Assembly (NCBI GenBank): GCA_950295325.1
Contig: OX485803.1
Coordinates: 35,231,554 to 35,295,553 of the forward strand
Length of the DNA stretch: 64,000 nt
Source of the DNA: Polytrichum commune
Taxonomy: Eukaryota; Streptophyta; Polytrichopsida; Polytrichales; Polytrichaceae
Direction of reading: 5' to 3'
How positions within the stretch are numbered: position 1 is the stretch's first letter; every line of letters starts with the position of its first letter. The position numbers were made by a program, and so were the translations under genes. The notes below the pieces were generated by a model, which searched no databases, was not told the origin of the DNA, and saw only the letters and a list, made by a program, of their open reading frames with translations. Below, in pieces: positions 1 through 64,000 of this stretch.

Positions 1-2
1 GT

Positions 3-221
3 TCAAGGAGCTGGGCAGAAGAAACCAGGACACGACGACCAGCGGCATTATTAGCCTTGGACCATTATTCTGGAAGAAATAAGTTAGTAGCAAGGCTTGT
101 AAGTTGTGGTCCTTCACAGTGTATTGGGAAGTGCCCAGGCCAAGTACTTTGTAACAGTAAGTTGCATGATTACGAGAAAATCTCAGAACAACGTATCGAG
201 TGTTTCTGCCCGACTTAGTTG
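3..221 (+). other. Open frame of about 72 codons, possible partial exon
   Basis: One forward frame is open from the window edge to a TAG at 219-221. It is fairly basic and cysteine-rich near its middle, but I recognise no domain. A sequence resembling a plant 5' splice site (GTAAGT after ACA) occurs near 160-165, inside the frame. Base composition here is more balanced than in the AT-rich repeats further right, so this could be the tail of a host gene whose main part lies left of the window. It could equally be a chance open frame. No function is assigned. Confidence 0.15.
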
Positions 222-1494
222 AGATCAGGAGTCTATAACTGTGAGCATAATATGCGGCAATGAAACCGTAGTTTGCTGCTGGAATGGTACCTGCCCTAAT
301 GGTGTCGCATGCCACAACATGAACAACAATTAACCAACTCTCAACTTACAGTTTTATCTCCCCCACCCCACAAACTAACAAACCCTTGAAATGCAGCTTA
401 TCTACTTACCCAATGGAAGTGGCATTGATTGTTGTGAAATCAGCTTTGGTAATGACAGTACATAGCTATTATATAAGCAGGTCCGAGCTGCTTCGTCTGA
501 GCTCAAGGTTGGTTTGAAAAAGCTGGAGAAAACCTTCCCGATTTGTACCTGTGATTTCGAGGGCGACTCTTTGGGGATGCACCATATATAGCTAGGGTTA
601 CGATTTTCCCCAGCCCAACAATTTGCAGCAAAACTTTCCATGCTAGGTGCTCTCTCCCCCCTTGCCTGACAGTCCTCCAAACTTCAAGGTATTGCACGAT
701 GCACTTTTTATAATACGATTGTATTGATATCCTTAGTGGTTGCAGGAGGTGCATTGAACTTATCACTTTCTTGTACATTTTCCCTGCCAGGAAAAAGAAT
801 TCAAAATCTGCATTATTGTTTCGAGTTACACGACAGGGTCAATGAGGAAGCCGGTTCATCTCAGCTCCTTGTGCAGTTGGTGGCCCATCTCAATTCATTC
901 AGCCCATGCTTCTGGGTAAGGTATCACCTGTGCAACATGGGTACGAACGAATTTGTCCCCCATACAACACGGATCATAGGGTATGCGACCATTGCCTCCT
1001 GTGTTTTTTTGGGTTGAATGCACAGAAAAGGGAGCAGCTTCCTCATCATTTCAATATCTGGTCAAGTATTGCAGCATGGCCATGCCATGCAAATGACGGA
1101 TCTCGTACCTTGCAGATAGATCGAATGATGAAATTAGCTCACTGCTCGCTGCGTCGCTCTTCTTCTCATCAGTTCATGGATCCAAGCAGCCAACATATAA
1201 CGGTGTTATCCACTGAGCCCCACACAGGCTGGAAAGTGAAAGAGGTAAAAAAAAAGAAAAGAAAAGGAAGTCGGGAGGGGCCGGGGTGAAAGGTCTGGAG
1301 TGTAAGGAAGGTTGGAATGGGATCGTAGATTGATGGGCAGAGAGAGAGAGAGAGAGAGATAAAGATAAAGATAAAGAGTGTTTAGAGGCAGCCTGCAGGA
1401 GGCCGAGTGACAGTGGAGGGTACAAAAGTGCGATTGCTTCACTAGTAATGACAGAAGGCTACCGTAATCAATACTGCATTCTTCTCTTGAGAAG
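222..1494. other. Mixed-composition stretch without a recognised gene; GA microsatellite
   Basis: No domain is recognisable in either strand. A (GA)n run at about 1341-1358 is followed by (GATAAA)n to about 1377. Read on the minus strand this is the CT-rich microsatellite often seen in plant 5' UTRs, so a minus-strand transcript start near here is possible but unproven. Short open frames over this run that encode serine-leucine strings are microsatellite artefacts. Confidence 0.3.
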
Positions 1495-2075
1495 CATGCC
1501 AAGCTGCAACCCACAATCTCATCGTCGATTTTGCAGGCCAAGGACAGATTATTGGTGCTTATCAGAGCCCCTTCAACTGGCTATACCGTAGAGGGCGCTC
1601 TATTTCATCTTTGCTAGTGCAGGAATGTACTATCCACGTGAGGTTCAAGTGGTCTCCACCAATATAGGCATGACACGTGGCACATGCCAAGCTGCAAGCC
1701 ACAATCTCGTCTTTGATTTTGCACGCCAAGGACATCTCTCGTTGGCGCTAACAAGGCACATGACTGGTGCTTGTCGGCCCCTTCAATTGGCTATACCGTA
1801 GAAGGCTCTCTATTTCATCTCTACTAGTGCTCAAATGTACTAACCCACGTGGGATTCAAGTGATCTCGACCAATGTAGTAATAACACATGGCACATGTCA
1901 AGTTGCTACCCACAATCTCATCGTCGATTTTGTAGAGGCAAGGACGTCTCTTGTTGACACTTACGAGACAGATTCATGGTGCATGTTGCCCCTTCGACTG
2001 GCTATACCGTAGAAGACGCTCTATTCCATCTCTAATAGTGCTAGAATGTACTCTAGGGGAGTTCATTGCCCAGGG
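1495..2075. repeat. Three-unit tandem repeat, about 210-bp period
   Basis: The phrase CTATACCGTAGA recurs at about 1581, 1791 and 2002, which gives periods of 210 and 211 bp. A second anchor (CATGCCAAGCTGCAA-like) recurs at about 1495, 1683 and 1893. The first unit lacks about 20 bp that the second has. Each unit also carries the phrase ACAATCTCATCGTCGATTTTG in some variant. The third unit is cut at its right by the transposable element that begins at 2069. No coding function is seen. Confidence 0.8.
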
Positions 2076-2636
2076 GTTGGACTCTTCATGCCATGTACGA
2101 ACTAACTTGAGTGTAGAAATGGGTATACTTTGAGACATTAGTGTACATAGTATACATAAGGGAGACGTTTTATTTTTCTCTAGTGTGTATATTTTAAAAG
2201 TCCATGAATAAATTCAAAGTAAAGATAAATGTACAAAAAGGGCCCTAAAGTTTAGAAAAAGAAAATGTGCTAGTCTCATCTAATTTACCTTATTTCATCC
2301 AAATTTAATTTTTTTTGAAGGGTCAAATTATTATGAGTTATATCCTATGGATGAAATAATTGTTGCATCAATGACTTTCTTATTGGAAAGTGAATGTGAA
2401 TTATATATGTAATAAAAGTCCCATTTGTTTTATGATTTATATATTGTATATGTAGTGGAGGCATTAATCACATTAAATTGAAAATTTTAGTACAAATAGA
2501 TGAGTCCCTTTTCTAGCCTATTGTTGGTACGTATATATTCATTTTTCTCTATAAATTTCCTCGTACATAGGGGGTCTTATTTCATAGTCACTGACGCACA
2601 TCACTTATGATTCTAAGGAAGAGTCCACCCCCCAAG
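2069..2636 (+). mobile_element. Copy G of the ORF-bearing hAT-like family (decayed)
   Basis: This copy matches the reverse complement of the copy at 28548-29238 over most of its length, including GTACATAGTATACATAAGGG. It ends in GGGGTGGACTC-like inverted termini. The flanking octamers GTTCATTG (2061-2068) and GGTCACTG (2637-2644) match at 6 of 8 positions, as expected for an old hAT 8-bp TSD. The family's short ORF survives only as frameshifted fragments around 2335-2400 (ATGGATGAA... AATGACTTT). Boundaries are inferred from the inverted ends and are less certain than those of the copy at 23086-23868. Confidence 0.6.
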
Positions 2637-2879
2637 GGTCACTGACAATTTACGTAGAAAGGACATGCGAGGAAAGGTAGGGTGGAAGATACACCCTAAC
2701 CTTGATAATGTCACACTTGTTAATAGAACACCTTGATATTGTCACCTAAAAGTTTGAAACCGATTTCCATAGTGTAAAACTCCCTCGTTATTATCACTAT
2801 CACCCTTGATAATGTCACATTTTTTTTTCAAAATTTGTAGTGTAAGTGTGATAATAACAAGTAACATGGATGAAAAAAG

Positions 2880-3122
2880 GCCGGATGGACAACAAATTCT
2901 ATGGATGACGTCGGCATCTTCACCTGCTTCCGCTTGAATCTTGGGTTCTTGAATCTTGAATCTCATGTGCCGAAGAAGCAACGGTTTCTCTCGCAGATCA
3001 ACTTCTCGCAGCTTCGCCTGCATCGTATGCTCTCTCCTCTCGCCGCTCCACACACCGCTCTGCCCCTCATCTTCTTGCCGCTCTCCTCAACAAACTGCTG
3101 CATCCACAAGGTTTCTTCCTAA
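2880..3122. other. GC-richer insert inside the pogo element
   Basis: This stretch sits where the N-terminal helix-turn-helix and the first catalytic aspartate of a pogo transposase should be encoded, yet neither strand gives a recognisable match. It is richer in GC than the rest of the element, and a forward frame is open at 2901-3122. It may be captured host DNA or a 5' UTR exon. The downstream TTTTCAG at about 3229-3235 could serve as a 3' splice site. This is inference from composition and position only. Confidence 0.3.
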
Positions 3123-3222
3123 ATGGTACTTTTGAAGCTTTGAGGCTTGTTGAATCAATTCGGTGTTGAAGACCTTGTGATTGATTTCTTTGTTTCAAAC
3201 TTAGACTGCTGGCATTCATTTT

Positions 3223-4149
3223 GTGGCATTTTCAGAGAATTGCATTGTGAGGTGGAAGTTGATCAATCGGTGGTTCCTGAGGATTATTATGGATAATGCA
3301 GGAAGCCATGATATTCATGGTGAGGTCAAGAAAGTTATAGATGGGTTTAATGCTTTTGTACTCTCCCATATCACTATCTTGCTCCTTCCACCAAATGTGA
3401 CTTCAGTTGTTTAGCCTTTGGATCAAGGAGTGATTGCAGCATTCAAAATGTGCTATAAGCGCAAGCTTGTTGCCTGGACTTTGCAACAAATTGATAACAA
3501 CTCAAATGAAGATTTGGGGAAATTGAATGTTGATGTATTTCAAGCTATGCTATGGTGTGTGGTGGCATGGCATGAATTAGATGATCAAACCATTAGAAAT
3601 TGTTGGAGAAAGTCCGCCATATTGCCTGCAGAGTGGAATGCAGATATAAACAATCTTGATGAACGTATGAAGTCCAAAATGGAGGAAGCAACTTTGGAAT
3701 TGGGTAAACTCATCGCCGTATTAAATTTGGGTTTGGATGTTGAAGGCAAGCCTGTAGAAAAGCTTTGTCCTTTGGAGTACATAAACATGGAAGGTGAAGA
3801 TGATTTTGAGGTGGAATTTTCTACTGAGGAGCTTGTGCAATTAGTGCAAGATGGCGAACAGGTTCTTGATTCCATGGAAGTGGACACATTGATTGTTGAT
3901 AGCAGTGATGATGAATCTAAAGTAGTGAAGCTAAGCGATGCACAAAAATATGCTAAAGATGTTTTGAATTTTATGGCTAGCCAAGGTTCTCAGATTTTCA
4001 GCACTCATGAGTTGTTAGAAATGGAAAAAATCCATGACAAACTCATTAGAATTGGTGTTGCACATTTAACATCAACAAAACAATGTGACATTAGAAGCTT
4101 CTTTGTCTCTAGTGAGAGGTCTTTACCTGATCTCAATGACACATTATGA
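3223..4149 (+). pseudogene. Pogo/Tigger transposase, N-terminally truncated, one nonsense codon
   Basis: A single forward frame is open over about 308 codons except for one TAG at 3415-3417. It carries two landmarks of the DDE_1 (CENP-B/Tigger) domain. The first is MDNAGSH, with the second catalytic aspartate at 3292-3294. The second is LLPPNVTSVV followed by PLDQG, with the third catalytic aspartate at 3424-3426. The TAG sits where the family has glutamine just before PLDQG, so a single C-to-T change explains it. Downstream, RNCWRKSAI and an acidic tail are typical of the family C-terminus. The first catalytic aspartate and the DNA-binding domain are missing. The product would have cut and pasted the surrounding element; this copy cannot be active. 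Confidence 0.9.
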
Positions 4150-4373
4150 TGTGCTCTTGTTGTTATTCACAATTTTGAATTAGATTTTACATTCAAAAAC
4201 ATTGAAGTCTCGTATTTGTTTTTTTAAAATTGTAATTATATTTTGATTTTCTACATATTTTTTGATAATATCACATTATGCACAAAATGTGACATTATCA
4301 AGCATGTCACACCTTGTTTATATCACACTTTTTGGTGAAACGGAGGGTGTGACATTATCAAGGTTAGGGTGTA

Positions 4374-5457
4374 TTTGTAAGACATGAATTTAATATTTTC
4401 TTTAAAACTATATTAGGCTTTGTTAATGTCCATAAGTAATTCATATTAAATAAGGTACTATAAGTAAATTGTGCTAATTTAAATCTATTTTTTGTGAAAT
4501 AGTGTAACAAAAATTGGAATGAAGAAAATTGGGAATTTTTGGGGAGGCTCCGTCATTCCCAACTATCGGGGTTGGCCATTGGGAACCACATGCACACTTT
4601 CCCCCAAGCAGCTAGGTAGGCATAAATTGCGGAGTTGTAGGCCCTCAACGAAAGTAAGTGCGAGGCGGGACGCCAAACCCTTCACTTGTTTATACATATT
4701 ATTAAAAAAAATTAAAAAAACTTGAACAAAGTAGAGCAAATGACCAAGAAAAGAATTCAAAATCAAAAGAAATAAGGTTTGAAAACGTCCTACTAAGGTT
4801 AATACTCAATTAGAATTAGATTGGTAACTCATTAAAGCGTACTTAAAGGATGTCATGTGAAATCTAATTGAAGTGAAGGAAGGCCATTCTATGGTTAGGA
4901 ATTCTAAGGTGAAGGGCAAATCATGCCGATAATTCATGCGAGGCCACCAAATAGGCCAAATCAATCATCACCTCATCCTTAAGATTTAAAATTAAGATTT
5001 CAAGTCATAAGGGTTTTCAAATTGGGTAATATCAAGCATAAATAAAAGAATAAATCCACAAATTATATTTGGTAATTTATGAAGGAATTTAATAGAGATC
5101 TTTGACCAATGGACTTGATTCAAGATATGAAGATTTTTTCACTTAGTCCATGTACGTTGTAAAGGGGGAGAGGAATCACTTGACCTTAACATTACACTTG
5201 GTAATAATATTGAAAGGCATAATCCTAGTTCTATCTTAAAGATACCAAACCTTGACATTAAGGTTTAGGAGAACATAAGCTTGCAAAAACTCTAGAGCAT
5301 CTAATTCTAGGCAAATTTTCTATGAGTCTTGGAGACATTCACTAAAAAAGAAACATATGTAAGAAAATGCAATCATGATATCAAAGAAGTTTAAGGAATT
5401 CATGTGGTTGATCAAGTATTAGGAATCGTGTTGGGAGATTAAGTGTTATAATTAGGT
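4374..5457. other. AT-rich intergenic DNA, nothing recognised
   Basis: There are no long open frames, no inverted termini and no tandem structure that I can support. A short basic ORF around 4519-4725 shows no known motif. Confidence 0.4.
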
Positions 5458-6218
5458 GGGGGCATTCACGGTTGGGGTACTACTTTTGGGACAAAGGACT
5501 TAAGGACTTTTTACATTGGATCTCGGCGTTTATCATGATTTTCTATTATTTGATCAATAAATTTTAGATAAATAAGTAGATAGTTCATAGGCTTTATCAA
5601 GAAAGATATTATTTCTTATTAAACCCAAACCCAAAACCCAAAACCCTAAACCCTTCGGCCACATCAATGGCATTTTTACTATTCAAGTGTACATCATAGG
5701 TCAATTTTTTCTTGTTTTGCATCTTGGTACCTTGGTATAAGTGTCATGTGTCCGTTCATATAATTTTTTTGGTCCAATTCTAATACTAGACGTTCCTTTT
5801 ACGTGTGGCCATGATTATATGTATTTTTGGCCATGTTTGGTGCCACATGTAAAGTTGGGCAATTGGTATTCAATACATATTTGGTTCTATTGGTACACAC
5901 TTGAAGGATGATAGTGAGGAAAAAATTTGGGATTGTTTCGATTGATTCTTCTTGTCCTTTTCATTCCTTGATCCTAAGGTGAACAATGAAGACAACACTC
6001 CTAAATGTCCCTATTAAGGAATCAAAAGGCTATCTTAGATGACCCTATTCCTTCTAAATTAACTTTGTAGGTGTACTCAATATGGAGTATGAAATGTAGG
6101 TATGATCCAAATTATGCTTCACAATACAAATCTAAGCATACAAAGCATGTGAAGTTATCTAAAAAAGTCCTTTTTCAGTTAGACACCCAAAAGTAGTACC
6201 CCAACCGTGAATGCCCCC
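5458..6218. mobile_element. Non-autonomous element with 33-bp perfect inverted ends (761 bp)
   Basis: The left end 5458-5490 (beginning GGGGGCATTCACGGTTGGGG) is the exact reverse complement of 6186-6218. AGGT follows the right end (6219-6222) and precedes the left end (5454-5457), giving an apparent 4-bp target duplication. That length is not typical of hAT (8), Mutator (9), Harbinger (3) or Tc1/mariner (2). There is no coding capacity. The interior carries a run of telomere-like CCCAAA and CCCTAAA units at about 5622-5654. Fully identical termini suggest a recent insertion. The superfamily is not assigned. Confidence 0.85.
5622..5654. repeat. Interstitial telomere-like repeat
   Basis: A short run of AAACCC / AAAACCC / CCCTAAACCC units resembles the plant telomere repeat CCCTAAA but is degenerate. 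It lies inside the inverted-end element at 5458-6218. Confidence 0.6.
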
Positions 6219-8227
6219 AGGTGATAGTTTGAACCTTTGAGGAGTTCAAAAATATACCTAGAAGAGGATACCCCTCTTCACGTCTAGAATACCAAAATGA
6301 ACCTAAAGTTCCAAAATAACATGCAAAATTCCACCTTTACATTATTTAGAATTTTAAGATTGTTTCAGTCTAATTCTTATAAGAGTCATTTTCATGTAAC
6401 TAGTCAGTAGCGGGTTTAATTATCTAAGGCTAAGGGTTGCAAGTGACCTCGACAATTGTTTTAGAGTTGGGGTCCCACAAATATGTAATAATTTCATAAG
6501 TTTAGCTTCAAATTCGTAGGAGTATACACTTAGATTACATTGGTATTAAAATGAGGCAGATGTAATAAGTCAATATTAATATATTATATAACAATTTACA
6601 TACTTGTCCAATGAAGTAATTGATGGAATTGTCATGCATGTATTTATTGCATATTTGTATCTTATAATGTATATAATATATGATTTGTGCTAGCATATAT
6701 CCAAGTATGATATGCATACTAAACTTCTGCTAGATTGATAGGGCTAATCTTGTACTTCTATAAATCTGATATTCCTTTTTGGTGCGTAGTGCATCAATTG
6801 AACCCCCAATGGATCAAAAGAGGCAAAGAATGTTCTCATATTTGGAAAAACCACCACAACGTCACGTAGTTTTTTCAAAAATATCTTTGGTTTTTTGTTT
6901 TCTTAAGAGTGTCTCAAAGGTCTTTGACAAATGCCATAAGAGCTTTTTCTTCTTTTCTCTGATGTGGCATGTTGGTTACTTTTGGAGGTTCAAATAATCA
7001 TGTTGGATACAATCAACCTTTCTCCTCAAATAACTAGATTAAGGTTCAAAAATCTTCAGTGAATAAAATAGATTTAGTTAGTTCTATTAAACGCCTATTC
7101 AAGCTTAGTTATCATGAACTAACCAACTTAGATTCATGTAATATATTTTAATGACTATAATGCATCCTAATGAGGGTCAAAAATCCAATGTGAACATTTA
7201 TAAATACTAAAATATTCTCTTACAAAAATGAGGGTTTTAAAATGCCTCATGAAAACATCTATAACTTTATGTCAAAATTTAAAATTGGAAAAAATTAGTT
7301 AGATTAGAAATAAAAATTTGAAATTTACATATAGAAATAAAATTTGTAAAAATGGTAACTTAAAAATCCATGGTGAAACTACAAAATCAGGTATACTAAA
7401 ATCAAGGTTGTCTCATACAAATACTCATAACTTCTAAATAAGAATTGGAATAGAAAGAAGATTGGAAGGCTTATTCAAATGTAACAAAATATGTTAAAAA
7501 CTTATCGGAGCACCTAGTGGCAAGCCTATGAAATCAATTTTCTTTTTTCTTTTTTCAATAAGGTGGTTTTCTTAATATTTCTCACAATAATATGTATAAC
7601 TTTTAGACAAAATTGATTGCTAGAAAGTTTTAAAAAATTTCTAGAAAGAAAAATTTAAGATCTATCTGCGCATATGAGATATATAAGGAATGGTCCTAGG
7701 AATAATCCGTGGCAAGCTTCTCATGTCAATTATCTATATCGGACTCATGATAATTCGCTAGTATAAAACATTCTAGAAACTAAGAGTGATCTGTCATCCA
7801 AAGAAGATGAGTTATATTGCAAACCTAATGCAAGATATAAGAATAAATGAATTTGACATTAAATACTTATATATATATATATATATATATAATTGAACAT
7901 GGCATCACCCTCTCTTTTACAATACTAAACTATCACTCAATCCATTAAAATGGACTAAATTGCGTATAATTGTTCAAGTGTAAGAGTTGGTTGGGAACAA
8001 GGTGGAAGATAATAGATGGAAGATGCTATTCTACAAAGATCCAAGCCCAAAATGGGAGACCGAAATCAAAGCAGTAAAAGATGAAGTTGTCGAAAACAAG
8101 ATCATTTCTAAAAGTTTGCGTCAAATAGTGGGGGTGAGTTATTTAAAAAAAAATCTTGAGCCTCATCACTCCTTGCGTGATTCAGTGTAGTTTCACTCAC
8201 CATCAATTTGCTTTGGATACGCATTGT
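6219..8227. other. AT-rich intergenic DNA with one (AT)n run
   Basis: No gene or element ends are supported. A dinucleotide (AT)n microsatellite lies at about 7868-7890. The short frames are unremarkable. Confidence 0.4.
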
Positions 8228-8859
8228 AAGACTAGGCCCCATCGGTTTTCACGTGCATGCATGCCCCTTATTAAAACACCCTTGTATACATTTTATTTTT
8301 GCTAAAATCAAGCAATATACTTACAAATCACATTGCTTCAAAATACATTTCCATACGTACACAAGGGTCCAAAAACAAATATGGAAATGGTATATAACAT
8401 GTGTACAAATGTTTGGAAATGCAAAAATATGGCCCTATTATATGTATAATATCAAATCATGGATTTTCAGTTATAAAGTTGTTAAAGACTTTTTCATCAC
8501 TTGGATGAAGTTCATACGTGTCTGTTTCAGCATCATACGTCAAATTGGCCAAAGCAATAACCGTATCCAATTCTACCATAATATGATATGTGAGATCATA
8601 CCTCCAAATAAGGTCGTTACTTAGTGGATGAAAAAACGCATGATTCTTAGTCCAGATCTGACTTGAACGCGTAAACGCGTAAACCCGCACTTTACATATA
8701 TTTTTCTATAGCCTTATCTCCAGCCTCATGTATATCTACTTCCTGCTTAATAGCAATATGTCTCTTGTACGTATATTTTGTACATGCTTGTTCTAAATAA
8801 TACCCCTTTTGTGCACACACGTGTATATTTACAGTACTTTAACAGTGCACTCCCTGGGA
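8228..8859 (-). mobile_element. Copy A of the ORF-bearing hAT-like family
   Basis: This copy lies in the same orientation as the copy at 23086-23868 and aligns with it from the CACGTGC-bearing 3' end (about 8250) to the 5' end (about 8850, GTGCACTCCCTGGG). Inner landmarks shared with the copies at 10.4 and 13.0 kb include GTGCACACAAAAGGGGTATTA on the minus strand. The family ORF is present at 8457-8690. The termini are worn, no clear 8-bp duplication is visible, and the ends are approximate. Confidence 0.6.
8457..8690 (-). CDS. Short conserved ORF of the hAT-like family, copy A (77 codons)
   Basis: The reading frame is intact to its stop. The last 45 residues match the ORF at 23328-23543: a YDLT start, LMVELDT-like helix, IALA, then TYELHPSDEKVFNNF before the stop. 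The copies differ at many bases yet keep the frame and the stop position. This suggests a selected or recently selected C-terminal segment of an element-encoded protein. I do not recognise the domain. The N-terminal 25 residues differ between copies, so the true start or a splice junction is probably near the conserved YDLT block. No function is assigned. Confidence 0.5.
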   Translation of the reverse strand: MRVYAFTRSSQIWTKNHAFFHPLSNDLIWRYDLTYHIMVELDTVIALANLTYDAETDTYELHPSDEKVFNNFITENP

Positions 8860-10361
8860 TATTGCTTAAAAGTGTATGCAATCAAAAAGTGATGGGAAAA
8901 AACATGGCAACATAAAGGCATAAAGCATACATACCAAAAACTAAGTGCAAAAAATTATCATACAAGTGAAAGACTTGTGTTTACCTAAACAAATCTTAAT
9001 TTGTGCAAAATATGTGTATCGTTAACCACATCACATAAGAGCAAGTGTGATAACATGATGCATATCATTCCAAGACCATAACCTAAATGATATCATACAA
9101 TTGCAAGTGATGAAGAACACAAGAATGATTAAGCATAATGCAATTTAAAATTTTCTCTAAACATCTACAATTTTACATCCCATAGAACATAACCTTCATG
9201 TGGTTCCAATGTACCAACTTTTGTATTATAGTTGCACATGTCCCCAATTTCATAACATTGTAAACCAGTGGAGAAAACAAGGAAACATGCCAATAAGTGT
9301 AAGGATAGACCAACATAGGGGCTTGAAGGTAAATTCCTAATGGAATGACTAGAAACCATAAAAGCAAGGCCAAAATGCCACCACATGGTGGCGCAAAGAG
9401 CCATAGACACATCATTTCAAAAGCAACGAGGTCACTCAAACCAAATACAACACCAATGTACTGAATGTCAAGATCCTATATGAAAACGAATTGCATTCAA
9501 CTTCACAAGTAGCATACACCTCAAGAGCAAGCCTAGAGAAAGGATGAAATTGGGTTTAGGCATGAGAACTTATCATGAAACTCACATTAAGATCATCACT
9601 GGTTTGGACAATTGCTTGCTCCTTCCCAACTTAGCTCACTTGACAAGCATTGAAACTCCACGCAATAAGGAAGGAAAATGTGGCTATGATCTTGGAAATT
9701 GTGGTAGATCAAGGTATAATTGTGATGAGTTAGAAGCATATTCCCATGATTAATGTTGAAAATTAAGTTCAAACACATGTTTGCTTGAGCATGTTGCCTT
9801 GTAGGCAGCAACATGCCTGCCAATGGCCAATGACCTACCCATTTGCCCCCCACAACCTACCCAATTCCAACTGCAACCCACCCGTTTGCAATAGTGACCT
9901 ACCCCTAAACCGACAACCACATGCCCATTTCCAACAATGACCTACCATAAACCTACATCAACCTTGATAAGCCACCTATGTGGCATATTGATTGGCCTAC
10001 TTGCTATCCCTCAACCACATGTAGGGCCCAAGTTCTGCACCTAAACTAGCCAGTACCCCATAAATGAATTTACGTGTGTCATTTATGGTAAAATTAGCCT
10101 TGGCTAGGAGTCCGACCATTTTTGGAGATAAAACTCCCAGTTGAAGCTGAATAATATTATGTTGCACATCTAGAAAAAAAGAAGGAATACAAATATTGAA
10201 TTTTAGGTGTTGACCATCATGTTTTTTTGTTCATAGTAAATACTTCACATGTCAAAAAACATACTAATAATTATGCATGCCTAGAATTTTCAATGACACC
10301 TCCAGATTGTTGCAAACACGTTTGTTTTATACAAGTGCAAAATTTATATTTTGCCTAAACG
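8860..10361. other. Intergenic DNA, no recognised gene
   Basis: The stretch is mostly AT-rich. A C-rich patch at about 9835-9960 repeats the phrase TGACCTACC with variations. Overlapping minus-strand frames at 9165-9440 show no known domain. Confidence 0.35.
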
Positions 10362-10890
10362 GCCTGGGGGTGCACTTTTCATTGGAAATCAAAATGGCGT
10401 ATGTGGACAGTGGGTGACCTAGAGGGGCACACATGGGGGTTGCACTCAATGTGGCCCATACGGACCCACGTGGGTGCACAAAAAGGGGTATTAATTGTGC
10501 TTAGGGGTTACAAAAGATACATAAGGTACATGTATTATTTATTCTGGCTTTGTAAATATACTAGTCATATTATACATATACTCCTAATTGTACTTCTAAC
10601 TTTAGCCCATAGTCAATTTTAATGAAGTGGGAAATCTACAAGAGGTCCAAATGAATATTTCATCCAATACGTGAGGTGAATGATAATCCCACATTGTTCA
10701 AGGATGGGTTCATTAGAGTCAAGTATGATATGTTGTATGTCAAACCTAAAGTTCGACCATCTAGAGCAAAAAAAAGTGATTATTCATTGAAATTGAGTTG
10801 TCATTCTGTTGTATCATTTGTTTATCAAGTTGCAGCTGAAGGAGTGAAGAAAAGAGGGATACCTCCAAGACTTAGTATTTGGGAAGGGTC

Positions 10891-11260
10891 AGGCACCACG
10901 GGCCTTGGCTTGGTGGTTAGGGCTCATGGCCCCCAATGAGGAGGTTGTGGGTTCTATTCCCCATGCCGGCGTGGTGCTCACCACCTTAGTCCACCCAACT
11001 ATGGTGGGGGGTCCTTGGACCTTGTTGTATGGGTACCTCAAAGCCCTTTGGGGGGATACCATGTCCGGTATCTTCAAGGCACTAGTGGCTAGCAGGAACT
11101 AGTATAGTGTGTCACTATAGTGTCCATCCTCGAAAGGGGAGAGTAGTATTGTCCCAATGTCCCCTTGTCCAATGGGCATCGGGTCATTGGCATTACGAAC
11201 GGACACTTTATTCACGCCGGCCCCTTGCTAAAAAGGGACCGGAGTTTCTATCTATCTATC
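10891..11260 (+). mobile_element. tRNA-derived SINE (370 bp) with 12-bp target duplication
   Basis: The head contains a polymerase-III A box (TGGCTTGGTGG, 10906-10916) and a B box (GGTTCTATTCC, 10950-10960) at tRNA-like spacing. The 3' end is a short (TCTA)n tail. The 12-bp direct repeat TTGGGAAGGGTC flanks the element at 10879-10890 and 11261-11272. The duplication proves retroposition into the older hAT-like copy. From about 10980 onward the body is shared with the 5S-headed SINE at 57510-57926. It needs LINE machinery in trans, probably one recognising the shared 3' region. Confidence 0.92.
10906..10960 (+). promoter_or_regulatory. RNA polymerase III internal promoter (A and B boxes) of the SINE
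   Basis: The A box TGGCTTGGTGG fits TRGCNNAGYNGG with small changes. The B box GGTTCTATTCC differs from GGTTCGANTCC at two or fewer consensus positions. The spacing of about 33 bp is in the normal tRNA range. Confidence 0.8.
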
Positions 11261-11793
11261 TTGGGAAGGGTCTATAGGATGCGCCACAAAATTGGCAATG
11301 GGTGGACTGAGTATCGACAACCAATTGACCTTTGGGACCAACCTTCCAATATGACAATAGGATTTTGTGGGTAGCAAAACAAGAATGAATCAATATGGAT
11401 CTACAATTTGACAAATGATTTGATGGTAGAGTTAGAAACCATCATTACATTGACTACAATGACTTATACTGTAGAAACAAATTTGTGTGAGTTACATTCA
11501 ATGGTTGAATGAGTGTTCATTAATTTCATGAATGATAAATAAATATGGCTTGCTAAGAATATTTTATCCAAATTTTCATACTATATTTTTGGCATATACA
11601 TATGATTGGGGTGTATATCCTTTATTTATTTAGTTATTTATCATTTGTGTATGTATTCAAGAGGATTTTCTTGCTACTTATTTATACATATATCATTTTT
11701 AAAAGGGGAGAAAGTCTTGTATATTAGGGGTTTTAATTTCAAGATAATGCATGCACGTGGTTTTTGGTTCTAACAACAAGTTCACCCCTGTTG

Positions 11794-12984
11794 TCGTGAT
11801 GTGGGATGGATAGTGTTTAAAACATAGGTGTTTACATGTGTTATTGTTTTTCCAAGTATGCATGTAGATGGATGTTAGTATGATGTTGTAGCAACCATGT
11901 TTAAGTTAGTTGTTTAGTATAGTACCAGTCTTGAGTGCTTTGTAGAGAGTGCTTCGTAAGGAGAACTTGAGGGATAAGGAAGGATAGGGCTTACCGGCGG
12001 TGGTTGTTACCTAGCTGTTGAGGGTTCTTTGATGCCCTAAACCCAAAGATTTCTTATTGCCTGAAGGGGGTAAGAGAGAAGATTATTTAAAGGGTAGAGA
12101 TTGGGTGCTGAGAATTCTTGAAGGGTTGAAGGGTTTATGTTTAGAGAGCTTATAAGATTGAGGTATTTAGTGTTTCTCAATCCTTAAAGAAATTGAGGGT
12201 GTTGAAGTTACTTGAAGAAGCGAGGGTATGCACTAGGCAAAGTGTTGAATCTTCTACATTTGCATTGTAAAAAAGGTAGAATTTAGGTCTCGGAATTTGG
12301 TCTATTGTGCATCATGGGAGAGGTATCTTGTTGCGATTCTTTGGAGGATTGTTCTTAGTGAGGTCAATAACTTGTATGCAAAGTTTGAGGGCGTGATTTG
12401 TGCTAGTGAAGGAGTAATGAAGTTTTGAAGCATAAGGAGTCTATAACTATGGCAACAGAGTAACCCAACTTTGAGGGCTTGGTTCTCCGTAAATATTATA
12501 GTTGTGAATGTGAGATTTAGAAAGTAGCTTAAAAGATGTCTTGTCTCATTTGTGGTGAAATTTCAACTCTGTGAGTATTATAGATTGATAGTTATTGATC
12601 TTGATGTACTTGGATCATTCAAGGGATTATTGAGGGCAAATATTAGTATGACTAAAAGTTGCAGCATGAGTTATACATTTCTTTGCTTGTCATAAATATT
12701 GATATGTGAATAGTGGATGAGGTATACATTTACTTTGCAAAGTTTTGTAGGTGAAATATGAAGGAGTTGAAAGTTACATGAAGATGAAACTGATGAGGGG
12801 TCAGCATTGTGTGATTGAGTGAACTTGGGCAAATATTGAGGGATGGTTTTGGGTTCATTGAGGAACTAATGTATGTAAGCATAAATCTTTGAGATTAGAA
12901 ATGTCTACTACTGCAAAAGACTCCGTTTTCTTTCTAGAAAAAACCACATTTTTCTTGACATCGTGGGTATACACAATATTGGTT
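11794..12984. other. Intergenic DNA, no recognised gene
   Basis: There are no significant open frames or element termini. The stretch 11930-12480 is GA-rich on the plus strand with many GAGGG and TTGAGGG words but no clear period. Confidence 0.35.
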
Positions 12985-13345
12985 GCAGCTACCCATGTGG
13001 GTGCACAAAAGGGGTATAAGATTAGAGGATATAAAATACATATAGTTATAGATATTTATTTTCTTCATTTTGTAGATATACTAGGCTATTGTTTATGACA
13101 TAAAAGTTGTCAATGTGCATTAAGGGTCAACGACATCATGCTTATGGGCTATACGTATATTAGACATTGCATTATCTACGATTTTTTCAACATGTGTAAA
13201 TCTTTGAGGCTATTTGTTACCTAAATATGTGTATTCGTGTCATTTTTTGGCCTACTAAAACTTTGTGTATAGACATACTAATCAAGAGGCACTGCATGCA
13301 TGTCATTTTTATTTTATTCCAACTATGTGTGCACCCTAGGGGTGG
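12985..13345 (+). mobile_element. Copy C of the hAT-like family, internally deleted
   Basis: The left part CCCATGTGGGTGCACAAAAG plus GGGTATA matches copy B at 10469-10493, and the following TTTTGTAGATATACTAG matches copy B near 10545. The right part CATGCATGTCATTTTTATTT leading to GTGCACCCTAGGGG resembles the family 3' end. The coding block is missing, so this is a MITE-like deletion derivative. Ends are approximate. Confidence 0.5.
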
Positions 13346-14559
13346 GTGAGTAAGAAATAAAACTCACTCTATACGAAAAAAAATAAAGAAAAAAATTGTA
13401 TGTATTGATGGTACGCTAGAGAATAAACTATACGTTAAAACCAAGGTTTTCAATTAATGGAATGAATGCCCCAACCACATACACAAAATGCATTTTTGAT
13501 TCTTATCATAGAAAATTATAAGTAGCCATGATCATACTTTTGAAACATTTGATCACAAAAGTGTTATTAAACACAATGATCAATACAATAAAATCTTTGA
13601 AGGTACGCATCAAAATAGCAAATGTAGACAATGTTTTTTGAAGATTAAACATGATATCTTAAAGATGTGAGTAGCTTTAATATGTACTTGTTGCTTGTCA
13701 CGTTATACAAAATTGAGTTTTAGATGCATTGAAAACTATTTTTTTTTTTAAAATCAATAGATGGTCGAGCCCTTAAATGTACGTAGATGTAATCCCTTTT
13801 AGCATGGCTTGTAGTGCTTGTCATTGTGTATTGAGCATGAGTATCCTATGGTTTCTATGTGTGTAAGGAGGCCACTCCCACAAAGGGACATTATGAAGAG
13901 AGTGTCATTTACACGTATATTATGTGCTCATTATGAAAATGGCTTCATGAATTCGGTCTTTCAACTAAAGTCATGTCATGAAAAGGATCCTTAGAGGCCC
14001 TTCAAGAATTCTTGATGTCAACTATTGTAGGTTTTTGAATTAGCTTTCTTTGCACCATGTGTAGGAACATCCTCTTCACCATGAACCCAAATCTTGTGCA
14101 AATGTTTTAAGGAGGTGATCATATGACTCATATGGCACAAACTGGAAGATATGTTTGAGAGGTTAACCCCCAAACGCTTTTGGGACTTTCTTTGGGCCTC
14201 ATAATAGATGGGGCACTTTATAATTGTATAATTTGAATGTAAATTGTGCTATGATGATTTTAATTTTTTTTTTTAAATTTTAAATTTTGTAGATGAGAGT
14301 GATAGCTTGTTGTCTTGAAAGGTTATACTTCTTGGTTGCATCCACACAAATGTTTTTGAGAAGAATCAGATGATATTTTCATATCATTCAATATAAAGAG
14401 AGAATCCACAACAATTATGAAATTGCTAAAAACATTTGGGTATTCACTAGGCATTGTCCATGAATTCAAGCACTGGAGTAGAATCTTTGCCAACCGCCTC
14501 TAAGTTGCTTGCTTGCATAAATCATAGATCAAGCTAGACGTGTCTAATCCAATGTACGA
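13346..14559. other. Intergenic DNA, no recognised gene
   Basis: AT-rich DNA with short homopolymer runs (poly-T near 13740). I see no element ends or coding region. Confidence 0.35.
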
Positions 14560-14850
14560 TCTTAAACAGACACCTATATTTGAGTGGTGTATAGTTGGGT
14601 GTGAATCCATGAATAGATGACATATGTTGGGAAGAGATTGGACTGTGTGTCCCAAAACATTCTAATCATTCTAGACGTAATAACAACATAATTGAGGAGA
14701 CCTATATGATTATTCAATAATTCAAAGAATCTTCCGCCTTGACAATGGTTACGATATTCATACGCGCTCCAAAAACTGAGGAAAGTGGCTTGTACATGCA
14801 AACTTTGGATTTGCGAATGATCTCTTACACTAATTGCGTGTTTCACATCC
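14560..14850 (-). repeat. Interspersed repeat R1, uninterrupted copy
   Basis: This unit aligns with 32749-33245, sharing CACCTATATTTGAGTGGTG-like and TTATTCAATAA..TTC blocks. It aligns in reverse with 29570-29730, 42720-42870, 54870-55040 and 63690-63870, which share CACTCGAATATAGGTG-like words. This copy has no insertion, so it shows the empty target site of the foldback element at 32877-33090. A minus-strand frame of 90 codons spans it but is not shared in frame with the other copies. The repeat class is unknown. Confidence 0.6.
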
Positions 14851-15001
14851 TACAAGAAGTGGCTGTAAAGAGAACACTGTCTCTTCAAGACCTTGTGGGC
14901 CCTTCTTACCCTTAATACTGTGATTTCAACTTCCCAATGCTCAAGTTCACCTAGATGGCACAATGCTAGAATAGCAACATTGCTATATGGCAACAGAGTA
15001 A

Positions 15002-15503
15002 GGGCCACTTCACACACGAGACTGAGAGCCCGTGACCATTACACTTCAAGCACTCTCGTTGGTGGAAAAGGTGGAGCCGGTCCAAGTTCACTTCACACTA
15101 CGCTTGAGGGACCAACACAGTAAGTGAATGCAAGATGGATGTCAAGTCTACATGGATTTCTACATGGCATCAAATGGACCATGTTTCATGGTCACTTGGA
15201 CTATTTTCAACAACCACCTCTTGGAGGTAGGCCTAACACAAAACTGGGAGACCATGGCACTCCGAACGCTCACAACCGATGATTTATTCTATTTTATCAT
15301 AGTTGAGGATCCGCATGAATAGAAATTCATTGAAATAGCATTTGGTTGAGGGAATGGTCACACATGACTTCACACTACACTTGAGGGTCCGTGACCACAC
15401 TACTACATGATTTTGAGGTGTGTTAGGACGGCCTTTGGACACTTTTCTTTTGGGCTCTCACAATTTCACGGTCACGGCTCTTGGCTTGTGTGTGAAGTGG
15501 CCC
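15002..15503. mobile_element. Harbinger/Tourist-type MITE, copy 1 (502 bp)
   Basis: Inverted ends begin GGGCCACTTCACACAC and finish GTGTGTGAAGTGGCCC. TAA flanks both sides (14999-15001 and 15504-15506), the 3-bp TWA duplication of PIF/Harbinger elements. It aligns along its length with the copy at 30011-30522. The subterminal words GAGAGCCCGTGACC and GGTCACGGCTCTTGG are also inverted. There is no coding capacity. Confidence 0.92.
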
Positions 15504-15540
15504 TAAGCTATGAGATTGAACGGCAAGATCATAGCAAAAG

Positions 15541-15572
15541 ATGTATGTATGTATGCATGTATGTATGTATGT
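15541..15572. repeat. (TATG)n microsatellite
   Basis: About eight tandem tetranucleotide units with one TGCA variant. The apparent peptide in the overlapping frame is an artefact. Confidence 0.9.
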
Positions 15573-15792
15573 TACATGTTGCCTCAAGGTTTCGGGATAA
15601 TTGCATCTGGCAATGGAAGAGTGACAGTGGCTGTCTCTCAGATTTTGATATGCTTTTACAGGCTCGTCCTCTAAATGGAGTTCTCGTCTTGGGTGTTGTG
15701 TAAAAGTAAAAGGAGCATGCGTTGTATGCTGTGAGTCTTGAAGGGCGTGTGAGGAAGCAGACAAAGGGTCCACTGATGGAATACTATGGGAT

Positions 15793-16155
15793 CAGTGTGG
15801 AAGATTGAGGCCCTCATATGGGTTTCATTTTGAAGGGTTCTCAAATTTCAGCCTTTCAGTTGAAGGGTTGGTTCAAATCCGAGACGTCAATCCAAGAATA
15901 AAGAATTGAAAAACAAAACTCATATTAAACTTGTGTATGAATTCTATGGTGCATGTTTATAGTACAATGTGAAGAATTAAGAATCAACCATCTAACTCCA
16001 CTTCTTGTAGTGACAATGCCCTACGCCTGTTGGTTCTTGTGGCGGGCATATTATATTAAGGACTTCAAGTGATGTCTTCATTTTCAATTTGGGGTTGCGT
16101 TTTGAAGGGTCAAATCGCGTTTGAAGGGCATTGAAGACTTCAATCTTGAACATTG
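15793..16155 (-). mobile_element. hAT MITE, deletion derivative of the element at 48915-51303 (363 bp)
   Basis: The left end CAGTGTGGAAGATTGAGG and the reverse complement of the right end CAATGTTCAAGATTGAAG form hAT-type inverted repeats. The octamer TATGGGAT is present on both sides (15785-15792 and 16156-16163). The sequence matches both outer arms of 48915-51303. It jumps directly from TGGTTCTTGTGGCGG to CATATTATATTAAGG, so about 2 kb of parental interior, including the transposase relic, is missing. Strand is given by the parent transposase. Confidence 0.9.
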
Positions 16156-16163
16156 TATGGGAT

Positions 16164-16360
16164 CGATGAACGGGGAACACCGACCGTTGGTTACAGGTGA
16201 ACTAGTTGAGTTTGAGGAATAACCGGTTCAAGTTTGAGACTTCAGGAAAATCACCCATTGTGTGAGAGGAATCTATGGAGTATACCCCAATTTAGTCAAG
16301 ACAAACTGAAAGATTGCAACATGTAGCTAGTTGGATCTAGAAACAATATTCAGTGTCACG
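16164..16360 (+). mobile_element. hAT MITE family M1, worn copy abutting another hAT MITE
   Basis: The start CGATGAACGGGGAACACCG and the body (GAGTTTGAGGAATAACCGGTTCAAG) match the M1 copies at 44157 and 55283. It begins immediately after the 8-bp duplication of the preceding hAT MITE, so the two insertions share one target octamer. The right end is degraded and its limit is approximate. Confidence 0.6.
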
Positions 16361-16900
16361 TACGCTATTTGTGAAGGGCCTAAATTAGATGCCGAGAGGT
16401 CTCAAAGTGTCACGCCTACTCATTGCCGAATATGATTCCATTCGTCAACATAAGTAGCTTTTTCAAGTGAAAAATTACCTCCATTATGAAATTTAGAGTA
16501 GCACATTGGGATACTTTAGACAGTAGTCTTGCACTTTAGTATGCAAGGGGAGGGTATTTTTGGATGTACTAATGGCAAGTGTCATGTTTTCACATTTTGG
16601 TATGCAAGAGGAAGATATTCTTGAGCATACTAATGGCAAGTGTCATTTGTGTACACTTAAGTCAACTTGTAGACCAATTGTGTAACATAGGCATGCACCT
16701 CATATTGAACATACTCATGCCAAGATATTAGTTAGTGCACTTGAACACCAAGTGTCATGAGGCGACACTTATGGTGAAGTTGTCAGTCATCAATATACTA
16801 TTACGCATCTGACACTAAATACTATAAATGGTGTAGTAGGATTTTGACTAATTATGCCCTAAAATCTGAACGGGCACTATACGGGTTTCAAGTAGTGTGA
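16361..16900. other. Intergenic DNA with a direct repeat
   Basis: The words TTTTAGTATGCAAG..GAGG..TATTTTTG and CTAATGGCAAGTGTCAT recur at about 16530-16585 and 16595-16650. This gives a two-unit, roughly 65-bp imperfect tandem. Nothing coding is recognised. Confidence 0.4.
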
Positions 16901-17465
16901 GGACCGTTCTAGACATGTGACTAGTGATCGTGAGAAAAGAAAGGAAAAAACAATTTATGATTTATCATGGTCATGGTCCGCAGTTTAAAGACCATGACCA
17001 AGATAAATCCATGTCACATTTAGAAAGCTTTTGTCATGTGTCACAATGTAAAACTGACTTACTCGTAACCGGATGTAGCATTTTCAAGGAAAATTAAGAA
17101 TAAAAAGATAAAAAATAGGAAGTTTAGGGTTTAGGGTTTGGTAGTTGAACTATATTGTTTCTTTATTTTGATTTAACTAAAATTAAAAAAGCCTTTGACA
17201 TGGTCATCATTAATTTCCGCTAAGACAATCTATGTGGGTTCTCTCGCAACTAACTCTAGGTGATTTCTAGACATGTAGAATTCCATGTTAGTTCCACATT
17301 ACTTTTACATATATTTTCTAACATGCTCACCCATGACCACCATGGTCACCCTTGGGTTTACGTGATCTTGTGTAAAATAAGGTGGGACAACCACTAGTTT
17401 CTCCACCAAAAAGGAATTTTATAAAATGGTGGCCATGGTCACTAGTCACTAATGCAAACCGGCCC
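16901..17465. mobile_element. Probable Harbinger-type MITE with worn ends (565 bp)
   Basis: The left end GGACCGTTCTAGACATGTGA is similar to the reverse complement of the right end, GGGCCGGTTTGCATTAGTGA, and both continue into GACTAGTGAYC. The flanks are TGA (16898-16900) and TAA (17466-17468), an imperfect 3-bp duplication. The interior has a 20-bp hairpin at 16959-17009 and a telomere-like GTTTAGGGTTTAGGGTTTGG at about 17126. No other copy was found here, so the call rests on the termini. Confidence 0.5.
16959..17009. repeat. Perfect-type hairpin: 20-bp stem, 11-nt loop
   Basis: The arms 16959-16978 and 16990-17009 match at 19 of 20 positions (GATTTATC-A/T-TGGTCATGGTC), with loop CGCAGTTTAAA. 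The hairpin lies inside the probable MITE at 16901-17465. It could fold in RNA if the MITE is transcribed. Confidence 0.75.
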
Positions 17466-17468
17466 TAA

Positions 17469-19462
17469 AGCCTTTGTATGTATTGCACTATTTCCCACGT
17501 AGGTCACTTAGTGTATTTTAATAACAACATGTGGCCTAATATAGTGAGGATTATTTTCATTTGACATAAAATTTATAAAAGACTTCCACATAATTAAGGG
17601 ATTGTAGAAAATATATAATCTTATTACAAGTACGGTAGATAGAACTTAAATGTGGACCATTTAAAAAAATCTATTGATAATATAGAGATTGAAGATATGG
17701 ACCTTACAAATTATGTTGAGTATGATTAGTTTTGCACGCATGCTTCACTATATTTGGATGAAAATTGCATTATCATGTGCCCACAATGGATAAAAATATG
17801 GAGCGTTCATTGTTGTATATCTTCGTGTTCATGCTCTACCGTTTGCCAACATCTAGGGTTTTATTTCCACTTCATCAAGATGGGGTGTTTTGGGCCATTT
17901 TTGGGGAGAAACTTCTCCATGTTGAAGCTCATTCAAAGGTCATGGTTGTTGGTGTTTTACTTGAACAAGATTTGAGGTATGTGCTATATGACATTTTTTT
18001 GACTTGGAGGTAGTCACTTTAAAGTTGGGATTACTTGTGACAAATCCATATAGGATTTGGGGTCCATGTTGAATAATTCTTACAATAATTGTTACATGAG
18101 GGGCTTGTGATCCATCATGGCGCTTCCCTTGGGGTAGTTGCATTGGAGTTGAGCGATGGCAAGTCCATGAAATATCTTCACTATAGAGGGTGATTTCGTT
18201 GAGCTCATAGCAAGATGAAGGTGTTTGAGGAGGAAACATGCGCCTCGCTTAGGTTTCATTTGGAAGAGAAGTCAACACTAGAGTGACCATTTGAGTTTTT
18301 GGGATAGTGACGACAAATACAAGATTCGGCAAAAGAGGGAAGTTGAATGACATAGTGGCCAATGTGTATGTTGTGCCGCAATGGACCGAGTTGGAAGAAC
18401 CCCCTAAGCGGCGTTGTATAGACGATGGAAGTCACATAGCCGATGTAAGTCAACAACAAGCAACCCAAGTAAAAATTTAGATATTAAGGAGGACAATGAT
18501 GACCACCCTGTGGAGCCTCTCAGAAAGTCTAGGGTTATGGGTTCCATATGAATTATGATTCATGGAACCGCCAAATTAATTAAACTCTTCTTCCAACTCA
18601 CACGTGGGAGCGATATTTTGAACAGGCATAGAAGATAAACGTAGCTTTGAAGTGGTTATCACAAGAAGACAACTGGTGAGTGTCGAAGTCTTGAGAATTT
18701 GATGGTGTAGGTATTCTACATCGAATGTCGTAAGGAGATTGGAGGAGACACTAGAAAATACGACAAAGCCAACCCTCTTTTGTGATGCATGATGAGAATG
18801 TATTATTGAAGGTACCATCAAAGAAACTATAACTGATTTAATGAGCCATTCGCAGTTTCACAATACAAAAGAGTTTATAACTTTCTACGCAAATTCAAAT
18901 TATTTGTCCAATTTTCTCACTACATTTTCCATTCAGGTTATATTGTTGGAATGATTTGCTTTATGTTGTTGCAATTGTATGTTGTGCCTCTTTGAAGTGT
19001 TGAACTTGTATGATATGTTTCATGACTTGGGTTTTGCAATGGAATGTATGCACCATATCTTTTTAGACTTGGAGATATTCCATAAGAAACATCTATGCGA
19101 ACTTCATATGCATGCTCAACGATTCCTAGCAATTTCAAACCTTAAACTAGAATAAAATTTTGAACTAAAATCCTGCTAGAAGTAATCAAGAATTTCAATG
19201 CACACTTCAAAATTGGACACTTATATGGATTTGCACCATAAATCAAGGTCATTATAAACAACGATTATTCTATGTAGAGAATAACAATTTATGGGGCGAA
19301 AGGATTTCCCATAAACCCCGTCCTAACCCCTTCACAGAATGTCTCCCGAGCACTAGCCTCAAGAGTTGTATGTACCACTTATCGAGTTTAAGACTTGTAC
19401 ACAGTAAACCATCCGGTTATGAATTTGGAAAGATTTGCTTCATGTTGTGTCAGTTGTACGTT
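17469..19462. other. Intergenic DNA, no recognised gene
   Basis: Short frames at 17754-18013 and 17940-18821 lack known motifs. The phrase GATTTGCTTTATGTTGTTGCA near 18953 recurs in changed form at 19434, just before the element at 19463, and so marks an older local duplication. Confidence 0.35.
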
Positions 19463-19875
19463 GGGTTCAAACATGGTAAAGTGGACCACAAAAATGCTCC
19501 AGTATGCTATAACCATAGGTTTTTTATCAAATGCCTAAAAATAGTATATTTTTTAAAATTTAAATTGAATTACTTTTCAAGGTGACCTTTATTGTTGTGT
19601 TAAGTACTCAAATGTAGAATACCAAGATGACACCTTCAAAAACTTATCATTAAAAGCAAATGGCTAGATCTATTTTTGGACATAAATTTCATGACTTAAA
19701 CTATTTCAAACTTGAGGTTTATATTCATATTCCTTGAATTCATTACAAACTTGAGGTTGTCATGAAAAATCATGTAAACTTGTAGAAAATTATCAATTTA
19801 ATGTTATTTTATTGTATTTTAAACAAAATTTTGACAGAACCTTGTTTAGCATCACCACTTACACACAACTTAAAC
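19463..19875 (+). mobile_element. Element family M2 (GGGTGCAAGC ends), right-truncated copy
   Basis: It starts GGGTTCAAACATGGTAAAGT and aligns with the full copy at 50376-50991 through the blocks ACTCAAATGTAGAATA and TTTAATGT...TATTTTAAACAAA. The match ends near 19875, short of the expected CTTGCACCC terminus. The left edge is supported because the preceding sequence resembles the uninterrupted stretch at about 18953-18985. Confidence 0.65.
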
Positions 19876-22074
19876 CGGGGAGTGCTAACATGTGAGCGGT
19901 GAGCGATGAGCAGTAACTTGTGAGTAGTGAGATTAGCAAATTCTTTGGAGATATGCCCATTAGTATTCTATAATTATGCTATTTTGGTATAAATAATAAC
20001 ATCTTTATTTATAATAGTATAATAGGAAGTTAATACAAAGTGCAATCAACCTAATGATAGCCTCACTTTACTCTCAATATCAACAACCGCAAGCTTGGCA
20101 TGAGAGGTTGGAGATGACTTTTAACATTGTTGTTAGATTCAACATTGAATTTTAAAAATATGTATGCAACCACATTCCAAGTATTGACCATGCTCTAGAA
20201 TATATTTCTAGGATACATCTAGAGATAAAATTCATAGATATATGAAGGAACACCAAAAGCGAAGGCAACTTTTTGGGTCTCTATTGACGTTGAGGTGCAA
20301 AATGAGAAATGAATTCATGGAGACATTGCGGAAGATTTAGAAACTGAATTTTATGGACATAGATGGAAGTACAAGAGGGAATTACTCACACATTTCATTG
20401 TCCACAAAGTAATGAACACACTCAATGTAGTCAATGTGAAACCATGCATAGAAGCTTTGTAACTACCCCTATCGTCCCTCATTACCTCCTCTTTGTCACT
20501 AACATGTTCAATACACTCCTTTGCCTCAACATCTACGAATGGCAAGATGCAAGGACCATAAACAAATGACCTATTACAATGTGAGCATCTTCGCTATTGA
20601 GCCACCCCTATGAGGTGCAGGATAGAGTATTGTATGATGATGCCAAGATGACATCAAGTATGGCACCTCTCAAATGTGATGAAGTAGCCCTACTACACCA
20701 ACAAACATGAATAAATGCATGTGCAATCCACATAGACAATGAGTGTATGTTTAGTGTTTGAAATCCACAATTACATTTAATAAACATTACATGTACATGC
20801 ATGAACATCAACAAATAATCCCAATTTAATCTATAAAGAATTGCAAAGATTGTTTTTTTCTTGTCCACCTCTCCATGACACATTTACTTTCACGATCTTC
20901 GTCGTACCTCATAAATGTACTACCTTATAATTTGACCTACTTCCAACCATATCTATGTGCTAGTTATATGATACAACTTCTAATTTACTCCCTCTTATAC
21001 TGGCAACTTTATAAGCAATGTTGGAATGGTATTGTTTTTATTAGATATCATTCATGTACATATAATGAGGATGTCACATTTTTTTGATAGCAATAGGGTA
21101 TGGGTATTTGATGGTAGTTTTGTTTTCAATACCATTCAGATACATATATCATGCAAGGACCTTCATAGCTAAGTGAAATCGTACTAGAATCAATATGGTT
21201 TAGAATGGTATTGATTCAAATAATAACTTGGGTATACAAAGATTCTCTCACCTTGACACAACAAAATTGTGATACCAGTCAAATATTGATATTTGACCGG
21301 TATTACAATTTTGATACCATGAGTAGGTTCTTTGATACCATTATTAATGTTAAATATTGATATCATGCATTTACTATATATTGGTCCAACATTGGTTTTA
21401 ACCCTCCAACATGTGATTATGCACATCTATCCTTATTGATCTACCATGTTTACTTCTAACTTCCTAACTTAGTCTATAATGACCAAGATTACTGCATTGT
21501 ACTATAGAGGGTGGGTCCCTAGCATTGATGCATCGAGGCATTGACCAAATTAGTCCTCTTAACTCTACAACTAATCCGGTAGATGCTTCTCATTATTAGG
21601 GAAAATGAAGGTAAGACAAATATAAGCCTTGTTTCTCCAAGGCATCTTGGAACTAATTGCTTACACAATGACAAGCTATACTATAACCACAAACAAGTTA
21701 GATATCCCTTCCAACCTAAATACCAATATCCCAAGGACCAACATTAGTACATTCATTAGCAAAACTTCACCACTCCCTTGTGTTGCTTACTTGCATTTAC
21801 AGTTTCTAAGTAGGTACTAGGATTTGTGGCCTAAGAAACCCTCGGTTCACTATCCTAACCACCACTTCTTATGTGGTCATCCTAAGGATTACAAGCACCA
21901 CTCTTATATTTATCCTTCATAAATCTTCTCCTTCGCTGATACTAATTATGGTTACCACCTCAAAAACGATCTTTGGCTAATTATTTACTACAACACAACT
22001 CCTTGCCATAGGAACCCTTACAGCAATTTTGACAACATCATTTAAAAAGAATATGAGAAATATAAAAGACATTT
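19876..22074. other. Intergenic DNA with a short palindrome
   Basis: Several unrelated short frames occur (for example 20351-20883), none with a known domain. The stretch 20990-21400 repeats words such as GGTATTG and GATACCAT and holds the hairpin at 21261-21314. Confidence 0.35.
21261..21314. repeat. 26-bp inverted repeat with 2-nt centre
   Basis: The arms 21261-21286 and 21289-21314 are complementary except for about three positions. The centre reads AAATATTGATATTT. This could form a cruciform, or it may be a small foldback remnant. Confidence 0.75.
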
Positions 22075-23085
22075 TGAGCTATCATCAAGGTTACGCAAAT
22101 GTTGATGTTTATATCCTTGGCACCGAGCACATAAATTTCAATTTTTATGAGATTTTCCAAGGTCACTTTGAAAACCACTTATAACCATTTCAAAAAAATC
22201 AAGGAAATTGAGAGAGAAACTTAAAGGTACCCAAATGTTGATATTAGTCATCTGGGCATTGAGATGACTAATTTCAAACATTTGGAGAGTTTTCAAAATT
22301 ACTTTGAAAAGTCTAGGAAATGTTGCGAGGGCCATTTGTAAACCATTTGAGAAAAATAAAAGAAATTGTGGGAAAAACTAAGAGGAACCCAAATGATGAT
22401 ATTGGCACTTTCAATTTTTTTGAGAGTTTTCAAGTTCACTTTGAAAACTCTAGAAAGCTTTGCAAGGGCCATTTACAAAAACATTGAGAAAAAATAAAAA
22501 TTGTGATAGAAACTTAAAATTACCCAAAATTTTATATTAGTCATCTTGGCATTGAGATGACTAATTTCAATTATTTGGAGAGTTTCCAAAATCACTTTGA
22601 AAGCTTTGCAAAGCGTTGGGAGGGCCACTTGGAAAACACTTAAGAAAAATTAAAGAAATTGTGAGAGAAACTCAAAGGTACCCAAATGTTCATATTAGTC
22701 CTCTCTACACTGAAATAACTAATTTCAAAGTTTTGGAGATTTTTCAAAATTGGTCTAAAAGTCCTAGGAAACACTATAGGGCCATTTGTAAACCATTTGA
22801 GAAAAATAAAAGAAATTATGGGGGAAACTTAAAAGTATGCAAATGTTCGTATTAGTCATCTTGGCACCGAGGTGACTAATGTCAAAATTTTGGCAATTTT
22901 CAAAGTCGGTCTTAGATCCCTAGTAAGAGTTAGGAGGGCTATTTGTAAAGCATTTGAGGGGAAAAAAAAGAAAACAAACTTGGGGTGAGAAACTTAGAGG
23001 TACCCAAATGTTGGTTTTAGTCATCTCAACACCGAGATAACTAATCTCAAAATTTCCTTGGAGATGACCAATTTCAAAGCTTTTG

Positions 23086-23868
23086 CTCGGGGGGTGCACC
23101 TTTCATTAAAACCTAGAATCACGTGCGTTCACTGCATACTCTAAAAACCCCCTATATACAAGTTATTTTTTGTGAATTGAAGTAATACACATACAATTGC
23201 AACAATAAATATACAAGTGACAATATGTATACACAAAAAACATCCATTCATATATAGTCATTAACATAAGTATACAAATATACTTTTGAACAATAATCAA
23301 CCCCTATAATATGTATAACAAAATATCCTAGCTTTCATCAGCAAAGTCGTTGAAAACTTTTTCATCTCCCGGATGTAACTCATAAACATTTGATTCACCA
23401 ATATATGTCATTGTAGCCAATGCAATTATTGTCTCTAAGTCTACCATCAAATGATCAGTAAGATCATATGTCCACTTGTTGTTAGCCCCTTTTTGATACC
23501 AACATAAACCAATCTCCTTGTTACTTTGAGCTGAACGAATCATTTCAAAACCCTAATACTGCCTCTTTCCCCGATATTACCTTGACACCTTGTACATGGT
23601 TCATACTACCCTATAAGGTTGCTAATGAAAATCGTTAATCCTAGTTAATCCTAATTTCATCCAATATGAAAACTTATGATATGTAGTATAATGACAGTAC
23701 CATACATGTACAATTATTGTATACTTTTTAAAGGCCTTCCATATATGTACGTAACTATAAATTATAACATGTATACCATATGTATACGTAATACGGCAAG
23801 GTCCAAATCAATACCCCTCCTGTGCACTCACGTATACTCGTACATGTTTAGTACAGTGTACCCCCGAG
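23086..23868 (-). mobile_element. Copy D of the ORF-bearing hAT-like family, precise ends (783 bp)
   Basis: The inverted ends are CTCGGGGGGTGCAC at the left and GTGTACCCCCGAG at the right. The flanking octamers AGCTTTTG (23078-23085) and AGTTTTTG (23869-23876) differ at one base. Intact satellite monomers (for example near 22727) read AATTTCAAAGTTTTGGAGATTT at the same place, which confirms the insertion point and an 8-bp duplication typical of hAT elements. The element carries an intact 71-codon ORF on the minus strand. It is too short to encode a full transposase and must rely on one supplied elsewhere. Confidence 0.92.
23328..23543 (-). CDS. Short conserved ORF of the hAT-like family, copy D (71 codons)
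   Basis: An ATG-started frame runs to a stop and is intact. The C-terminal half reads KWTYDLTDHLMVDLETII, then ALATMTY, then YELHPGDEKVFNDF, ending ADES. The copies at 8457-8690 and about 11391-11541 show the same pattern, and fragments occur at 24746-24931 and 28785-28850. Position at the 3' end of the element suggests it is the last exon or the C-terminus of the ancestral element protein. The predicted peptide is acidic and helical, with no signal peptide or membrane segment. No family name can be given. Confidence 0.5.
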   Translation of the reverse strand: MIRSAQSNKEIGLCWYQKGANNKWTYDLTDHLMVDLETIIALATMTYIGESNVYELHPGDEKVFNDFADES

Positions 23869-24290
23869 AGTTTTTGGAGATTTTTAAAATTTGTCAAAAA
23901 GGCGAGGAAGCCCTACGAGAGGCCGTTTGTAAACCATTTGAGTGAAATAAAAGAAATAGTGAGATAAACTTAGGGGTACCCAAATGTTGGTATTAGTCAA
24001 CTCAACACTAAGATGGTTAATTTCAAAAAAATTGAAGAAATCTCAAAATCACGTTGAAAGCCCTAGAATGTAATGTGATGGCCATCTATAAATCACTTTA
24101 GAAAATAAATGAAAATCTACAAAGAATGTAAAAGATATCCAAATGTGGATATTAGTCACCTTGGCACCCAGGTGACTAATGTTAAATCTGTGAAGATTTT
24201 TCAAAATCATTTTGAAAGCCCTCGGAAGTGGCACAAGGGCCATTTCTAAATCAATTAAGGAAATAAGAGAATTTATGAACAATGTTAAGT

Positions 24291-24745
24291 TCCATTTTGT
24301 TTTATTTGAACCCATTTCTTATTGCACCCAATTGTTACACATAACACCATTTTTGGTCAATTTCATTGATCTTATTATTACTTAGACGGTGTAGGAGATG
24401 TAAATTTATAGCACGCTCTAGTTGTTACAAATTTTAGTTTTTGACTAATATCTTTTGTTTGTTCCGGAACATATGTGCTTGCATCTAACAACCCAACATA
24501 AAATACACAAAGTACATACACTACAAGTTATTGAAAATTTGGCTTACAAAGCATAAATATAGATGGGATATTGGTCCACCTACTTATGTACAAATCAATA
24601 GGGTGCTATAAGCTTTTTTTAGAGAGGTAAGTATGCTCTTTGGGCACTACAAATCAAATAATATGAGAGCATAAATGGGGAGTTTTAGAGGCATACATGC
24701 TTAATAGTATATTATATGTAAGGTTGAGTTATTCTTTACTATAAT
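24291..24745. other. Intergenic DNA, nothing recognised
   Basis: AT-rich DNA with no element ends, coding region or tandem structure that I can support. Confidence 0.4.
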
Positions 24746-24931
24746 TTGCTATTATCTACAAATAAAATGGCTATCAAGAATTTTAAAGTAGAGGTAGATG
24801 TTCCAATCGCAATCCTCAATGATGATTTGTTGGTAAATCTAGATTCTATCATTTCCTTAGCTTCAATGACACATGTTGCATGGTCAAATTCTCATGAACT
24901 ACATCATATGGATGAAAAAAAACATCTTTAA
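24746..24931 (+). pseudogene. Fragment of the hAT-like family ORF, copy E
   Basis: This forward frame contains DDLLVNLDSIISLASMTH followed by HELHHMDEK, aligned with the conserved block of copies A and D. The reading is lost after the EK pair, where FNDF would follow, by a run of A residues. No matching element termini were found on either side, so only the coding fragment is recognisable. Confidence 0.5.
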
Positions 24932-25533
24932 AACCTTTCTCAAATTTGAAAGCGAAAGTGAATTGGGGATGATGCATTTAATTTGTAAGCGAACTTTGGG
25001 ATGAGATATTTAATCTAGAAGATGTTGGTTTCCAACTCCAAAACTTGGCACAATCCAAAATGCACATGTTGCAAAGCAGAGGAACAAATGGAAGAATTGA
25101 ACACTTACAATATATGGCATAATGGGGAACAAATGCCAATGGGTTATACTACAAGCACATGTGTATCATGTATCCATGTATGTGGTTGTAACGTTGAACC
25201 ACAACAAGGTTATGCGCATCACACCTAAATCATGGTGGCTTAATGAAGCTCACCTTTTATGTTGGGTTGACTTTTGTAACCCCAACTTAAATCAAGTTTT
25301 TGTTCGATTCCACAAGTATAATTGTATGTCCAACACCTTGGTAATATATTAGTTAGACATGAATGCTCTGACATGCTCTCAAATTTAGATAGAGTGGGGC
25401 ATATGTGCCAATACAATTAACCATTCTTAAGGCCCTTTTCCATCTTGTGGCCCACCCCAATCTCCAAGTTGGGCTATCTCCTACGCCATAATTGGGCCAT
25501 GCACAACAATTGACTTTCCATGGGAGGCCTGGG
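24932..25533. other. Intergenic DNA, nothing recognised
   Basis: Short frames at 25022-25352 show no motif. The sequence at 25526-25533 (GGCCTGGG) is the left target duplication of the next element. Confidence 0.35.
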
Positions 25534-25949
25534 CAATGGTGATTTTTCACAGGGTCCCTATCATGTCCAGGGACATATTCATTAAAAAAAAAACATTTCC
25601 AGTGGACGGTTTCTTAGAGAATGAATTGGTTTTTGGACGTGTCAAATTCACTTTGGACGGATTCTAAAAATAATTATTTTTTTGATGTTTAAAAAAAAAA
25701 TTTGGTACAAATATTAGTTACATTATGTCATATATGACATGTGAATATAAGCATAATGCAATCAAACCACTAATACCCAATCAAAATATCAATCTTGAAG
25801 TGCTTGATTCACCTGCATACATTAATTCATCAACCTCAAAATTTAGAACCTTTTTAACATAACGTCAAAGATTATTATTGAATAAGAATTCGTATATATA
25901 AACATGTTCAAAAATTTAAAAATAAAGAGCTACTTACCCTTCAAAGAAG

Positions 25950-26926
25950 TGGATGAATTCTCCTACCCTTCATGTTTCTCCAAATAAGTATCACTGCATT
26001 CCAATTGATGTTTTCAACTGAAATATTTGCACATGAAATGTGCATCAAAGCATCCAAAGTCTCTAACTAGTACATAGATGACTTTTGATTAGGTTTTGAT
26101 TAGAAAAACCCCTCTCATATATTGCAGTGCTCACTGGAATCACCATAGCTCTCCTCCACAAGTTACTCAAACCAGGCCAATTGATTGACCACTATGGAGT
26201 GGTACCTGTAAACTCCCAAGCTTCAAATAAAGATTTATTTGGGATCAACTCTCTCATGGTCTCCACCATCTCCAAACACTCACCCCAACACCGATCTTGT
26301 TCTTCTTTAGAAGTTTGGAACTTCACAAACAACCTCTCTAACCACTCTTCAATAATATGAGTTCTATCATTATCATTTGCAGGGAAGAGATTGGGACTAA
26401 AGAGCTTGCATGCATTGAAGATGCCTAAGTTTGGAAACTTGTTATTCAATGCATCCACCACTTGTTGTACATATTCTACCCCAATGAGTTTGCACTCTTC
26501 AATTGTACCAAGTCGCTTAGTAACACTCCCCAAATGCATTGCATAGGTTCTTTGGCCACCATCTGCAAGTGGATACACCATCTCCATAGAGGTTGCACAT
26601 GTCTCTACAGATGGCCACAATACCCTTGAACCTCTTCCAAATGTTGCACCTCTAACTGTAAGGAAACGTCTACTCAAAACTGTAATACAAATGTTCAAGT
26701 GGCCTCCAATCTGAGTAATATCCACATGGTCACTTTGGAACAACTTATTGAGTTTATTCAACTCAGTAAGAACATCCACAAGTAAACGTAGAAGGAACTG
26801 GAACTGAAAGGATGTCAATTTACGATACCATGTTGGTTCATCTTCACGAAAAACTTGTAAAAACGTTGACATACAATCCAAAACCCGTTGCATCAACTGA
26901 GAGGCATTGAAGGCATGATTTGTCAA
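25950..26926 (-). pseudogene. hAT transposase remnant (ZNF862/DUF4371-like group), frameshifted
   Basis: The main open part (26192-26926) has the helical segment VDVLTELNKLNKLFQ and later FNACKLFSPNLFP, as in hAT proteins of the DUF4371/ZNF862-like group. After a stop near 26207 the match continues in other frames. INWPGL leads to VIPVSTAIYERGF, the signature of the hAT dimerisation region. DALMHISCANISVENINW then follows near the end (about 25990-26050). At least two frameshifts and stops break it. The N-terminal BED finger and the first catalytic residues are not visible. It would have mobilised the surrounding 25534-27209 element. Confidence 0.85.
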
Positions 26927-26978
26927 GATCCTATTGTTTCCAAGTGCAACCAGTCACATGTCGACATCTTTCGGGTTT
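26905..26978 (-). mobile_element. Fragment of hAT MITE family M1 inside the hAT element
   Basis: On the minus strand the words GATGTCGACATGTGACTGGTTGCACTTGGAAAC and a following TAGGATCT match the 3' half of M1 (about 44304-44350). Neither M1 terminus is present. It abuts the transposase reading frame, so any frame upstream of about 26905 is probably not transposase. Confidence 0.55.
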
Positions 26979-27217
26979 TTTGTTTTTGTTTTTTTTGTTT
27001 TTTTTTTTAAAATTAAAAAAAAATCACCAACATTGTAAGAGACTTATTTAAACCGGTTTTGGGATGGGTTGTTTTTTCTTTAACCTAAGTTTCCATGGAC
27101 GGGTTCGTTTAGAAATTACCGGTTTTGGGACGGGTTGCAATTTTTTTTGCCTTTCAATTCAAGGTTTTGGGACGTGGATGGGCAAAAACTTTGTGAAAAA
27201 TCAGCCCTGGGCCCGGG

Positions 27218-28547
27218 GGCTGCTACCTGACCTTCAGTGGCTATGAATGTGGAGGGTACTTGATATTTGTAAAGTACGTAGATTATGTAGGAAGATTGAG
27301 TTTTATTTAGTGAAGAAGAGTGGCTTGCTCTGAATTTGGGGCATGTATAAACTTGGTGTCAAGCTTGAAAATCAAAGCGGACCACCTTCTTTCACAAAAC
27401 AGGCATGGGCTCCAAAGCTAGGTATGGAGAGTATGCCGGCCCAGCTAGGAGTACAAACCAGGCTTCGCATGAAAGGAGTTCCTAATGTTGACTATGAAAA
27501 TGACAAGGCCCAAGATTTTGTCCCAGATCTCAAGCAACAATAGCATCCATCTCTCCTCTTTCAAATAATTTTCATGTGAGAATTTATTGCAAAACTGCAC
27601 ATCTTACATTTGAAACCATGCGCTGATTTGTATGAGTTCAACTTTGCCTCCTCCGTGGCAAAAGAAGTTGAAGAACTCTTCATCAGTCTGGCATGGATTG
27701 GTCCTGTTGTGCATCGAAGGAGGAAATTGGACCCCTTGTCAAAGGAATCACTCCAAACCCCTCCTTGTGAACGGCTTCCAATGTCTAGGAAGAACTTATT
27801 AATCCACAGTCCGCCAAGTTATGCATCACGTTATGTTCTACGCAATGGGACGCACACAAAGAGAAGCAGAAATCATAGAAACCTTCACACAAAGATCGAC
27901 GTGTATTCTTTAAACTAAGAACCAAGAAATGGGGGATTGCTCCTGCTCAGCTACAAATTTGATTGAGGGTTCTGAAACCCACTCCTCTTCTCACACTCAT
28001 CCACGAGTTCCTCGCCAACCTTCCTGGTTTCTCCTCTCTCTCCCACTCAAGCTATCCTTCATTGTAAGATGTGCAACCTTGAGTATTAGAGTTTGGAGTG
28101 ACACATGTGTTAGTTTCCCTCATTGTAAGATGAGGAGCTTAGAGTATTTGCTAAGTATTTAGATGTAAAGTTACCAGGTTTGTCTGCTCTTTGTCACACA
28201 TCTAAGAGTGTGCAGATTTTGTTTTGCGTTCGGGTGCTTGTGTAGCTAAAAGTAGCCTCAACCGGTGGAGTATTCTTCCAGGAAAGCATAAGTTGCCACC
28301 GATGCTCAAATCTGGCTTTCTCAGATTTGTGTTGCGGATGTGCTTACATCACATTAAAAAATTCACTGGTTTGGAGCTTGTGTGCTTGAGAGTTTTGGCA
28401 TTTGGGAAGTTCATACTTGCTCATGCTCACATCTGAATGTCCAAGGTGCTTTAGTTTCAAGCCATTCGCCGTTCCTTGAGACATTCATTGTTGCTTAATT
28501 TCATTTGTGGCTAGAGCATCACATTGATCTTCTCTTTGACGTCAACC
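27218..28547. other. Higher-GC stretch with unrecognised open frames
   Basis: Forward frames at 27343-27543, 27610-27918 and 27929-28162 have balanced composition and could be remnants of host exons. None has a known motif and they are not in a shared frame. No splice structure is convincing. Confidence 0.25.
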
Positions 28548-29238
28548 TGGGGGTGGACTCTTCTTTGAAAACCTACATGATGTGCATGGGTCACTATGAA
28601 ATTAGACCCCCTATATATGATAATTTAATAGAGGAAAACGAGTGTATATGTTCTAACTACATGTTAGAAAATGGACTCATGTATTTAAACAAAGTTTGTC
28701 ATTTTAATGTGATAAATGCCTCCACTAAATATGCAAACTATTAATCATGAATTAAATAGGCCTTAATTACGTATAAAATCTGCTTAACTTTCCAATGAAA
28801 AAGTCATTGAACGTTCTTTCATCCATAGCATGTAACTCAATATTTGTATCAAACAAACAAAGAGAGAAAAACTCAAGGAAACCCAGGCGTGCTCCAAGAA
28901 ACTCTAGTTTGTAAAAACCTAAAACCCAAATGCAAACCTTAACAAGAACATATTACTTGGTAGTCATTAAGAACTATGATCATACGCAAACAATGAATGA
29001 AAATATGAATTGGATTGAAGCAGCACATCTATAATTGTCAAATTTCTCTCTAAACCTAAGGGCCCCCTTTTGCACATCTACTTTTACTTCACATAATTGA
29101 TAGCCTTTCTAGATGTATAGACTAGAGAAAAATAATACTTCTCCCTTATGTATACTATGTACGCTAATGCCTCAAATAATACTCATCGGGTGGTAAATTT
29201 GACATTTACCTAGATGTAAGATGACATGGTCCACCCTT
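28548..29238 (-). mobile_element. Copy F of the ORF-bearing hAT-like family
   Basis: The left end CCTGGGGGTGGACTC and the right end near GGTCCACCCTTTGG are inverted and match copy G (2069-2636). The two copies share GTACATAGTATACATAAGGG in opposite orientation. The conserved ORF block remains at about 28785-28850 on the minus strand as IELHAMDER followed by FNDFF. No target duplication is evident, and the right boundary is approximate. Confidence 0.55.
28785..28850 (-). pseudogene. ORF-block fragment, copy F
   Basis: The minus strand reads IELHAMDERTFNDFF over about 20 codons, corresponding to YELHPGDEKVFNDF of copy D. The upstream LMVDLETI part is lost. Confidence 0.5.
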
Positions 29239-30010
29239 TGGTTGACTAAAAAATATCATGGCATGTCACGACACGTCACATCATGTCGATCTTCAGGGAA
29301 AAAAGAAAAAGGGAAAAAGAAAATCCCCCAAAAGTATAGATTTTTGATTTTGCAGCAAACAAGATCTAAAGTTTTGGATTTTTCTTTGTAATGTTTGTAA
29401 TTTGTAAAAATAAATTAGAAGTCGATTACTAGTAGGAGTCGTCTAAACCAATCACGACTATATAAGCATTTTGTTTCCTACTCAAATCGGTACTACACTA
29501 AAAACAATTTACATTTCAAGAGTGTCATGACTCACATCTATTTGGACATCCCTACTCCCAATTGCGTTAATTACTCAAGCTAAAATGATGTGTATATTAT
29601 ACTGAGCACATAGCCCATTCACATCACGGCATCTATCTTTTTGGTTCTTAAATACGAGCCTCACCATATACCACTCAAACGTAGGTGCATGATTAAGAAG
29701 AGGGACCAGATAACCGATTGTTCATCCCAAAATAGAGTTAATATTAGAACTTGTCATATTCTTTTGCATCATGATTCCTCATAAACACAACATCACCCAT
29801 AATTCCCATATTCTATCCACAAGTTGATCAGTTACAACATATAGCCACATCAAGTAGGCAGACTCACACTCCTCGCACTTAATATATGCGTATTATAATC
29901 TCCTCCCCAAGGCCCTATTGACACCCATTCTCCTCTTTCACCCTATTAACTCACGGTCTACCCGAAGATGCGGGACGAAGCTCATGTCGCAGTAACTTAC
30001 AACCTCCTAA
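29239..30010. other. Intergenic DNA containing a repeat R1 copy
   Basis: A copy of interspersed repeat R1 lies at about 29570-29730 (plus orientation). It contains CCATATACCACTCAAACG and GTGCATGATTAAGAAG, matching 42780-42860 and 54960-55010. The rest is unremarkable. Confidence 0.45.
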
Positions 30011-30522
30011 GGACCACTTCACACACGAGACTGAGAGCCCGTGACCATTACACTTCAAGCACTCTTGTTGGTGGAAAAGGCGGAGCCGGTCCAAGTTCGA
30101 TTCACACTATGCTTGAGGGACCAATGGAGTATGTGAATGCAAGATGGATGTAAAGTCTACACGGATTCCTATATGGCATCAAATGGATCATGTTTCATGG
30201 TCACTTGGAGTCTTGGACTATTTTCTAAAACCATCTCTTGGAGGTAGGCCTAACACATAACCGGGAGACCACGGCACTCCGAATGCTCGTAACCATTGAT
30301 TTACTCTATTTTATCATGTGTGAGGACCCGCATGAATAAAAATTCATCGAAATAACATTCGGTTGAGGGCCCGGCCACGCTACGACTCCACAGTACACTT
30401 GAGGGTCCGTGACCACACTACTACATGATTTTGGAGGTGTGTTGGGACGGCCTTTGAATACTTTCTTTTGGGCTCTCACAACTTCATGGTTACGGCTCTT
30501 GGCTCGTGTGTGAAGTGGCCCC
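30011..30522. mobile_element. Harbinger/Tourist-type MITE, copy 2 (512 bp)
   Basis: The ends are GGACCACTTCACACAC and GTGTGTGAAGTGGCCCC, flanked by TAA on both sides (30008-30010 and 30523-30525). It aligns end to end with 15002-15503, including TGAGAGCCCGTGACCATTAC and GGTGGAAAAGG. Differences between the copies are scattered substitutions and small indels. Confidence 0.92.
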
Positions 30523-30818
30523 TAACTCATGCTGTTGGCAGCACACACTTGATGAGTGAGGGAGTGAATAAAAGAAGGCAACAATCAATGATGAACAACA
30601 TTTATTGCAGGGGGAGGGCGAGCTTAGCCAGGCGGTTTAATTTGACACACCACTTTGACGCGGAGTCCACAGCCGGTGACTGTACTGCAGCTGCAATAGT
30701 TTGCTTGAATTCTCAGCGTGCGGTCGGCTGGCCTCACATCTCATGCATTGAGTGACTTTGGTCTGGTCAAGTTGGAGCTTGGAAACAACAAACAATGAAT
30801 GAATGAGTGAGTGAGTGA

Positions 30819-31795
30819 ATGGGGAGAACCGACAAGTAGTTGCAAATGAACCGGTTTGGTTGGGTTTACCAGAAATAACCGGCTCAGATTCAAGACTTCA
30901 GGAAAATTTCCGATCAGTTCAGAGGGAATCTACGGAATATTCCTCTAATATTCAATAAAGGAAACCCGACAGATGCAACCGGGCGATGAAATTTGGAAAC
31001 ACTAAGGATGTCAGACGAATTATGCCCAAAAATGTCCCTGGAAACGGGTGGGTGTACTGGGTCGTCCAGTCAATCGGCGCCAGGAGTTCCACCGCTTTAA
31101 TGGATGCTGCACATGCTTGGGAATGGTCAAGAAGAACAAACAAACAGGAGGTGATGGAGGGTTTACAAGAGAAAACCGGCTCAGATGCAAGACTTCAGGA
31201 AAATGTCTGATCAGATCAGAGGGATACCACGGAATGTTCCTCTTCTATTCAATAAAGAACAACCGACAGATGCCAACGTGTAACCGGTTGATAAAATTTG
31301 GAAACACTAAGGATGTCGACGATTTATGCCCAGAAATCTCCCTGGAAACGGGTGGGTGTACTGGGTCGTCCAGTCAATCAGCGCCAGGAGTTCCACCGCT
31401 TTAATGGATGCTGCATCTGCTGGGGAATGGTCAAGAAGAACAAACAGGAGCTCATGGAGGGTTCACAAGAAATAACCGTCTCAGACTCAAGACTTCAGGA
31501 GAATCTCTGATCAGTGCAGAGGGAATCCACAGAATATTCCCCTAGTATTTACTAAAGAACGACTGACAGATGCCAATGTGTAACCAGTTGATACAACTTG
31601 GAAACATGAAGGGTCTCGATGAGTTGTGCCCAGAAATCTCCCCGGACACTGGCAACAAAGTGGTGGAAACGGGTGGGTGTACGTACTGGGTCATGAAGTC
31701 AAATCGGCGCCAGGAGTTCCACCGCTTTTAATCGATGCTGCATGCACCTGCTTGGGAGGGGTCAAGAGGAACAAACAGAAGTGATGGGGAGGGAG
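30819..31795 (+). repeat. Three-unit tandem array, about 300-bp unit built on MITE family M1
   Basis: The anchor CAAGACTTCAGG recurs at 30891, 31188 and 31488 (spacings 297 and 300). Each unit combines M1 MITE sequence (AACCGGCTCAGA... to ATGCCCAGAAATCTCC) with about 120 bp of non-MITE DNA. The non-MITE part includes GGGTGGGTGTACTGGGTCGT and GGAGTTCCACCGCTTTAATG. The MITE appears to have been amplified together with its flank, probably by unequal exchange. Units 1 and 2 are the most alike. Overlapping plus-strand frames are shared between units but show no known domain. Confidence 0.85.
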
Positions 31796-31978
31796 GGAGG
31801 GAGGGGTACCCGGCGTCGGCAATTGATGGCCATCTGCCACGGCGGTTTTGGAAGGTTCAAAGCATCACCAACACACACACAGAGTACTTTTGTTAATGGA
31901 AGCTTTTGCAATTGATCGCACCCACCCGCTCGTACCTTCCTGCCTGCTGTTGTCGGCTGTTCATATTATGCTCTCGTT

Positions 31979-32213
31979 CAGTGATCGGGGGAGATTTTGG
32001 GGCATAAACTTAATCGGCTGAGATCCATGTGTTTGCTAGTCCAACCAGTTACATGTTCACATCCTCCGGTTTTCCTTCATTAAATTGGGGGTATATTCCA
32101 TAAATTCCTCGAAAACGACCGGTAATTTTCCTGCAGTCTTGAACTTCGACCGGTTTATTACTCAAACTCAACCGGTTCATTTGTAATCAGCTGCCGGTTC
32201 TCCCCGATCATTG
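31979..32213 (-). mobile_element. hAT MITE family M1 (235 bp)
   Basis: The ends are CAGTGATCGGGGGAGA and TCTCCCCGATCATTG. The flanks CTCTCGTT (31971-31978) and CTCTTGTT (32214-32221) match at 7 of 8. The body is the reverse complement of the copies at 44157 and 55283 (for example CAACCAGTTACATGTTCACA). Confidence 0.92.
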
Positions 32214-32221
32214 CTCTTGTT

Positions 32222-32748
32222 GTTGCTTTGAGGTGTGGACCTAGACGAACCCGTTTTCGGATATTAACCGCCTCAACCGCAACACGTAAGAGTCCCCTAG
32301 AGTCGTAAGTGCCAATTTACTTGTAGTCATCCGTCACTCTGTTATTGGGAATGTTGGAAATAGATAGTGACCATGTGAGAGATGAGTCGAAGCCGTTGAG
32401 GATGTCATCGTAATGAGAAAGTAGGTTAAGATGGCATGGATTTGGGTTCCTTGAAAAGGGTAATGACTGTACACACATGTTTTCGTTTACCAGTTATCAA
32501 AAATAGGTCGACTTGTCTTTGTGAATATGGGAACAAGGGAGAGAATCTTGTCTTTGAGATTTTACTATACTGTGAATACTTCAAAATAAATTGTGATTAT
32601 TCTTGTTCAACATAGTGATATCAAATTCCAAGCCTGTGAAAAATCATTTCCAATATCACACATGTACTACAACTATACGAAACTTTTTCAGTTCTCGGAA
32701 ATGGGTGATGGATCTCTCTAAGTAAGATGTGCCTAGTGTGGCGCCTCA
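32222..32748. other. Intergenic DNA, nothing recognised
   Basis: No open frames, repeats or element ends were identified. Confidence 0.4.
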
Positions 32749-33245
32749 TCTTAAACGACACCTATTTTTGAGTGGTGAATGGTAGGGTGTGGATCTAGGA
32801 ATCGACACCAAAAAAACACGTGTTGAAAAAAGATTGGAATGTGGGTTCATATTTTATGAACTATTCTAGGCACAATAGAGTTATCCATTAACTCAACCGG
32901 AGTTTTAGTAGGAAGTTGGTTGTTTTGTGCAAAATGAGTTTGGTACCCAATGTACCAATATGGAATGTCCTTCGTTCAAAACTCCACATTGACTCCAAGC
33001 ATGCACCCAAAATTTACTGAACATGAAAAGTTATGTATGCGAAATAATCAACTCCCTACTAAAACTCCGGTTGAGTTAATGGATAACTCTAATAGCCGCC
33101 ATAATTTGGAAGAACCGATATGGTTATTCAATAACTTGGAGAATCTTCACTTTGACAATGATTAGCCTGTTATTTGTACAAGCTCCATTAATTATGAGGA
33201 AAGTGGGTATGGGCATGTTTTGGATTTGCTAATCACTTGGGGAGG
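32749..33245 (-). repeat. Interspersed repeat R1, copy interrupted by a foldback element
   Basis: Its two parts (32749-32876 and 33091-33245) align with the uninterrupted copy at 14560-14850. The break falls exactly at the foldback element's ends. Confidence 0.7.
32877..33090. mobile_element. Foldback MITE family FB, copy with truncated left arm (214 bp)
   Basis: It begins AGAGTTATCC and ends GGATAACTCT. The right arm (about 32933-33090) matches 59586-59748, including TCCACATTGACTCCAAGCAT. The left arm keeps only about 55 bp. AAT precedes and follows the element. The uninterrupted R1 copy reads TTCTAGACGTAATAAC at the same point, which supports a 3-bp duplication. Confidence 0.85.
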
Positions 33246-34894
33246 TGACTATCGGAATTTCAAAAAACCATGTGAGATTAAATAAAATAGGATCAATTTT
33301 ATTCGTTAAGGGTAAATTTTATAATTTCATTAGATCTACCATAGCATTGGAAATATGTCCCCTACTATCGAGGTCCCCTTCAACCCTCAGCCTTAGACGG
33401 TGTAACCCACTGCTGACCGGTTTACACAAACATTACCCCTACCCAAATTAGCTTGCTCTAAGTTTATATTCTTGAAGGTGGTCCGATGTACACTACTCTA
33501 GTGCTCAACATGAGGTTATGTTTTAGTGAATCTCTTTAAGGAGAAGATGCCTTAGGATTTCAAGTTTATGTTCCCCTAAATCATAATGTCGAGGTTAAGT
33601 GTCTTTAAAGGAAGATCATTCCTATACCTATACAATATCTTTCATGGTTTGCATGACTTCAAATCCTATTCATCAATCTAGTTTCAACACATCGGGATCC
33701 TTGCCTAAGTTTCTATTACGAGGCAAGCATACTCCCTCACTAATTCCAAGCTACCTAGTTTAGATAATTCCCTTGATGGCATGGAATCCCTATTTACTCC
33801 ATTATTCATAAGTGCATATCACTCCGATTGTCATTCAAAGGTGCTTGATTAATAATCACCCACGTTCCTAAGGGGCATTCCAATTCTTGGTCATTATTTG
33901 CCTAAATTCCCAAGTGTCCCCCTAAGTCTACATGTGGGGTAGGATAGGAGATTTGATGGCAAGATGGCGGCTTAGCCCACTTTAGATCATCTCTTCTTGC
34001 TTGCCTAGCATTCGATAGCTTAGGTACCCATCGAATAGATTTCCCCTATCAATTACCTCAAATCCGAGGTTACTTTGAGGAAGGTAATTACAGTCTTTTC
34101 AACCTAGGTGTCCACTTCGATTGGCGGCCTCTCGTGTCAATCTTCCACGTATGCCTTGCCCATGTGGTTTGTTGCTAGCCACTTGGCCACTCCTCTTTCC
34201 CTACCTCAACTTTTTTTTTTTTTTTTGTATAATTTTGGTGTATGTCGTAATTATCCAAAGCTTTATATGTCAACCTCAATGTTGGCCTCTTTCAAGGCTC
34301 CAATGAATGTGCATGCGAGCACCTCTCTCCCTTAATTCACTTATCGGCCACGAAGCAATTTTACCAATTCCATAAGTCATAGGTGACCCTAAGGCCGCAT
34401 GTATTTTCTTTAATTTGCTTGTTTCCTGAATGCTCGATTGCCTCACGACTCAAGCTAATTCTCTAACATTCAAATTAGTTTGCACCACGGGTGCCTCACG
34501 TCTCAACTTAGTCCGAGGCTCGGACACTCATGTAAGATTTTCGGAATGAAATGAAGTGTATTACGGCCCTCAACTTGGCCTCTTATATAGTCTTCCACAT
34601 CTATGTTTTTGTAAGATTTTAATAAATGTCAGATGCGGCTAAAATTAGCATTGTTTCTAAATATAATCTGAATTAAAAGTTCAAATTCTATTTTTCTAAA
34701 TCTACATTGCTCTTAATGTCCTTCCTACTTACATATCTTTTCATATCACCTAGTTGGATTCTCATCCATCCTAATTTCATTAATCACATGCTCCTGTAAA
34801 CGGGTATATGCCCGTGCCTCTTCACTTCCCGGACTGGTCCTGTTTCCATTCGCCTTCAACCGTCCTCCTTGGCCCTGTGGACTAGGTTCTATTC
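33246..34894. other. Intergenic DNA with a poly-T run
   Basis: A pure T run lies at about 34208-34227. Composition is mixed. The open frames at 34108-34335 overlap the T run and are not credible genes. Confidence 0.35.
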
Positions 34895-35095
34895 TCACCA
34901 GTGCCCGAGCATGAAACCAATTCGTCTTCACTAGTTGCTCGAGCTTGGAACCAGTTCGTCTTCCCTAGTTGCTTGGAGCCTGGGACCAGCCCCCATTCTC
35001 ACTCGTTGCTTGAGGCCCAGACTAGCCCCGTTCTCACCCGCTACCGGAGGCCTCGAGCTAGCCCCGTTCTCACCTGTTGCTCGAAGCCTCGACTC
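34895..35095. repeat. Minisatellite, about 34-37-bp period, five diverged units
   Basis: Units of the form TGCTYGAGSCT-GGACCAG-CCGTTCTCACTCGT repeat with length variation, changing gradually from left to right. The plus-strand proline/serine-rich frames across it are by-products of the repeat. Confidence 0.7.
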
Positions 35096-35686
35096 CGCTC
35101 ACTCCCGCCAGTCTCCCTCAGCACTCTCGCCTTCCTCTGCGTTCTTTGCTGGTGCAATGAGATTATTGGTGCCTCTACACCTACATGATTATATGTAAAA
35201 TAGGGTGGTGGATAATTCCTCCATTTCATATTTCAGTAAAAAAGAAAAGAAAAGAAAGGTCATAGATATAGAATCCCCTTAAAAATGTGTAGTAGGATCA
35301 ATAAAATAATTATGGGTTTGACTATTTGTATGAAGAAGTGTGTAGTTTCTGTCCAAATTTGAATCAAGCGCATTAGTATGGAGGGAAATATCGTGGGATT
35401 TTTTTGGGGGAAAGAATGTGTTGGCGCTCCTCAACGGCCGTTGGGTTTTGCAATGGTGCTGAACATGTGGGACCTTGCTAAATGCTTAGAACCTGATAGC
35501 CTCCACCGCCACCCTCAACCGCTTCGTACGATCGGATTTGGTTTTGTCACAACCTCAATCTTCAATCGCCAATGTCAAGTTTTTTCTGAGCATTTTCTAA
35601 GGTTACTTTCATGCAAATTGATGGTGCACAGTGGCCACTTCTTTTGCAATGATTTTAGTGTGTATTTGGCTTAGGGTTTAGCTTCC
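35096..35686. other. Intergenic DNA, unrecognised open frame
   Basis: A forward frame of 98 codons at 35378-35674 has no known motif and lies upstream of the interrupted ORF at 35687-36187. Confidence 0.25.
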
Positions 35687-36187
35687 ATGGATTGTCTCTT
35701 CTTTGTTGGTTTTGTGATTATGAGTTATTTTTGGGGTTTTGGGTATGGTCTTATAAGGTCTAATTTAGGGTTACAATTTTGCTTACGAATGAAGAAGATC
35801 AAGGTGTGTACACTCACTAATGAAGAAGCATCTTCAAAGTGCATTAGAACTATGAAGGGAGAGGGTGGAGAATCCTTAGCTGACCTAAGAGCGCGTTTAG
35901 AAGAAGAAAACATTTCTAAAGTTTAAATTCCAGTATTGGCGGATGAGTGTTATAGAGTGGCAACCGGTTTTGAATTCCTTAATGATCTTGAAAATAAGGT
36001 TTTCATGATTTCTACCCTCTACGAGGAGGTTGAAAATTTGGCTCCTAATCAACAATGCCTTGGAAGTGAGTACCATTTCATAGACACAATTTATAATAAT
36101 GAAGTTGAGGACATGGTGCCACAACCTCCCACTATTGAGATTGGTGAATACAATAAAATCCCTTCAGATCCACCCTCTTGTTCTTGA
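35687..36187 (+). pseudogene. Unrecognised ORF with one in-frame stop (about 167 codons)
   Basis: One forward frame continues through a single TAA at 35924-35926. The first part starts with a hydrophobic stretch of about 25 residues, then has KVCTLTNEEASSKCIR, GEGGESLADLRARLEEEN and, after the stop, VATGFEFLND. Strand-turn-strand-helix order with a LADLRARLEE helix is reminiscent of ubiquitin-like or PB1-like folds, but this is only an impression. The C-terminal part is acidic and ends near a proline/serine tail. It could be an exon or a transposon-encoded protein. No function is claimed. Confidence 0.35.
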
Positions 36188-37389
36188 GTTAGTGGTTCAA
36201 GTAAGGAATATCTGCTATAGTTACAAATTGTGTGAACTAAGGTCATGACAATTTACATTGAGGGAGGATTGAAATTACGCAAAACATTGAAGGATGTAAA
36301 TTTTTGTTACAAAATTTGAATGGCACTATAGTTGAATGTGTTTGTGAACACAATTAAAGTAAATGTTTCTAGGTTTTGTATTTAAATGCAATCTTGTATT
36401 TTTGGAGTAGGTAGTTGTGCAAAATTTCATGTCTTGTTATAATTGATTGTATTTCTTGTTTTGTTCTATCCGTGTTTACAACTTGTCTATACCAACTTGT
36501 ATATTTTGTTATCTCCATGTTTATTGGTAACCCTTTAACCAAGATCCAAGTGCTATTGGTTGTATTTGAATGATACTTGAATGGTTTAGAATTGGTATTA
36601 CTAATTGAAACCAAATGAATGACAATTTGAATGGTATGGAATATTTGTTGCTCACATAATCAGTTTTGCAATGCTATAGTATTCCGTCCACTATTTGGTA
36701 CTTGTACGATTTATTTTAAAAAATTGTGCCAAAAATTAGTCTCTCTGAATAATTACAAATAAATATAGGATGCAAAAAAATACATCAAAGTAGATTTTTA
36801 CCCACAAATAGGGAGGAAAAATAATTGAGAGGTGCATAAATATCCCCCCATTAGATACCCCATTATCGCATGTGATTACGAAATGTAAGGGGGTGTGATT
36901 GCCTTGAGGCTAGTCATCTCACACTAATTGCTTGTTTTCCAATCCCACAAGAAGTGGGTGCAAAGAGAAAAGTATATGTTGAAGACCCACACTTACCTTA
37001 TAAAAGTTACCCAAAAGCAGGTTGTGCTGGGACTTGGATCTCCAAAAAAAAAAATTGCCTTAACAAGCGATCCTATTGGATGTGAGCAAGAAGTTTGAAT
37101 TGAAGGTGTAGATATGCTAGGGACCAAGTTCAAAGTATGTGAAATGAAGTGGCACCTATGTGACACCATTTCTGCGAGAAACTTCCATCCTCTCGACCAA
37201 ATGTTTTTTTAAACTTCAGTTGGTTTAGGAAGCCACAATTTTCAAAGCCATGGGAAGCAATGCTCAATGCTAAACACACTCATGTAGTATCATTTACATA
37301 ATGAGGATCAACTTTATGAATGATTTCAACTTTTTGTCAACTTACATCTTTAATCTATCATCTCCTACACTATCTTGACACTTCTTAAC
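36188..37389. other. Intergenic DNA, nothing firm
   Basis: The words CACTAATTGCTTGTTTTCCA and CAAGAAGTGGGTGCAAAGAG near 36930 match 14830-14875, so an older repeat extends here. No gene is recognised. Confidence 0.35.
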
Positions 37390-37930
37390 ATGAATGGTAG
37401 CTTGTTGAGAATTTCCTGAGAAGGCAAGGTACACTCCTCATTTGCAACATTGGAAAAATATAAAAGCGATACATGTGCAAGATTTATGGCCATTTATGAA
37501 TGGTGGGAGCTACCTATGTTCAAACAGTTGAGCGGAATTGGTCCAATGATGGCTCGTTGGAAAAATCTTGAGAAGGAAAGCATGATAAACTTCTCATTTG
37601 CTTGGTTCAAATAAGATGGGAGCAATATTAATAGCAATGCACATTTGACCTTTTGGGACTCACATTGTTTCAAATGATTGAGCATGATTTGATGGATGCC
37701 AATAGCCTGGTGATAGCTTGTTGAAAAGCTCTTGAGAAGAAGGAAAACACTATAGAACCCACATTTGCTTCATTTGAACAAGATTTACGCACGATGTGAA
37801 CGTTGTAATGGCACTAAACATTTGGGAAATTTCATTGTGTACATGTGGCTTTTACAAAGTGTGATGACCAAAAGCTCAATGGATAGATCTTGAAAGGCTC
37901 TATAATGTAGAATTTTCTTTGATGTGAGTT
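37390..37930. repeat. Degenerate tandem repeat, about 150-165-bp period
   Basis: The anchor GCTTGTTGA.AA...CTTGAGAAG recurs at about 37400, 37552 and 37717, with a weaker match near 37890. The units also share words like CTCATTTGC and CAAATG. They are strongly diverged. The minus-strand frame at 37494-37685 is not preserved between units. Confidence 0.55.
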
Positions 37931-38689
37931 AGGTCTCTACTGAAAGTCTTGTTCCAAATATGTGCTAAGTCTTGGGTGGTGCTTTGGATCAAGAAATTGA
38001 CATGAAATTGGTTATAAAGTTCAGGAAGCCAAAACTCTTATGGGATTAAGAAACTTCATAATTTAGAAGCTTGGTTTGGACCCAAAGCATTTACAATAGG
38101 ATCACATTATCCCAAATTCATAGGTGACAAGTTGCCGTTGATTATCATAATTTAGTGGCCACTCCTTGGGTGGCAACTCTTGTATTTATAAACACATATT
38201 TTTAGCAACTTATTACACATTTTACTACATATGGATTGTATTTATTTTAAGGAAATTCTTTGTAGACCTTTCATAGAAGAGTCCAAAAACATCTCTCTAT
38301 AAGAAAATTGGATCAATCTCTTAGGGGTCATATTGCTTTATAATTAACATAGAATATGTATCTTAGAGTAAACTAATTGACTAATATTAAAATTTTATGA
38401 AAATTCTAACTTTATTTGGTAACTAAGTACTTTTATTTGATGCACAAAATCTGCACTTTAGCACCCCCTTGGTGACATTCTAGTTTGCTCAAAAAGTAGT
38501 CAACATTGTAGAAATATCAAGGTCATTTTTTAATAAAACCGGGGATTGCAAATCATCATCCATCACATCGCATCACATGAGGGTGGACCCAACGATGTTA
38601 CGTTAATAGGGGGTACGTCCGACAATTTACCGAGGGGTACATTGTCACAGGCGACCTTTGGTTAATTGTCTGGTCAAGGAAGCACAGTC
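37931..38689. other. Intergenic DNA, nothing recognised
   Basis: No supported features, apart from a GGGGGTACGTCCGACAATTT stretch near 38610 that resembles no other part of the window strongly. Confidence 0.35.
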
Positions 38690-39272
38690 AACTACACAAC
38701 TCCATTATCCTGCATAGGTTTAGGTGAAAGTGATTCAAATCTATATGCTAAGTTTGACTTCTATGAGGAAAAAATCATAAACAAATAAAAAACATATCAA
38801 TCCACATAGTCAAGAAATTTATGTTGACACAATGTCTTTTTGAGAAAAGTCTAAATATTTTAGAACACAATGCAAGTGGTATGCATGTAGGTCATATTGA
38901 ACAAGTAATTGTCTAATATTTGTTTAAAATATGATAAAATTATATTAAATTGATGTGTTCTCACAAGAATTTGTAATGATGCCCTCAATTTTATAAAAGA
39001 ATTTAAGGAATATGAAAAAATCCAACTTTAAAATATTTAAGGTCATGAAATCTACATCCAAAAACCATTTGCTTTTGAGCATCACTTTTAATGATAAGTT
39101 TTGAAGCATCTTGATATCCTATGTTTTGGTACCTAACACAACAATAGAGGGTGCCATAAAAAAAATCCAATTTAATGTACATATTGCTACTACTTTTAGG
39201 TGTTTGACCAAAAAACTTATGGTTTTAGTATACCAAAGCACTTTTTCTATGTAGTTCGCCATGCTTGCTCCC
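38690..39272 (-). mobile_element. Element family M2, worn copy
   Basis: It aligns with 40771-41362 in the same orientation, sharing AGAAATTTATGTTGACA, TTTAGAACACA.TGCAAGTGGT and TTTGCTTTTGAGCATCACTTTTAATGAT. The right end GCCATGCTTGC corresponds to the family terminus CCGTGCTTGC. The left end is eroded, so both limits are approximate. Confidence 0.65.
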
Positions 39273-40770
39273 TTAAGTGTTATTTTGCAATTGCTATAGT
39301 ATTCAATTGCAAATAAATATATAAGTAATAAATATAAATTCTCCAAAATTTCTCAATTTGTAGATCTTATTGGGTGATCTTCATTTCCTAGTCTAGATTT
39401 TTTTCAAATTGGATTTTTTATTTTGGTTAGCAATTGGCTAACTGGTTGACTGCTACTAGTAATCAAATTCAATGAAAACCACAAATATTTTAAAGATTCT
39501 ATACCAATTATGTCTTGTAGCCAACAAGATCTAACAGTTCCAATAAAAATGCATTTTTTTTTCTTCTAATTTTTCTTTTAAAATTTGTTGCTAGCAACGA
39601 TTGACTAGAGTAGTTGACCTACAAAGTAAAAATTTTGTACCATAATCAATACTATAAGAAATAGATATTTCCAGGTAAGTGGGTGTCACATCCATTTGCA
39701 CATCCTTGAAGGCAAATGTATGGAGATTTTATTTTCATTTATTTTGTATTTAAATGAGAAAGCCCAACCTCAAATGAATTTTAATGCCAAGAACATCTAC
39801 ATATAGTATGTGAGCTGCGTCAACAGGTGGCCACTCAAGTCTAAAACTTGGGTCCATTTTGGACTTAAAACTTCTAAGTTGGATTTGGATCCAAATGCAA
39901 ACTCACCCTTAGTAGTTATGCAAAGAAATATTCAGTGGTTCCCTAAAAATATTTAATTAACCCTTAATATTGTATTTTCTTTTCATGCCTTCCAAATTAG
40001 TTGCAACAGATCTCAACCTTTTTAACTCCACCCTCCCTTATTGCCATTGATTCTTGCACGTCACTAAAACCATGAAGGTCATGAGCCCGCATATGCAACT
40101 CCTGTATTATATGGCCTTGATTATAATCACTCATGATGCGTTTTAGTTCAATCTCTAGTGATATAAATTTTTTTTAATGTAAGAAACTTTTTTAGCCCTT
40201 CTAACAAGGAATCCAAAATTGTAATTATATTTAAGAAATGAATATTCCTTGAAGCATACAATTGCATTCAAAACCTAACTATATGAGTTTTTTAATACAT
40301 AGGCCAAACTACTCAATTTGTTGGGCTTTTTAATGAAATTTTAATATATTTTTATTATGAATTAAACATTTCGAATGACATTTTATTTTTATTGGAGGAA
40401 AATACTTGTGTGGATCTTTTAAAATTATACATATGCATAGATTTTTAAAATAGGTGTTTTAATTCTTTATATACGCTATGGAGTTTTAAAAAAAAAAAAT
40501 ATTCAACCCAAATTTTTCTACATCACAATTTATTTAATTTATTCTCCATCCAACTTTTTGGTCCTTTTTTGTATAATTTGATTTTTTTTTTACAAAAGCC
40601 ATCCTCTAAGTCGTTTTAATGTCGATGCCCCCTACGAATAATATGGGAGTTGCGTACTCATGGTCTTAAGGGGATGGAGAGGAATATTTCCTCACAAAAT
40701 CTATGACTTTAAATTTAGAAAGCGGATTTCCTACCCCTCAAGCTATGATACATAAACAAAATTTCATGAG
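39273..40770. other. AT-rich intergenic DNA
   Basis: Very AT-rich with A and T runs near 39550, 40488 and 40581. No genes or element termini are recognised. Confidence 0.4.
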
Positions 40771-41362
40771 AGGGTGCAAGCACAATCAAGTGGATAACTT
40801 TTGAACCCTACCTAGGGTTTACTTGAAAGTGATTCAAAATTGTATACTAACTTTGACTTTGTAAAAAATCATAAACAATTAAGAAACACATTGATCCACA
40901 AAGCCAAGAAATTTATGTTGACAAAGTTCTTTAAAAGAAAAGTCTACATATTTTAGAACACAGTGCAAGTGGTGTGCAAGTAGGTGATATTAAACAAGTG
41001 TTTGTCTAAAATTTGTTTAAGCTATGATAAAATTACATTAAATTGAATTTTTCCTATGGAATTTGGCAATGAATTCAAGGAATATGAAAAAATCCAACTT
41101 TAAAATTTTTAAGGTCATGAACTTTATGTCCAAAACCAAATTTGGCCGTTTGCTTTTGAGCATCACTTTTAATGATAGGTTTTGAAGATCTCATCTTAAT
41201 ATTCTATGTTTGAGTATTTAACACAACAATAGAGGTCGCCATAAAAAAAAATCCCAATAGAAACAACACTTTTTGCAACTACTTCTAGGCGTTTGACCAA
41301 AATAATTGTGATTTTAATATACCAGAACAATTTTTTGGTACACTTGACCGTGCTTGCACTTC
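40771..41362 (-). mobile_element. Element family M2, near-complete copy
   Basis: The left end AGGGTGCAAGCACAATCAAG and the right end CTTGACCGTGCTTGCACTT are inverted repeats. The interior matches 38690-39272 directly and 50376-50991 in reverse. The target duplication is unclear, so the superfamily is open. No coding frame is conserved between copies. Confidence 0.75.
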
Positions 41363-42011
41363 TTGACCAAAAATCATCACCTAACAAGCTACTGAGCACC
41401 CTCATTCCTCCAATGATATTTTAAAAGGACATTCACTCTATCCTTGCTATCAAATTGTTCCATTACCAAACCTCCCCATCCTCCGCTAAAGATAGTCTAC
41501 CACCATACTGTTCTTTTTATTGTTTGACAGGTGCAGAACTCTACAAATTTGAGCTTCTCATTTTCTACTCTTTCAAATTCAAGTCTCACTAACAAGTATT
41601 GCTCAATGCTTAAGTTGTGAGGAGGTCAAAGTAATACAACCATATCCTTTGCACCTAAGATGACTGCAAGTGTTCAACTTTGACTTCAACCAGAACCTTC
41701 TAACATTGGGTGTCAAAACCAAATTGTATCATTTTTTCCTCTTTTGGTGAGCCTACGTACATTTTCACATTACACAAGATTCTTTTAGGATTGTCTCTTT
41801 CTCATTCAAATATTTGACTCATCAACCGTAATCCTCTGTCCAATTGGGTCTTTTGGCTGCCATTGCACTCTCAGAATGCGTGAGCATCCCTTTAAGTTAG
41901 ACATGCAGAGGTAAGTGAACTTCAAATTTATCCACTATTATATGTTTCTAATTTCTCCTTCCTTTTATGAATATGAATATGTTTATATTTAGGACTATCA
42001 TGTGGCATGAA
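41363..42011. other. Intergenic DNA, nothing recognised
   Basis: No supported feature; GGCATGAA at 42004-42011 is the left target duplication of the next MITE. Confidence 0.4.
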
Positions 42012-42232
42012 CCTACAAACAAGGAGATCCAGCCGCTAGTTACGAATAGGCTAGTTGAGTTTGAGAAATCACTGGTTCAAGTTCAAGACTTTAGGCAAAC
42101 TGATCATTTTAGATGAACGTATACAGCATATCTTGAATTAAGAAAGGAAAATCGTAAGATATCGACATGCCACCGGTTGGGCTTGAAAACACTTGGGATT
42201 CGACCAATTTGCCCGAAATCTCCCTGGACACT
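42012..42232 (+). mobile_element. hAT MITE family M1, variant with altered 5' end (221 bp)
   Basis: The body matches M1 (TTGAGTTTGAGAAATCACTG, TCGACATGCCACCGGTTGG). The flanks GGCATGAA (42004-42011) and GGCATGAC (42233-42240) match at 7 of 8. The 5' end CCTACAAACAAGGAGATCC differs from the usual CRATGAYCGGG start and is shared only with the copy at 51836, so the two form a sub-family. Confidence 0.75.
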
Positions 42233-44148
42233 GGCATGACCTGATGTCAATGTGGCAGATGCTTTGACGGGATGTTGACAAGGTACACAGATTCTCCCGA
42301 ATTGTTCACTAACTTCTGCAAATTTTCTTGTTGTAAGTTCTTCTTAAGATCAGCTTGACTTTCAAAGATTGAATTGTGCACCAAAGATATGAAGTAAGTA
42401 GGTACTAAAAGATCTCAGCAAAATGCTTTTGCTCCAGATTAACAATAAGGTTCTTGACATAGATAGCTCAAGGTATGTCGCCCTATTGTGGGCACTTCCA
42501 ATTCCACATACAATGTCAGCCGTTGAATCAGATTCGGAATTGTCTCATCTTCTTTGCAATTGCAACTCACGATGGTTGTCAATTCAAAGTTGCAAAATCA
42601 GATTTGCGATGCAAAGTTTGTAGTGGTCAAAGTGAGATTTTTAAAAAATAAAATAAAATAAATAAAAAAATAAAAATCTCTTTAAACCATGACATAAACC
42701 CTCCCAATTGGGTTAACTATTGACCCTAGATTGGTGTCTATGTATTGAGCACAAAGTTCATTCTCATTTTAACACATGCTTCTTTAACGTTTGTTCTTAA
42801 CAACAAGCCTTGCCATGTATCACTCGAATATAGGTGCCTGATTAAGAAAGCAACCACACAAGGCCCACACGTAGTACTATAAATGGTTTCAAGTTGCCTC
42901 ACACTGCTATACGTTGCAATATTCACAGCAATACTACAGTCCATGGTTTTTCAGGCCATGATATTTTCTCACTGAATCGAAGAATCAGATAAAACTGAAC
43001 CAGAGTGAGCACTGTAGGGAAAATTCTGAAATCTGAAAGCGGTGACGCCGCAACCTATGAAGGTTCTCCTCATTTGGAACGAGGATTATATTTCATAAAG
43101 CTTTGTCTAGGAATTGGTGTCCAGACACACGTGCTCCAAAGTTGAAGGTCAAGGATGACTGCTTCACGACATGAAGTTTGTTGTTTTTTAATGACCTTCA
43201 GTGCACAATTTATCAGGTTACAGGTGTCCAAGTATTTCAACTTGGTGCAGACAGAGTGACTTAACATAGATGAGACCTACATAGATCTTTAACAGACTTC
43301 CAATCCAGACGATTTCATTGGTTGATATAAACATTATATTAACTCAAATTACAATACTCCCTGGTTCTTACTGAAAGCACGTCATCCTGTCATCCGTTGT
43401 CAGAAAGATGATCTCCTATTTTGCAGTGTTGTGCTAATCCAAGTATGTTGACAAAATGACATGCGTGATTACATAGGGATGCCGCCATTCATTTGAATTA
43501 TTCCTTCAATTTTGTGGATCTCCTTACTCACAACTAGCAATGGGCAGAACCAGTCAAACACACCAACAAACCACAATACTAGGTTTTAACTCGATTTTGT
43601 ACCTATGTCGTGTTTTGGACTCCATGTATTCTCTGGCTTTGGATCTGTGCTTCAGTGAGGTTTCAATAAATGTCAATGCTCAGTTACCTTGTGTTCGTTC
43701 CTCCTACTACAAACATCTTGGCAATCCGATGCATCTCTAATAGAAATGTATTGATGGCATCACACTCGCTTTTCAACTGACATGGGATTAAAAATAATAA
43801 TGTCCAGCATTCCGAGTTGAATGGGACATGCTAAATTAAGAAATCCAGACTGGAGATCAATTCATTGGCAAGCATAAACCATGGGCTGGTTGAGCTTTGC
43901 AGTCAAAAAGTGAAACTTGAAGCTTGTGCAAGCAGGCGTGTGCTATGGGACTCGTATACTAGTAGTGTGGTGACACAATTTCAGATACAGAAAACAATTG
44001 GTCCAGAGCTTCTTTTCCAGTCACAATGACAAGGATTCTATAAGTAGCCAGTCTACATTAAATTGATAGGTTGTGAGTTTATGTGCTGTGTGGATGTAGT
44101 AATTTGGAAGGAAAGGGCCTGCCAATGCCACAGAAACTGTTACTTGTT
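42233..44148. other. Mixed DNA with a repeat R1 copy
   Basis: Repeat R1 spans about 42720-42870. The stretch 42460-42560 (CCCTATTGTGGGCACTTCC) matches about 54537-54600, so the repeat unit may start there. The remainder (42900-44148) is more balanced in composition and may contain host gene debris, but no domain is recognised. Confidence 0.35.
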
Positions 44149-44156
44149 GCACTGCT

Positions 44157-44382
44157 CAATGATCGGGCAGAACCGGCAGTTAGTTACAAGTGAAACAGTT
44201 GAGTTTGAGAAATAACCAGTTAAAGTTCAAGACTGCAGGAAAATTACTGATCATTTTAGAGGAATTTATAGAATATACCCCAACTTAATAAAGGAAAACC
44301 GGAGGATGTCAACATGTAACCGGTTGGACTTGCAAACACTAGGATCTCAACTGATTATGCCCAAAAATCTTCCCGATCACTG
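44157..44382 (+). mobile_element. hAT MITE family M1, reference copy (226 bp)
   Basis: The ends are CAATGATCGGGCAGAACC and TCTTCCCGATCACTG. The octamer GCACTGCT is identical on both sides (44149-44156 and 44383-44390). This is the cleanest copy and defines the family boundaries. There is no coding capacity. Confidence 0.95.
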
Positions 44383-44390
44383 GCACTGCT

Positions 44391-45905
44391 AGAACTTTCT
44401 TCTGTAACAGCAATTCAAATGACTTCTTATACATGCCATCACTACGGGAATCCAGTGGATATAATGTCACATTCGTTTGTCAAGTTTGTGATATTCTTAG
44501 TTTCCACTGAGAGAAAGTGTCATGTTTGTGACATTACTGTGCTCAATAAGTTGACATTAACGCAGTCAAACCGCATTAAAGTGCATTCAAAGGAGACAAC
44601 GCATGAGCATTGAGCATCTACGTTCAAACTTTGAACTTCAAAGCTCTTCTTTTCTGAACTCTTTGACCCAACTTCTGCCAGAAAACCTGCTAAGATTGGG
44701 TTTGTAGATTCTTCCCAGGCAACTGCTGGCCATCCATATATCCTCCTCAACGTGAAAGCTCTCAGATGAACACCTCATAGCAACACGCAACCTTGTTGAT
44801 TAAAGGGACACATGGACAGACAACAAAACAAAAACCAAATGGACTACATTGATGGGTTGATTGGTCTTGGTGAATTCCATGCAACTGTTAGTGATGGGAA
44901 AGTAAGTCAAGCTTTGGAACAAATGAAGGCCCAGTCACACACACCAAGGTAAAATATTGTTTTGGACCCTTCCATGTGCCTAAACTGGTGGATATTCAAT
45001 TCCTCCAATTTTAAGATTTGAATAGACTTGAAAATTATAGAATCCTTCAAGTTCAAGTTCGCGCTTGAACTTGACCAACCAACCTTGACACCAATGTCAC
45101 ACCATCCTCAACATAACATTCTTCAACCACATAATCTTTCACCCTACTCTATTTTAGATCAATTAGATGTCTCACAGTTTCCTAACTTTCCTCCCGACTA
45201 TTTGATTTGTCCTCCAAGGAACGAGATTGTCTCATAACACTATATGGGGTAATTTGAGACTTTTCATTATCTCAAATTAATATATGAATGACAACAATAT
45301 GAAGTCGCCCTAAACATAGGCTATGGTATATTGGCAAGAAATATATTATTAGCCCAATCCCAAAGTACATGGTTGGCCAATATAAGTAGTTTGAGTAGTC
45401 TGAGCACTTGAAACCTACCTCATCAATAAGATCAAAGGAATGTATATGGAATAAACCCAATTATCCCTTCAGCCTACAAAACACCACTATAATAAATGCA
45501 ATTTAATTCCAACATAAGAATTTTGTCTTAATTTTTTTTTAAATATATTTATTGGATATTATATATGGATATTCATGCAAACCCAAACATGATAGGATTC
45601 CAAAGTAACCCAATATCTAGCCCAATCATATTGAACCCACAATGCACATAGACTTACTAGTATAATATTTGATAGACTTATTCTACAATAACATGAAAAT
45701 GATAATATAATATTTGATCAAGTACAGAAATGTTGAATATTTTTGGTGGTTGTTCACAACCAAACAACTCAAATTCTACCAAGTTCTCATTGGCTTGATT
45801 CACCTGCGAGGCGAGCAAGGTTGTATGTTGCAAATGTTATGTATTTTTCAGGGATGGATAATGACCCACTATGATTCTTCCATGATTTCTTCCATGCTAA
45901 GAAAT
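44391..45905. other. Intergenic DNA with a small shared repeat
   Basis: The stretch 44455-44600 (ATAATGTCACATTCGTTTGTCAA..., GTGCTCAATAAGTTGACAT) matches 54630-54750, a further old repeat next to R1 copies. No gene is recognised; a 69-codon frame at 45028-45237 has no motif. Confidence 0.4.
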
Positions 45906-46169
45906 GGCCTTATCAACTAAAATGAGCCAATTGGGCCATTATGAGGCAATCTGTACCGTGACTACCGTCATAATTGATAAGATCTTCCATATTACAATTG
46001 ATTATTTGTATGGTTTTATAAACATGTGTGGGTGTATTGGAATGGTTGAGTTGTATTTTAAGAACCCTCAACGGGTATTCTCTTGTACCAACTAGCAATC
46101 ATTACGTTCCCATCACATTCCCTACATTAAATTGAGTGGACCAATTGGCTCATTTTAGTTGATAAGGCC
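45906..46169. mobile_element. MITE with perfect 29-bp inverted ends (264 bp)
   Basis: The left end 45906-45934 (beginning GGCCTTATCAACTAAAATG) is the exact reverse complement of 46141-46169. AT lies directly outside both ends, so a 2-bp duplication is possible but not proven. It is a single copy in the window. Perfect ends suggest a young insertion. Confidence 0.8.
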
Positions 46170-47138
46170 ATGAATATGGAATTTGCATCTATCCAAATTG
46201 GATCATGCTCAAAATCTACCCTCCAGCAAAAATTACTCTTTTGCTAAGATGAATTCATAAGATTGCAACTCAACTTCATAATTTTACAAACCAATTTAGC
46301 AATGGGTTGTACCAATTTTATTGGAATCATGAACCAAGTTCACTATATGTACAACCAATTGAACTTGAAGTTTCAACCAATTTCACTACATGTTGTGAAC
46401 AATCTCATGATTTGGTACCCATGTTCACAACTTCACCAAATCAATTTCATGAACTATATAAGTATTTTACAGAATGCCACAAAAGATAAAGTTCAACTTC
46501 TTCGAGTTGGACAAATTCGTTGGCATCTATGTTCTCAACAAGCCCTTTTAAAACGACATGTCAAATGTAAATCAAAACCAACCTTATTCATGTATACAAC
46601 ATCATCCATACTTCCACCGAGCTCTAGAAACTTATGACACCACTATATATGCTCTCTAAGGTGTTCTTGATCTACATTGTTCTAAACATCTAGTTCATAG
46701 CACATCAACTTGAGGGTAAATCCATCTTTGACTTTGAATGACATTTGAAACACAACCAATAGGTACATGGCATGGAAATTGAAAAACTTCATTAAGTTGA
46801 TGATGGAGAGGCTCTTCCAGCTTTGAGGTATTTTGATGAAAGACCAAAGAAAAAATCAATGTGAAGGTCCTAGGTAAACAAAGATGAAAGAGGAACCAAT
46901 GAACAACGATAAGGCAAAGATGTGAAATAAAGAAGAAGAAGTTGAGAAGTTGAGAAGTTGAGAATACAAAAACCACAATGCAGCATATAGCCAGAATAGG
47001 CATAGTGTTGCATGGCTATATAGTTGAGAAGTGGAACATGGCCGGTATGCAACATAGTGTTGTTGTTCCCCCTCACTTGTCTCCTCAACGTATGGAGCAC
47101 AACGTGGCCGCTCCCCCCATTTTCCCACCCCTACCATT
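46170..47138. other. Intergenic DNA with a short (GTTGAGAA)n run
   Basis: Three GTTGAGAA units lie at about 46940-46963. Overlapping frames at 46263-46637 and 46695-47242 have no known domain. The C-rich stretch just before 47139 may be upstream sequence of the phosphatase-like pseudogene. Confidence 0.35.
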
Positions 47139-47740
47139 GTGGTTGAGCAGAGATTATTCGTTCTAGACGTCAATGGGGCCTTGGTCCAATGTGTACATTC
47201 TCCCAAGACCCCCATGGTCCACTTCTCTATGTTAAAGAACATGGACTATGACAGGCTCATGATGTACATCAAGAGCAAGTTTGTCTACCTATGGCCCAAA
47301 CTCCACCATTTCCTTCAAAGTGCCCAATCCAAATGGTGGGTAACCATCTAGAACTCCATGAAATTGAAAAGCACCCAAGATCTTGTAGAGTTCATCTTCA
47401 AGGGGATTGAGCCCCTTTGCATGGTTTTAAGGCAAGAGTTTGTGTATGACGTTGTTGACCCCAAATGAGAGAGTTGTTAAAAAACCAGGGAACCTAGTTG
47501 TCAACCAACCTTTTGAAGGTGTTGAAACCCATATTTTGGGAACTACGCATCACCACAGTAAGGTGTCCTTATAATTTGTGGCCTACCTGTGACAACACCC
47601 TCATGATGGTCAAAAACCTTCCAAGAATGTTTCGAACCCCACCTCCAACTACATAGTGTGCCCTAGGTGGACGGTTGAGATGGTTGGCGCTCATTGGGAG
47701 AGGGTAACCTGTCCCCCTATTTATCCAAAACAATCCCATA
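47139..47740 (+). pseudogene. FCP1-like (NIF/HAD) phosphatase pseudogene
   Basis: The frame from 47139 reads RLFVLDVNGALV, the start of an FCP1-homology domain with the DxNG variant of the DxDxT motif found in many plant family members. It continues with WPKLHHFLQSAQSKWWVTI, a TAG, and then NSMKLKSTQDLVEFIFKGIEPLCMVLRQE. That corresponds to the family's 'rPgl..FL...W.S.....v..iF' block. Later pieces in other frames include FWELRITTVRCP, CDNTLM and NYIVCPRWT, where the acidic DDSP-type motif has decayed. There is no ATG at the start, and stops and frameshifts are multiple. The intact product would dephosphorylate serine/threonine, for example on the RNA polymerase II tail. No copy elsewhere in the window. 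Confidence 0.7.
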
Positions 47741-48914
47741 GGCAATAGATACATGGATCCGAAGGACTACATATACATAGAATTGTACAATCATGCCAAA
47801 TATAATAAATTTATGTGTGATAATTTTCTTGGCCAAGTGTAATTGTGCTTTGAATATTGGTTTTCACATATACCCACCTCTCCTTCTCTTCCATGTGTTT
47901 TGGCTTCTATATTGTCCACCAACTCTTTGAGGACCCGGTCCAAGCCATCAATAAAGCCTCTTCTATGAAGCGGCATACAACGATGTGTCCACGATCGACT
48001 ATTCCAAAAAGCCCATGGACACTAGTGTTGTGGACAACCCCCCCCCCCCCCCCCCCGCCCAATCAAATCTTATGCTCCTTGTTGTCCCTATCACCACTCA
48101 AAGGCGTCAAGCCTGCATGCGATTATGACTGGGATCCCCCTCTCAGTCTAGAGGCGACATGGCTTCTCACTGACAACTTTGTATGGGCATTCAACCGACA
48201 CCGAAACGGCACATATCAGCAATAGTCACTTACATGAGGTTGTTTTTTATGTTTAAAAACCCAACATCCTCCAAACCAACCAACGTGGTCACTATTTTTT
48301 GTCTATTGCCATTCGATTCTATCTACACTCTATCATTCATTTCTATACACGCAATGCAAATCCTGCAAAATGGAAAAGAAAATCGTATAGAGAAGATTTC
48401 CAAATGTGGGTCAATTCCAAATATCTCTTCATTTTCCATAACTTGCCTAAACCCACCTCTGGTAGCACTTAGATTAAACTAGGATTTAAGTATACTTGGA
48501 TTTAAATGTGAATTTTGGACAAATCCAACCACCAATATCAAGTGCACTAGATTGCAAAACTACACCAATATGATGGTTGACTAACATGGAATACAAACAT
48601 TGAAAGTTATTTTTGTTGTGTTGTTGCTTTTGATGTTGTTGTCGAATGTTTTCGTCCCCACAAGTGCACATCCTTCATTATTTTTGGACAAGTGGTAAGT
48701 TCAAATATATTTAATTATTAATTATTAAGATCACAAAGGCTGCTGTGAGATGACGGAAGGGATTTGACCGCTTGCTTGTGCAAATTTTAAGCTGGTTAAG
48801 ATTCGGAGTATGTTGGGAGTGATCCTTTCCGCCTAGCCTGGGCACCCCCTTCAGCAAAACCAGGTAGGTCCCATTGCAAATAGGCTATGGTAACCGGCAC
48901 AAGTCCAGGGTCGG
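47741..48914. other. Intergenic DNA with a poly-C run
   Basis: A homopolymer C run lies at about 48040-48056 and creates the proline-rich frame there. The remainder is unremarkable. Sequence after 47760 may be the 3' part of the pseudogene, but no match is clear. Confidence 0.35.
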
Positions 48915-49170
48915 CAGTGTTCAAGATTGAAGCCCTCATATGGGTTTCAATGTGAAGGGTTCTCAAATTTCAACCCTTTAGTTGAAGGTTGGTTCGAATC
49001 CAAGATGTCAATCCAAGAATATAAAAATGAATTGCAAAACTCAAATTAAACTTGTGCATGAATTCTATGGTATTTTCTTTCAGTATAATATGAAGAATTT
49101 AGAATCAATCATCTAACTCCACTTCTTGTGGTAATAATGCCCTACGCTTGTTGGTTCTTATGGCGGTTTT

Positions 49171-49660
49171 CCATGATTCAAAGATGCCATTCCAATCCAT
49201 GAATTCAATTCCAAACCCGTTTAGACTAACCCTCATTAAAGCATCTAGTCTGTCAAGGTTTAGTCTACTGGTTCTCCTTTTGCTCTTAATTCAATTCTAC
49301 TTCAAAAAACCACGCTCACAAACATCAGTGCTAGTTGGGATCACAAGTACGGCCTGCCATAGCAACATTAGAGTTGGCCAATTAATCATCAACTCCCGGT
49401 CATTGCCACAAAAAACCCAAGCTTCATGCATACCTCGGTGTTTACAAACAGAATATAACATCTTCACGAATTCTAGCAATTCCACATTACATTGATTAAA
49501 AAAAACATCGCTACAACGGAAATGTGTCACCAAGTTGAACCGGTTCAGCCATTGCTCTGTTAATGTCCCTCCATCCAATTCATCTACATGATAGTGCTTC
49601 GGGCTAAAAAGCTTGGCCGCATTGAATAACGTCTCGTAGTTAGTTCTATCTTTGCATGTT
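49171..49660 (-). pseudogene. hAT transposase C-terminus (dimerisation region), frameshifted
   Basis: Reading leftwards, NYETLFNAAKLFSPKHYH is followed by a conserved region ending WPTLMLLWQAVLVIPTSTDV and CERGF, the hallmark of the hAT dimerisation domain. A frameshift follows. IKSKRRTSRLNLDRLDALMR and then NGFGIEFMDWNGIF complete the usual C-terminus close to the element's left end. The block is related to the relic at 25950-26926 (both have FNA.KLFSP and STxxxERGF), but the two belong to different elements with different termini. The protein would have bound ends and joined DNA; this copy is dead. Confidence 0.85.
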
Positions 49661-49972
49661 CAACATTCTCTTGAGCTCTGCTATTACAAAGTCCTTTAAC
49701 ACGGTTACTTAAACGAACCAAGACCCCCTTACCCCTATTACCATCATTGATGCATGTTTACAATAACCCTAGAACATTCTTGTGCGTCACTTCTCGTCAT
49801 TGGGGGCCTAACACTAGAAATTAACGAAAGCATAGTGATCCTCTACAATGAATCATCATCATTATCATCACAAGTGCCCATGAAGGATAATCCACAGCAT
49901 AACATTACCCCTTGATCAAATTACACGATGAAAAAATCATCCTTACAAACATCCTTGATCCTCCAATGTTGT

Positions 49973-49990
49973 TGTTGTTGTTGTTGTTAC
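49973..49990. repeat. (TTG)n microsatellite
   Basis: Six tandem TTG units inside the hAT element. Confidence 0.85.
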
Positions 49991-50375
49991 TACTCCACCA
50001 CATTCCTTCTCACTTCAAATAATTCCAAGTTGATCTCTAAACCTCCATCCCAAAACTTACAGAGCAAACTCAGCAGCTAGTCAGACAACTACCCATCTGA
50101 ACCTAGTTCTAGATTCCACCCCAAACATGAGAGCCTTGAATTCAAAAACTCCTAGATCTAGTTCCCGATTTCAATCCTTGCATTAGGCTGAGCATTTAGG
50201 CTCATGATAAACCAACCCTCATGCTTGCTTGCATGCATGTCCGTCCGTCCCCTACTAGTGTGAAGTAGATCAGACTGGAAGCCACTGATTCGGCGTGTCT
50301 AAATGGCAACCAAAAGAAATCGATCTAACGTACTTCTCAGTGTTGAGGTGTGTGGTGGTGGAGATTAAGCTAATA

Positions 50376-50991
50376 GGGTGCAAGCATGGTAAAGTGGACC
50401 AAAAAAATGCTCTAGTATACTAAAACCATGATTTTTTTGGTCAAAGGCCTAATAGTAGTAGCAAAGAGTTATTCAAATTGGAATTTTTTTTTATGATGAC
50501 CTCTATTGTTGTGTTAAATACTCAAATGTAGAATATCAAGTTGAGATTTTCAATACTTAGCATCAAAAGTGATGCTAAAAAACAAATGGTTGAGTTTGGT
50601 TTTGGATGTAGATTTCATGACCTTAACTATTTTGAAGTTAGAATTTTTTTTATATTCCTTGAATTCATTATCTACTTGAGGGCATCACCACACAAACTTT
50701 GTAAAAAACCATCAATTTAATGTAAATTTATCATATTTTAAACAAATTTTAGACAGTCACTTATTCAATATCACCTACTTGCACACCACTTGCACCGTCT
50801 TCTAAAATAGGTAGACTTTTCTTGGAATTCTTTTTGTCATCATAAAGTGCTTGGCTTTGTAGATCAAGATGTTTTTAAAATGTCTATGGTTTATTTCTTC
50901 ACAAAATTCAAAGTTAGTACATAAAATTGAATCACTTTCACTTAACACTAGGCAGGGATCAGGAGTTGTCCACTTTACCGTGCTTGCACCC
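50376..50991 (+). mobile_element. Element family M2, full copy nested in the hAT element (616 bp)
   Basis: The ends are GGGTGCAAGCATGGTAAAGT and the near-complement CACTTTACCGTGCTTGCACCC. Interior blocks are shared with 19463-19875, 38690-39272 and 40771-41362. AAT lies at or next to both edges, so a 3-bp duplication is possible. It is younger than the hAT element that contains it. Confidence 0.85.
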
Positions 50992-51311
50992 AATGGCAGA
51001 TCCGGAGGAGAGGGGCATCCGAGGGAAGTCTAAGAAATTACAAGTTCAAGGACAGAGGTGATAGCGAGGAAACAACTGGAGGGAGTCTTGACTCTCGAGT
51101 GTCCGCTCTCTTGGGACGAATGAAATTAGACTGATCAATTTTCGTATGAATAGTGCTTGATGGGGAATATTATATTGAGGAATTCAAGTGACATCTTCAT
51201 TTTCAATTTGGGGTTGCGTTTTGAAGGGTTGTTTTGAGAGAGGCATATTTTGAAGGGCCAAATCGCGTTTGAAATGCATTGAAGACTTCAATCTAGAACA
51301 CTAAAGGTTGG

Positions 51312-51835
51312 GTTCAATTGAATCCCAGGTGTAGATGGGCTCATGTCTTTCTCTTTATTTGTAGAGAGAACAAAGAGTTCACTCTATGTAATGTTATGTA
51401 AGCTCATAATTACGAGGGGCTGATCACACTGGCTAGTTCTGGCACCATCCATCAGCATCTCAGGTTGTAATAGTGTGAAAAATGATGGGCCAACATCTAT
51501 ATCTCAACATAATCCCCAACAATTTCATGGTTGGAACCCGAACGGAAACTTTGGTGTGATCAGGGCATGAGTCCTTCATAAAACCCTACAGTTGAGTCAA
51601 GGAACCATGACGAAGAAAAGTGTTGCATGAGATGATGATCATCATGCATACCAAGGGGGGTGTGGGGCGGTGGGAAGGAATAAAAAGGCACAGTATTTAT
51701 TAACAGGACGGGGGGAGGGCAAACTTACGGGGATGTAGGTGGGCAAGACAGCGTGAGTTTCGTGATGGGTTGGCTATTCTTGAGGGAAACAGGAAAACAG
51801 CGCTGTGCACTTTCAGTTGTACTCGCCTACAAACA
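51312..51835. other. Intergenic DNA, nothing recognised
   Basis: Composition is more balanced, with a G-rich patch at about 51655-51720. No coding feature or element end is seen. Confidence 0.35.
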
Positions 51836-52085
51836 GGGAGATCCCACCACTAGTTAAAGATGGGTCTTGGGTTCATGTTAAGGACTTTAGGCCGCTACAT
51901 GGCAGTTACAGATAGGCCGATCGATGGAGTTTTTAAGAAGACTGGTCCAAGTTGAATAGTTAAGGCAAGTGGCCGCCAATCAATTTAGAGGAATGTTTAG
52001 AATATACCTTCAATTATTAGAATAAACGGAAGGATATGAACATGTAAGCACCGGTTGGACTTGGAAACCACTTGAAGACCCTGGT
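51836..52085 (+). mobile_element. hAT MITE family M1, worn variant
   Basis: It starts CCTACAAACAGGGAGATCCC, like the variant at 42012, and retains M1 words such as TTTAGAGGAATGTTTAGAATATACC and CACCGGTTGGACTTGGAAAC. An internal stretch (about 51865-51920) looks partly duplicated. No duplication of the target is clear. Confidence 0.6.
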
Positions 52086-52900
52086 AGGGTGGCACCGGCA
52101 GGGAAAAATGGCTTTTTCAACAGGGAATATACAATCCCACCTCCTAAATTCACACACAGTGATCTCACCTACAATTCAGGCTGCCAGGAGCCACAATGTG
52201 GTTGACAATTTCACGGCCCACCGTAGATTGTGCAAGAGAGAGTTGACCCACCTGCATCTGGCCACACCTTCGTCTTCATTTCCTCCTCCTTTCTTGCTTC
52301 CCTGCAGGCAGGCTCCGAACATCTCTGCTCGGCTACTAAGTTAAGTTAGTATGTATAAGTTACCTCCTCCATTCGGTGTCCACCCACCATCTTCTTGGAC
52401 ATGGTTTTGGGTGATGGCCAGATCGCGGTACCCGCCGTAACCATTCTTGCTCTGCAACCTCGAGTTTGGGGTTCCTAGTTCAAGATGTGAAGCAGAATCT
52501 CTGCTTGTCAAAAGTACAGTAGTAAAGGTCTTTACCGGTGAGTTCCAATGTCAGAGGGGTGTTTGCATACCGGCTTGGGTCAGAATTCTCAAGTCAGAAA
52601 TGTAGTGCCTCGGAGCTTCTTCTTTGTGGTGGGATCTGTGATGAGAATTGCAAGAACAAGAGTGGGTGTTAGAAGGTGGCCAACAACCCTTGATGATCTA
52701 AGCTTGATTTGCCGTTGCAGTTTGTGGCAGGGTCAGACTGAGAGAGAAGGGACAACCGCCCCCTCATGTAAATATATGTCCGTGTGCTGTACATTTTGAG
52801 AGGTACGGAAAGGGGAAGGGTGTCCTCTCTCCCTTAGTCGTCCCCAATACTGTAGAAACTCCGGAAATATCATCAAAGCTCCCAGTGGACGGTTCCGAGT
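52086..52900. other. Higher-GC stretch, possible host gene debris
   Basis: Forward frames at 52072-52344 and 52548-52799 have balanced composition and no known domain. The sequence CCCTGCAG|GCAG near 52305 could be a 3' splice site. Nothing more can be said. Confidence 0.25.
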
Positions 52901-52924
52901 TCCGCATCAAACATGCGAGAATAT

Positions 52925-53260
52925 CTGAATCTCTTCACTTTGTCAATACTAGGTCGGAACGTTGCAGGGGGTTGTCACTCAGCAAAGCTGGTAGCGTAGA
53001 AGGATCACAACGGACACTTAGCGCTAGTCTTGCAAAACTATCTAACTAATTTCCTCATTTTGTCAACATAAGGTCAAGAACATTGCAGATGATGAGAATA
53101 GTGAAGCAAAACTAGCAGTGTAGAAGGATAAGAGTGGGCAGTAGCGCTATTCCTTTGCAGAAATCTCTGCGTTTCTTTGGTTTGCCAGCATTGGGTCAGC
53201 ACATTGCAGAGGATTGTGAAGCAAAACTTACTTAGCAGCGAAGAAGGGTCATATCATATA
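52925..53260. repeat. Three-unit tandem repeat, about 121-bp period
   Basis: TTTGTCAATACTAGGTC at about 52940, TTTGTCAACATAAGGTC at about 53060 and TTTGCCAGCATTGGGTC at about 53181 mark periods of 120 and 122 bp. Each unit also has CATTGCAG and AGCAAARCT..TAGCAG.GWAGAAGG. The length is not a multiple of three throughout, and stops interrupt all frames, so a coding repeat is unlikely. Confidence 0.75.
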
Positions 53261-53432
53261 GTGGAATCTGCTAATTCCTCAGTTCTCAAGCTCATTCACC
53301 TTGAGATCAACGCATGCAAACAAGCGATCAACCGAGGCTCAGCAACTTGGCAGCTTGCTGCTCAGGATGACAACACTGCATCTGATGAGCAGCAGCCGGA
53401 GAATCGGAGAAAGCAAACAAAAAGCAGCATTC

Positions 53433-53521
53433 AAGCACATTGGATGCTTTGAGGTCTCTGTGTAGTACCGTTTGCATCCGAAGGAGTGCTACACAGAGAT
53501 CTCAAAGCATCCAATGTGCTT
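53433..53521. ncRNA. Candidate small-RNA hairpin: 36-bp stem, 17-nt loop
   Basis: The arms 53433-53468 and 53486-53521 pair over all 36 positions when read as plus-strand RNA. 34 pairs are Watson-Crick and two are G-U wobbles, and there are no bulges. The stem begins AAGCACATTGGATGCTTTGA. The loop is 53469-53485. Size and pairing resemble a plant miRNA precursor, but an unbulged stem also fits a tiny foldback or a recent inverted duplication. No expression evidence is available. Confidence 0.45.
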
Positions 53522-55274
53522 GGATCACGTCCCAACATGCATCTACTTACAAGGATCAGCACTGTTACACATTGAATGGTAGGCACTTCACCCCATTCTG
53601 CTTGGGATTTGCACTGTTGGAGCTTCGAGGCTTGTGTCTAAAGTCCCAAATATATTGTACATGCCATCTATTCAGTTGTTGTTCGAGTTGGCGAAGTAGT
53701 CCGAGATTTGTGATGTCTACCTAAACTCGTCTATGAGGAAGGTGAACATGAAATGAAGTAAGTTACAGCCATTTTGATGATATTTCTACACCATTTGATT
53801 CCAATTATTTTTGTGGGGACGTCTTCTCGGGAACTTGTGTTTATTAGAACTCCTTCATTCATGATAGATGAGTCTACGTAGACACAAGAAAGGTTTGGTC
53901 GAGTTGGGTTGGACCCATACTTGGTGTAGCACGTTGGCGTGTATTATGGCTAATTTCAAAACTCTTAAACTATTTATAATACAAAAATTAATAAAATTGT
54001 GCATGATAACCCGTGACATGAGGATCCCATGTAATGGTTACATTCAATTATTTCACCAGTTGCAAGATTGATGAGTGGGCACAACTATAACCTTTGCACA
54101 ACACATGAAGGGGTCAAACATAATTGTAGTGAGGAAGAATTGAGTACCTATATTTCAAGTTAATATAGACCTTAGTTGGGGTGAGGTACCTATGTTGGAG
54201 CTTTTTAACTTCTTAGTTGAAGGGCTGAGGATATGTTGATTCCATGGTGAGATCGACTTAATTAATATCAAGGATATGTGCCACCAAATTAGTCTTGTGA
54301 TAGTAAGTTGGAATCAATCAACCACAAATCGTAGAGGTTAATTTTTTGGGGACCCTAACATAGTTGCCACGAATTCCAAGCTCAATTTCTTTATAGTCAT
54401 ATTGGTTGGGGAAGTACATCGTGTTATTTTATGTTTATTTTTTCATCGTAACCTTATGATTTTGATAATGTGATTATAGGTGCAGGGAATTTATAGTCTA
54501 ATGTTATACCCATGCTCTACATAACTAAGTTTTATGGCCCTATTGTGGGCATTTCCAAATACACAAAGAATTTTGGCCATTATCTTGACTTGGGAATTGT
54601 CTCAACTAGTCACTACTAGAACCAGTGAATTTAATGTCATATTCGTTTGTCAACTTTGTGACATTCTTAGTTCCATTTAGAGAAAGTGTCATATTTTGTG
54701 ACATTATAGTGCTCAATAAGTTGACATCAATGTAGTCAAAACGCATTAGTGGGTTAGCGATTGTGAATAACGAAGATTGTCATTCAAGTTTTAGAACCGA
54801 AATCGAGATGCAAAAATTAGAAGAGCTCAAAGTGAAGATTCCTTATCATATAGGCCCTCACAATTCTGTGACTCAACTATTGAATGTAGAGTGATGTCTA
54901 TTTGTTGAGCAAATAATTCAATCCCTTTATAACACATTGATCTTTTTGGTATCCATTTATAACAGCAAGCCTTTCCATATACCACTCGAGTATCAAATGT
55001 AGATGGTTGAGTATCACATAAGGCCCACACACCAAGTTGTTAAAAAGACATCACATCAACGAGATTTCTCCTCACATTTGCTGATATGTTCTTTGTCCTT
55101 CCTCGCCTCACATTCATTTGTGGGTTATTGCACATTCATTGCATTGTAGTGCACCACGTAGCAGGACCTGAAAATTTCTTGAACATGAAAATTCTTTTTA
55201 GAGGAATAATGAGTGTGTTGAAAGCTATAAAAGCGTAGGTATTTAAGTCTGGTGTGGGAAAGTGTGTCTCTTCA
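53522..55274. other. Intergenic DNA with a repeat R1 copy
   Basis: The sequence 54630-54750 matches 44455-44600, and R1 spans about 54870-55040 (CCATATACCACTCGAGTATC). The words CCCTATTGTGGGCA at about 54537 match 42480. No coding region is recognised. Confidence 0.4.
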
Positions 55275-55282
55275 AAGACGAT

Positions 55283-55507
55283 CGATGACTGGGAAGAACC
55301 AGCAGTTAGCTACAGGTGAACTGCTTAAGTTTTAGAAATAACCGGTTGAAGTTCAAGACTTCAGGAGAATTGCCGATCATTTTAGAGGAATTTATGGAAT
55401 ATGCCTCAAATTAATATGGAAAAACCGAAGGATGTCAACATGTAACCGGTTGGAATTGCAAACACTAGGATCTCGACTGCTTATGCCCAAAAATCTCCTG
55501 ATCACTG
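55283..55507 (+). mobile_element. hAT MITE family M1 (225 bp)
   Basis: The ends are CGATGACTGGGAAGAACC and CTCCTGATCACTG. The octamer AAGACGAT is identical on both sides (55275-55282 and 55508-55515). It is closely similar in length and sequence to 44157-44382. Confidence 0.94.
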
Positions 55508-55515
55508 AAGACGAT

Positions 55516-56199
55516 GCTGCTGGAAGTTTCTTGATGGCATCATTTGACCCTGTTTTGCATCTTGATTCTTGAAAGGAGTCTTTGACATGCACAGATTTCA
55601 ACTTGGAGCTTTCTTTTGATATGATAGGTAGCCCATAGGTAGTTAATTGCTTGTAGGCCCGAGCTTGAGAGCGAAGAGGCTCTTCATTCATGCTTGCTTC
55701 ATCTGTAGCCGACGATTATATCATCATTATCAATAATATCATTTGCTTGCAGTTGGACCTTGCCATTGCATGCCGTTTTAAGATATTATAAATGTGATGT
55801 TTTGAAATTGTCCATGTATAATTTATTCTACTGCAATTGACATGCATGATGTCATTACTTCACGTACGTTGTATGTTGTGTCAAGATGTGTTAAGTTTGT
55901 CATTTACTTTTCCAAAATATGATTTTAATACGTTAATTTGACCTCTGTAGATCAATTCCATGATATTTTCCTACATGTGTTGCAAAATTCATAGGTTTGC
56001 ATGATTCCTCCAACTATAAAAAGATAAAGAAAATTCATTAGATGTAGCAGCGGAGAAATTTTCACCTCGAACAAAGGGCAAGGGGGTGAACTCAAAAAGA
56101 AAATTCTTGAAGGCAACATGTGCTTTACAATAAGTAGTTAATTTTTGTTTGTCATGCTTATTCTCTTTCATAAATATTATTCTTTCAATAAATTTGGTC
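55516..56199. other. Intergenic DNA, nothing recognised
   Basis: AT-rich with no supported features. Confidence 0.4.
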
Positions 56200-56201
56200 T
56201 A

Positions 56202-56781
56202 CAGTCTAACCTTGTTAATACGACACTAGACTTGTTAATACGACACTCGTTTGTACAACACCCTCAATATTACGACACATTTTTGCGCGACCAAACTTTT
56301 TAGTTCAAAACTCCCTCTCTTATGCGACCACGACACTCAATAATGCGACATTTAGAATCTCCGTTTTGTCATATTAAAGTGGTAATTAATGTTAAAATTC
56401 CTTTCATCTATGTTATGTACATCTAAAATACATCCATTTTCACTTGGGAATTTCACTTACCATTGGGAACTTAATGAGAATTAGGGTTACTAGTGCAGAA
56501 TGGACATGGTTAGGGTTAGAGTGGCCTCTTGCCTATTACGTTGCTAAACGTCATGCATCATTGTTGTCTAGTTTCTTATTAGAGAACTCTTTATTTTGTG
56601 GTGTTAATGAAATTATTAGTATTTCAAAGTTAGTAGGGAATTTAGATAAGATGACAATTGTTAACTTGAGTAGGCAACACCAAAGATCTTTGAACTCCTA
56701 TTTCAATAGTTCTAGAGAATATTTGTATTTGTTTGGAGTTATAATTTATTATTTCATACCATCGATATTGCTTAAACTTGT

Positions 56782-56828
<47 letters not shown>

Positions 56829-56972
56829 TCTAAGCTCACATTACTTATGCTTTTGCATTCCCTTGATAATACAACAACTTTACGCCATTTGTCATATTAA
56901 TGAGAAGATGACACCTTAGTAATACGACTTTTTTGTGTTTCCCAAACGTGTCATACTAAAGAGGGAGAACAG
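56202..56972. mobile_element. Pogo/Tigger-like non-autonomous element (771 bp)
   Basis: The left end CAGTCTAACCTTGTTAATACGACAC (written here as its first 20: CAGTCTAACCTTGTTAATAC) resembles the complement of the right end (CTGTTCTCCCTCTTTAGTAT). TA lies on both sides (56200-56201 and 56973-56974). Multiple internal copies of AATACGACAC-type words near both ends form subterminal repeats, as in the element at 2692-4371. A forward frame at 56444-56833 has no transposase motif and runs into a microsatellite. The element is a worn deletion derivative with no autonomous copy in the window. Confidence 0.75.
56779..56822. repeat. Compound (GT)n(AT)n microsatellite
   Basis: About seven GT units are followed by about twelve AT units inside the pogo-like element. 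Confidence 0.9.
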
Positions 56973-57239
56973 TAGTTGCAAAGAACTCAAGAAGATTAAT
57001 CTAATACTATTGTATTTGACATAGATAATCTTTGCGTTTTTCTAGGGCAATAGATAATAAGAGAAGAATAAGAAAAATTCATTATGCATGGGTCTTAGCA
57101 TATAATGAGCGTTCCTTAAATAAGAATATGCCTTACTAAACCTTATTTTTCACATTTGATACTCCTAATTTAACACTTTCATGTTTTTTTATAAATATGT
57201 TATGGATTGTCAAAGCCTGACTTTGCTAGTCAACCCTAT

Positions 57240-57420
57240 GGGTTACTTATTGTACACGTGTTGATGCCCTAGGAGCACATTGTGCCAAGTGGGTGTACGA
57301 AAATGAGGATTTGGGTAACAAAATATACATGTGGGATGCGCATAGTTTCACCTAGTTTTTGTAGACATAAATAAGGTTGTATAGTTGGGGGGCAAAGGTG
57401 AGTGTACCATGGCAAGGCCC
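57240..57420 (+). mobile_element. Possible fragment of the hAT-like family (copy H)
   Basis: CCAAGTGGGTGTACGAAAATGAGG and TTTTTGTAGACATAA are similar to CCCATGTGGGTGCACAAAAGG and TTTTGTAGATATAC in copies B and C. No termini or ORF block are present. Confidence 0.35.
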
Positions 57421-57509
57421 AACCTAAGGCTTCTCACATCAGGGTTTTAATTCATCCAAATACACCTTATATATCATATCATAGTGTCATTATCATCTCC
57501 AATTATTTA

Positions 57510-57926
57510 GGGTGACTTAAACCCAAGGCCTTAACCCAGATCCCTTGGGAACTCCAAGGTTAAGTCGCCTAAGGTCGGAATAGTACTAAGATGGGTGACC
57601 TTCCTAGCACTTGATTTCGGGTGCACTCTACCACCTATGATCCACCCCATCATGGTGGGGGGGTCTTGGTGAGCTGGATATTTTCAACCAACCATGTGGG
57701 AACCCAGGGATTAGCCTTGGGGGCGATAGGTGTTAGCCAACCTGTCCATGCCCATTCAAGGTGTTCACCTTCGAAAGGAGGCCGTAGTCGTTGGGACCCT
57801 CTAAATCTCATACTGCCCATGTTGGGATTACATATAGAATTAGACCAACGCAAAAATGAAGCAACACCATAATTCACGCCGGTGGCAACATCGGAGTCGT
57901 CTTTCTTTTTCTTTTTCTTTCCCCGG
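57510..57926 (+). mobile_element. SINE with a 5S rRNA-derived head (417 bp)
   Basis: The first 115 bp follow a plant 5S rRNA outline: a GGGTGAC start, CAGATCCC, GAACTCC, GTTAAG, AATAGTACTAAGATGGGTGACC and a GGGTGCAC ending. The region then continues with a body shared with the tRNA-headed SINE at 10891-11260. Shared blocks are CCACC..TGGTGGGGGG, the TTCGAAAGG area and TTCACGCCGG, followed by GGAGT..TTTCT. The 3' end is a TTTCTTTTTC-type tail. TTATTTA is repeated on both sides (57503-57509 and 57927-57933). It is not a functional 5S gene, because many positions differ. Confidence 0.85.
57557..57604 (+). promoter_or_regulatory. 5S-type internal promoter (A box, intermediate element, C box)
   Basis: AGGTTAAGTCGCC corresponds to the A box (AGTTAAGCG...). 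TAGTACTAAG corresponds to the intermediate element, and GATGGGTGACCTT to the C box, in the usual order and spacing. The A box carries substitutions, so activity is uncertain. Confidence 0.7.
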
Positions 57927-57933
57927 TTATTTA

Positions 57934-59410
57934 AAAAAAATGAAACATGTGTACGTCATTGAGACAAATTACTTTTGGAATTCCAATTTTGTTGTAAATA
58001 GACATGAAACTATTATTCAGTGTAATATGATTTGTTTGTATAGTCTTCTATGTTGTCGTGTGAAAATATCTCTTAAATGGGTCATAAACGCAATAATCGT
58101 GATAAGAGGCCGAAAAAAAAAGTGGTGTGCTCTACTCTCTAGCAATTGCAGTTTTGTACATAGGAGTTTTCAGTAAAGAGTTTGGCTAGCTTGTATTTTA
58201 ATACACTATAATTATTACTTTTATACATATCATAAAACTATCATACAACATACTATCATCATTACAATCAGTTATGTTCATTTTGTTAATTGCAACTTGT
58301 AACTTTTTATTCATGCCACATTATCATCATACCAAAACTTATTAACTACATGTTCACATCCATTTAACCCATTTCAACAAAAGAAGTACAATTAGTTGTT
58401 TAAGTTTGGGGTATTTATTTCAATTTTTGTTGAAGCTCCGCAAGGGGGGGGGGGACTTCCAAGTATTTAGAGTTCGATTCTATGTTATTTAGAATTTGGC
58501 GCAATTTTTTTGTCCACTTTTTAAATTTAAATACAAATGTGGTTAAAACAATTTGAAACTTAAATTGTGGAGAAATATCTAGAATGTTAACTAGTATTTT
58601 GATTCAAAATATATGCTATGCGTTGGTAATGCTAATTAGCATGCCTACAATATAAAGTAATATAAACATGGCAATATGATCAAGTGCCATGTCAAGTCCT
58701 AAACAAAATTGCATATGACTGGAATCACAATGAGATAGCTATATTGCAATGTCCAATCAACACATACATCATTGAGCAACATGAAACTTTGTAAATGGAT
58801 AATCGATGAGGAGATATTATCATACAGTGAATCATCAATAGTCAAGTTGATGGTACAAATGGACATGTTTCCAAAATATTGACCAACTTCCATAGTAGCA
58901 AAATAATAATCAACACGACTCATGTGATACCTAGTTCTTGACCATTTTTTGGAAATGTCCTTCATATTGAAATTAGGGATATTGTCATCAAATAGTTGAG
59001 AACCGGGATGACTCATAACCTCAAGCAATTACACATGATTTGCTTGCATCTGACATCTTAGCATTATCATCAATTTATGAACCCAAATTTTGAGGCTTCG
59101 AAAATAGTGCCTTCATCAGAAGACGCATGTTTTCATTTAGACATTAGAAAAGTCAAGGATTTCGTAAGGAATTGTTTTTAAAAAGTGAAGGATTTAGTTG
59201 CCGATGGGGGGGGAGTATGAAGGAATAGAAAGAGATTCAGCTTAATTACATTGTGGGATTCTATAAAAGTCGAAATACAGTGGATCTGAATACGGAGGAA
59301 ATTATGAGTGCTCGACACAAAATGTTGGCAATATGTTTCAAGGAAAGTTACTGAACAACCTTAATAGTCAGTTAATTGAATAACTCATGCTGAAAGAAGT
59401 TCTAGATAAT
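57934..59410. other. Intergenic DNA with a poly-G run
   Basis: A G run lies at about 58445-58454. No gene, terminus or tandem structure is supported. The minus-strand frame at 58699-59028 (109 codons) has no known domain. Confidence 0.35.
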
Positions 59411-59748
59411 AGAGTTATCCTTTAACTCAACCGGAGTTTTAGTAGGGAGTTGGTTGTTTCGCATGCATAACTTTTCATGTTCGGTAAGTTGTGGGTGCAT
59501 GCTTGGAGTCAATGTGGAAATTTGAACGAAGGACATTCCATATTGGTTCATTGGGTACCAAACTCATTTTGGCGTCTCTTGGCATGCCAAAATGAGTTTG
59601 ATACCCAATGAACTAATATGGAAGGTCCTTTGTTCAAACCTCCACATTGACTCCAAGCATGCACCCACAACTTACCGAACATGGAAAGGTATGCATGCGA
59701 AACAACCAACTCCCTACTAAAACTCCGGTTGAGTTAAAGGATAACTCT
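59411..59748. mobile_element. Foldback MITE family FB, complete (338 bp)
   Basis: Two 163-bp arms, 59411-59573 and 59586-59748, are near-perfect reverse complements around a 12-bp centre. The ends are AGAGTTATCC and GGATAACTCT. The partly deleted copy at 32877-33090 confirms the family and its limits. The flanking trinucleotides AAT and ATT do not match exactly. A transcript would fold into a long double-stranded RNA. Confidence 0.92.
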
Positions 59749-60800
59749 ATTATGGTTGCATTACCTAATGGTAAAACCTTGGGTATGAATCAGGCTATTC
59801 CAAATGAAGTTTTTTAAGGTGGATAAGGACCAGGTTGTTGGTGAGATCTTGCACTTTTATTAGGAAGCCCTTAGGGCCGCTTCACACTATGGTTGTCCAA
59901 GTCGAGAGGTTGTGGGGTTGAATGGCCAAACTTTGTTGAGAGTCCAAAGAAATGGGCTGAAAATAGTCAATTAAATATAGGAACTGGAGCCTTCGGCTGG
60001 GCATAGTGTGAATCTTTCAAAGGCCAAGCCCAAAGTCCAAACCTTTGGCCATGAATTCCCACGGCATCTCAACGTGGACAACCATAGTGTGAAGCCTCCA
60101 AAGGCCAAAGTCCAAAGTACAAAGGAAGAAGGAGCATCCTACTTTATTCCTTGCCCAAAACAACCCCTCCAAAATCGACAGCCTCTCGACCATAGTTTGG
60201 GTTTCTATTCCTATCTGACCCAAACTTCCTTTGAAAGTCCGTCGCCTTGATCAAAAAGTATTACCATGTAGGCATTTTGAAAAGCGACGGCCTTTGGACT
60301 TTGGCCTCTAGTGTGAAGCAGCCATTATGCTTGGGAAAGTATTGGAAGCATTCAATATTAATATTCCTTATTTTGATTCCAAAAGGGAAGGGGGGAATCA
60401 AGGGTTGGTTAAGAATTGGAGGCCGGTATCTTTGTTGGGTAGATCTCGTAAGACCCTTGCAAAATTGTTGGCAAACAGAGTGTACCAATCTCGCCAACAA
60501 TTATTCTCCAGTTATTAGAGATAATCAAACATGATTTGTGAAAGGCCCAAACATTATGGATAATGTGTTTCTTCACGTTGAAGTGGTGGACTAGGTCTTA
60601 GAAAGTAATCAAGAAGTCACAGATTTGATGGTAGACTTTGAAAAGCCTTTGATCGGTTAATTGAGACTTATGAGAGGTATGTTACTTGCGTTCCGGTTGT
60701 GGTAGGAATGGGTTTGTTGGGAAATTTGTATTTCGATGCATCATCTTGTGTACCAGTAGATGGGGGAATACAATAAGTGGGCTAATCTTGGGGTCTCAAG
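59749..60800 (+). pseudogene. LINE reverse-transcriptase relic, split by a MITE
   Basis: Before the MITE, PNGKTLGMNQAIPNEVF and, after a frameshift, DQVVGEILHFY-EAL match the finger region of plant L1-type LINE reverse transcriptase. After the MITE the same frame continues without loss as MLGKVLEAFN. Then come LILIPKGKGGI, KNWRPVSLL and LAKLLANRV (60411-60482), FVKGPNIMDNVF, and DFEK followed one base out of frame by AFDRL (60633-60663), the first catalytic motif. RCI and LGSQGF pieces reach about 60800. The endonuclease and the YADD region are not visible. Stops and indels are frequent, so the copy is dead. Confidence 0.88.
59874..60324. mobile_element. Harbinger-type MITE nested in the LINE (451 bp)
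   Basis: The ends are GGGCCGCTTCACACTA and TAGTGTGAAGCAGCCA, flanked by TTA on both sides (59871-59873 and 60325-60327). Removing the MITE and one TTA rejoins the reverse-transcriptase frame. The termini resemble those of the 15002 and 30011 MITEs (GGGCCACTTCACAC), but the interiors differ. Inside, a segment with CAAAGGCCAAGCCCAAAGTCCAAAC is partly repeated. Confidence 0.9.
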
Positions 60801-61520
60801 GGTTTGCTATATCTAGGATTGCGATAAGTAGGATTGGAAGTCCTTGCAAAAATGCAAGAATACAGTCGAGAATACAAGGGTGGTGGTGAATAGGTGTCAA
60901 AATGTCTTGGCCATCCCATGGCAACTCAAGGATTCAGTTGCTATAGAAATGGGGGACCAACTAGGGAGTTGTGATGTAGGTTAAATGACAGTGAAGGTGG
61001 GAAGGCTTACTTGCTTGCAAGGGTTGAGGGGGATAGGATTTGGAATGGCATTAGAATTGAAGAAGAGGTTACAAATTGTAGTCTTACCCAGATTAGGGCG
61101 GTGTTGAGTTCATACTCATGAATTCCTTCAGTGATTGGAATCCTTAGGCTTCTTGTATCAAGGAGGACTCCGTTCTTTGAGTTGTGATATGCGCAAACAA
61201 TGAAATTGACACAAATCCCAAATATTTGAAACCAAATGCTTCATGAAACAAATCCACAAAATAGCCATGAAGTATCTTATGTACCTAGTACTTAATTGCC
61301 ATTCATGTTGGGGCACAAGAAGCACTGATAGTTTGTTTTATTCAAATTCATGTTATGCTTTTGAATGGAACTTAATTCCTTCACTAAGCATGATGTACTC
61401 TCACCTTAGACCAACATTAAGATATGGATCACATTGATAAGATATATACCTCCTCATTGATTTGCGCCTTGCAAATCTGGGGCAACAATATGTATGGATT
61501 TGGTCACAATTACCAACTTA
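60801..61520. other. Probable LINE debris then intergenic DNA
   Basis: From 60890 to 61110 scattered open segments could be downstream LINE sequence, but no motif confirms it. The rest is featureless. Confidence 0.25.
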
Positions 61521-61904
61521 AGGTAGGGGTGGCTATTTCCGTCCAAATTTCAGATGTGCCTAGTTGGGATGCTGAAACTATTTTTTTTTAAATTTTGAGC
61601 GCTCCGCAAAGCTGGTGCAAGAGCAACTATGAAAAAATCAAAAAAATTTGGCATGTTTATGATTTCCTACAAAATTTTAAAGGAAACCTTGTAGAGTGGC
61701 CAACACTCGCACATAGGGTACGTGGTATATCCACATGGTGGATTTCTGAAACCGATTGTTGGTAGCCAATGAAATGATGGCAGCGCTATGAACGGTAAAA
61801 GCACCTTGATAGGTGCTTTTGTAAACCCAGGTAAAAGCACCTAAAAGGTGCTTCTGACATAGGGGTCGACCTTAGGACCCGCACGGAAATTGCCACCCCT
61901 ACCT
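61521..61904. mobile_element. TTA-flanked MITE with internal hairpins (384 bp)
   Basis: AGGTAGGGGTGGCTATTTCC and the complement of the right end differ at one of 22 positions. TTA flanks both sides (61518-61520 and 61905-61907), fitting PIF/Harbinger. Two small hairpins lie near the right end: AAAAGCACCT..AGGTGCTTTT (61797-61820) and AAGCACCT..AGGTGCTT (61835-61853). There is no coding capacity and no other copy in the window. Confidence 0.85.
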
Positions 61905-61907
61905 TTA

Positions 61908-63640
61908 ATTGCCACCATGTGCTAAACAACACAAAGCATGCTACTGTACTAGAAAATTAAATCACATTCTACTTTTAATTGATGGAAATAAGAGTGGGTG
62001 GAAAGTACAAACTTGAGTGTTCACTCTTCTTCAAGAGTCCATTGTGGTGGAACATCACACATTTGAGACTTCTAGAACCACTTACATGACTAAATCATCT
62101 CCACTCATTTTGAAAATTAAAAATGTTGATTGTGTCATATGAACATTTGATGTGGTCCTTGCCTATTTCAAAGTTGGGATTTAAGCATTAAAATGTTCTT
62201 GAACGACATGATTATTCTATTTCATAGTTTATTTGATCTTGGACCATGATGGAGTGATCCGTAAAGTCTCTCAACTGCAAATGAAACTTAGGGTTTGTTA
62301 GTTCGTTGTGTGTTGAAGCCTGATTTTGAAAGTTGGGTAAAACTCCTCGGACTTCCTCTAGCAGTAGTAAATGCTTTGAGAGAATTTTGAGATTTAAAGT
62401 GAGATTTATTCGTAGGATCAACCGCCTCTAAAACTCATATTTGCCTACATAATCCTAGAATGGTAAGCTAGAAAGTCAATTTCCAATGGGTTGACATCAC
62501 TCTTTGAACATAATACTTTAACCCTTAGGGGAGATGGGGTCTTGATATACAGTTTATATACACAATCAATACATGCTTCATCAATTCATAAATCAAATTT
62601 CATGTAGTTATGAATTTGAAACCTTATTATGTACATTGTCTTATGTCAAGGAGAAAATAAACATATACTTATACAAGACATAGATGATCAAAACACAACG
62701 TATGTATTTGCATCCAAGGACACTCATGCTCCATATTTAAATTCAAATGTTTAGTAACATCAAAGTGTTTATCTTATTTAATAGATGCACTCGAAGAATA
62801 AGTTTAAGTTAGATAGGGACACTCTTGAAATGGTTAACTACAATGTGAAAATATGTACCTCAAATACATTATTTTTACTTTGAGAGGCCCAATTTGGACT
62901 TCTTAAGTGGACACTTAGGAATTAAGTGTTAAATAAGCTTGGGCAACTTCATATTAACACAAACTGAAACTCACCTTTTAATCAACATTTGTCCTTAGAC
63001 TTAATGGAGCACTCCCATGTAAGCCCCACCCTTCTGAGCAAAGGCTTGAAGATTAAAACTGCGATGAATATAATACTTGTCATATCACTATATTTGTTAA
63101 TTAAAGACTTTGGAAAGTCTCAAAATAAATGCAAATGATTGAATATCTAGTTCAATTTCTTATTGTGATGACATGTATTTGTGCCAAATTGGTTATGTTG
63201 CCCATGCAAATCACTTTATTAAGTCACATTGAATATATTTTTGTGGATTTCTTGTTCTTTATTTGTAAAAACATGTCTTTGAATAGTCTAAAAATCATGA
63301 AAAAGTCTCCGAAAACCAAATATAGTGATTTGAATGATTTACATAATACACACATGTCATGTATTGCAATCGATAGAATACATATGTCTTAATTGACAAA
63401 TTAATCCAATTCCAAAGTCAATTTGGTCAAACAATAAGACATCAATTATTGTATCATGGTCACCGCATGATGCTCCACAAATGTGCTCATGAAGGTAAAT
63501 GGGTCTTAAATGGTTAATTTTTCCAACTAGGCCACTTCTCCTAGGATATGAGACACGTGATGAATATGAGATGGTTAGCACATCTAAATCATGGTTGTAG
63601 CCACTTTTTGGTTCATGATTTTAGAAGCTCATTTTAATAT
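61908..63640. other. Intergenic DNA, nothing recognised
   Basis: AT-rich. Frames at 62212-62421 and 63129-63392 have no known motif. Confidence 0.4.
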
Positions 63641-63689
63641 CTTATTCGTTTTCAAAGAAAAGATTATTGTGCTCATTAAATGGTTATAT

Positions 63690-63870
63690 AGGTCTCCTCA
63701 AATATGTTGAATATCGAATCTAGAACGGTTATTGTATTTTGAATACACAATCCAATTTCTTGTAAACACGTGTTTCTTTGGTATTTGTTCTTGGAACCAC
63801 ACCAAACCATATAGCACTCAGATATATGTGTCGTAATAAGAAGGGTAATTGAATAAGGGTTGTCTAACTT
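63690..63870 (+). repeat. Interspersed repeat R1 copy
   Basis: Words such as TTTCTTTGGTATTTGTTCTTGG and CACTCAGATATATGTGTCGTAATAAGAAG align with 42780-42860 and 54950-55010. The repeat may continue toward the window edge. Confidence 0.5.
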
Positions 63871-64000
63871 GACACCATACGCACTAATTTAGACTATCGA
63901 TAGTTTAGGGCCATTGCATACATGGATAAAGTTTTGTGACACCTACCATGGTGTGGAGGATGAAAACACGTCAAGACATTGTGTAGTCTAGGGATTTCAA

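Follow-up and report, generated by a model that had tools for sequence, protein, structure and literature searches.

The stretch analysed here, called the window, comprises 64,000 nucleotides of the moss Polytrichum commune and lies on contig C1 of a genome of 407.8 Mb that has seven large contigs; contig C8 holds two intact PsaA/PsaB-family genes and is therefore regarded as a plastid contig. The gene compared with the PDB, psaB, has 170 matches there, and the best of the 60 listed are 7ksq, 6l35 and 8htu with 1670 bits each, entries of moss photosystem I that fit a moss host, followed by 9lut (1632 bits) and by 7wfd and others (1600 bits or less). Two short interspersed elements (SINEs) of the window are described, one with a head resembling 5S rRNA and the other with a head resembling a tRNA (Table 1). 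An earlier note on this DNA had placed both, and its coordinates are correct within a few bases. The window copy of the 5S SINE starts with GGGTGACTTAAACCC, finishes with a pyrimidine repeat and has TTATTTA on both sides.

Table 1. Parts of the two SINEs of the window and the basis on which each was delimited (TSD, target-site duplication).
Feature	Position	Strand	Basis
5S-headed SINE, whole element	57510-57926	+	query 16-395 or more covered by 40 of 40 scored genome matches (window copy among them)
5' TSD of 5S SINE, TTATTTA, 7 bp	57503-57509	.	3' copy at 57927-57933; short, weak alone
5S rRNA-derived head	57510-57626	+	RF00001 below gathering; consensus against own 5S gene
Putative A box in 5S head	~57557-57569	+	by eye; place presumed from 5S biology
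Putative C box in 5S head	~57581-57600	+	by eye; place presumed likewise
Central block common with tRNA SINE (CTACCACCT..TCCACCC..GTGGGGG)	57627-57757	+	profile tests; borders approximate
LINE 3' UTR-related region, from the TCGAAAGG block to the hairpin	57759-57898	+	LINE UTR profile; borders approximate
Terminal hairpin AC.CCGGTG-GCAA-CATCGG.GT	57876-57897	+	family-consensus fold; position as in LINEs
Pyrimidine simple-repeat tail and 3' end	57900-57926	+	sequence
tRNA-headed SINE, whole element	10891-11260	+	40 scored genome matches including window copy, the others ~99%
5' TSD of tRNA SINE, TTGGGAAGGGTC, perfect 12-bp repeat	10879-10890	.	3' copy at 11261-11272
tRNA-like head	10899-10970	+	relaxed ARAGORN on family consensus
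A-box-like motif	~10906-10916	+	by eye
B-box-like motif GGTTCTATTCC	~10950-10960	+	loose B-box pattern
Central block common with 5S SINE	10973-11111	+	profile tests; borders approximate
LINE-derived 3' region, (TATC)n at end	11112-11260	+	identity with L096 and L095; 26/40 LINE ends
Terminal hairpin AC.CCGG.CCCTT-loop-AAGGG.CCGG.GT	11214-11245	+	family-consensus fold

The best 40 of the 2371 candidates found for the 5S SINE in the genome were scored, and every one of them spans the query from position 16 or earlier to position 395 or later, from which it follows that head, body and tail move together. For each SINE family the 20 scored matches nearest to the window copy were fetched, and the 5S consensus was built from these 20 plus the window copy (n=21). 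When up to 3 mismatches are allowed, the genome has 1016 occurrences of the tail word TTCACGCCGGTGGCAACATC and 15 of the reversed control; from such tail counts, the family is dispersed in about 1,000 copies. The pattern TTCACGCCGGR gave 102 matches against 106 for its control, so the bare motif TTCACGCCGG followed by A or G is background. Exact TSDs of at least 8 bp were found around 5 of the 21 copies, versus 1.0% of mismatched flank pairs, and none of at least 7 bp around 14 of the 21; the 7 bp of the window copy is a length reached by 4% of the mismatched pairs. Diverged pieces of the 5S SINE were also observed beside a LINE of the group named LINE-A below (L067, 1383-1782) and near a 5S gene (L072, 105-250).

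The derivation of the head was assessed with the Rfam 5S model RF00001, which scores 22.2 bits (E 0.06) on 57511-57626, the gathering score being 38; at that score the model matches neither the window nor any of the 19 fetched copies searched (all 20 but L009). Comparison with the 5S gene of the moss itself (L073) is more direct: the head of the window copy is identical at 88 of 109 positions (local score 88 versus 44 in shuffles), and that of the consensus at 92 of 110, i.e. 83.6% over aligned bases, with a local score of 103, the highest of 1000 shuffles scoring 36. Neither the tRNA SINE head (17 versus 38) nor the body of the 5S SINE (19 versus 39) exceeds its shuffles against the same gene. 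Identity of the consensus head is 44/51 in 5S positions 48-98, where the internal control region presumably lies, 33/47 before them and 15/21 after. The diverged 5S rRNA head previously proposed for this element is thus upheld by the Rfam match below gathering and by the match to the moss's own gene.

It is very improbable that the source of the head was a 5S-like sequence of the kind linked to TFIIIA-like genes and not a 5S rRNA gene, as the 5S SINE profile does match two paired 5S-like loci with 33-39 bits but scores higher, 50-51 bits, on 5S genes. The paired loci, located on contigs C2 and C7, are of some interest in themselves, with tandem 5S-like stretches at 299-403 and 484-563 of L092 and at 302-383 and 462-568 of L093, adjoined by what by eye is zinc-finger-like coding sequence; we take each doublet for a duplicated form of the plant 5S mimic (P5SM) that belongs to the TFIIIA gene.

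A Cassandra TRIM, whole or fragmentary, is a most improbable identity for the 5S element. Cassandra is known as a 5S-bearing retroelement of plants (PMC10853983), but in the moss the 5S sequence opens a single unit that closes with a LINE-type tail, and the 40 scored matches are alike in this. The paired LTRs that define such a TRIM were not seen around the 5S sequence, and a second copy of it is absent both from the 64-kb window and from the 200 bp flanking each fetched copy. Of the 20 fetched copies, 19 match from element base 1-3 on (L009 from base 16), and the flanks before that point are unlike one another, which, together with the LINE-type tail, speaks against the Cassandra-type LTR that the earlier note had considered as a surrounding for the element.

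The tail word of the tRNA SINE occurs 1200 times in the genome versus 5 times for the control, and exact TSDs of at least 10 bp flank 18 of 21 copies versus 0 of 420 mismatched flank pairs. TSDs had been reported for both window elements; the 12-bp repeat of the tRNA SINE is perfect, and that of the 5S SINE amounts to 7 bp only. ARAGORN at its default calls no tRNA and, at a relaxed threshold, finds a tRNA-Gly-like fold in consensus positions 11-82. Since it appears only at the relaxed threshold, the tRNA likeness is modest, and the A/B box head described earlier is retained on this fold and the loose B box, with the default search remaining silent. The mean distance from the consensus is 11.7% in the 5S family and 0.5% in the tRNA family, figures that are biased, as each sample was drawn from the sequences most similar to the window copy. 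By this measure the 5S family seems the older of the two; the tRNA family is young and recently active.

Both families consist of short units dispersed in many copies. Their heads derive from Pol III genes, less firmly in the tRNA family, where the fold requires relaxed ARAGORN, and the 5S-derived sequence lies at the 5' end as in the SINE3 class. TSDs are clear in the tRNA family and partial in the 5S family, and a LINE found in this genome shares the 3' end, a match that is strong in the tRNA SINE and weak, by profile only, in the 5S SINE.

The bodies of the two elements were then compared. A gapped alignment of the consensuses scores 82, the best of 500 shuffles reaching 52. The 5S profile gives 14.7 bits on the tRNA consensus (112-283 with 86-263), versus a best of 5.7 bits in 2000 dinucleotide shuffles, and the reverse test gives 14.3 versus 9.5 bits with as many shuffles. 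Moreover, TTCACGCCGG, the hairpin and the pyrimidine repeat are present in both tails. An origin of the two SINEs independent of each other, one LINE group having supplied both 3' ends, with a central similarity due to chance or composition and no head swap, would be in keeping with the best single block under stricter scoring (37, not above the 38 of the shuffles) and with a LINE source that is within reach for both 3' ends. Nevertheless, this origin is unlikely, given that profiles of the central part only, with the LINE part cut, surpass 2000 dinucleotide shuffles in both directions (13.2 versus 7.9 and 15.1 versus 10.1 bits) and that the central block was detected in none of 42 LINE 3' ends. 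The central-block homology of the 5S SINE and the tRNA SINE is read from these comparisons as old and weak, but real. The common central and 3' regions claimed by the earlier note consequently exceed chance in the profile tests and in the gapped alignment, although weakly; a lack of homology between the bodies, which it had allowed for, was not found, and its expectation of two sub-families distinguished by their heads and having one type of tail agrees with the scored copies, in which each head stays with its tail.

As regards the source of the tails, LINEs were located by Pfam matches to reverse transcriptase (RT) and endonuclease, and their predicted 3' ends were fetched by offset. The first 18 ends were obtained with an offset derived from LINE-A, at a stage when no second LINE group was known to carry a SINE tail; 14 of them have the LINE-A tail, two (L078, L079) the tail of the tRNA SINE and two (L075, L082) neither. 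LINE-A tails (L055, L057, L060 and 14 more) form hairpins similar to ATTCACGCCGGTAT-loop-ATACTGGCGT and then run into TTTTC repeats. The ends of L078 and L079 match the tRNA SINE from consensus position 224 on, and the matching LINE stretch extends to position 373; L096 has 91.4% identity with the SINE over 151 bp, and L095 80.7%. In L097, the element upstream of L095, an open frame of 2312 aa reaches position 6938, and the SINE-like stretch starts ~330 bp past this frame and has TATC repeats at the end. Forty further ends were taken from endonuclease matches with an offset derived from L097, the tail of which was already known, L097-like elements being preferred, and in this non-random sample the tRNA SINE tail is on the sense strand in 26 of the 40 (13/20 and 13/20), the LINE-A tail in four (L104, L105, L107, L120) and no recognised tail in ten. 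The identity with L096 and the presence of the stretch in 26 of 40 ends mark the tRNA SINE tail as the 3' UTR of a LINE (LINE-B): the last ~150 bp of this SINE are the terminal 3' UTR sequence of LINEs that the moss genome also contains.

The relation of the 5S SINE to these LINEs is more distant. A profile made from 28 LINE-B UTRs (of the 42 ends) scores 13.9-14.7 bits on positions 250-389 of the 5S SINE, versus 5.2-6.0 bits for the best of 2000 shuffles. The converse search of the 40 LINE ends with the 5S SINE profile yielded no more than two weak matches, of 5.7 and 4.1 bits, and so did not reveal a direct LINE partner of this SINE; the partner may be extinct or may be among LINEs outside the fetched set. 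The match to a LINE 3' UTR that the earlier note had proposed as a check is accordingly strong for the tRNA SINE and weak, at profile level, for the 5S SINE. No SINE tail was seen in the fetched sequence of the L1-like LINEs with poly(A), of which L041, L042 and L045 were read to the end, or in that of the LINE group L048-L054, several 3' ends of both groups being undelimited.

Some other features of the LINE ends were noted. A LINE-B subgroup of twelve (L098, L099, L100, L101, L108, L119, L121, L124, L125, L130, L131, L132) ends in GGGACCGGAGTTC(TTC)n, not in (TATC)n, which indicates that the terminal repeat varies between subfamilies. The LINE-B 3' UTR contains by eye an antisense stretch resembling a tRNA head (L097 ~7090-7165; L096 ~65-130), in which ARAGORN calls no tRNA; its scores against the tRNA SINE head, 24 and 23, stay below shuffle maxima of 32 and 29, and homology of the two is not asserted. 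At the end of LINE L052 (L065, ~920-990) there is adjoining tRNA-like sequence with the B-box-like GTTCGATTC and, by eye, a CCA anticodon, a single instance in which insertion of this LINE into a tRNA gene is possible.

The tails that were folded have a terminal hairpin in common. It starts at the AC of TTCACG or a variant in the 17 LINE-A tails folded (17/17), and it is also formed by the 15 LINE-B tails that were folded (15/15, those of the 28 with the exact motif; no shuffle control); L112 and L134 have weak hairpins. The consensus tails of both SINEs fold into a hairpin at the position it has in the LINEs, that of the 5S SINE being of the LINE-B form, AC.CCGG..CGG.GT. Covariation was evaluated in an alignment (A1) of 15 of the 21 LINE-A tails, the six omitted ones being mostly near-identical to those kept (not L120), and with a structure that had been drawn on the same 15 sequences. 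In it, 93.3% of the cells pair and both sides have changed in 6 of 10 pairs; the covariation score was reached by 0 of 500 shuffles and the number of pair types by 38 of 500, and columns 23/38 are unpaired in 9 of the 15 tails. A LINE hairpin with covariation makes the rule of tail recognition directly testable.

The proteins of these LINEs were characterised in L076 (LINE-A) and L097 (LINE-B), both of which encode an APE-type endonuclease, RT and RNase H according to Pfam. PF14529 and PF03372, above cut-off in both, correspond to the apurinic-type endonuclease, and PF00078 and PF00075 to the RT and RNase H, by which Dualen/RandI elements are recognised. Compared with PDB chains, the RT of L076 matches three R2 chains best (7.4e-30 to 1.2e-25), followed by L1 chains (~1e-17) and, after these, by 8gh6 (2.9e-17) and 8ibw, which we take to be silkworm R2. 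The C-terminus has, by eye in alignment A2, conserved cysteines and an invariant PD..EFT..K..KY pattern, a candidate for the core of a restriction-like endonuclease. A PDB search with a single C-terminal sequence gave no match, and a profile of the C-terminus reached 8gh6 on its zinc-knuckle side only (E 0.78), which does not surpass its match to an unrelated transpeptidase (E 0.7). Dualen has been described as combining APE and restriction-like endonucleases (PMC4640811). Judging from these protein sequences, the partner LINEs would be Dualen-like and not plant L1, perhaps with a second, restriction-like endonuclease.

A PCIF1-like domain was observed between RT and RNase H of L097 (residues 1564-1692, frame 3-6938), where PF12237 scores above cut-off (2.2e-12); residues 1414-1500 of L076 match it below cut-off (4e-6). 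Against the PDB structure of PCIF1, 6irv, the LINE domain gives E 3.1e-4, and the position of NPPF, which we take to be the PCIF1 motif, reads HPPN in L097. The literature search produced nothing on PCIF1 in retrotransposons among the matches listed.

Taken together, these data favour, with a probability of about 85%, the interpretation that both elements are SINEs of one lineage whose heads have been swapped and whose tails come from a Dualen-like LINE group. RNA of the 5S SINE would be produced by Pol III from an internal type 1 (5S) promoter in the head, and that of the tRNA SINE from an internal type 2 (tRNA) promoter. The head would be followed by a body made of the SINE-specific central block and a piece of LINE 3' UTR ending in the hairpin and a pyrimidine repeat. 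A protein of the Dualen-like group would bind this tail and copy the RNA into nicked genomic DNA, leaving TSDs, steps suggested by the shared tail and the TSDs. One head would have replaced the other in front of this common body, for which a switch of template by the reverse transcriptase would be the simplest route. The earlier note had already proposed a head swap in a lineage mobilised by one LINE; the tails do belong to one LINE group, which is as far as this part extends because no LINE was identified as direct partner of the 5S SINE, and the head swap itself is what we infer. It is somewhat more probable than not, and less so than the main interpretation, that the 5S SINE lineage of the moss is specific to plants and was born independently, exchanged its Pol III head with a tRNA-headed sister while a single central domain and a single type of tail were retained, and is copied by a Dualen-like LINE with dual endonucleases and a PCIF1-like (cap-methyltransferase-related) domain. 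In that case it would be for land plants what the DeuSINEs are for animals, with a different LINE as its engine.

SINEs with swapped heads and a common tail are known in animals, and SINEs with Dualen tails are known in Chlamydomonas. The 5S-derived SINE3 class, with which the moss family shares a 5S-derived head at the 5' end and LINE-type retroposition, is listed for zebrafish, Lepidoptera and Aspergillus, and 5S promoters of SINEs are spoken of for animals in PMC10853983. Among the matches listed by a literature search with thin coverage of subscription journals, which leaves absence unproven, there was no 5S-headed SINE or SINE3 member from plants (PMC10886601, PMC8825457, PMC11490119). 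Cassandra resembles the moss element in being a plant element with a 5S promoter, but it is an LTR retrotransposon, whereas the moss element has a LINE tail. It has been proposed that Cassandra started by insertion of a SINE3 into an LTR (PMC10886601), which needs 5S SINEs in plants, and the moss family bears on this proposal.

With respect to LINE partners, PMC3747384 gives Chlamydomonas SINEX-1, -2, -4 and -5/6_CR tails of RandI/Dualen, SINEX-2_CR ending in (CTTT)n. The 3' end of these SINEs comes from a RandI/Dualen LINE, as in the moss, where it is Dualen-like; however, the heads described there for this green alga are unknown or tRNA, none being 5S, and the comparison is one of descriptions. 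The land-plant pairs given in the same source, TS/RTE and ZmSINE2-3/L1, likewise have LINE-derived 3' ends, but these angiosperm SINEs have tRNA heads and RTE or L1 partners. The Dualen type of SINE/LINE pairing would hence be extended to a land plant, as the 2013 table of PMC3747384 includes a green alga and no land plant.

The closest parallel in organisation is the DeuSINE superfamily, in which, according to Table 1 of PMC3747384, AmnSINE1/SINE3 have 5S heads, LmeSINE1 and SacSINE1 have tRNA heads, and the tails are of CR1 type. As in the moss, 5S-headed and tRNA-headed members form one group with LINE tails; on the other hand, DeuSINEs are described there from animals, with CR1- or L2-like partner LINEs, and the likeness is one of description, not of central-domain sequence. 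The two moss families offer a natural experiment, with related body and tail, two types of Pol III promoter and two ages. If the interpretation is true, swapping of 5S and tRNA heads, known from animal DeuSINEs, has also happened in land plants, where an unrelated type of LINE served as the engine.
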